From the NCBI RefSeq assembly GCF_001909285.1, contig NZ_MRSV01000001.1:411058-449716 (forward strand): a DNA stretch of 38,659 nt. The letters are read 5' to 3'. Position numbers and translations under genes: made by a program. Under the pieces are notes generated by a model, which worked only from the letters and a program-made list of their open reading frames with translations, was not told the origin of the DNA and did no database searches. The stretch comes from Exiguobacterium profundum (GTDB lineage Bacteria > Bacillota > Bacilli > Exiguobacteriales > Exiguobacteriaceae). How positions within the stretch are numbered: the first letter of the stretch is position 1; every line of letters begins with the position of its first letter. Of the stretch, positions 1 through 38,659 are shown one piece after another.

Positions 1-1173
1 TTTTATGAAAATTTAGTATTTTCTCAAATTTGGGGAGTAAACAACTCTAATGTGCTCAACAACCTACTTGGTGCAATATATATGGATAAAAAAAAAGGAT
101 GGACCTTACTAAATAGAGGTACAGTTATTGGTAATTTGAAATTTAAAATAGAAGATTTTATAGAAGGGCTTTCTGATAGAGACTTAACAAAAAAAAAAAT
201 AGAGTTAGAAAGTATTAACTTAGAATTAAAAAAGTATACTCAAATACTTAATATTATTGAATACAAAAGTCATTTGTCTGAAGAAAGCTCAAACTCTATA
301 TTTTCTTCAGATTACACAGTGAATTTAGAAAACAAGTTAAATTTTTTAGCAATTAAAAAATCAGAATAAAAAAGTAAAATTAATGATTTAGAAGAAAGTT
401 TGAACGAAAATAGCAAATTCATCGAATATGTTGAAAAAATGAACCTGATAGTTAAAGATAATGAAACTGGGCTAGAAATCCCAGTAAAAAAAGATAACAT
501 CATTCATTTTTCTGAAAACCAAAGATATATTGAAACTCGACTATTAATGCTGAAAAATGATTTTTCTAAAGTTAATAAAGAAATAAAAGAGTTAGAATTA
601 GAAATAAAAAAATCAAGCAACTTATTTTCACTTCAAAGTGAAATAAAAAAAGTTGATTATTTGATTTCTAAAGTTAATATACCTTTCGAACATTTGGAAA
701 AAACTATATCTTCTTTAAAAAAACAAAAGAAATTATTAAATGCTGAAATCAAAAAAAAAATTTCTGCTAACAACACTGTATTAAATAACTTGCATTCAAA
801 TATTTTAAAATACGCCGACCTTCTGAACGTTGGTCAGTATATAAATCAAAAGAAAGATTATATTTTTACTTCAGATTTAAAGTCATTAAGTGGAGCTGTA
901 CTACATAAAATTGTTTTCTCCTTCAAAATGGCTTATATTACTGAGTTACAAAATTATTTAGGTTACAAAGTTCCAATAGTATTAGATTCGCCAAGCGGTA
1001 GGGAACTTGATAAAGTTAATATTGAAGAAACTCTTCAGATATTAAAAAGTGATTTTAGTGAAAATCAAATAATCATTGCTTCAATTCATGAATTCGAGAT
1101 GTTTGAATCAGATGAAAAATTGGAGCTTATAAATAGAATATTTGAAGATGAAAAAACTTTTAATATTATTTAG
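1..1173 (+). pseudogene. 3' part of a coiled-coil SMC/Rad50-like ATPase, interrupted by an in-frame stop
   Basis: The frame is open from the first base, so the gene begins outside the window. It runs to TAA at 367-369 and continues in the same frame to a second stop at 1171-1173. The whole is rich in Lys, Glu, Asn and Ile and predicted coiled coil. The C-terminal part carries an ABC-type half: a signature-like LSGA near 895, a Walker B/D-loop-like VLDSPSGRELD near 981-1013 and an H-loop-like IIIASIHEF near 1072-1098. This is the layout of SMC/Rad50/RecN-type ATPases, often partners in phage-defence systems. No good ribosome binding site precedes the TTG at 400, so a nonsense mutation in one gene is more likely than two genes. 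Codon use and GC content differ sharply from the rest of the window. The exact family and any partner genes lie outside what I can see. Confidence 0.6.
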
Positions 1174-1206
1174 TCATTTCTATAATTTGCAACCCCATAA
1201 CGCATT

Positions 1207-1245
1207 AAAAAGACTACAGACATTATTTTCATCTGTAGTCTTTTT
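1207..1245. terminator. Bidirectional intrinsic terminator after the ATPase fragment
   Basis: A perfect 14-bp stem (1207-1220 with 1232-1245) with an 11-base loop begins with five A and ends with five T, so it could stop transcription from either side. It lies 34 bases after the ATPase stop. The remaining spacer up to rlmH (1246-1402) is AT-rich and shows no gene. Confidence 0.85.
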
Positions 1246-1402
1246 GATTTTCATAAATAAAAATATATAGTTTGAATTGAGAAAACATGAAAGATATATC
1301 TAAAAATTTATTAAGATCTCTCGAGTTTACAATATTTAATTAATATAGTAGGACACCAAATTCACTTAAAATTTGATATTGTTAAAGATTTTTTTACTTT
1401 AT

Positions 1403-1417
1403 TTATTTATGATACGG
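1403..1417 (-). other. SCC-type attachment site in the 3' end of rlmH (candidate)
   Basis: Read on the minus strand, the end of rlmH contains TATCATAAATAA (1403-1414), the coding sequence for Tyr-His-Lys-stop. The same bases form the core of the attB site used by staphylococcal SCC cassettes, which insert just after rlmH (orfX). Here the base composition changes abruptly at this point, from about half GC in rlmH to strongly AT-rich DNA. The core itself is fixed by protein conservation, so only the composition change and the foreign-looking gene beyond it argue for a used att site. No second copy is visible in the window. Confidence 0.45.
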
Positions 1418-1882
1418 TTCATTCCGATTGATTCGATACGCCCGATAAATCTGTTCACACAACACGAGTTTCATGAGTTGGTGGGGGAATGTCATCTTCG
1501 AGAACGAAATCGTATCATCGGCTCGCTTCATCACATCGTCCGACAAACCGAGCGATCCTCCGATGACGAAGGCGATTTTACTCTTTCCATACGTCGCGAG
1601 TTGATCGAGTTCACGGGCGAACTCTTCGCTCGTCCGCTGCTTTCCTTGAATCGCCAACGCGATGACGTGCGTATCTGGGGATATCTTCGCCAAAATCCGC
1701 TCGCCTTCCTTTTGTTTTACTAGTAACATATCTGCCTCACTCAAATGCTCGGGTGCTTTTTCGTCTGAGTTCTCGATTTCCTGCACTTTTGCGTAGGCAG
1801 ACAGCCGCTTTGTATACTCGGCAATTCCTTGTTTTAAATATTTTTCTTTCATTTTTCCGACCGTGATAATTGAAATATTCAT
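1403..1882 (-). CDS. rlmH: 23S rRNA pseudouridine(1915) N3-methyltransferase RlmH
   Basis: At 159 residues this is the usual size of RlmH (YbeA/OrfX family), which methylates pseudouridine 1915 in helix 69 of 23S rRNA in assembled 70S ribosomes using S-adenosylmethionine. The SPOUT-fold signature is clear: the [10 protein letters not shown] loop near residues 109-118 and the invariant C-terminal tail [13 protein letters not shown] that completes the active site. The ATG is preceded by AAAGGAAG at good spacing. It lies downstream of the wal-htrA block, as in other Bacillales. Three DnaA boxes sit in and next to the spacer upstream. Its 3' end abuts AT-rich DNA of a different composition. Confidence 0.97.
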
Positions 1883-1927
1883 CCAATTCTTCCTTTTTCC
1901 ACTGTTTTTTTGTTTTTTTCCATAGGG

Positions 1928-2040
1928 TTATCCACAGAGTTATCCACAAATCCACATGTTGATAATTAGTTTTTGCTTGACACAATATATGTTGCATCGG
2001 CTTCACAGAACTCACATGTCACGTGTTCACTTGTGGATAA
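1928..2040. promoter_or_regulatory. DnaA-box cluster between htrA and rlmH
   Basis: Three perfect TTATCCACA boxes occur at 1928-1936 (+), 1940-1948 (+) and 2032-2040 (-). The first two are spaced 12 bases start to start and lie just upstream of rlmH. The third lies inside the CxxH/CxxC reading frame. Such clusters away from oriC can bind DnaA, acting either as a titration sink or as regulatory sites. Binding here is inferred from sequence only. Confidence 0.6.
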
Positions 2041-2129
2041 TTCCTCTAGCAACGGGTATTCACCTGTTTCATCCACAATGATGTCTAAAGCGATTTCAAC
2101 ATGTTCCTTGCATACTTTTTTTTCTTTAT
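1966..2129 (-). CDS. Small CxxH/CxxC zinc-ribbon-like protein, with a broken or non-canonical start
   Basis: From 2115 down to the TAA at 1966-1968 the minus strand encodes 49 residues with CKEH near the N-terminus and CEFC near the C-terminus. This matches the small CxxH/CxxC protein family (BA_5709 type) found between htrA and rlmH in Bacillus. The four residues probably bind a metal; the function is unknown. A strong AAGGAGG lies at 2141-2135, but no ATG, GTG or TTG follows it in frame. The codon at the expected distance is ATA (2129-2127), and it is out of frame with the protein because of a run of eight A (2123-2116). A -1 shift on A AAA AAG would join the two frames. Possible explanations are a sequence error in the A run, a damaged gene, or slippage. 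The functional start is unresolved. Confidence 0.6.
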
Positions 2130-2141
2130 TTTTTCCTCCTT

Positions 2142-2166
2142 AAAAAAGAAGCGTCGCCGCTTCTTT
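2142..2166 (-). terminator. Terminator of htrA / wal operon
   Basis: A 9-bp perfect stem (2145-2153 with 2158-2166) with a four-base loop is followed on the minus strand by six T. It overlaps the htrA stop codon on one side and abuts the AAGGAGG of the CxxH/CxxC gene on the other. Confidence 0.8.
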
Positions 2167-3469
2167 ATGTTGCTTCAGTTAATGTCGCCTCGGTTTTTCT
2201 TGCTTCCCCGCGACGTAAATACTCAATGGTAATCGTATCACCGACCGTCGCATCACGATAGAGCGCATCGCGTAAATCGACGTATCGTTTGATCTCCCGG
2301 TTTCCGATTTTCGTGATGACATCTCCAACACGCAGTCCCGCTTCTTCAGCCGGACTACCCGGTGTCACTTCTTCGACGAAGACACCGTCTTCCTGGTCGA
2401 AGGAGATTCCATACTCTTCTCGGATGTTTCCGGGTACAGCGATGACTTCCTGAATCGTGACACCGAGCTGTGCCCGCGTCACCTTGCCGTCGCGTTCTAA
2501 CATGTCAATGACCGGTAGCGCCACGTTGACGGGAATGGAGAATCCAACCCCTTCTACGCTCGCCTCGGCGATTTTCATCGAATTGATTCCGACGAGCTCT
2601 CCACGAATGTTGATGAGCGCACCACCCGAATTCCCCGGGTTGATGGCCGCATCCGTCTGAATGACTTCCGCGTTATAATCCATCAAGCCGTCGCTGTTCG
2701 TATCGACCGGCACCGTCCGCTCGACACCACTGACGATACCACGCGTAACCGAGTTTGAGAAGACACCAAGCGGATTTCCGATGGCCATGACGGTCTCGCC
2801 AGCTTGGAGAACGGTGGAGTCACCGAGAACAATCGGCTCCACATCGATGTTTTTTGGTAACTCTTCCTCAGCGACAGCCAAGTCGTTGAGCGGGTCTTCG
2901 CCTAAAATGGTTGCCGATGCGATTTGACCATCGGAAAAGGCGATGTTGACCTCGTCCGCTTCTTCGATGACATGGAAGTTCGTGACGATATAGGCCGTGT
3001 TTCCTTCTACTTTATAGATGACACCGGATCCGGCACCCGCCTCCCATTGCGAGTCCGAGGTGAACGCACGCTGGATATTGGTGATGCTGACGACGGACGT
3101 CTTCGCCCCAAGGACAGCGGTCGTGACGTCCGATTCGGTGACGGTGACGGCCTGTTCGGTCCGCGTCAGTTCATTCGTCACAAAACGAGAGGTCGGCGAA
3201 TCCCAGAGCATCACGATGACAAAAAACAAAGCCGCTCCTAAGAATCCGCCAACCCCTCCGAGTAACAACGGTTTTATATTTGGTCTCGGCTTATGGCGTA
3301 CGTGCTCCTCTTGCTTCGGTCGCCATTCGCTCCGAGACGGATACGTCGATTTCTCTTCTGTTGCTTCGTGTACTTCAGGTTCGACGTCTTGAGGTTCATA
3401 CTCATGGTGTCTCTCTTCGTTCACGACGCGTCCCCCCTTCAAGACAGTGTGATAACTGTCTTTTCCCAA
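2165..3469 (-). CDS. htrA: HtrA-type membrane-anchored serine protease with PDZ domain
   Basis: This 434-residue DegP/HtrA protease degrades misfolded proteins at the outer face of the membrane. The first 65 residues are charged and cytoplasmic. A single transmembrane segment follows at about residues 67-89, then a trypsin-like domain with His166 (TNFHVIEE), Asp196 (PLNDLAV) and Ser281 (NPGNSGGAL), and one PDZ domain over about residues 335-430. It starts with TTG after AAGGAAA and lies 6 bases downstream of walJ, so it is probably the last gene of the wal operon, as in B. subtilis. An 8-bp hairpin (3441-3448 with 3455-3462) lies within the first codons and could affect translation initiation. 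Confidence 0.93.
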   Translation of the reverse strand: MGKDSYHTVLKGGRVVNEERHHEYEPQDVEPEVHEATEEKSTYPSRSEWRPKQEEHVRHKPRPNIKPLLLGGVGGFLGAALFFVIVMLWDSPTSRFVTNELTRTEQAVTVTESDVTTAVLGAKTSVVSITNIQRAFTSDSQWEAGAGSGVIYKVEGNTAYIVTNFHVIEEADEVNIAFSDGQIASATILGEDPLNDLAVAEEELPKNIDVEPIVLGDSTVLQAGETVMAIGNPLGVFSNSVTRGIVSGVERTVPVDTNSDGLMDYNAEVIQTDAAINPGNSGGALINIRGELVGINSMKIAEASVEGVGFSIPVNVALPVIDMLERDGKVTRAQLGVTIQEVIAVPGNIREEYGISFDQEDGVFVEEVTPGSPAEEAGLRVGDVITKIGNREIKRYVDLRDALYRDATVGDTITIEYLRRGEARKTEATLTEAT

Positions 3470-3475
3470 GTTTCC

Positions 3476-4267
3476 TTATAAAGAAACGAGTGAAGTGGGG
3501 ATTGTCGGGTCCGTGTCGCACAATTTGATTCGACCTAAGTCGACGTCTCGCATGCCGAGTGTTTGTGAGACGCTCATCTGTGCGAGCTCTTTCATGTTGT
3601 TGTCTTTACTTAAATGGGCCAAATAGATTCGTTTCGTGCGGTCACCGATGACCTCACTCATCGCGATGGCTGCATCCTCGTTCGAGACGTGGCCATAGTC
3701 GCCGAGGATTCGTCGTTTGACACTCCATGGATAACGCCCCATCTGCAACATCGAGACGTCATGGTTCGACTCAAAGATGAAGTCGTCCGCTCCACGGATG
3801 ATTCCTTTCATCCGGTCCGAGACATAACCCGTGTCGGTGATATGGGCTAATCGTTTCCCGTCATGGGCAAACTGATAAAACATCGGGTCTGCCGCATCAT
3901 GGCTTACGTTGAATGTCTCGATTTCAATATCCCCGAACTGTTTCACATCTCCGACTTCGATTTGAAACTTCAAGGCAGGATCAATCTTTCCAATCAGTGA
4001 TTCCATCGCCGCCCATGTCTTCGCATTCGCATAAATCGGTAAATTATACTTACGTGCTAATATCCCGACACCTTTAATATGGTCGGAGTGCTCATGGGTG
4101 ACGAGCAGTGCGTCGATTCCGTCAAATGACCGATCGATGGCTTCGATGCGCTGTTGCATCGCTTTTCCGGTCAATCCGGCATCGACGAGCAGCTTCGTCC
4201 GTTCCGTCTCGATATAGAGGGCGTTTCCGGTCGACCCGCTCGCTAACACACTATACTGTAAAGTCAC
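3476..4267 (-). CDS. walJ: WalJ (YycJ/YycI-operon) metallo-beta-lactamase-fold hydrolase
   Basis: This 263-residue metallo-beta-lactamase-fold protein has the zinc motif HEHSDH at residues 58-63 and further metal ligands downstream ([23 protein letters not shown]). WalJ proteins are thought to act on nucleic acid, coupling cell division to DNA replication; the substrate is not settled. I chose the GTG at 4267 because AAAGGAG lies 7 bases upstream and the family N-terminus begins at [14 protein letters not shown]. The longer open frame upstream runs into walI. It follows walI by 13 bases and precedes htrA. Confidence 0.93.
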
Positions 4268-4280
4268 GCAATCACTCCTT

Positions 4281-5105
4281 TCATTCTTTCGTTTCAAACT
4301 CCACGTGCTCGACTGTTCCATCGATTGCATTGACGAAGTAGACCTGATCATCAATTCCGATCGACCAAAGCGGTGGCATGATAATCAAACTGCCAGAGCT
4401 GTCGAGCGGTAAACTGTAAAATCCGGTATTGATGGCCCGCATCTCCTGGTTCGGTTGGAAGTACTTCCGAGACGCGAGTTGTGAGATGGCTTCACTGGCC
4501 GTCAACACGAGGTCATCTTGCGTTTTTGAGGAGAGGTTTTTTAAATGACGCTGTTTATAATCCGTCACTTCGAACGACTCGTTCAACTGAATGAGGATGA
4601 GGGACGGACCGATGTACATTTCCGTGCCACCCTCGACTTCAGGTGCTGAAAAAATCTTGTTGTCCTCGAATGTTTGTACGAAAGCAACCTGTCTCGTTTT
4701 TTCATCGTATTGCCAGTAGGCGTACTCGTTTCCAAACGGAACATATTCCGCCACAAACGTCGAAGCGGTCGTCCGCAAATCCTTCGCATCGAGCGGCACG
4801 GGTTGTTTCAACTCGACTTCGAGTTGCATGTTGTCGAGCGTCGTCGCGAGCTGCGCCTCCCGATTTTTCGTGATCATCTCAGCTGACATCTCTTCAGACG
4901 AACCCGTCAAATAGCCGATATCTCGACCCATCCGTGGCAATTTTGCCGGATCGACGTTCCGCTGGTCTAAAATCTGCGTGATCGAGGTGTTGTCATTCGT
5001 CACGACTTCGGTCGCCCATGTTTCCGTCAGCAATTGAAACAACAGATAGATGTTCAAGGCGAGGAAGGCGAAGATTAAAATCGATTTCGCTTTACTCCAA
5101 TCCAC
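4281..5105 (-). CDS. walI: WalI (YycI), membrane regulator of WalK
   Basis: This 274-residue protein has a short cytoplasmic start, one N-terminal transmembrane helix (residues 7-26) and a large extracellular YycI domain. WalI and WalH form a complex that holds the WalK kinase in check through their transmembrane helices. The start codon lies inside walH (14-base overlap), which implies translational coupling. The sequence is of normal length for the family. Confidence 0.93.
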
Positions 5106-6477
5106 GATACATCATCCTTTCTGTCCAATCGTCTCCTTGATTGTATGGGACCCAACGGCCCGCCTCACGCACGAACCAGTTCGGTGAAAACGTCACATAG
5201 CGGCTTGTGTCCTCGTTATATTCGATCTCATAACCGATTCGAATCTCGGTCACGTTCTCAAATCGTCCGGAGTTGATGAGCGTACCGAGTACCTCATCCG
5301 CATCAGCCAACTGTGTCGTGCCGACTGTGATCAGGCGATCGATTTCCAAGTGGTTACGTGTGATTGACCGGACCTGTGCCCCGTCGTTTTCCACACGTAA
5401 TGTGGATAAGTCGATGGCATCGTTGTTGATAAACGCCTCACGCTGACTGAAGACGGGATACCCTTTCACGTGAAAACGGAACACGGTCGTTTCAAATCCT
5501 TTATTGGCCGGTGTGATGGCATCGAATCGAAGGGACAGCCCTTGATTCTCAGACGCTTCATCGACCCATCCCCCGTGGAAGTTCACGAATTCCACAATGG
5601 AATCTAACCCGATTGCTGTATCACGCTCGGTGCTATTCCGAGACAGGTTTCGATAGCGACTGGCGTTCAGTTTCGCATCATATTCCGCCACACTGACACC
5701 ATTCGTCAACGCCCCGACCGAGCTTGCCGGGTCGACTTCTTGAACGTTCGGGTCACCTGGGAAGAACGTATCTCGCATCCAGTCGAGACGAGTGTCGATT
5801 TGAATCGACGACACGTCATACGCGAACAACTCATTCATCTCAGGTCCGACGACCGGGATATAATTCACGCGTTCATCCGTATACGTCACGCGCTTCATCG
5901 TTCGACTCGAGTTTTTTAAGAAAAGACTGTTCACATCGCCGTTTCCGACTTTCGTCAACTTCCCTTCCCAAATGGACTGGTCGCTCATGATGGCACGAAT
6001 GTTGAACGCACTGTCATCCATATAGATGAGGATTCGCTGTGGAATCTTCCCAGACAGACTATACGTTCCCGGAAGCATATAGCTGAGCGTGTCCGCATAG
6101 TAGGCCTCCGGTAAGATCAACTCCAGTCCCTCGTTGATATCCGTATAGAAACTCGGGACGTTTTTCACAGCGAGTTGCTTGAACTCACTCGCTTCAAACG
6201 AATCCCGAATGACACGCATCAGTTGCTTCGGTGTATTCTTTGAAGCGAACACAGCATTGTTGTCATGCACGACCGCTTGAACGGGAATGATGACCTGGTC
6301 CGCTCGACGCTGCAATGACTCGTCCACCGTCGTGAGTTGCGTTTCAGATTGGACGGCCTGATACGTGGGATGGTAGTCCCACAAGATGATGGTTTGAACA
6401 ATCGACGTGACGATTAACGTGAGCAAAATGAACGACTTCCACAGTTCCGGCTTTGCAATCGTAAACCGTTTCATCAA
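5092..6477 (-). CDS. walH: WalH (YycH), membrane regulator of WalK
   Basis: This 461-residue YycH-family protein has a single N-terminal transmembrane segment (about residues 13-33) and an extracellular domain that pairs with WalI to modulate WalK. It overlaps walK by 4 bases (ATGA) and walI by 14, so the three are likely translated in concert. Two unrelated DNA motifs lie within the coding region: a perfect DnaA box at 5401-5409 (-) and a 12-bp parS core at 5464-5475. Either may be chance. Confidence 0.93.
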   Translation of the reverse strand: MMKRFTIAKPELWKSFILLTLIVTSIVQTIILWDYHPTYQAVQSETQLTTVDESLQRRADQVIIPVQAVVHDNNAVFASKNTPKQLMRVIRDSFEASEFKQLAVKNVPSFYTDINEGLELILPEAYYADTLSYMLPGTYSLSGKIPQRILIYMDDSAFNIRAIMSDQSIWEGKLTKVGNGDVNSLFLKNSSRTMKRVTYTDERVNYIPVVGPEMNELFAYDVSSIQIDTRLDWMRDTFFPGDPNVQEVDPASSVGALTNGVSVAEYDAKLNASRYRNLSRNSTERDTAIGLDSIVEFVNFHGGWVDEASENQGLSLRFDAITPANKGFETTVFRFHVKGYPVFSQREAFINNDAIDLSTLRVENDGAQVRSITRNHLEIDRLITVGTTQLADADEVLGTLINSGRFENVTEIRIGYEIEYNEDTSRYVTFSPNWFVREAGRWVPYNQGDDWTERMMYRGLE

Positions 6478-8315
6478 TCATTCACCTCCACAATCGTATC
6501 GAACGGGATTGTGAAGTAAATCGTTGTACCTCTTCCAAATTCACTCTCTGCCCAGATGTCGCCACCGTGAGCGGATACAACTTCCTTGGCAATCGATAGA
6601 CCGAGTCCGGTACCGCCGATGTTACGCGCCCGCGCCTTATCGACACGATAGAAACGTTCGAAAATTTTCTTTAAGTTCGACTTCGGAATCCCGACCCCTT
6701 CGTCTTTGATGCCGATGACGAGGCGTTTCGCCCGAAGCATCGTCCGGAACGTAATCGTCCCACCTTCTGGTGAGAACTTGATGGCGTTCGTGATGATGTT
6801 GTCGATGACTTGAGTCATCTTATCTTGATCGGCATGCACGTAGACGCGACGCTTCATCAGTTTGCGACGGAATTGAATCGCATCCCCTTTCGTCATCTCA
6901 TGACGGTCGATGATATCGTTAAAGAACTGCACGAAGTCGAATTTCACCTTCTGCATCTTATATTCTTTACTGTCCATCTTCGAGAGCTGCAACAAGTCAT
7001 TGACGAGGCGAATCATCCGTTCCGTCTCGTTTTGCGTCGTCTCTAAGAAACGTGGCGCCAATTCCTCATCCTGATAAGCACCTTCTGCAAGAACCTCCAA
7101 GTAACTACGCATCGTCGTGAGCGGTGTCCGCAATTCATGACTGACGTTCGCAACGAATTCACGGCGGTCCTGTTCGACCTGTTCTTGTTCCGTGACGTCA
7201 TGCAAGACGACGATGAGACCTGTGATTGGTCCACTATGTTTTTGAATCGGTGAAAAATAGGCACGAACGAGGAACAATTCTTCGTCTGTACTGAGGTCAA
7301 TCAGTTTTGTCGGCATCGTGCCGTCTTCCGGAATGATGATTTCCTCTTCGAATGCGAGGAGATTTTGTAGATTCGTCCCCATCGCCTCTTCTTCATCGAC
7401 CCCAATCATATCGCGCGCCTGGTCGTTCATCAAAATGACCCGTAGCGAGCGATCGGTCGCGACCACACCGTCGGACATGTTCTCAAGGACACTCGTCAAG
7501 CGGCGTCGTTCGGCTTCCGTCGTCGCGTTCGCCTCCATCAACTCGTCCGTCAATTCATTGAATGCGTAAGCGAGTTGACCGACCTCGTCATCCGAATACA
7601 CTTTAACTTTTCGTGAGAAGTTCCCTTTCCGCATCTCGACGGCCTGCCTCCGCATATCGGCAATCGGTCGCGTGATGGTGCGCGATAAGAGAATTCCGAG
7701 GAACGAGGTGATGATGAGTGCGATCAACGTCCCTGTTGCGAGGATACGTGTCACTTGTTCCATCTGGTTGTAGATGGACTTCATCGATGCCTCGATATAG
7801 ATCATCCCGGTCGTCGTACCGTCCACTTCCGACTTGATCGGAACGGCAACGACGCGCATTCGGTCATTTGAATCTTCATAGACGAGCGTCTCTTGCGCCC
7901 CGCCTGTCGCGAATGACTTTTGAATGAACGTGCTCGCGGTCCGTTGTCCGACGAGACTTTGATTATTTTGGTTCGAGGTTGCCCGGACGACACTGTTCGT
8001 GTCGATGATTTGGACTTCTCGAATGTCGTCAGCTAGCGTCGTGCTCTCTGTAAATTCAGACAGCAGCTGATCCAGTAACTGGTTCAACTGCTGGTCCGTG
8101 GTCAAGTCACTCTCGTTCGCGGCAGTCCCCTCACTGATGTTATAGCTCAGTAGGTTCGCCCGGTCGACAAGTGACTGCGAGAAGTTGTTGATGTATTGCC
8201 GTTCCAAAGAACGCACAAAGTACACGCCGATGACTTGCATCGCAACGAGAATGAGCAGCGCATAGATGACGACGAGCTTCCACTGGATTGATTTAAAGAA
8301 GTTCGTCCGTTTCAT
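6474..8315 (-). CDS. walK: WalK sensor histidine kinase
   Basis: This 613-residue kinase of the essential WalKR system controls autolysins and cell-wall metabolism. Order of domains: TM1 (about 12-33), extracellular sensor domain (35-188), TM2 (190-210), HAMP (211-263), PAS (270-375), HisKA with the phosphoacceptor His393 in NVSHELRTPL, and an HATPase domain with N, G1 and G2 boxes (DNIITNAIKFS, DEGVGIP, GGTGLGLSI). Overlaps and short gaps place it in one operon, walR-walK-walH-walI-walJ-htrA. Nothing in the sequence suggests loss of function. Confidence 0.98.
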   Translation of the reverse strand: MKRTNFFKSIQWKLVVIYALLILVAMQVIGVYFVRSLERQYINNFSQSLVDRANLLSYNISEGTAANESDLTTDQQLNQLLDQLLSEFTESTTLADDIREVQIIDTNSVVRATSNQNNQSLVGQRTASTFIQKSFATGGAQETLVYEDSNDRMRVVAVPIKSEVDGTTTGMIYIEASMKSIYNQMEQVTRILATGTLIALIITSFLGILLSRTITRPIADMRRQAVEMRKGNFSRKVKVYSDDEVGQLAYAFNELTDELMEANATTEAERRRLTSVLENMSDGVVATDRSLRVILMNDQARDMIGVDEEEAMGTNLQNLLAFEEEIIIPEDGTMPTKLIDLSTDEELFLVRAYFSPIQKHSGPITGLIVVLHDVTEQEQVEQDRREFVANVSHELRTPLTTMRSYLEVLAEGAYQDEELAPRFLETTQNETERMIRLVNDLLQLSKMDSKEYKMQKVKFDFVQFFNDIIDRHEMTKGDAIQFRRKLMKRRVYVHADQDKMTQVIDNIITNAIKFSPEGGTITFRTMLRAKRLVIGIKDEGVGIPKSNLKKIFERFYRVDKARARNIGGTGLGLSIAKEVVSAHGGDIWAESEFGRGTTIYFTIPFDTIVEVND

Positions 8316-8318
8316 CGT

Positions 8319-9029
8319 TTAATCTTCTTCTCCTGCCTTCAAATAATACCCGACGCCACGACGCGTAATGATATACGTCGGAGTCGATGGATTGTCCTCA
8401 ACTTTTTCACGAAGACGACGTACTGTGACATCCACGGTACGCACATCACCGAAGTAATCATAGCCCCATACCGTTTGGAGCAAGTGCTCCCGCGTCATCA
8501 CTTGCCCGATGTTTTGGGCGAGGTAATGAATCAATTCGAACTCGCGATGTGTCAATTCGATCTTCTCATCCCGTTTCGTCACCATGTACGAATCCGGATG
8601 AATCGTCAAGTCGCCGATCACGATATCGTTCGCGTTGGCTCCTTTTGCTTCTGGCGCCGGTGCTGTCGCATGACGTCGCATGTTCGCTTTGACACGGGCT
8701 AACAATTCACGTGAGCTGAACGGCTTTGTGACGTAATCGTCTGCGCCGAGCTCTAGTCCGAGTACTTTGTCGATCTCGGAATCTTTTGCCGTCAACATGA
8801 TGATCGGCATATCGTATTTCTTCCGCACCTCACGGCATACTTCCATGCCGTCCTTGAGCGGAAGCATGATGTCGAGCAAGATGAGATCCGGTTGAATCTC
8901 TTCTACTTTGACGAGTGCTTCTTCACCGTCATAGGCAACGTGCACCTGGTAACCTTCTTTTTCAAGTTTAAACTTCAATATATCTGCGATTGGTTGTTCG
9001 TCATCTACCACTAAAATCGTACGATCCAT
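8319..9029 (-). CDS. walR: WalR response regulator
   Basis: This 236-residue OmpR/PhoB-type regulator has a receiver domain with the acidic pair near residues 10-11, phosphorylation site Asp53 (LLDIMLPL) and the conserved lysine in VTKPF, followed by a winged-helix DNA-binding domain (about 130-232). It is the cognate regulator of WalK and binds TGT-type direct repeats upstream of cell-wall hydrolase genes. ATG is preceded by AGAGGAGG. Three bases separate it from walK. It is the first gene of its operon. Confidence 0.98.
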
Positions 9030-9069
9030 TCAGTGAGTCCTCCTCTTATCATTAAACGTACATGCCTAC

Positions 9070-9098
9070 ATTGTAACTCTTTTTAAACAGCTTAGAAA
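9070..9098 (-). promoter_or_regulatory. Candidate promoter of the wal operon
   Basis: On the minus strand a TACAAT (9070-9075) lies about 41 bases before the walR start, with TTTCTA (9093-9098) 17 bases upstream. The -10 is good and the -35 weak, as expected for a promoter needing help or giving moderate output. No clear WalR box pair was found here. Confidence 0.4.
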
Positions 9099-9107
9099 GC
9101 GTGGTCC

Positions 9108-9121
9108 ATTTCCGTGGAAAT
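9108..9121. promoter_or_regulatory. Inverted repeat upstream of walR, Noc-site-like
   Basis: ATTTCCGTGGAAAT is a 6-bp inverted repeat around GT. It differs at the two central positions from the B. subtilis Noc site ATTTCCCGGGAAAT. It lies between the purA terminator and the walR promoter and could be a weak Noc site or another operator. Confidence 0.3.
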
Positions 9122-9123
9122 AG

Positions 9124-9149
9124 AAAAAGAGAGCCCGGTGGCTCCCTTT
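9124..9149 (-). terminator. Terminator of purA
   Basis: A 10-bp stem (9126-9135 with 9140-9149, one G-U pair on the RNA) with a CGGT/ACCG loop is followed on the minus strand by a T-rich tract. It begins one base beyond the purA stop codon. Confidence 0.8.
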
Positions 9150-9150
9150 C

Positions 9151-10440
9151 TTATGCTTCGTAAATATCACGCAAGATGACTGTCTGTTCACGAGCCGGTC
9201 CGACCGAGAACGTCAACAATTCGATTCCTGTCAATTCCTCGATGCGACGCACGTAACGCTGTGCGTTCTCCGGAAGGTCTTCAAAGCGACGAACCCCTGT
9301 GATATCCTCTGTCCAGCCAGGAAGCTCTTCGTATACCGGTACACACTTCTCAAGGACGCGGAAGTTCGGTGGATACTCGTCAAGATGCTTTCCTTCATAC
9401 TCATACGATGTACAAATCTTAAGCGTCTCAAGACCTGTCAGCACATCGATTGAGTTGAGGCAAAGATCTGTGATCCCACTGACGCGGCGTGAGTGACGCA
9501 CGACGACCGAGTCGAACCAGCCGACACGGCGTGGACGACCTGTTGTCGTTCCATATTCTTTCCCGACTTCACGGATTGTATGACCAATCTCATCGTCGAG
9601 CTCTGTCGGGAACGGACCGTCTCCAACGCGTGACGTATATGCTTTACAGACACCAACCACGTGATGAATCTTCGATGGCCCGATTCCGGCACCACTCGAT
9701 ACGCCGCCTGATGCAGCATTCGACGATGTGACAAACGGATACGTTCCATGGTCGATATCGAGAAGGACCCCTTGAGCCCCTTCAAAGAGAACTTTTTTCT
9801 CTTCGTCGAGCGCATCGTTCAACACGACCGATGTATCACACACGTATTTCGCGAACTGTTGACCATACGCGTAGTATTCTTCAAAGATGTCATCGAACTC
9901 GATTGGATCGACTTCATACATTTTCACGAACATGCGATTTTTTAGTTCAAGTTCAGTCTTTAGCTTCTCCGCAAACACTTCTTTGTCGAGAAGGTCGGCG
10001 ATGCGAATCCCGATACGTGCTGCCTTGTCCATATACGCTGGACCGATTCCTTTCAGTGTCGTACCGACTTTCGCGTCACCTTTCGCCTCTTCTTCGAGAC
10101 GATCTTGAAGCTGGTGGTATGGCAAGATGATATGCGCCCGGTTCGAGATCCGGAGGTTATCCGTGCTCACACCCCGTTCATGTAAGTAAGCGAGTTCTGT
10201 CACGAGTGATTTCGGGTTGACGACCATCCCGTTCCCGATGACACACGTCTTATCCGAATAGAAAATCCCAGACGGAATGAGGTGAAGTTTATATTTCGTA
10301 TCATTGAAGACGATCGTGTGACCAGCGTTGTCTCCCCCTTGATAACGCGCGACGACTTCGGCTTGTTTCGATAAGAAATCGGTGATCTTCCCTTTCCCTT
10401 CATCGCCCCACTGCGTTCCCACTACGACTACTGATGACAT
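9151..10440 (-). CDS. purA: Adenylosuccinate synthetase
   Basis: PurA joins IMP and aspartate at the cost of GTP to make adenylosuccinate, the first step from IMP to AMP. The 429-residue length is standard. The N-terminal [11 protein letters not shown] loop (residues 8-18), the IMP-binding regions and the C-terminal [12 protein letters not shown] are intact. It has its own promoter with an adjacent PurR-type box and its own terminator, so it is a single-gene unit between dnaB and walR, as in B. subtilis. Confidence 0.98.
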
Positions 10441-10485
10441 AATGAATCCTCCTTATTAATCAACGTTCTGTTCAAACCATCCGTA

Positions 10486-10514
10486 AGTGTACACTTGAAA
10501 AGCAAGAAAGTCAA
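10486..10514 (-). promoter_or_regulatory. purA promoter (SigA type)
   Basis: TTGACT (10509-10514) and TACACT (10486-10491) on the minus strand are separated by exactly 17 bases, about 46 bases before the purA start. The PurR-type sites lie immediately upstream. Confidence 0.7.
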
Positions 10515-10517
10515 TTG

Positions 10518-10561
10518 AATACCGAACGTTTTATATAAGATGTAACTATTCGTTCGTCATT
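10518..10561. promoter_or_regulatory. PurR operator (PurBox pair) of purA
   Basis: AATACCGAACGTT (10518-10530) matches the PurBox consensus AWWWCCGAACWWT in 12 of 13 positions. A second, weaker box in opposite orientation has its GTTCG core at 10552-10556. The two face each other about 18 bases apart, next to the -35 element, as in PurR-regulated promoters of Bacillus. PurR itself is not in the window. Confidence 0.55.
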
Positions 10562-10580
10562 TTGATCTAATAAAATACAA

Positions 10581-10612
10581 AAAAAGACACCACCGACGTT
10601 ACATCGGTGGTG
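10581..10612 (-). terminator. Terminator of dnaB
   Basis: A perfect 9-bp GC-rich stem (10588-10596 with 10604-10612) is followed on the minus strand by TCTTTTTTT. The dnaB stop codon (10599-10601) lies in the hairpin loop. Confidence 0.85.
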
Positions 10613-11951
10613 CGAAGGCTTGCGTCTCCATATTGACGAACTTGTTGTACTCTTTCCTGAAGGAGAGCTTGACCGTACCGGTCGGACCGTTACGTTGTTT
10701 CGCAATGATGATTTCAATCGTATTGGCGTCTTCACTCTCTTTATCGTAATAGTCATCACGATAGAGGAAGGCGACGATATCGGCATCCTGCTCGATTGCT
10801 CCCGATTCACGGATATCGGACATCATCGGTCGCTTGTCTTGACGACTCTCTACGCCACGTGAGAGCTGAGACAAGGCGATGACCGGTACTTGTAGTTCCC
10901 GTGCGATTGCTTTGAGCGTACGTGAGATTTCCGATACTTCTTGTTGGCGGTTCTCGCCCGGTTTCCCGTTCCCGACGATGAGCTGCAAGTAGTCAATCAT
11001 GATCATCCCGAGACCATGTTCCTGCTTCAATCGGCGACATTTGGCTCGGATTTCGTTGACCCGAAGACCCGGTGTATCGTCGATGTAGATGCCTGCTTGG
11101 GAGAGCGACGACATCGCAAGGGAGAGACGACCCCAATCTTCCGCTTCAAGACGACCGGTCCGGAGGCGCTGGGCATCGATGTTCCCTTCCGCACATAACA
11201 TACGCATGACGAGTTGCTCGGCACCCATCTCCAAACTGAAGATGGCGACGTTCTCACCCGTACGGACCGCGACGTTTTGCGAGATGTTCAAGGCGAACGC
11301 GGTCTTCCCGACAGATGGACGGGCGGCCACGATAATCAAATCGTTTCGTTGGAAACCGGCCGTCATCTTATCCAAATCCGTGAACCCGGTCGCAATCCCG
11401 GTGATTTCACCGCTCGACTGATGCAGCTTTTCAATCGTCGAGTACGCATCGGATAAGACAGAACCAATCGGGTGGAAGCTCGATTGTCCTTTTCGCTGCG
11501 ATACTTTTAGAATATTTCGCTCGGCATCAGATAAAACAGAATCCACCTCATCTTGACGCTCATAACCATCCGAGACAATGTTGGTCGCAGTTCGAATCAG
11601 GCGACGGAGTGCCGCCTTTTGGTCGACGACGTTCAAGTAATAGCCGATGTTCCCGATGGCGGGAACGGATTCCGCGACCTCCGCCAAATAGTTGAGGCCC
11701 CCGATTTCGTCCAAAATCCCTTGCGCCTGTAACTCGGAACTGAGCGTGACCAAGTCGACGAGCTCGCCTCGGTCATTGATCTTTAGCATCGCTTCAAAGA
11801 TGCGTTGGTGGCTGACACGATAAAAGTCGTCCGGGTCGACCCGCTCTGAGGCCGTAATCAACCGATCCGAATCGAGGATGATTGCCCCTAAGACGGCTTG
11901 CTCCGCTTCCACGCTATGCGGTGGTGTATTGACTTGAATCGCATCACTCAT
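10599..11951 (-). CDS. dnaB: Replicative DNA helicase (DnaB family; DnaC in B. subtilis naming)
   Basis: This 450-residue hexameric helicase unwinds DNA at the fork. It has the N-terminal DnaB domain that binds primase (residues about 10-110) and a RecA-like motor domain with Walker A ARPSVGKT (210-217), Walker B MIMIDYLQL and the arginine-finger region SRGVESRQDKRP. It follows rplI by 17 bases and ends in its own terminator, so gdpP-rplI-dnaB form one operon. No intein is present, though this gene often carries one. Confidence 0.98.
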   Translation of the reverse strand: MSDAIQVNTPPHSVEAEQAVLGAIILDSDRLITASERVDPDDFYRVSHQRIFEAMLKINDRGELVDLVTLSSELQAQGILDEIGGLNYLAEVAESVPAIGNIGYYLNVVDQKAALRRLIRTATNIVSDGYERQDEVDSVLSDAERNILKVSQRKGQSSFHPIGSVLSDAYSTIEKLHQSSGEITGIATGFTDLDKMTAGFQRNDLIIVAARPSVGKTAFALNISQNVAVRTGENVAIFSLEMGAEQLVMRMLCAEGNIDAQRLRTGRLEAEDWGRLSLAMSSLSQAGIYIDDTPGLRVNEIRAKCRRLKQEHGLGMIMIDYLQLIVGNGKPGENRQQEVSEISRTLKAIARELQVPVIALSQLSRGVESRQDKRPMMSDIRESGAIEQDADIVAFLYRDDYYDKESEDANTIEIIIAKQRNGPTGTVKLSFRKEYNKFVNMETQAFAPPM

Positions 11952-11968
11952 CCGTCTCTACCTCACCT

Positions 11969-12412
11969 TCAAGCTTCTTGTACATGTACATTCAACGTCG
12001 CGACGACGTCATGGTGCAACTTCACTGGCACTTTCGTGAAACCGAGCGCCTTGATCGGATGCTCGAGTTCAATTTTACGCTTATCGATTTTGTAGCCCAT
12101 TGATTTAAGGGCATCCGCGATTTGCTTGCTCGTGACCGAACCGAACACGCGACCGCCTTCACCGGCTTTCGTCGTGACGGCAATCGTCTCTTTTTCAAGC
12201 TTTTTTTTGAGTTGTTTCGCTTCGTTCAACTCTTCTTCTGCTGCTTCTTCGGCACGACGTTCTTTAGCCGCGAATGCTTTCAGGTTTCCTGGTGTCGCTT
12301 CCACTGCCAAGTTTTTCTTGAACAAGTCGTTCTTAGCGTAAGCGTCTGCCACGTTTTTCACTTCTCCAGCTTTCCCTTGTCCTTTTACATCTACTTTCAA
12401 AATGACTTTCAT
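11969..12412 (-). CDS. rplI: 50S ribosomal protein L9
   Basis: This 147-residue two-domain L9 begins [14 protein letters not shown], has the NAYAKN-like turn (ADAYAKNDL), a long central helix (about residues 40-78) and the RNA-binding C-terminal domain with [16 protein letters not shown]. It binds 23S rRNA near the L1 stalk and helps keep the reading frame. Its ATG overlaps the gdpP stop (ATGA), which suggests coupling. Confidence 0.98.
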
Positions 12413-14400
12413 TCTAATTCCTCTCCTTCAGTTTCATCTGTTACGTAATGATCGATTGCCTCTTTCAACATGACTTTCGCTTGTTCGCGACTCACTTCAA
12501 GTTGCGTCGCCGCATTCGTCAAATGGCCACCGCCATCGAGCATTTCCATGATGACCTGGACGTTGACGTCACCGAGCGACCGCGCGCTGATTCCCGTACG
12601 CCCGTCCGGTAAGACGGCGATGACGAACGAGGCTTTGACGCCTTCCATATTCAGCAACTGGTCTGCAGACTGAGCAATCAACACTTGATGGTGTGCCTCG
12701 TCGTCAGAAGCGACCGCAATCGCCATCCCACCTGCATAAATTTCGGTGTTTCTCAAAATCTGAGACTGCTCGATATAAGCATCGAGATCTTGTCTCATGA
12801 AGTGCTGTACGAGAACCGTGTCAGCACCTTGAATCCGTAAGAAGGATGCCGCATCAAACGTACGGGATCCCGTACGGAGCGTAAATCCTTTCGTATCGAC
12901 CATGATCCCCGCGAGAAGTGACGTTGCCTCTAAAATAGAGAGCTTTCGACTTCCCGCCTGATACTCAATCAATTCCGTGACGAGCTCACTCGTTGATGAT
13001 GCGTAAGGCTCCATATACACGAGAACCGGATCTTCGATAAACTCTTCCCCGCGACGATGGTGGTCGATGACGACGACCCGCTCCGACCGATCCAAAATGT
13101 CTTTTGAAATGACGAGGGACGGACGGTGTGTATCGACGACGACGAGTAATGTCTGTTCATCGATGAGTGGCTGCGCCTCATACTCGGTCAAGAATTGGCT
13201 GTATAACGAGTCATCGTTCTCTACTTCATGGACGAGCCGCTGAATGCCGACACTCGTCTCACCGGATGGAATGACGACATACGCCTCGCGCCCGACAAAC
13301 TCGGCCAATTTCATGACACCGATGGAAGCCCCGAGCGAGTCCATATCTGGATTCTTATGTCCCATCACAAGGACACGGCTCGATTCCCGAATGAGGTCAC
13401 GCATCGAGTTCGAGATGACACGTGCCCGGACACGCGTTCGCTTCTCGGTCGGATTTGTCTTCCCGCCGAAGAAACGAACTTTCCCATTATGACGCTTAAC
13501 GACTGCCTGGTCACCACCACGGCCAAGTCCTAAATCTAGACTCGACTGAGAGAGATTACCGAGCTCCGTCAATGTCGTTTCACCGCACCCAATCCCGATT
13601 GATAACGTCAACGGGATTCTTTGTTCCTTCGTCGCATCACGCACTTCATCCAAGATTGAAAAGCGGTTGTTTTCAAGTTCAGATAGCGTCCGTTCATTCA
13701 TGACGAGGAAAAAGCGGTCCGCAGCTGTACGACGCATGTAGATATGATGCCGCTGCGCCCATTGATTGAGGAGCACCGTCACCCGACGATTGACTTCACT
13801 ACGGACCTGTTCATCCACCGCAGTCGACATCTCGTCATAGTTATCTAAATACAAAATACCGATAACCGTCTGCGTTTGAACATACTTTTGTTCCATCTCC
13901 GCTTCTTCGGTCATATCAAATAAATAGAGGGTTTGATGGATTTGATTGTAATAAACACGATAGACACGGTCACCCACTTCAATCGTGGCTTCATCCTCTT
14001 CTTCTTCAATCAATTCATCGAAGGCGGAATGGAGCGCATCAAGCGGTATTCCAATCGCCATATCGAGTTCGAAAATCAATCGTGATTGTTCGTTATACCA
14101 ACTGATCCGTCGGTCCTGGTCAAAGACTAAAATCCCAATCGGCATCGTCGTCAATGCTTCTTTTCCGACCTCTTCGATTTGATGAGAGAGAGAGAGGACA
14201 TACTGTTCCCAATTTTTACGCTCCTTTCGCATCGTCACTTGCTGATAGAAAAAAAAAATCAGCGTGCCCATAAACAGGGTGATTGCCGCCACAATGTTGT
14301 AGAACGCCAATCCTAACGAGACAAGGAATCCAATCACGTATGGAATCATGTGCCGCGCGTATTGGTTCTTCACGGATGTTAATGCTTCACCACTGTGCAT
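12409..14400 (-). CDS. gdpP: GdpP, membrane c-di-AMP phosphodiesterase
   Basis: GdpP (YybT family) hydrolyses cyclic di-AMP to pApA, lowering a messenger that controls potassium, osmotic balance and beta-lactam tolerance. The 663 residues comprise two N-terminal transmembrane helices (about 15-52), a degenerate PAS domain (about 70-155), a degenerate GGDEF domain (about 170-300) and a DHH/DHHA1 phosphodiesterase with [28 protein letters not shown] and the substrate-binding [10 protein letters not shown]. All DHH metal ligands appear to be present. TAGGAGG precedes the ATG. The yybS gene that precedes it in B. subtilis is absent here; rpsR is next. Confidence 0.97.
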
Positions 14401-14510
14401 GTATGCCTCCTAAAATGAGTAATGTTCACCCATGGAATCGTAAAGGTTTCTGCTCTATCATACCATATTCGTCGGTTTCACTTACACACTTACAGACGAG
14501 ATGAAAAACA

Positions 14511-14542
14511 AAAAAACGACTTATCCAAGAGGATAAGCCGTT
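14511..14542 (-). terminator. Terminator of the rpsF-ssb-rpsR operon
   Basis: A 10-bp stem (14517-14526 with 14531-14540, one G-U pair) with a four-base loop is followed on the minus strand by a run of T. It separates rpsR from gdpP. Confidence 0.85.
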
Positions 14543-14552
14543 CGTCAAACAA

Positions 14553-14783
14553 TTACTCTGCAACGTATGGAAGCAAAGCCATTTGACGTGAGCGCTTGAT
14601 AGCGACAGTAAGTGGACGTTGGTATTTCGCTGAAGTACCAGTCACACGACGTGGAAGAATTTTACCACGCTCCGAAACGAAGCGTTTGAGCAATTCTACG
14701 TCTTTATAATCGATATGAGTGATGTTGTTCGACGTAAAGAAACATACTTTACGACGACGACGACCTCCTGGACGACGTGCCAT
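14553..14783 (-). CDS. rpsR: 30S ribosomal protein S18
   Basis: This 76-residue protein has the typical basic start [14 protein letters not shown] and the conserved [20 protein letters not shown] and [12 protein letters not shown] segments. It binds 16S rRNA with S6 on the platform of the 30S subunit. It is the last gene of rpsF-ssb-rpsR, with AGGAGG upstream of the ATG. Confidence 0.98.
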
Positions 14784-14826
14784 GTGAAGACCTCCTTTAT
14801 AGGTTAGTTTTTATTGTCCATGATGA

Positions 14827-15336
14827 TTAGAATGGCAAATCATCATCTGACAAGTCGATTTTGCCGCCACCCGAGAACGGATCTGCGTCAAAACCTTTAT
14901 TCGAATTCGAGGACTGAGATGAAGTCGAAGCGGCTCCTGCGCCCCATCCTGATCCACTTGATTCACCACCACCGAAGACATCTCCAGATGGTGCTTGCTC
15001 ACGTTGCCCTGAGGCTCCGCGTGGTTCAAGGAAGCGTACGCTGTCTGCGACTACTTCTGCCCGGTAACGACGTTGGCCATCTTGTCCTTCGTAACTACTG
15101 ATTTGAAGGCGACCGTCAACGCCGGCCATGCTGCCCTTTTTCAAGTATTGTGCTACGTTCTCTGCTTGTTTGCGCCAAACGACACAATCAATAAAGTCCG
15201 TCTCGCGCTTCCCATCTTGTCCAGCGAATGGACGATCGCAAGCGAGAGTAAGGCGTGTTACGGCGATTCCGCTCTGCGTATAACGCATTTCGGGATCGCG
15301 AGTCAATCGACCAACTAACACAACTCGGTTAATCAT
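14827..15336 (-). CDS. ssb: Single-stranded DNA-binding protein
   Basis: The 169-residue SSB has an N-terminal OB fold (residues about 1-105; [15 protein letters not shown]), a Gly/Ser/Gln-rich linker and the acidic tip DLSDDDLPF that recruits repair and replication proteins. The start is ATG at 15336: GGGGAG lies 7 bases upstream, whereas the TTG two codons earlier would leave no spacing. It lies between rpsF and rpsR, the classical arrangement. Confidence 0.97.
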
Positions 15337-15373
15337 CTCCAAGCTCCCCTTTCACGATACGAAACGTTAAGGA

Positions 15374-15661
15374 TTAACGCTCGTCTTTTGTTGTCATTTG
15401 ACGGACAACGTCGTCAGAGATCTTCATGAGACGCTCTGTTTCTAAGATCGCTTTAGGTTCAGCAACGATGTTAAGAAGAACGTAGTGTCCTTCGCGCATC
15501 TTGTTGATTTCATAAGCGAAACGACGTTTACCCATGTCTGTTGTTTTTTCAACAGTATTACCGTTTTCAGTGATGACGTTGTTGAAGCGCTCGATTAAAG
15601 CTTTCTTCGCTTCCTCATCAACTGATGGACGGATAATGTAAAGAAGTTCATATTTACGCAT
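15374..15661 (-). CDS. rpsF: 30S ribosomal protein S6
   Basis: This 95-residue protein has the S6 signature (RKYELLYIIRPSVDEEA, GKRRFAYEINKMREGHYVL). It dimerises with S18 on 16S rRNA, and the dimer can also bind its own mRNA leader. It is the first gene of rpsF-ssb-rpsR, with AGGAGG 10 bases before the ATG, inside a candidate leader structure. Confidence 0.98.
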   Translation of the reverse strand: MRKYELLYIIRPSVDEEAKKALIERFNNVITENGNTVEKTTDMGKRRFAYEINKMREGHYVLLNIVAEPKAILETERLMKISDDVVRQMTTKDER

Positions 15662-15670
15662 TATCTTTCA

Positions 15671-15720
15671 CCTCCTCTTGGACTAACGGCCCCTACCGGT
15701 TGTAGGAGCAAGGAGCAAAC
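15671..15720 (-). promoter_or_regulatory. S6:S18 autoregulatory leader of rpsF (candidate)
   Basis: The minus-strand leader contains a 7-bp hairpin (15690-15696 with 15702-15708) with loop AACCG, carrying the CCG expected in the S6:S18 leader motif. Outside it, CTCCTTG (15720-side) can pair with the CAAGAGGAG that holds the Shine-Dalgarno sequence. Binding of S6:S18 could thus mask translation. I fitted this by eye and did not compute a folding. Confidence 0.55.
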
Positions 15721-15743
15721 AATTGTTTTACTCACGTCATAAT

Positions 15744-15772
15744 ATACTATCAAACTTCCTTGACTTTTACAA
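15744..15772 (-). promoter_or_regulatory. Candidate rpsF promoter
   Basis: TTGTAA (15767-15772) and TAGTAT (15744-15749) on the minus strand with a 17-base spacer. Each matches 4 of 6 consensus bases. Confidence 0.4.
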
Positions 15773-15791
15773 TACGTTTCCGTAAATCAAC

Positions 15792-16892
15792 TTATACGTT
15801 GAAGCGGAACGTGACAACGTCGCCATCTTGGAAGACGTATTCTTTTCCTTCTGAACGAAGTTTTCCTTGTTCTTTCACCGTCGTCATGTTTCCTGCTGCT
15901 GAAAGGTCGTCATACGACACGACTTCGGCACGGATGAATCCACGTTCGAAGTCAGAGTGGATGACACCAGCACATTGTGGGGCTTTCATCCCTTGTTTGA
16001 ACGTCCATGCACGAACTTCCTTCTCACCTGCCGTGAAGTATGTCGCAAGACCAAGTGTCGAGTAAGCCGCACGGATCAATTGATCAAGTCCTGACTCTTC
16101 GATTCCGAGATCTTGTAAGAACTCGAGGCGTTCTTCCGGTTCGAGTTCTGAAATTTCTTCTTCGATTCGTGCACAGATGACGATGACTTTCGACCCTTCT
16201 GTTGCCGCGTGATCACGGACTGCTTGTACAAACTCGTTCGAATCGGCATCTGCCACTTCATCCTCACTCACGTTCGCCACGTAAAGCATCGGCTTCATCG
16301 TAAGCAATTGGAAGTGTTTGACGATCGCGAGTTGATCTTCTGATAATTCAGCGACACGTGCCGGGCGCTCTGATTCAAGAACATCTCGCACGATTTCGAG
16401 TGCTTCGAGTTCTTGTACCGCACCTTTATCTTTTGCCTTCACCATTTTTTGAACACGTGCGATGCGTTTATCGACTTGCTCAAGGTCAGCTAAGATCAAT
16501 TCAAGGTTGATTGTCGTGATGTCGTCGATTGGTGAGACACGGCCTGCGACGTGCGTGATGTTCTCGTCTTCGAAACAACGGACGACTTGGCAAATCGCAT
16601 CCACTTCGCGAATGTTCGCCAAGAATTTGTTTCCGAGACCTTCACCTTTTGACGCACCTTTCACGATTCCAGCGATATCTGTAAACTCAAATGCTGTCGG
16701 TACCGTCTTTTTCGGTTTGACGTTTTCTGTCAATCGATCAAGGCGCGCATCCGGTACTTCTACGACGCCGACGTTCGGGTCGATCGTCGCGAACGGATAG
16801 TTGGCCGCCTCGACTCCTGCTTGTGTAATCGCATTAAACAATGTCGATTTCCCGACGTTTGGCAATCCGACAATTCCTGCTGTTAATCCCAC
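15792..16892 (-). CDS. ychF: Ribosome-binding ATPase YchF (Obg family)
   Basis: This 366-residue P-loop protein has Walker A GLPNVGKST, switch elements and the NVSE variant of the G4 motif, which makes YchF prefer ATP over GTP. A coiled coil (about residues 125-200) and a C-terminal TGS domain follow. It binds ribosomes and influences stress responses. I chose the GTG at 16892: AGGAGG lies 8 bases upstream and the family N-terminus begins at GLTAGIVGLPN. It has its own promoter 100 bases upstream and a Noc-type palindrome in the leader. Confidence 0.96.
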   Translation of the reverse strand: MGLTAGIVGLPNVGKSTLFNAITQAGVEAANYPFATIDPNVGVVEVPDARLDRLTENVKPKKTVPTAFEFTDIAGIVKGASKGEGLGNKFLANIREVDAICQVVRCFEDENITHVAGRVSPIDDITTINLELILADLEQVDKRIARVQKMVKAKDKGAVQELEALEIVRDVLESERPARVAELSEDQLAIVKHFQLLTMKPMLYVANVSEDEVADADSNEFVQAVRDHAATEGSKVIVICARIEEEISELEPEERLEFLQDLGIEESGLDQLIRAAYSTLGLATYFTAGEKEVRAWTFKQGMKAPQCAGVIHSDFERGFIRAEVVSYDDLSAAGNMTTVKEQGKLRSEGKEYVFQDGDVVTFRFNV

Positions 16893-16914
16893 TAGTATTT
16901 CCTCCTCATCCGGT

Positions 16915-16928
16915 GTTTCCCGGGAAAT
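16915..16928. promoter_or_regulatory. Noc binding site (NBS) in the ychF leader
   Basis: GTTTCCCGGGAAAT matches the B. subtilis Noc consensus ATTTCCCGGGAAAT in 13 of 14 positions and contains the perfect palindrome TTTCCCGGGAAA. A Noc protein is encoded about 3.7 kb away. Binding is inferred. Confidence 0.6.
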
Positions 16929-16985
16929 GTTAAGCCGTCTGTGGAGTGGGTACATTCAGTACACCACACCGTCACATCCTTCACA

Positions 16986-17014
16986 ATTATAGATAGTCCA
17001 CGATTAAACCGCAA
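16986..17014 (-). promoter_or_regulatory. ychF promoter (SigA type)
   Basis: TTGCGG (17009-17014) and a perfect TATAAT (16986-16991) are separated by 17 bases on the minus strand, downstream of the yyzM terminator. Confidence 0.65.
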
Positions 17015-17030
17015 CTCACGTTCATAACCT

Positions 17031-17060
17031 AAATAAAAACGCCGCTTATTCGGCGGCGTT
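17031..17060 (-). terminator. Terminator of mscS-yyzM
   Basis: An 8-bp stem (17038-17045 with 17053-17060) is followed on the minus strand by TTTTTATTT. The yyzM stop codon (17046-17048) is in the loop. Confidence 0.85.
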
Positions 17061-17249
17061 CCCTTGTTCAAGCACTTTCTTGAATCGCTTATCGAAATCA
17101 CGGCGTTGCATGAGCACACTGGCTCCGCAGCCTTGACACTTGATTCGAATGTCCATCCCGACACGCGTGATTTGCCAACGGTTCGTCTTACAGGCATGTG
17201 GTTTTTTCATTTCTTTTATATCGTTCAATGCATAGGTTTTACTTTGCAT
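17046..17249 (-). CDS. yyzM: DUF951 small zinc-ribbon-like protein (YyzM)
   Basis: This 67-residue protein matches DUF951: KKPHACKTNRWQITRVGMD followed by RIKCQGCGASVLMQR. The Cys residues of HAC and CQGC resemble a metal-binding ribbon. The function is unknown; the family sits beside ychF and the MscS gene throughout the Bacillales. Its start lies inside the 3' end of mscS (11-base overlap), so the two are probably co-translated. Confidence 0.9.
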   Translation of the reverse strand: MQSKTYALNDIKEMKKPHACKTNRWQITRVGMDIRIKCQGCGASVLMQRRDFDKRFKKVLEQGNAAE

Positions 17250-18180
17250 TTTCTGCTTCTCCTCCTTTAGGAGCCGAGTTCGGTGGCATCATGACCGTAC
17301 GTGGGTATGGAATTTCAATCCCCCGCTCGTCAAGTCCAGCCTTTAACTCTTTATGCAAAATTCGACCAGCTGCGAAGTGCTGGGTCGGCGGGACTTCCGC
17401 CATTAATCGGTACACCACTTCCGACGGTCCGAGCGACTGCACTCCAGCTAAGTCGATTGGTTTGATGAACAAGTCGTGATAGCGTGCTTCGACCGTTTTC
17501 GCAATTTCCTTGAGCGCTTGCTCTACTTTTGACATATCTTCTTCGTACGCAACCCCAATATCGACAACAGCGACGCTGTTTTCAAGCGAGTAGTTCGTCA
17601 CTTGTAAGATTTGTCCGTTCGGAATAATCGTCACTTGTCCGTTTAATCCTTTTAACTTCGTCGTCCGGATTCCGACCTCGATGACCGTCCCGTCGACTTG
17701 TTGGTTCAAATTGACGTAATCCCCGTTCTTGTATTGGTTTTCAAAGATGATGAACGCCCCTGTGATGACGTCTTTCACCAAACTTTGTGCCCCGAATGAG
17801 ATTGCAAGACCCGCGACCCCGGCTGATGCAATCAAACCGGCGATATTCACACCGAATTGTCCGAGCACCGTCAAGACCATAATCAACCCGATCACATAGC
17901 GGATTGTGTTTTGGGCTAATTTTAATAACGTTTCATTCTGTCGCTGGGCGACGATATCATGTTCTTTTATTTTGCGGAGCGTAAACACGCGCTCGACCAT
18001 CGTTGTCAAAATGCGTGTTGCGATATATAAACCAAGGATGATGAGCGCCACACCGGCGAGCTTGATCCCTAAACCAATCCACATGTCTGTATCTTTAAAG
18101 TACTCGACGAATCGGTTCACGCTGTCGATTGTCTCATCGGCAACCGTATTTAAATCTTTTTCTGTATTTTGCGAAGCCAT
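17239..18180 (-). CDS. MscS-type mechanosensitive ion channel
   Basis: This 313-residue channel of the MscS family opens under membrane tension to release solutes in osmotic downshock. Transmembrane helices lie at about residues 36-60, 90-108 and 115-135; the pore-lining helix TM3 is the glycine/alanine-rich AGLIASAGVAGLAISFGA. It is followed by the conserved QSLVKDVITGAFIIFENQY and a beta domain. It is the first gene of the mscS-yyzM pair. Confidence 0.93.
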   Translation of the reverse strand: MASQNTEKDLNTVADETIDSVNRFVEYFKDTDMWIGLGIKLAGVALIILGLYIATRILTTMVERVFTLRKIKEHDIVAQRQNETLLKLAQNTIRYVIGLIMVLTVLGQFGVNIAGLIASAGVAGLAISFGAQSLVKDVITGAFIIFENQYKNGDYVNLNQQVDGTVIEVGIRTTKLKGLNGQVTIIPNGQILQVTNYSLENSVAVVDIGVAYEEDMSKVEQALKEIAKTVEARYHDLFIKPIDLAGVQSLGPSEVVYRLMAEVPPTQHFAAGRILHKELKAGLDERGIEIPYPRTVMMPPNSAPKGGEAENAK

Positions 18181-18211
18181 CTTTTCACCTCAAAGTCGTA
18201 GATTCTAAATC

Positions 18212-18240
18212 ATCAAAACATATTTCACGACTTTTCTCAA
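18212..18240 (-). promoter_or_regulatory. Candidate mscS promoter
   Basis: TTGAGA (18235-18240) and TTTGAT (18212-18217) on the minus strand, spacer 17, about 32 bases before the mscS start. Confidence 0.4.
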
Positions 18241-18349
18241 ACACTGCATTCGGAAGTTAGAAGTTTTCCACTTTTGGGAATGGGTTAATACGAGATCAAT
18301 CCCCCAACTGCAACTAGGAATAGGCAGCTTAGAAGAGAGGATGAGATTC

Positions 18350-18976
18350 ATGCCGTTTCGCTTAAAACCTCATAAACCATACTCTTTCTTCATTGAACAC
18401 ACTGAGCGGAGTGGATCCAGATTGCTTGCGGACCAGCTTCATGAACAGTTGGTCAATGAAATCCATCGCCCCATCGTCCTTGTTTGCATCGGTTCGGACC
18501 GTTCGACCGGTGATTCACTCGGTCCGCTCGTCGGAACGTTTTTAGAAGAACGTAATATCCGAAATTTACATGTATACGGCACATTAACGAAGCCTGTACA
18601 CGCACTCAATTTGGTGGAAACGTTACATGAGATTCAAACGCGCTTCCATCAACCGCTCATTATCGCTATCGACGCCTGTCTCGGACGTTTATCAAGTGTC
18701 GGTTATGTCTTCTTTTCGGAAGGTCCGCTCGCTCCAGGGGCCGGTGTCCAAAAAGAACTTCCGGCAGTCGGTGCTTACAATATTAAAGCCGTCGTGAACG
18801 TAAGTGGATTCATGGAGATGATGATTCTACAGAATACCCGTCTCCATCTTGTATATGAACTCGCACGTTTCATCACAGACGGATTCGCCGATTTTGATAC
18901 ACGGATCGGGCGCCTGCATCACGAAGAGGCGGCCATCACGCGTCTTCGTCAGTCACGAGATGAATCAAAGTCTTGA
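18350..18976 (+). CDS. yyaC: YyaC family protein (GPR-like spore protease fold)
   Basis: The 208-residue protein matches YyaC, a family related to the germination protease GPR: VCIGSDRSTGDSLGPLVG, HALNLVETL, IAIDACLG and GPLAPGAG. In Bacillus it is linked to sporulation, with no firm substrate. I chose the ATG at 18350, because GAGAGG lies about 9 bases upstream; the ATG at 18341 would overlap that site. It is on the plus strand against replication and its end overlaps the convergent spo0J by 28 bases. A SigB-like GTTTTC (18263-18268), 13-base gap, GGGTTA (18282-18287) lies upstream but is weak evidence. Confidence 0.88.
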   Translation: MPFRLKPHKPYSFFIEHTERSGSRLLADQLHEQLVNEIHRPIVLVCIGSDRSTGDSLGPLVGTFLEERNIRNLHVYGTLTKPVHALNLVETLHEIQTRFHQPLIIAIDACLGRLSSVGYVFFSEGPLAPGAGVQKELPAVGAYNIKAVVNVSGFMEMMILQNTRLHLVYELARFITDGFADFDTRIGRLHHEEAAITRLRQSRDESKS

Positions 18977-19731
18977 GGCGATAATAACGTCAACAATTGT
19001 TCCAAGTCGTCTTGTGAAAAATACTTCAACTCGAGGACGCCGCCTTTTCGGCGCGGACGAATCGACACATCCATCTGAAGACGCTCCGCAAGCACCGCTT
19101 CGACCGCTTCGATATCGGCGTTCGATCGCTTCAGCGTCTTTTTTTCTTTTTGTTCTTTTTGTAAGTAACGCTCGAGGCGACGGACCGTCCAATGCTCGGC
19201 AATGACCCGTTTCGCAATCTGTTCCATCGCTTGTTCCGATTTCATACCCGTGATGGCACGTGCATGTCCCATCGTCAAATCTCCGACCATGACCGCATGC
19301 TGGACGGCACTCGGCAATCGAAGGAGGCGAAGACTGTTCGTCACATGACTGCGGCTCTTCCCGACGCGATCGGCCAACTGTTGTTGCGTCAGACCTAGCG
19401 TCTGCATCAACTGTTCATAGGCGACAGCCTCTTCGATGGCATTCAAGTCTGCCCGCTGAATGTTTTCAATCAGCGCCAACTCCATGACGCGATCGGAGTC
19501 CGCCGTGACGACGAGGGCAGGAATGTCTTCTTTCCCAGCGAGCTTCGCCGCCTGAAACCGTCGTTCCCCGGCAATGATTTCATAGTATCCTGTCGCTTTT
19601 CGAACGACGATTGGTTGTAGGACGCCATATCGCTCAATGGATTGACGCAACTCTTCTAATTTTTCCACCTCAAATTGTTTCCGGGGCTGATTCGGGTTTG
19701 GGCGAATGAATTTTAATGCTAATCGTTCCAT
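18949..19731 (-). CDS. spo0J: Spo0J, ParB-type chromosome partition protein
   Basis: This 260-residue ParB protein loads on parS sites near the origin and spreads as a CTP-dependent clamp, recruiting SMC condensin. It has the N-terminal CTPase domain (residues about 3-95; IIAGERRFQAAK, ENIQRADLNAIEEA), a helix-turn-helix (TQQQLADRVGKSRSHVTNSLRLL) split around residues 113-140, and a C-terminal dimer domain. The ATG follows AAGGAGG. No Soj/ParA gene precedes it: noc ends 36 bases upstream. A parS site lies near each flank of the origin. Confidence 0.95.
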   Translation of the reverse strand: MERLALKFIRPNPNQPRKQFEVEKLEELRQSIERYGVLQPIVVRKATGYYEIIAGERRFQAAKLAGKEDIPALVVTADSDRVMELALIENIQRADLNAIEEAVAYEQLMQTLGLTQQQLADRVGKSRSHVTNSLRLLRLPSAVQHAVMVGDLTMGHARAITGMKSEQAMEQIAKRVIAEHWTVRRLERYLQKEQKEKKTLKRSNADIEAVEAVLAERLQMDVSIRPRRKGGVLELKYFSQDDLEQLLTLLSPQDFDSSRD

Positions 19732-19767
19732 CTACAAACCTCCTTCATTGTATAAAAAAGCACGGAC

Positions 19768-20652
19768 TCATTTTTGAGGCCGCGTTTTCGGGATGCGAAT
19801 TCGAATTTCAACAAATTCCTCTTCGTCTACTTCTTCAGTTTGGACGTCAATCCCTGTTTTCCCAATCAAATCGATTGAGTCACGAATCGTGTTGATGGCG
19901 ATTCGCGTGTCACGCGCAAAACTTTTCGTCCGACGACGTTGTTTTTTCGGCTTTCTTTTCTCTTCTTCGATCGGTGTTGTTAAAAAGGCGACGCGTTCTT
20001 CTGTCTCCTTGACGTTAAAATCCTGTTCTAACACTTCTGCGAGCACTTGAAGTTGCAATCCTTCTTCCTTCAACGGCAACAACGCACGCGCATGTCGCTC
20101 GTTGATCCGACGATCGCGAAGCGACTGCTTAACATCCTCCGGCAATTTTAACAAGCGCAACTTATTGGCGATCGTGGATTGACTCTTGCCTAGACTCTTC
20201 GCGAGCGCATCTTGCGTCAAACCGTTCAAGGCCAGTAAACGATCATATGCTTCCGCCTCTTCAATCGGGCTTAACTGCTCACGCTGCAAGTTTTCAATCA
20301 AGGCGAGTGCAGCCGTCGTATCATCGTCCATATCGCGAACGATTGCCGGAATCGCTGACCAACCAAGCGATTTCACCGCACGGAAACGACGCTCCCCGGC
20401 AATGATTTCATAGCAGTCCCCATCTGCCTTTCGAACCACGATTGGTTGAAGGAGTCCATGTTCCGAAATCGTCGTTGCCAACTCTTCAATTTTTGCCGGT
20501 TCTTTCACTTTACGCGGTTGATAACGGTTTGGACGCAACCGTGATAACGAGAGTTCTTGTACCGTGTCATCCGCTCGAACTTCCGCAATCTGCGTCACGG
20601 CAACTTCGTCTTTTCGATTCACACCGAACAATTTCGCAAATCTATTCTTCAA
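19768..20652 (-). CDS. noc: Noc, nucleoid occlusion protein
   Basis: This 294-residue ParB paralogue binds NBS sites across the chromosome and the membrane, blocking FtsZ assembly over DNA. The start KNRFAKLFGV can form the amphipathic membrane-targeting helix of Noc. The CTPase domain (about 30-125; GERRFRAVK, ENLQREQLSPIEEA) and helix-turn-helix (LTQDALAKSLGKSQSTIANK) follow. The start is TTG with AAAGGGG about 9 bases upstream. It sits beside rsmG, as in B. subtilis, and the NBS-like palindrome before ychF supports the assignment over a second Spo0J. Confidence 0.92.
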   Translation of the reverse strand: MKNRFAKLFGVNRKDEVAVTQIAEVRADDTVQELSLSRLRPNRYQPRKVKEPAKIEELATTISEHGLLQPIVVRKADGDCYEIIAGERRFRAVKSLGWSAIPAIVRDMDDDTTAALALIENLQREQLSPIEEAEAYDRLLALNGLTQDALAKSLGKSQSTIANKLRLLKLPEDVKQSLRDRRINERHARALLPLKEEGLQLQVLAEVLEQDFNVKETEERVAFLTTPIEEEKRKPKKQRRRTKSFARDTRIAINTIRDSIDLIGKTGIDVQTEEVDEEEFVEIRIRIPKTRPQK

Positions 20653-20672
20653 CGTCGGGCACCCCTTTATGT

Positions 20673-20708
20673 AAAAAAATAAGCAGACTCCACCACTGGA
20701 ATCTGCTT
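20673..20708 (-). terminator. Terminator of the mnmE-mnmG-rsmG block
   Basis: A 12-bp stem (20681-20692 with 20697-20708, one G-U pair) is followed on the minus strand by TATTTTTTT. It separates rsmG from noc. Confidence 0.8.
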
Positions 20709-20709
20709 T

Positions 20710-20725
20710 TGTTTCACGTGAAACG
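20710..20725. promoter_or_regulatory. parS site upstream of noc
   Basis: TGTTTCACGTGAAACG matches the consensus TGTTTCACGTGAAACA in 15 of 16 positions, in the rsmG-noc spacer about 8 kb left of oriC. Confidence 0.8.
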
Positions 20726-20731
20726 ACATCA

Positions 20732-21448
20732 TCAGATAAGTGGCTCTTTCGCCGGTGTCCCCGCTTTACGCGGATATTTCCCGGGCGTTTTTCGTTTTTT
20801 TTCTACAACTACGATATTACGCTCACTCATCTCTCCTGGCAATAGGAACTGGTGTGTCGCTTTTTCTTTCCCTTTTAGAACGGCTAAAGCGTTTTTGGCG
20901 TCTGCCATCTCGTCAGAAACCTTGGCCGCTTTAAGCGCAACGAAGCTTCCGCCTACTTTCGCGAGTGGCAAACAGTATTCTGCCAACACGGTCATGCGGG
21001 CAACCGCACGTGCTGTGACGACGTCAAACTGTTCGCGGAACTTTTTATTTTTTCTTTTTTTTTCGGCACGACCATGATGGAACGCGACACCTTCGAGTCC
21101 AAGGGCAAGGGCCAACTCGTTCAAAAAGGTGATGCGTTTGTTTAACGAATCGATGATCGTGACGTGTAAGTGTGGGAATAAAATTTTGAGCGGAAGACTT
21201 GGGAATCCGGCTCCTGCCCCGACATCACATACGGTTTCGACTTTCGTGAAATCGAAATGAAACGCTGCGCTGAGCGAATCATAGAAATGCTTCAAATATA
21301 CTTCTTCTCGGTCCGTGATGGCCGTTAAGTTCATTTTCTCGTTCCATTCGACGAGCATTTCGAAGTAACGCTTGAACTGACTGAGTTGTGTCTCACTCAG
21401 CTCAAACCCTTCAGCTCGTAACGCTTCAATAAATTGAGATTCGTTCAT
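20732..21448 (-). CDS. rsmG: 16S rRNA (guanine527-N7)-methyltransferase RsmG
   Basis: This 238-residue GidB-family methyltransferase modifies G527 of 16S rRNA; loss gives low-level streptomycin resistance. The S-adenosylmethionine motif [13 protein letters not shown] (around residues 76-88) and the conserved RAVARM are present. It lies 4 bases after mnmG and shares its operon. The 3' end contains ATTTCCCGGG (20776-20785), half of a Noc-type site. The terminator follows. Confidence 0.97.
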
Positions 21449-21452
21449 CGTT

Positions 21453-23339
21453 TCACTCCACCGTTGCGTATTGTCCTTGTTCGATATAGACGAGCAAGAT
21501 TGACACGTCTGCTGGGTTTACGCCTGAGATACGAGACGCTTGACCGATCGAAAGAGGACGAACTTGTTTTAGTTTTTGTTTCGCTTCTGTCGCGAGACCA
21601 CCGATCGCATCGTAATCCAAGTTTTCCGGGATTCGTTTTTCTTCCATGCGACGCATCTTCTCGACTTGTTCAAGCTGTTTGGAAATATAACCTTCATACT
21701 TCACTTGAATCTCGACTTGTTCTTTCACTTCATACGACAATTCTTCCGTTGACGGAACGACCGTCATGAGTGCTTCATAAGATACTTCCGGACGTTTCAA
21801 CAAGATGTTGGCATGCGTCGCTTCTTTAAGCGGGTGCGCACCGACCGATTCGAGCATCGCATTGACTTCAGGTGTCGGTTTGACGACAAGTGACGCAAGT
21901 CGCTTCACTTCTTTTTCAATCGCTACACGCTTCTCGTTAAGGTGAGTGTGACGATCTTCTGAAAGTAAGCCGATCTCATACCCGATGTCGCTGAGTCGCA
22001 AGTCCGCATTGTCATGACGCAACAAAAGACGGTATTCGGCACGTGATGTGAGAAGGCGATACGGTTCGTTCGTACCTTTCGTCACGAGGTCATCGATTAA
22101 GACGCCGATGTACGCTTGCGAACGGTCCAAGATGACCGGATCTTTTCCGAGCACTTTGCATGCGGCGTTGATTCCCGCCATGATGCCCTGTCCAGCCGCT
22201 TCTTCGTACCCGCTCGTCCCGTTGATTTGTCCCGCTGTGAAAAGACCTGGGACAGCTTTTGTTTCGAGAGTTGGCCAAAGCTGTGTCGGTACGACCGCAT
22301 CGTATTCAATCGCATAACCGGGACGCATCATCTCTGAATTTTCAAGACCCGGGATCGTGCGAAGCATCTGATGTTGCACGTCTTCTGGCATACTCGTCGA
22401 AAAGCCTTGGACATAGATTTCTTCCGTATCGCGACCTTCTGGCTCTAAGAAGATTTGGTGACGCGGTTTATCATTAAAGCGAACGACCTTATCTTCGATT
22501 GATGGGCAATAACGGGGCCCCGTTCCTTTAATCGCACCCGAATACATGGGTGAGCGATGCAAGTTCTCATCAATCAATTGGTGTGTACGTTCGCTCGTGT
22601 ACGTGAGCCAGCACGGGATTTGTTCGATCGGATCCAAGTCCGTCGAGGTGTACGAGAAGAATGATGGATTCTCGTCCCCTGGCTGAATCTCCGTCTTCGA
22701 ATAATCAATCGTCTTGCCGTCGATTCGTGGCGGTGTTCCCGTTTTGAATCGAACTAAGTCGAGACCGAGCTCTTCAAGATGCTTCGATAGCTCGACCGAT
22801 GGCATTTGGTTGTTCGGACCACTCTCGTAAGCCAATTCCCCGATGATGATTTGACCACGCATGAACGTTCCCGTTGTGACGATGACCGCTTTCGCGCGAT
22901 ATTCTGAACCTGTGTTCGTTACCACGCCACGTACTTCTCCGTCCTCAATCAACAAGCGCTCGACTAGCGCCTGACGAAGCAGCAGATTCGGCTCATCTTC
23001 TAGCACTTTCTTCATATGATTTTGGTATTGGAATTTGTCCGCCTGTGCACGTAGCGCACGTACCGCCGGCCCTTTCGATGTGTTGAGCATCTTCATTTGG
23101 ATGTATGTCGCGTCAATCGCACGCCCCATCTCGCCACCGAGCGCATCGATTTCACGTACGACGATCCCTTTCGCCGGCCCACCGATTGATGGGTTGCAAT
23201 ACATGAATCCGACCATATCAGGGTTCATGGTGAGCATCGCTGTTTTCGCGCCCATTCGAGCCGATGCGAGTGCTGATTCAATCCCTGCGTGTCCGGCCCC
23301 GATGACGATGACGTCAAATTCGCCTGCCGTATAAGCCAT
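21453..23339 (-). CDS. mnmG: tRNA uridine-5-carboxymethylaminomethyl modification enzyme MnmG (GidA)
   Basis: This 628-residue FAD enzyme works with MnmE to modify U34 of tRNAs reading split codon boxes. The dinucleotide-binding motif [14 protein letters not shown] (residues 11-24) is followed by the [12 protein letters not shown] segment bearing a catalytic cysteine and the second conserved GTPPR region. The length is usual. It lies 15 bases after mnmE. Confidence 0.98.
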
Positions 23340-23354
23340 ATTCGTTCCTCCTTA

Positions 23355-24734
23355 TTATTTCCCAAGACAAAACTGTGAAAAGAGCTGATCAATCAAGCTC
23401 TCCTGTACGGTATCTCCATTGATTTCACCGAGCGTATCCCACGCACGACGTAAATCGATTTGAACCATGTCGATCGGCATATTCATGACGGCACTACCGA
23501 GCGCCTCATCAATTTGACCAATCGTTCGTTTGATTAACTGAATGTGTCGAGCGTTTGAGATATACGTCATATCCTGTGACTCGACACCTTTTGCGAAGAA
23601 TAGATTTGCGATGGCCGCTTCAAGGGCATCGATTCCTTCATCTAGCAAGAGCGATGTCGCCACAATTGGACGTCCTGCCGCTAGTTTCTCTAGCTTAGAA
23701 GAATCCATGTTTTGTGGCAAGTCTGTCTTGTTGATGATGATGATGGCATTCATTCCTTTAACTGCCTCAAATAACGCCTCATCCTCGACAGTCAATCCCT
23801 CATGTCCGTTCAAGACGAGAAGGACCAAATCTGCCGCTTCTAACGCTTTTCTCGACTTTTCCACACCGATTCGTTCCACGATATCTTCCGTTTCGCGAAT
23901 CCCTGCCGTATCGATCAATTTGAGCGGAACACCTTTCACGTTGACGTATTCCTCAATTGTGTCACGTGTCGTACCGGCAATTTCGGTGACAATCGCTTTT
24001 GTCTCTTGAACGAGCGTGTTCATCAAAGAAGATTTTCCGACGTTCGGTCGACCGATGATTGCCGTGGCCAAGCCTTCACGTAAGATTTTCCCTTGTCGCG
24101 CTGTCTCGAGTAACTGTTCGAGGACACGTTTGACCTCGCCCGCTTTCTCTTCGACGATGGCCTGGGTCATCTCTTCTGCGTCATATTCTGGATAGTCGAT
24201 GTTGACCTCGACCGCCGCAATCGTCTCGAGCAATTGTTGACGTAACTCGCGAACGAGACGTGACAAACGTCCTTCCATTTGCGCCATCGCAACGTTCATT
24301 GCTCGGTCCGTCTTCGCGCGAATCAAATCCATGACCGCTTCCGCCTGAGATAAATCGATCCGACCATTTAAAAAGGCGCGCTTCGTGAACTCGCCCGGTT
24401 CTGCTAGGCGGATGTCGGGTTGATCGAGAATGAGCTCAAGGACACGATTGACCGCTACGACGCCTCCGTGACAATTGATTTCGACGACATCTTCTCGCGT
24501 AAACGTCTTCGGCGCGCGCATAATACTGACCATGACTTCATCGACGATTTCGCCCGTATTAGGATATTTTAACGTTCCATAATGAATCGTATGTGAATCG
24601 ACTGTTGTTAAGTCTTTCCCAGAAAACACATTGTTCACCGTTTCGACCGCCAAATCGCCCGATAGTCGGACGATCCCGATGGCACCTTCACCCATCGGCG
24701 TCGAAATCGCTGTAATCGTGTCAAACTCTAGCAT
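23355..24734 (-). CDS. mnmE: tRNA modification GTPase MnmE (TrmE)
   Basis: This 459-residue protein has a tetrahydrofolate-binding N-terminal domain, a helical domain, an inserted G domain with Walker [18 protein letters not shown] and NKTD, and the C-terminal FCLGK with the catalytic cysteine. With MnmG it makes the wobble uridine modification. I chose the ATG at 24734 (GGAGGG upstream; family start [11 protein letters not shown]). The gene jag/khpB that normally precedes it is absent. Confidence 0.97.
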
Positions 24735-24838
24735 CTTTCTCCCTCCAAACCTAAACATCTTCTTCTATCATATGCATAACGAACCTACTATACACGATAT
24801 TCGACTTGAACGAAAGAGTTGGACCATTGATAAAGTCA

Positions 24839-24868
24839 TTGCCATTCGACTCATCGTTTTCGTACAAT
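24839..24868 (+). promoter_or_regulatory. Candidate promoter of the nucleotidyltransferase gene
   Basis: TTGCCA (24839-24844) and TACAAT (24863-24868), spacer 18, end 38 bases before the ATG. Confidence 0.45.
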
Positions 24869-24906
24869 AAAGGAATATATTTACATAGGAGAGAGATGAT
24901 CTAAAG

Positions 24907-25665
24907 ATGAAACAGCAAGACGCAATCCGAATCATCACCGAACGATTAGAGCACGATGAAGCGGTTCAAGCGATTTTTATGAAGGGTTTATTCGGTCGGG
25001 GAGAAGCCGATGAACATTCAGATATCGACCTCTATGTCATGGTACACCCCGATGAAGAGGTCTCTTTTCTATCTAGACGCCTCGAGCATGTAACCGCCTA
25101 TCGTCCGATTCTGTTAAAAGACGAGATTCACATCGTCGCTCCACAACTCATCGCCGTCTTTGATGATTTTCTTCACCTCGACCTGTTCACGGTCACGCAA
25201 GAGACGTTGAATCATCAAGACTCGATTCATGTGCTCTACGACCCACAACAGCGACTTGCTAGACACGCCACTTCCTTGCAATTAGACGAAGCGGCAATCA
25301 GTGACCATGCGTTCGATACCGTGTGGTTCTTTTTCCAATATACAAAATCACGCAATCGAGGCAACGCGATGTGGGCAACGGAGATGCTCCGGCAAGGAAT
25401 GGTCCATTTCGCATATGTGTTAGCCGCTCACCACACACCGGACCGGGCTTCCCTTGGTTTAAAAGATGTGACGCAGCGACAAAAAATCGACCTCCGCTCA
25501 TTTTATGACCATTTGACCCCCGCCTCACACGAAAAAGCCGCCCACATCTATCTGGAGCGACTTCAGGTAGAGCAAACTTTTTTCGCATCACTACCTGGCT
25601 ACAACGTGTTCGGACCGTTCATGGAACAGTTGATTCAACGAGAAAAAAGCCGTCCTGGCATATAG
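24907..25665 (+). CDS. Pol-beta-type nucleotidyltransferase (aminoglycoside-adenylyltransferase-like), function unknown
   Basis: The 252-residue protein begins with a nucleotidyltransferase domain: KGLFGRGEADEHSDIDLYV has the catalytic D39xD41 pair, and LHLDLFTV supplies the third acidic residue (D92). The usual GS of this superfamily is GR here. The C-terminal half is helical, as in the stand-alone transferases that modify small molecules or antibiotics. The substrate is unknown. It is on the plus strand, facing replication, and with the DUF308 gene it occupies the place of jag. Confidence 0.75.
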   Translation: MKQQDAIRIITERLEHDEAVQAIFMKGLFGRGEADEHSDIDLYVMVHPDEEVSFLSRRLEHVTAYRPILLKDEIHIVAPQLIAVFDDFLHLDLFTVTQETLNHQDSIHVLYDPQQRLARHATSLQLDEAAISDHAFDTVWFFFQYTKSRNRGNAMWATEMLRQGMVHFAYVLAAHHTPDRASLGLKDVTQRQKIDLRSFYDHLTPASHEKAAHIYLERLQVEQTFFASLPGYNVFGPFMEQLIQREKSRPGI

Positions 25666-25680
25666 GGCGGCTTGTTTTTT
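25647..25680. terminator. Bidirectional terminator between convergent genes
   Basis: A 9-bp stem (25647-25655 with 25665-25673, one G-U pair) is flanked by A-rich DNA on the left and T-rich DNA on the right, so it serves both the nucleotidyltransferase and the DUF308 gene. The first gene's stop (25663-25665) overlaps the loop, and the second gene's stop lies in the T tract. Confidence 0.8.
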
Positions 25681-26224
25681 AGTTTTTTTTTTGGCGTTTC
25701 GTCGAACGAATCGTGAAATAGAGGAACAGTTCCAGTATCGCGATGGCGATGAGAATGCCGCCGAACAGTTGGAACAAGACAAGTAGGCTACTGAACGGAT
25801 TCGTCAACATGAGAATCCCGACACCTATCCACAATAGACTTCCAAAAAAAAACCAAAGCCATCGTCCCGACATCGATTGACGGTAACCGAGTGCCTGAAT
25901 CAGGCGGATAATTCCACCGAATAAGAACAAGGCTCCGATCAAAATCGGGAGAAGACTAGCTAGCGTCTCTGCGAAGAAAAAGACGACCGCTGCCAAAATC
26001 AAATAGATGAGACCCATAAAGAAAGTGGGTGGCAACCCTCCCTGACGTCGACGCAACCCTTGAAAGATCATCCAAATCCCCATGATTGCTAAATAACCGG
26101 CAATGACATACACCATGACAAAAAAGAAAAATCGAGGATATAACAAAATGAGAACACCAAGTACAAAATAAATGACCGCTTGCCATAACGTCGAACGTTC
26201 CAAACGCTGAATGAATGCCTCCAT
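25679..26224 (-). CDS. DUF308/HdeD-like membrane protein
   Basis: This 181-residue protein has six hydrophobic helices in three pairs (about residues 14-32, 34-54, 66-84, 86-108, 122-142, 144-170), each pair separated by short basic loops, and a basic C-terminus. This is the pattern of DUF308/HdeD proteins, whose function in Firmicutes is unknown. The ATG at 26224 has GGAGG upstream; the longer frame to 26287 lacks one. It sits between yidC and mnmE, where jag is expected. Confidence 0.75.
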   Translation of the reverse strand: MEAFIQRLERSTLWQAVIYFVLGVLILLYPRFFFFVMVYVIAGYLAIMGIWMIFQGLRRRQGGLPPTFFMGLIYLILAAVVFFFAETLASLLPILIGALFLFGGIIRLIQALGYRQSMSGRWLWFFFGSLLWIGVGILMLTNPFSSLLVLFQLFGGILIAIAILELFLYFTIRSTKRQKKN

Positions 26225-26285
26225 TTTCCCACACCTCCGTTTACTCGTTTCTATCTCTATTCCCCTCTGACCGGCTTGCAATCCC

Positions 26286-26320
26286 AAAAAAAAAGCTGAG
26301 CGTCAGAAGACACTCAGCTT
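26286..26320 (-). terminator. Terminator of yidC
   Basis: A 12-bp stem (26293-26304 with 26309-26320, one G-U pair) with a four-base loop is followed on the minus strand by nine T. Confidence 0.85.
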
Positions 26321-26325
26321 AGCGA

Positions 26326-27186
26326 TTATTTACGCTTTTTCTTTTTGTTTTTCTTTTCTTTTTCAGCAAGCGCTGCACGCTCTGCTTCTTTCGCAGCGAT
26401 TTTCGCTTCAGCCGCAACCTTCATCTTCTCACGCATCGGGAGCATGATTGCCATCGTGACGATGATCGAGATGATATAACCGACTACCCAGTATAACGAA
26501 AGGGCAGCTGGGAGGTTGATCGACATGACGAAGATCATAACCGGGAAGATATAAAGCATCATCTTCAACTGCGGGTTCTGTTCTTGACCCGCCATTGAGA
26601 TTTTTTGTTGTGCGTTCGTCAAGATTGCCGCTAAGATCGGCAAGACGAACGTTGGATCCGGAGCACCGAGGTCGAACCATAAGAAGTTCGCTTCGAAAAT
26701 CTCAGGTGTACGGCGAATCGCATCATAGAATGCGAAGAGAATCGGCATTTGAATCAAGATCGGCAAACATCCCGCGAGCGGGTTGATTTGGTATTCCTGA
26801 TAAAGCTTCATCATCTCTTCTTGGAGTTTACGTTGTGTTTCCTGGTCTTTTGAGCTGTACTTTTCACGAAGCTTCAGCATTTCTGGTTGCAACACTTGCA
26901 TCGCACCCATACTCTTCGTCTGCTTGATCATGAGTGGGAGAATCAATAACCGGACGATAATCGTCGCGATGATGATTGAAATCCCGTATTGCCACGGGCC
27001 ACCGACCAAGTAAGCAACTTCCTTCAAAAGCCATGCGAGCGGCCATACAAAGTACTTCGCCCAGAAACCTTCTGTGTCAGCCGTTACTGGTTCGGCTTGG
27101 ATGGTAGACGGATCCACACAGCCTGCCATCAGCATGATGACCGCGGTCATGGCAGCGAGTAATCCTAATTTTAGCTTTTTGCTCAT
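26326..27186 (-). CDS. yidC: YidC/SpoIIIJ-type membrane protein insertase
   Basis: This 286-residue lipoprotein insertase has a signal with lipobox LMAGC (Cys23) and five membrane helices in the usual YidC arrangement. The first helix holds the conserved arginine (TIIVRLLILPLMIKQ); the cytoplasmic loop runs at about residues 90-130; the C-terminus is a basic tail of Lys/Arg. It inserts proteins alone or with SecYEG. It follows rnpA. The usual partner jag (khpB) is not downstream. Confidence 0.95.
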   Translation of the reverse strand: MSKKLKLGLLAAMTAVIMLMAGCVDPSTIQAEPVTADTEGFWAKYFVWPLAWLLKEVAYLVGGPWQYGISIIIATIIVRLLILPLMIKQTKSMGAMQVLQPEMLKLREKYSSKDQETQRKLQEEMMKLYQEYQINPLAGCLPILIQMPILFAFYDAIRRTPEIFEANFLWFDLGAPDPTFVLPILAAILTNAQQKISMAGQEQNPQLKMMLYIFPVMIFVMSINLPAALSLYWVVGYIISIIVTMAIMLPMREKMKVAAEAKIAAKEAERAALAEKEKKNKKKKRK

Positions 27187-27290
27187 AGTTCCTCCTACGC
27201 TTTCTTTATCAATTCTTTTTAACGCACACGTCGATCGGGCAATCTTATCAGACTCTAATTATATGAGAGAATAAATTCAGATTGTCATGG

Positions 27291-27644
27291 TCACCGGCCC
27301 TGCTTTTGCCAAACCTTGGCCCGTTTGAATACGTGTTTCAAACTCTCGGTTACTTCCGACTGCGTCAATGCGGTCGCAGGCTTTCGAGCGATGATGACAT
27401 AATCATTCGGTGCAACGTTTGGTTCGAGCAAGCGAAGCGACTCACGCATCAATCGTTTCATCCGGTTCCGTTCCACAGCATTTCCAAGTTTCTTGCTGAC
27501 GGAAAGACCCACTCTGAAATGTGTTTGATCCGCTTTGAGCGTGTAGACGACAAACTGACGATTGGCCACGGAGCGTCCTTCGCGAAACACCGCTTGGAAC
27601 TCTTCATTCTTTTGCAGGCGGTATTCTTTTTTCTTTATTCTCAC
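27291..27644 (-). CDS. rnpA: Ribonuclease P protein component
   Basis: This 117-residue protein helps the RNase P RNA bind and cleave pre-tRNA leaders. The family signature [20 protein letters not shown] is intact, as are [10 protein letters not shown] and the C-terminal basic helix. The GTG at 27644 has AAGGATGG upstream and gives the usual start; the alternative TTG at 27671 has no good site. It lies between rpmH and yidC. Confidence 0.95.
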
Positions 27645-27743
27645 TCCATCCTTCGCTTCAAAAATCGTCAACTAACATCATATCATATCCACATCATTTG
27701 AACGAGGGAGAATCCATGAAATACTACGTTTCTGTGACAAACT

Positions 27744-27777
27744 AAAAAATTGCCCGAGGAAAGGATCCCCGGGCAAT
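27744..27777 (-). terminator. Terminator of rpmH
   Basis: A 12-bp stem (27749-27760 with 27766-27777, one G-U pair) is followed on the minus strand by TTTTTTAG. It lies between rpmH and rnpA, so part of the strong rpmH transcription should stop here. Confidence 0.85.
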
Positions 27778-27789
27778 CTTCATTCGGAA

Positions 27790-27924
27790 TTATACAGTCA
27801 AGGCTTTACGGCCTTTACGACGACGAGCAGCAAGAATGTTGCGACCGTTTTTAGTCGCCATGCGTGCACGGAATCCGTGAACTTTCTTACGCTTACGGTT
27901 GTTAGGGTTGAAAGTTGGTTTCAT
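27790..27924 (-). CDS. rpmH: 50S ribosomal protein L34
   Basis: The minus strand encodes a 44-residue, very basic protein: [20 protein letters not shown] at the start and [11 protein letters not shown] at the end. This is full-length L34 with no change in the conserved [11 protein letters not shown] core. AGGAGG lies upstream of the ATG. It is the first gene left of the origin. Confidence 0.98.
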
Positions 27925-27993
27925 GGTTACAGCACCTCCTCAAGATTAACGCTCTATTAGCAAGTTATAGTTTCATTTAAGGCAGTCTTTAAG

Positions 27994-28022
27994 ATTATAT
28001 AAATCGATTCAACAATTGTCAA
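27994..28022 (-). promoter_or_regulatory. rpmH promoter, full SigA consensus
   Basis: TTGACA (28017-28022) and TATAAT (27994-27999) with an exact 17-base spacer on the minus strand, about 65 bases before rpmH. Both hexamers are perfect. Confidence 0.9.
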
Positions 28023-28070
28023 TGTATTTTCGGATGGTTTTCAAATTCATAGAATGAGGCACTCAGAAAG

Positions 28071-28123
28071 CATTCATCCACATGGATTCGATCCTTATCC
28101 GAAGGACGAGTAGGGGATGAATG
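28071..28123. repeat. Nested inverted repeats upstream of oriC
   Basis: CATTCATCC (28071-28079) pairs with GGATGAATG (28115-28123). Between them lie two smaller inverted repeats, GGAT-TCG-ATCC (28084-28094) and CCTT-ATCCG-AAGG (28093-28105), which share two bases. Neither a gene nor a DnaA box explains this structure. Confidence 0.6.
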
Positions 28124-28182
28124 TATACACAACCTTTACGTATTTTATAAACGGTCTTTATAAATAGCCATGTTGAGCCATT

Positions 28183-28653
28183 TTATCCACAAAATCTCGA
28201 AGTTATCCACATTTATATGTGAATAACTCCTCTTTTTTCTTTTTTTTTTTCTTTATTTTTTCTTTTTCTTCTTTTACAAAAACAATCTTTCATTTCACTT
28301 CTTCCTCTTTTGTGTATAACTTTTTCATCTCATATTCTATCATTAGTGCTTTATCCACAATATATCCACAGGTTATCCACAAAACACACAGCATGTGGAT
28401 AAGTGGGTGTGGATACTTTTCTTTATCTGTGGATAAATAAAAAAAAGCATTGCCACGTCTATTTTATTTTGCTAAACTGAATGTGCACAAACTTGTGGAT
28501 GAACAATTCGTGATTCCAAGATATACACAGGCTGTGGATAAGTGTTATCCCCATAATGAACACCATGTGGATAACTTTATCCACAGTTTTTGTTCTCTGG
28601 GGATAACCCTAGTTTCTACTATAGAATAGTGTATGTGTATATCGTGTGAATAA
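28183..28653. other. oriC: Origin of replication, part 1 (DnaA boxes in the rpmH-dnaA spacer)
   Basis: The 764-base spacer between rpmH and dnaA holds no gene. Perfect TTATCCACA boxes occur at 28183, 28203, 28351, 28373 and 28577 (+) and at 28394, 28428, 28533 and 28566 (-), each 9 bases from the position given. TTATTCACA occurs at 28218 and 28645 (-). One-mismatch boxes occur at 28362, 28408, 28494, 28545 and 28598. A 49-base pyrimidine tract with a single purine (28227-28275) separates the first cluster from the rest. Gene strands diverge here, with minus-strand genes on the left and plus-strand genes on the right. Confidence 0.92.
28450..28478 (+). promoter_or_regulatory. dnaA promoter
   Basis: TTGCCA (28450-28455), 17-base spacer, TAAACT (28473-28478). 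DnaA boxes flank it closely on both sides and fill the leader, which suggests repression by DnaA. Confidence 0.6.
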
Positions 28654-28688
28654 GTTTTACCCAACATGTGAGTAAAGGAGGTCTTTCA

Positions 28689-30068
28689 TTGAAGAATGCT
28701 CGCGAGATTTGGAGAAATGTCTTATCGGTAATCGAGGAAGAAGAACGAACTCCAAAAGCCAGTTTTGACATGTGGTTGAAATCAACCGAGGGGATATCAT
28801 TGATGGGAACGACGCTCGTTGTGTCGGCACCCGCCAGTTTTATCGTCACGTGGTTAGAGCGACAGTATCTCTCTCTGTTACAAGATACGGTTGAAGAGAT
28901 CACAAACAACAAGCTTGAAATTCATTTCATCGAGGAATCTCAAGCACACAAGTATGCTCCAGCGGATGGATCGTCAAATGAGTCCATCGCCGTGACAGAA
29001 ACAAAAGAACAGCCCGTGCTATTACCTTCAAAAGAGGAAGGGGATCTTGGTCAACTGAATGACAAATACATTTTCGAGACGTTTGTCATCGGATCGGGGA
29101 ACCGTTTTGCCCACGCCGCATCACTTGCTGTCGCCGAAGCACCTGCACGCGCCTATAACCCGCTCTTCATATACGGAGGCGTTGGACTTGGTAAGACACA
29201 TTTGATGCATGCGATTGGTCATTATGTAAAAGGTCAAAAACCGGGGGCTCGCATTGCCTATGTCTCTTCTGAGAAGTTCACAAATGAATTTATCAATTCG
29301 ATTCGGGATAATAAGACCGGTGAGTTTCGGAACCGTTATCGAAACATTGATGTACTATTGATTGATGATATTCAGTTTTTAGCAGGGAAAGAACAAACCC
29401 AAGAAGAGTTTTTCCACACATTCAATGCATTGCACAACGATCAGAAACAAATCGTGATTTCAAGTGATCGACCACCAAAAGAAATCCCGACGCTAGAGGA
29501 TCGACTTCGTTCACGCTTTGAATGGGGCCTAATCACAGACATCACACCACCGGACCTTGAGACGCGAATTGCGATTCTTCACAAAAAAGCGACCGCGGAA
29601 GGGCTTGATATCTCGAATGAAGTCATGCTGTATATCGCGAATCAAATCGATACGAACATTCGGGAACTAGAAGGGGCACTGACACGAGTCGTCGCTTATG
29701 CAAAACTTGTCGGGCGACCAATCGACCCGGACGTGGCAGCCGAAGCGCTTCATAATATCATGCCTGTCCAGGAAGCGAAGAAAATTGTCATTCGCGATAT
29801 TCAAGAAGTTGTCGGTCAACACTTCAACATTCAAGTAGAAGAATTGAACTCAAAAAAGCGAACTAAGACGTTGGCATTCCCACGTCAAATCGCAATGTAT
29901 CTCTCGCGGGAGATGACGGAGAGCTCCTTGCCAAAAATCGGGGAAGAGTTCGGAGGGCGTGATCACACGACTGTGATTCATGCACATGAAAAAATTAGCA
30001 CCCTTCTAAAGAACGATGTGGAAATGCAAGAGACGATTCAAACGTTGAAGAAGGCACTTTCTAACTAA
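28689..30068 (+). CDS. dnaA: Chromosomal replication initiator DnaA
   Basis: The 459-residue initiator binds DnaA boxes and opens the origin. Domain I (residues about 1-85) is followed by a linker, an AAA+ domain with Walker [10 protein letters not shown] (about 163-171) and Walker B LLIDDIQF, and domain IV with the box-recognising [16 protein letters not shown] chose the TTG at 28689: AAAGGAGG lies 7 bases upstream, whereas the GTG at 28668 overlaps that same site. The length and start agree with the family. Confidence 0.98.
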
Positions 30069-30080
30069 TGAAGAATTCTC

Positions 30081-30265
30081 TGTGGATATCCTGTGGATAA
30101 ACCACCTCAGTTATCCACAAGTTATTCACAGGCGAAATCGCTTAACACGTATGACTTAGGGGACTTATCCCCAGTATCCACAGCCCTTATTACTATTATG
30201 ATTTAATTAATACTATTATATTATTAGGAAATGGACTCATTTCACCTTAGGAGGAATTATCCACA
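30081..30265. other. oriC: Origin of replication, part 2 (DnaA boxes between dnaA and dnaN)
   Basis: Boxes: TTATCCACA at 30092-30100 (-), 30111-30119 (+) and 30257-30265 (+), TTATTCACA at 30122-30130 (+), and one-mismatch boxes at 30081 (-), 30165 (+) and 30174 (+). An AT-rich tract follows (30187-30233). This matches the bipartite oriC of B. subtilis, in which the dnaA-dnaN spacer holds the unwinding site. The last box overlaps the dnaN start codon. Confidence 0.88.
30187..30233 (+). other. DnaA-trio element and AT-rich unwinding region
   Basis: Directly after the box at 30174-30182 and a short GC-rich CAGCCC comes TTA-TTA-CTA-TTA-TGA (30187-30201), then a tract of nearly only A and T. Triplets of this kind next to a box and a GC cluster are the DnaA-trio of the B. 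subtilis basal unwinding system, where DnaA filaments engage one strand. Confidence 0.65.
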
Positions 30266-31404
30266 TGCATTTAACGATTCAACGAGATGTATTCATGCAA
30301 GCCGTACAAGACGTATCAAAAGCTGTGGCTTCACGAACGACTATTCCAATTTTGACAGGCTTGAAACTTGAGGCACATGCGGATGGCTTAACACTGACAG
30401 GAAGTGATACCGAGATTTCGATTGAACGCTTGATTCCAATCGAAGAGGGTGGAATTGAACTCATTCAAATTCAACGTGCTGGAAGCGTCGTGTTGAACGC
30501 ACGCTTCTTAGGAGAAATCGTGAAGAAGTTACCGACGAACGAGGTCACACTCGAAGTTTCACCGAACTTCATGACGCGCATTGAGTCTGGTCAGGCAGAG
30601 TTCCATTTAAACGGTCTCGACCCGGATGAGTATCCACGCCTACCTGAACTTGCGAGTGATCGTCGCTTCTATTTGCCGGCTGATCTATTGAAGACCATCA
30701 TCCGTCAGACGAGCTTCGCTGTTTCTTCACAGGAGACACGTCCCGTATTGACAGGGGTTAACTTCTCAGCAGAGAAGGGCTTCCTTACATGTGTCGCAAC
30801 CGATAGCCACCGTCTGGCGCTTCGTCGCGCACGTTTTGAGACAGATAACGATTTGACGTTCCAAAATGTCGTCGTTCCTGGTCGCTCACTCAACGAATTG
30901 GCAAAATTACTCGACCGTGAAGAGTTGCCGATTGAAATCGTCTTAACGGACCAACAAATTTTATTCCGTATGAAAAACATCTCATTCTTCTCTCGTTTGT
31001 TAGACGGTGCCTATCCAGACACGTCACGTCTCATTCCGGAAGAATATCGCACAGCGGTTCGGATGAATGCGAAAGAGTTCTTACAGGCCATTGACCGTGC
31101 ATCGCTCTTAGCACGTGCCGATCGCAACAACGTCATTAAATTTGTGGCGGAAGATACAACGGCAGTTGAAGTCTCTTCACACTCGCCGGAAGTCGGAAAA
31201 GTATCGGAACGTGTCAGCATCCTGTCTCTTGAAGGAGAAGAACTAAAAATTTCCTTCAACTCGAAATTCGTGATGGACGCGCTCCGCGCACTCGATGCAT
31301 CTGAAATCGAAATCCAGTTCACGGGTTCGATGCGACCGTTCATTTTACGACCGGTTGAACAAGATAGTGTTCTTCAACTGATTTTGCCAGTCCGCACATC
31401 GTAA
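30265..31404 (+). CDS. dnaN: DNA polymerase III beta subunit (sliding clamp)
   Basis: The 379-residue clamp has three repeated domains of about 125 residues and the C-terminal LILPVR of the family. It holds polymerases, MutS and ligase on DNA. Its Shine-Dalgarno AGGAGG (30249-30254) is separated from the ATG by a perfect DnaA box, whose last base is the A of the start codon. It is the second gene of the dnaA operon; a terminator follows. Confidence 0.98.
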   Translation: MHLTIQRDVFMQAVQDVSKAVASRTTIPILTGLKLEAHADGLTLTGSDTEISIERLIPIEEGGIELIQIQRAGSVVLNARFLGEIVKKLPTNEVTLEVSPNFMTRIESGQAEFHLNGLDPDEYPRLPELASDRRFYLPADLLKTIIRQTSFAVSSQETRPVLTGVNFSAEKGFLTCVATDSHRLALRRARFETDNDLTFQNVVVPGRSLNELAKLLDREELPIEIVLTDQQILFRMKNISFFSRLLDGAYPDTSRLIPEEYRTAVRMNAKEFLQAIDRASLLARADRNNVIKFVAEDTTAVEVSSHSPEVGKVSERVSILSLEGEELKISFNSKFVMDALRALDASEIEIQFTGSMRPFILRPVEQDSVLQLILPVRTS

Positions 31405-31413
31405 GCTGCGGAT

Positions 31414-31452
31414 AGGGATGATGAGGTGTCTTGCCTTGTCATCCCTCTTTTT
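31414..31452 (+). terminator. Terminator after dnaN
   Basis: An 8-bp stem (31414-31421 with 31439-31446) with a long loop and CTTTTT. It lies between dnaN and yaaA, so the yaaA-recF part may need its own promoter; I found no convincing one. Confidence 0.65.
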
Positions 31453-31530
31453 GCCTTATTCGTTGATTTTCGATAAACTAATATGTATGGCGATTTTTTC
31501 AGATCATCATGTGAGAAAGGAAGTGACGAC

Positions 31531-31746
31531 ATGGAAAAAGTGTCGATTACAACCGAGTATGTAACGCTCGGACAATTTTTAAAATTAGCTGATATCATCT
31601 CGAGTGGGGGACAAGCAAAGTTCTTTTTAGAGGATGTCATGATTAAAGTGAACGGTGAGCAGGACCAGCGCCGCGGTCGTAAATTAAGAGATGGAGATAC
31701 AATCGAAGTCGAAGGCTTCGGGGAATATCAAATCGAGGGAAACTGA
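31531..31746 (+). CDS. yaaA: S4-domain RNA-binding protein YaaA (RlbA)
   Basis: This 71-residue protein is an S4-like RNA-binding domain ([36 protein letters not shown]). The family sits between dnaN and recF and is linked to ribosome assembly in B. subtilis. The ATG at 31531 has AAAGGAAG upstream; the longer frame to 31483 has none. It ends one base before the recF start codon. Confidence 0.92.
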
Positions 31747-31747
31747 C

Positions 31748-32866
31748 GTGCATTTAAAGTCGATCCGATTGCAAAACTATCGCAACTACGAAACCCTCGA
31801 GCTAGATTTTTCAGAACAGACGAATGTTCTGATTGGTGAGAACGCCCAAGAAAAAACGAATCTTCTCGAATCGATTTACGTACTTGCGCTCGCAAAATCG
31901 CATCGGACGACACAAGACCGTGAGTTAATCGGTTGGGAAGCCGATGCTGCGAGTATCGAAGGACGGATTCATAAACGGACGGGCGAATCGGTGCAGAGTC
32001 TCTCTTTTTCTCCTAAAGTCAAGAAAGCAAAGCTCAATCATTTGGAACAACGTCGTCTCAGTGACTATGTCGGCGCATTTAACGTCGTCTTGTTCGCCCC
32101 AGAAGACTTAGCCATCGTCAAAGGCAGTCCGCAAGGGAGACGGCGATTTTTAGATATGGAAATCGGTCAGGTCAGTCCGGTGTACTTACACGAGCTCAAT
32201 CAATACTTGAAGACGTTGAAACAACGGAACGCCTTGTTGAAGCAGTTATCCACAAAAGGTGGCGACGAGACGTTACTTGAAGTCTTGACGGATCAATTGA
32301 TTGAACTTGCCGTAAAAATTGTGATGAGACGCTATCACTTCATCGACCAGAAAAAAAAATGGGCCAATCCCATCCATTCCGGAATCACGAGAGAACTCGA
32401 AACACTGACGATTCAATACGTTTCCGACACGTTCCAAAAAGAACGCTTCTCAAAAGAACAGATGTTTGAAACGTATCGTCAAAAGTTTGATAAAATAAGA
32501 GAGAACGAACGACGAAGAGGTGTGACCTTGTTTGGTCCGCATCGTGACGATTTTGAATTGTATGTCAACAATCGAAACGTTCAAACGTTCGGTTCACAAG
32601 GTCAGCAACGAACGGCGGCCTTGTCATTGAAGCTAGCTGAGATTGAATTGATTCATGAAGAAGTAGGCGAATATCCTCTGTTGTTATTAGACGATGTGTT
32701 ATCTGAGCTTGACGATCATCGCCAAACCCATCTCCTCGATACGATGGGACGGAAAGTACAAACGATTTTGACTACAACAAACATTGACGGGATTGCACAT
32801 GAGACCATTCAACAAGCTAAAGTGTTTCACGTGAAACAAGGTGAGGTTGAAACGGAGTCCGTGTAA
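31748..32866 (+). CDS. recF: DNA repair protein RecF, with an altered Walker A motif
   Basis: This 372-residue SMC-like ATPase loads RecA at single-strand gaps with RecO and RecR. It has the N-terminal [13 protein letters not shown], the signature [16 protein letters not shown] and Walker [14 protein letters not shown]. The Walker A motif reads GENAQEKT (residues 30-37), while the family has G at residue 35 (GENAQGKT). The codon is GAA (31850-31852) instead of GGA, one base change. If true this should weaken or abolish ATP binding. The start is GTG at 31748, with GAGGG upstream. A DnaA box (32246-32254) and a perfect parS (32823-32838) lie in the gene. Confidence 0.95.
32823..32838. promoter_or_regulatory. 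parS site in the 3' end of recF
   Basis: TGTTTCACGTGAAACA is a perfect 16-bp parS palindrome, about 2.6 kb right of the unwinding region. It overlaps codons near the end of recF. Confidence 0.9.
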
Positions 32867-32912
32867 TCGTGGCAAGAAGGAACACCAAATCATGTATAGT
32901 AGGTGAAAATAA

Positions 32913-34844
<1,932 letters not shown>

Positions 34845-34866
34845 TAAGAAGGGTAGGCAATAACGA

Positions 34867-37434
34867 ATGGCAGAACAAGAAAATATCAAGGATATAAATA
34901 TTAGCCAGGAGATGCGAACGTCGTTCATGGACTACGCGATGAGCGTCATCGTATCACGTGCCCTTCCGGACGTGCGAGATGGATTAAAGCCGGTTCACCG
35001 TCGTATTTTATATGCGATGAACGAACTAGGTATTCGCGCGGACAAGCCACATAAGAAGTCGGCGCGTGTCGTTGGGGACGTCATCGGTAAGTACCACCCA
35101 CACGGTGACTCAGCCGTTTATGAGACGATGGTCCGCATGGCTCAGGACTTCAGTTATCGCTACGAATTAGTCGACGGTCACGGGAACTTCGGTTCAGTCG
35201 ATGGCGACTCGGCCGCTGCGATGCGTTATACCGAGGCACGTATGTCTAAAATTGCGATGGAACTCGTACGAGACATAAAAAAAAACACGATTGATTATCA
35301 ACCAAACTTCGATGGTGAAGAAAAAGAACCAGTCGTACTTCCGGCACGTTTCCCGAACTTCCTTGTGAACGGGACGAGCGGGATTGCCGTTGGTATGGCG
35401 ACGAACGTTCCGCCTCATAACTTGAACGAGGTCATCGACGGTGTACTGGCGCTTTCTCACAACCCGGACATCACGATTGCAGAATTGATGCAACATATCC
35501 CGGGTCCTGATTTCCCGACTGCGGGAGAGATTTTGGGACGTAGTGGGATTCGTCGTGCATATGAAACTGGACGCGGATCGATTACGATGCGTGCGAAAGC
35601 TGAAATCGAGGTCTTGAAAAATGGTCGTGAACGGATCCTCGTGCACGAGATTCCTTACCAAGTCAACAAAGCGCGTCTCGTTGAAAAGATTGCCGATTTG
35701 GTTCGCGACAAGAAAATCGAGGGAATCACGGACTTACGCGATGAATCAGACCGTAACGGGATGCGCATCGTGATTGAAGTTCGCCGCGACGCGAATGCGA
35801 GTGTCATCTTGAATAACTTGTACAAGCAAACACCGATGCAAACGACGTTCGGTGTTAACATGCTCGCGCTTGTAGGCGGTCGTCCAAAAACGTTGAACAT
35901 CAAACAAGCAATCTATTACTACATCGAACACAAAAAAGAGGTCGTGCGTCGTCGGACGCAATTCGATTTAGACAAAGCGGAAGCACGTGCCCACATTTTA
36001 GAAGGTCTTCGTGTTGCCTTGGATCACTTGGATGAAGTCATCGCCATCATCCGTAGCACACGCACAGGTGACGAGGCTCGTGAAAAGTTGATTGCCCGCT
36101 TTGGACTTTCGACTGAACAGACGCAAGCAATCTTAGATATGCGTCTCCAACGCTTGACTGGTTTGGAACGTGAGAAGATTGAAGGCGAATATCGTGAAGT
36201 GAAAGCGTTAATCGAAGAACTTCGTGCGATTCTCGGAGACGAAGAATTGCTACTCGATATCATTCGTAACGAGTTAATCGAAATCAAAGAGCGATATGGT
36301 GATGCTCGTCGTACGGTGATTCGTACGGATATCGTTGAACTCGAGGACGAAGATTTGATCCCAGTTCGCGACATGATGATTACGCTCACGAGCGAAGGAT
36401 ATATCAAGTCGATCCCATCGGATTCATATCGGACACAGCGCCGTGGTGGACGTGGGAAACAAGGTATGGGAACGAATGATGAAGACTTTGTGCTTCGTCT
36501 GCTCTCCGCGTCGACACACGATACCATCCTGTTCTTCACCAACTTCGGACGCGTCTTCCGTCTCAAAGGATACGAAATTCCTGAGATGAGCCGTACCGCG
36601 AAAGGGATGCCGATCATTAACTTGCTTCAAATCGACAAAGGTGAAAAAGTCGAAACGATGATTCCTGTCGATTTCAATAGTTACTTGGCTAACCAAACGG
36701 TAGCGGAAGAGACACAGGATGAGTCTGAAGAAGTAGCGGACGAGCAGTTGTCTCTCGTCTTCATCACGAAAGAAGGATTGATTAAGCGTTCGCCACTTTC
36801 GGCATACGCCCAAAAAAAAAAAAACGGTCTACGTGCCATCAGTTTGAATGAGACAGATGAACTCGTTACGGTCCGTTTAGCGAAGAGCGACGATGAAATG
36901 TTGATCGTCACACGCCAAGGTATGTCGATTCGCTTCCCTCTCGAAGGAGAAGTTCGTTCGATGGGACGTACGGCACGAGGCGTTCGCGCGATTCGATTGA
37001 AGAAGGAAGACGATTTGGTCGTCTCGATGGAAATCGTTCGTACCACGCAAGACGTCTTGATTATCACTGAAAAAGGATACGGAAAACGTACGGCCATGGA
37101 ACAGTTCCGCACACAAGGTCGTGGCGGTTCCGGTATCATCGGAATTAAGACAGATCGTGGAACAGTCGTCGGGATGCGTGTCGTCGATGAAGACGATGAC
37201 ATCATGCTGATGACCGAACTCGGTGTTGCGATTCGGATTGATTCACAAACGATCTCTCAAATGGGTCGAAGTACTCGCGGTGTGAAAGTGATGAACATCG
37301 AAGAGGGCGATCGTTTAGCGACTATCGCAAAGTTAAAAAAAGATGAGTTAGAAGAGGAATCAGCAGTCGATTTGGAGAATGGGTTTGAGGATGAAGCACC
37401 TGAAACCGATGAATCGTCTGATGTGAATGAGTAA
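34867..37434 (+). CDS. gyrA: DNA gyrase subunit A
   Basis: The 855-residue subunit breaks and rejoins DNA through Tyr121 ([10 protein letters not shown]). The quinolone region [12 protein letters not shown] has the wild-type Ser82 and Glu86. The C-terminal beta-pinwheel includes the GyrA box [10 protein letters not shown] and ends in an acidic tail of about 40 residues. Codons 649-653 are encoded by a run of 13 A (36812-36824); slippage there would truncate the pinwheel. A strong terminator follows 6 bases after the stop. Confidence 0.98.
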
Positions 37435-37440
37435 GACGAG

Positions 37441-37471
37441 AGGTCGAACGGTGTTTCCGTTCGACCTTTTC
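37441..37471 (+). terminator. Terminator of gyrA
   Basis: A perfect 11-bp stem (37441-37451 with 37457-37467) with a five-base loop is followed by TTTT. Confidence 0.9.
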
Positions 37472-37491
37472 ATATATTAGGAGGGATTCGC

Positions 37492-38481
37492 GTGCGTTTG
37501 AACTTATCCACTGTACATGTTGGGATGACGCTATTGTCACCCGTTTCTTCTTTAGAAGCCGGAATCCACTTAACCAATGAACATTTACGTTTGCTCCGTT
37601 TCTTAAAAATCGAAGATATCGATGTCGCACCTGTTGAACAGAAGCTCTTCACGTCTAAAGAAGAACAGCGCCTCTGTAATCAGGTCCTTCAATATGAGAA
37701 ACATTATAATCAGTGGGAAGAACGGATCGCACCTAACCCATATGAAGGTCTAGAATTCATTCATCAACTATTTCGTCAGGAAGTTCCGCTTACAGCGATC
37801 GTTCATTTCTTTACGCATCAGCCGTTGCGGAAAAATCATGTCATTTACCATTCCGTCTATCGAGCGCTCGTCGCCCGTGCCTTATCGAAATATCGAGGGG
37901 ACGAACATCAACTCCAATTTGATTACGGGATTGCTTCTTATTTTGCAGATGCGAGCTACGCTAAAATTCGGAAATGGTCTCATATGCGTTATTTCACAAA
38001 AATGGAACGGGAGCTATTGTATCAACACCCACTCGTTTCGGCATCGATGCTCCCGAGTACTCAAACGTTACGAGGAAGAGTGTATCAATTGATTACCGAG
38101 CATCATGAGCGATTGGATGGATCCGGGTTTCCGAAACGCCTGACGGAACGCGAGTTGAATCCAGCCTCTCCTCTATTTATTGTCGCCGATCGCTTCTGTC
38201 AGTTAACAGCACCCCGAACGTTCCGAAAGCCGCTCTCTCCAGAGGAAGCATATTTCTATATGTGGCAGAACAAAGCCTATGATGGAGAAGCTTTGTCGCT
38301 TCTTGCGACATTACTTGGATTTTATGAAATCGGTCGCCCTGTTTTATTGAGCAGTGGAGTACGAGGAACGATACATGCCTATACGAATCGTGTCGAACAA
38401 CCGATTGTGCTTGAAGCGACAGGGGAGAAAGAATATGATTTATCGCGATTAACCGATGTGAGCATTGTTGCATTACAATAA
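37492..38481 (+). CDS. HD-GYP-like protein with a degenerate metal site
   Basis: The 329-residue protein resembles HD-GYP phosphodiesterases, which cleave cyclic di-GMP, but the first part of the domain is degenerate. The usual HD-x-G-K stretch reads YFADASYAK (His lost, Asp153 kept), while HPLVSA (His179) and HHERLDGSGFP (204-214) are kept. The first 110 residues are not recognised. Loss of the HD pair suggests it binds rather than cleaves a cyclic nucleotide, or has another role. The GTG start follows AGGAGG. It lies between gyrA and the rRNA operon, where Bacillus has yaaC. Confidence 0.75.
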   Translation: MRLNLSTVHVGMTLLSPVSSLEAGIHLTNEHLRLLRFLKIEDIDVAPVEQKLFTSKEEQRLCNQVLQYEKHYNQWEERIAPNPYEGLEFIHQLFRQEVPLTAIVHFFTHQPLRKNHVIYHSVYRALVARALSKYRGDEHQLQFDYGIASYFADASYAKIRKWSHMRYFTKMERELLYQHPLVSASMLPSTQTLRGRVYQLITEHHERLDGSGFPKRLTERELNPASPLFIVADRFCQLTAPRTFRKPLSPEEAYFYMWQNKAYDGEALSLLATLLGFYEIGRPVLLSSGVRGTIHAYTNRVEQPIVLEATGEKEYDLSRLTDVSIVALQ

Positions 38482-38492
38482 GAAGAAACTAG

Positions 38493-38540
38493 CGATTCCA
38501 TTCAACAAAATGAAATGGAATCGTCTTTATTTATTCTTTT
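38493..38540 (+). terminator. Terminator of the HD-GYP-like gene
   Basis: A 10-bp stem (38493-38502 with 38514-38523) is followed by a T-rich tract that also lies upstream of the rRNA promoter. Confidence 0.75.
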
Positions 38541-38562
38541 TTAAAAAACTTTCTTTTTATAG

Positions 38563-38591
38563 TTGACGGATATAATTACAGGTGCTATTAT
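38563..38591 (+). promoter_or_regulatory. rRNA operon promoter
   Basis: TTGACG (38563-38568), 17-base spacer, TATTAT (38586-38591), preceded by an A/T-rich block (38537-38560) that may act as an UP element. The leader that follows is typical of rrn operons. Confidence 0.75.
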
Positions 38592-38597
38592 AAATGA

Positions 38598-38659
38598 GTC
38601 GCTAAGAGCGGCAGACGAACTTTGAAAACTGAACGATGAGGCAAAAATAAGTTTTACAA
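38598..38659 (+). ncRNA. 5' leader of a ribosomal RNA operon (partial)
   Basis: The stretch contains a small hairpin (38598-38612) and CTTTGAAAACTGAAC (38620-38634), a sequence found in the pre-16S leaders and rRNA spacers of Bacillales. The 16S gene itself would begin beyond the window edge. Confidence 0.7.

Follow-up and report, generated by a model that had tools for sequence, protein, structure and literature searches.

Background

SCC-like islands at rlmH have already been published outside Staphylococcus, namely in Enterococcus (PMC6222049), and other Bacillota have been described as carrying SCC-like elements at the same gene (PMC10061031). SCCmecC2865 from S. sciuri, as far as its report describes it, contains none of the described ccr genes, but it does encode a phage-related large serine recombinase (LSR; PMC8407400). 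For serine integrases in general, the attP sites have been described as possessing a two-fold arrangement around a central dinucleotide (PMC3783163). The name Exiguobacterium has 0 occurrences in the main text of PMC10061031, and where PMC8407400 mentions this genus a plasmid gene is concerned.

The window analyzed here is a stretch of 38,659 nucleotides from the 2.9-Mb genome of Exiguobacterium profundum (G000:C1:411058-449716; other genomes and loci are referred to by G and L numbers). An original prediction, made from the letters of the window alone, placed the edge of an SCC-like mobile island at its left end. The results presented below indicate that the window very probably begins inside an SCC-like cassette devoid of ccr that a Ccr-type LSR inserted at the rlmH 3' end.

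A cassette between two copies of the rlmH end

The host gene rlmH (1403..1882, minus strand; Pfam SPOUT_MTase PF02590, 3.3e-59) bears the element at its 3' end, and the GC content shifts at its stop codon, from 0.241 (1-700) and 0.243 (701-1400) to 0.429 (1401-2100) and 0.523 (2101-2800), with values of 0.44-0.54 in most bins of the window after 2800. The predicted AT-rich edge at rlmH is thus confirmed, both in its magnitude (GC of 24% in the first 1.4 kb against 43-52% beyond the stop codon) and in its exact position; the low-GC DNA extends to the left of the window to about C1:406000. The proximity to the origin of replication, which had also been claimed, agrees with the GC skew, whose sign switches at about 28-31 kb of the window.

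The motif from which the attachment core was originally recognized, TATCATAAATAA, occurs once in the genome, in rlmH itself, where it specifies the conserved Tyr-His-Lys-stop with which RlmH ends. Since these are conserved C-terminal codons, the motif alone is uninformative and was rejected as evidence of a mobile element; the claim holds as regards the site that is used, not as regards the motif. The real evidence is a longer second copy of the rlmH 3' end, the far-side repeat that had been anticipated, located left of the window at C1:409424-409441 (L002:17425-17442) and identical in 17 of 18 bases to the near copy GAACCGTATCATAAATAA, which comprises the last rlmH codons (1403..1420, i.e. 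C1:412460-412477, minus strand). It was found in a scan for GARCCKTAYCATAARTRA with up to 4 mismatches, and replaced an adjacent shorter repeat, TTATGATA at C1:409374, that had been noted first. A relaxed scan for att sites left of rlmH returned only the far copy and a core with one mismatch at +3081.

The two copies delimit a cassette of 3036 bp as assembled, including the overlap at an assembly gap (C1:409441-412476; 1..1419 within the window; GC 24%). This 3.04-kb segment contains solely the genes M46A and M46B described in the next section, and under the overlap filter no other frames of at least 80 aa were found in it. It exhibits the rlmH 3' site, direct repeats on both sides and inverted repeats at the internal boundaries that characterize SCC; a ccr gene complex is absent. 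In the entire genome PF07508 has 0 matches and PF00239 a single one, a 224-aa frame at C1:1692097, hence by these profiles there is no LSR either in the cassette or in the genome, and no ccr relic was detected inside the cassette. The ccr serine recombinases expected by the original prediction have therefore not materialized, and instead of a full SCC we are dealing with a ccr-less cassette of 3 kb; what does stand is that an SCC-like element, bounded by two copies, has integrated at the 3' end of rlmH outside Staphylococcus.

It could be argued that no mobile element is involved and that the segment is native intergenic DNA, rich in AT, in which a repeat has arisen by chance, given that the motif consists of conserved codons terminating rlmH and that chance matches become more frequent in AT-rich DNA. 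This explanation is hardly credible: 300 first-order Markov simulations put the expectation for the 18-base pattern, with at most one mismatch allowed, at 0.003 matches per 6.5 kb, and second copies in a larger set of loci (see below) number 21 against 0 in the strand and side controls. Moreover, the genes of the cassette have no homologue downstream of rlmH in the stretches obtained from 18 congeners (about 19-20 kb long, except in G006 with 7.0 kb and G018 with 2.8 kb), so the same AT-rich genes, whose presence in related lineages would have spoken for a native region, were not seen there. Comparison with relatives lacking the insert gave this absence of the cassette genes, but not an empty site, which was found in none of 30 post-rlmH sequences (the collection comprises one genome per species).

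A perfect 13-bp inverted repeat with a loop of 12 (AAAAGACTACAGA and TCTGTAGTCTTTT, 1207..1244), read directly from the sequence, is likely to act as a terminator between M46B and rlmH. The hairpin scan did not report it; a loop of 12 exceeds the limit of the scanner.

The PDC-M46 gene pair and the DNA to the left

From left to right the order is DUF4230, PDDEXK_4 and Mrr (all on the minus strand), the far site, M46A, M46B, the near site and rlmH. PDC-M46A (L002:17679-18716, plus strand) was identified by its PADLOC profile with an E-value of 7.1e-101. PDC-M46B (L002:18713 to window position 1173, plus strand) matches PADLOC profile PDLC04663 in three pieces, which when searched separately score 2.4e-34, 3.2e-41 and 1.9e-92: a 5' piece left of a scaffold join (L002:18713-19057), a middle piece (1..369, corresponding to profile positions 101-217) that ends at an in-frame TAA (367-369), and a C-terminal piece (370..1173), which was aligned with 4 homologues and also matches the LmuB profile PDLC03860 (1.7e-14). 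The scaffold join at C1:411057, one base left of the window, consists of one N with about 54 bp repeated on both sides and is an unmerged contig overlap inside M46B. Adjacent M46A and M46B constitute the PADLOC phage-defence candidate PDC-M46, in keeping with the defence cargo that had been suspected. Likewise, the coiled-coil ATPase gene noticed in the window proves to be of the SMC/ABC type, except that it is interrupted as assembled by the TAA and the scaffold join; because of this stop codon and the gap, the pair may be inactive in this genome.

The C-terminal piece of M46B possesses an ABC signature region, SDLKSLSGAVLHK, and a Walker B motif with DSP in place of DEP. All five aligned sequences, inspected by eye, exhibit Walker A (NSxGKST), the ABC signature and a Walker B serine replacing the catalytic glutamate. 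In M46A the motif GW[DE]FQ...[ED]DIE...QxKSQ is kept in 4 aligned sequences and, as read by eye, would correspond to a nuclease of the PD-(D/E)XK type. Only M46A profiles match the protein: there is no match to LmuA profiles at E<=0.5 or to PDB sequences at E<=5, and plasmids and phages yield one match each (30.5% over 53% of the query and 26.9% over 94%). Among 398 Bacilli genomes there are 4 other strong M46B loci (E<1e-100), with no rlmH in the 4.4-kb or wider loci and no att pattern in the 4.4-kb loci; two att matches with 2 mismatches in the wider loci (one each in L157 and L159) were taken as chance.

Immediately outside the far copy, where the flank reads TAACATGAAATTCAGACGG, a gene for an Mrr type IV restriction enzyme and one for a PDDEXK_4 nuclease adjoin the cassette (L002:15192-17289). 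Homologues of these two genes were found in none of the stretches fetched from 18 congeners, and the outer edge of the module shows no att remnant (homology with G016 restarts at about +5416).

Ends of the element and symmetry of attP

The far end of the cassette reads AAACCTCATTTTGATTCGATAAGGA up to the boundary and GAACC after it. Over 46 bp this terminus shares 91% identity with the one of the complete element in G012 described below, and over 40-52 bp it shares 80-90% identity with those of G026, L095 (Bacillus sp. RO2), G003 and L108 (Neobacillus jeddahensis), four cassettes whose cargo is other than M46AB; it shows 3 mismatches in 26 positions, as compared to at least 7 in each of 200 shuffles. 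The hexamer TACGGN precedes 14 of 27 far copies (20 with at most one mismatch, the remaining 7 departing by more than one base) and none of 85 rlmH copies. The two rlmH copies, the shared terminus and the lack of an LSR together identify the segment as a ccr-less SCC-like cassette, which has either decayed or moved in trans.

The attP site was reconstructed from the left half at the far end and the right half at the near end. In the window's element the right half (AACCGTATCATAAATAAATAAAGTAA, 1394..1419, minus strand) forms with the far-end half a dyad of 14/26 positions (z=3.1); the far terminus is strong and the near-end arm degenerate. Over 21 elements the dyad averages 14.1/26 at a centre between G and A of GARCC, against 5.3-8.0/26 in ten shifted registers (shifts 1-5) and 4.6 for the reconstructed attB at the same centre. 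These 21 were taken from the 27 far copies by the author's choice, which dropped the inner copies of G003 and L098, the distal one of L122, G006 and G012b; four of the 21 lack a clear dyad (z below 2; G007 7, L095 9, L097 8 and L119 6 of 26). The outer arms of attP pair better within elements than between them (7.62 versus 6.37 of 12; 4 of 5000 permutations reach the observed value, in a test that treats the elements as independent and leaves relatedness uncorrected), while the inner part scores equally within and between elements (6.48 and 6.48).

Since the symmetry of attP is about one point, we infer that crossover takes place at GA, positions 1420-1419 of the window. The putative reaction would involve a Ccr-type LSR pairing attB, in the last rlmH codons, with an attP of about 52 bp that possesses dyad symmetry; crossover at the GA of GAACC would insert the 3.04-kb cassette, restoring the rlmH end on one side and leaving the second copy on the other. 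Having no recombinase of its own, the cassette would presumably be mobile only when Ccr is supplied in trans.

Second copies in other genomes

A first scan covered 19 genomes, taking in about 20 kb that comprised rlmH, its surroundings and the DNA downstream of it (in G006 7.0 kb and in G018 2.8 kb), and revealed second copies with at most 2 mismatches in the window's genome (G000), G003 (two), G006, G007 and G011; the second copy of G018 was found on another contig. The exact pattern GARSCNTAYCAYAARTRA matches more than once in 8 of 38 Exiguobacteriaceae genomes (G000, G003, G006, G011, G012, G018, G026 and G031), and its reversed control once in all 38 taken together; in G016, where rlmH ends in TAG, the exact pattern has 0 matches. 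With G007 added, 9 genomes possess a second copy, G006 being doubtful. The PF07508 recombinase is present in two of the 38 genomes, G012 and G014, and among the nine in G012 only, which leaves 8 of 9 without it (7 of 8 if G006 is omitted). The G006 copy itself (L038, about +3521 from the rlmH end) looks like a duplicated 3' part of rlmH.

The control set consisted of 80 named rlmH loci with up to 10 kb on each side, of which the 17 nearest by rlmH are from Exiguobacterium. A second copy was defined as the locus's own 18-mer with at most 2 mismatches or the synonymous pattern. Such copies number 21 and are distributed over 17 loci. Every one of them lies downstream of rlmH on its coding strand, with 0 downstream on the other strand or upstream on either strand (746 kb, 783 kb). 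More than one second copy is present in G003, L098 and L122. LSR-like genes occur in the fetched flanks of 6 of the 80 loci (L072, L076, L081, L103, L109 and L115), always downstream of rlmH, and L076 combines an LSR with a second copy. Flanks of 10 kb favour short elements, hence element sizes and ccr frequencies derived from this set are biased. The two sets overlap, in that L050, L051, L059 and L065 are the same genomes as G003, G011, G006 and G031.

A complete element in G012 and empty sites

In G012, after extension of the sequence, 20.1 kb separate two rlmH-end copies (far copy at +20092). The LSR encoded there (PF00239+PF07508+PF13408) has CcrB as its best NCBIfam model (NF047343, 3.3e-116, 389 bits versus a cut-off of 900), and the helicase (DUF927+HTH_56 by Pfam; PDB 5dgk, 2.7e-25) has Cch1 (NF047345, 3.3e-39, 135 bits versus a cut-off of 700). 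Both scores lie below the equivalog cut-offs, and we regard the proteins as probable homologues, CcrB-like and Cch-like. The cargo includes a 778-aa protein with a weak match to PDC-M54A (1.3e-8) and no Pfam match, a type ISP restriction enzyme and RadC, as well as a transposase and cadA/cadC-like genes (the last two named by eye). The site with two copies has its empty counterpart in relatives: the sequence past the far copy directly follows rlmH in G004 (98.5% over 400 bp) and G008 (85% over 403 bp). Ten far flanks were tested for an empty site, and the result was clear for G012 and for G007, whose 1.15-kb cassette corresponds to an empty site in G015, G014 and G017 (79-84%); G006 and L064 gave partial matches only, and for G000, G003 (both), G011, G026 and G031 no other genome matched from the start of the flank.

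The rlmH genes of G012 and G004 are only 88.9% identical despite their nearly identical post-element flanks, which suggests that homologous exchange may have occurred at this locus. Such exchange between rlmH flanks, or a tyrosine-type integrase, could in principle have inserted the window's cassette as well; neither the cassette nor the genome contains an LSR that would prove the serine route. We consider this improbable, because a dyad centred on one dinucleotide and co-varying arms fit a serine integrase, and because the LSR-like genes found in 6 of the 80 loci all lie downstream of rlmH; insertion by a Ccr-type LSR remains the preferred reading.

G012 harbours in addition an SCC-like piece away from rlmH (L161, G012:C4:1898000-1917900). 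It comprises an att copy of the element type, a ccr-like recombinase in truncated form, and genes for restriction-modification and helicases; transposase genes (the latter named by eye) are located close to its two ends, which gives the impression that insertion sequences have relocated it.

Cargo and origin of the ccr-less cassettes

Cargo of the defence type is frequent, though not universal, in rlmH cassettes, according to a scan of a minority of the 68 listed frames. The cassette of L050 (E. algae) encodes a SIR2 protein (PDC-S65, 2.9e-189), that of L051 (Exiguobacterium sp. J17977) a 483-aa protein without assignment, and the 3.46-kb cassette of L069 (Bacillus ectoiniformans) a single Roco protein of 929 aa with the LRR-Roc-COR arrangement (L069:10896-13682). 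Panacea-domain proteins are present in G026 and G018 and a methyltransferase in G031; a transporter in G007, a sugar-uptake operon in L092 and others were assigned by eye. G016 has a Gabija pair, GajA and GajB, just downstream of rlmH (L024:2839-6313), with no recognizable second att.

Two origins come into question for the window's cassette, an internally deleted SCC-like element being somewhat more likely than a non-autonomous one. According to the former, to which we attach about an even chance, the cassette is the remnant of a complete element (a pseudo-SCC) from which cch, ccr and the rest have been deleted, and it is no longer a mobile unit. Scraps of ccr survive in two other ccr-less cassettes and favour decay for those two: in G003, a 252-bp stretch matches, at 79% identity, DNA that overlaps the LSR gene of G012 at its 3' end, and L122 retains a fragment of an LSR that shares 74% identity over 81 aa with the LSR of L109. 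The lack of an LSR in the window's genome, the stop codon in M46B and the location of all 4 other strong M46B loci away from an rlmH point the same way. On the other hand, both termini of the cassette persist, no ccr relic was detected in it, and among Exiguobacteriaceae genomes with a second copy those without PF07508 are in excess.

A non-autonomous origin, which is possible but less probable, would make the cassette an operon equipped with attP, inserted and excised in trans by the Ccr of visiting elements, so that rlmH gathers operons successively. It accounts for the occurrence, in several species, of one or two genes of unrelated kinds enclosed by similar termini (M46AB, the SIR2 of L050, the Panacea protein of G026), for the multiple second copies in three loci and for outer attP arms that behave as matched pairs, and Ccrs encoded elsewhere in the genome are reported still to act on SCCmec (PMC8407400). 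However, no identical cassette was encountered in two hosts, the sole shared cargo, the transporter gene of G006 and G007, being no closer (87% DNA identity) than the host rlmH genes (91%), and two cassettes contain ccr relics.

We also put forward, as a rather doubtful generalization, that rlmH in Exiguobacterium and related Bacilli could be a capture site for single-operon, recombinase-less cassettes with a dyad attP, many of them for defence, which the Ccr enzymes of passing SCC-like elements would insert and remove in trans and which could stack in tandem, much like an integron built on serine recombinases. The findings described here open to experiment the questions of how cargo is acquired and lost by SCC-type elements and whether Ccr works in trans. 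The rlmH-end repeats also provide a simple signature for finding candidate defence operons.

Comparison with known systems

As to the cargo, M46AB is most likely a Lamassu-like abortive-infection module, in which the ATPase would sense foreign DNA structures and free the nuclease. The matches of M46B to LmuB profiles (1.7e-14 and 4.1e-8) are much weaker than that to its own profile, and the protein shares with Lamassu, as described in PMC10586767, the replaced Walker B glutamate and a nuclease-like partner; one case from the B. cereus group has been called both PDC-M46 and Lamassu (PMC11811056). The differences are that M46 has two genes and no LmuC (some Lamassu systems are also described without it; PMC10586767), that M46A matches no LmuA profile at E<=0.5, that M46B has DSP whereas LmuB is described with a Glu-to-Gln change (PMC10586767), and that the three sequenced M46B pieces contain no cysteine and hence no zinc hook, unlike Lamassu.

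As to the element, it resembles SCC in its insertion at the rlmH 3' end, in direct repeats of the rlmH end (attR GAAGCATATCATAAATGA in SCCmecC2865) and in terminal inverted repeats (PMC8407400); it differs in its size of 3 kb, its single gene pair, the lack of an LSR and cch, and its host. The islands described in PMC10061031 share the rlmH site, a second end traced by the last ~12 bp of rlmH, tandem composites, conflict-gene cargo and, in the complete form, an LSR plus helicase as in G012, but the elements followed there bear a primase, whereas most of those found here in Exiguobacteriaceae are without an LSR. The Enterococcus cassette chromosome (ECC) likewise uses the rlmH 3' site, with att repeats, LSRs in the complete form and variable cargo, but it has two recombinases, ccrAB, and demonstrated transfer (PMC6222049). 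SCC-style insertion of DNA is shown here in Exiguobacterium, mostly in a short form without recombinase, and what is added to the published record is this host, the very short form, its excess over ccr-bearing elements in the family, and an attP with co-varying arms, which indicates where crossover would occur.
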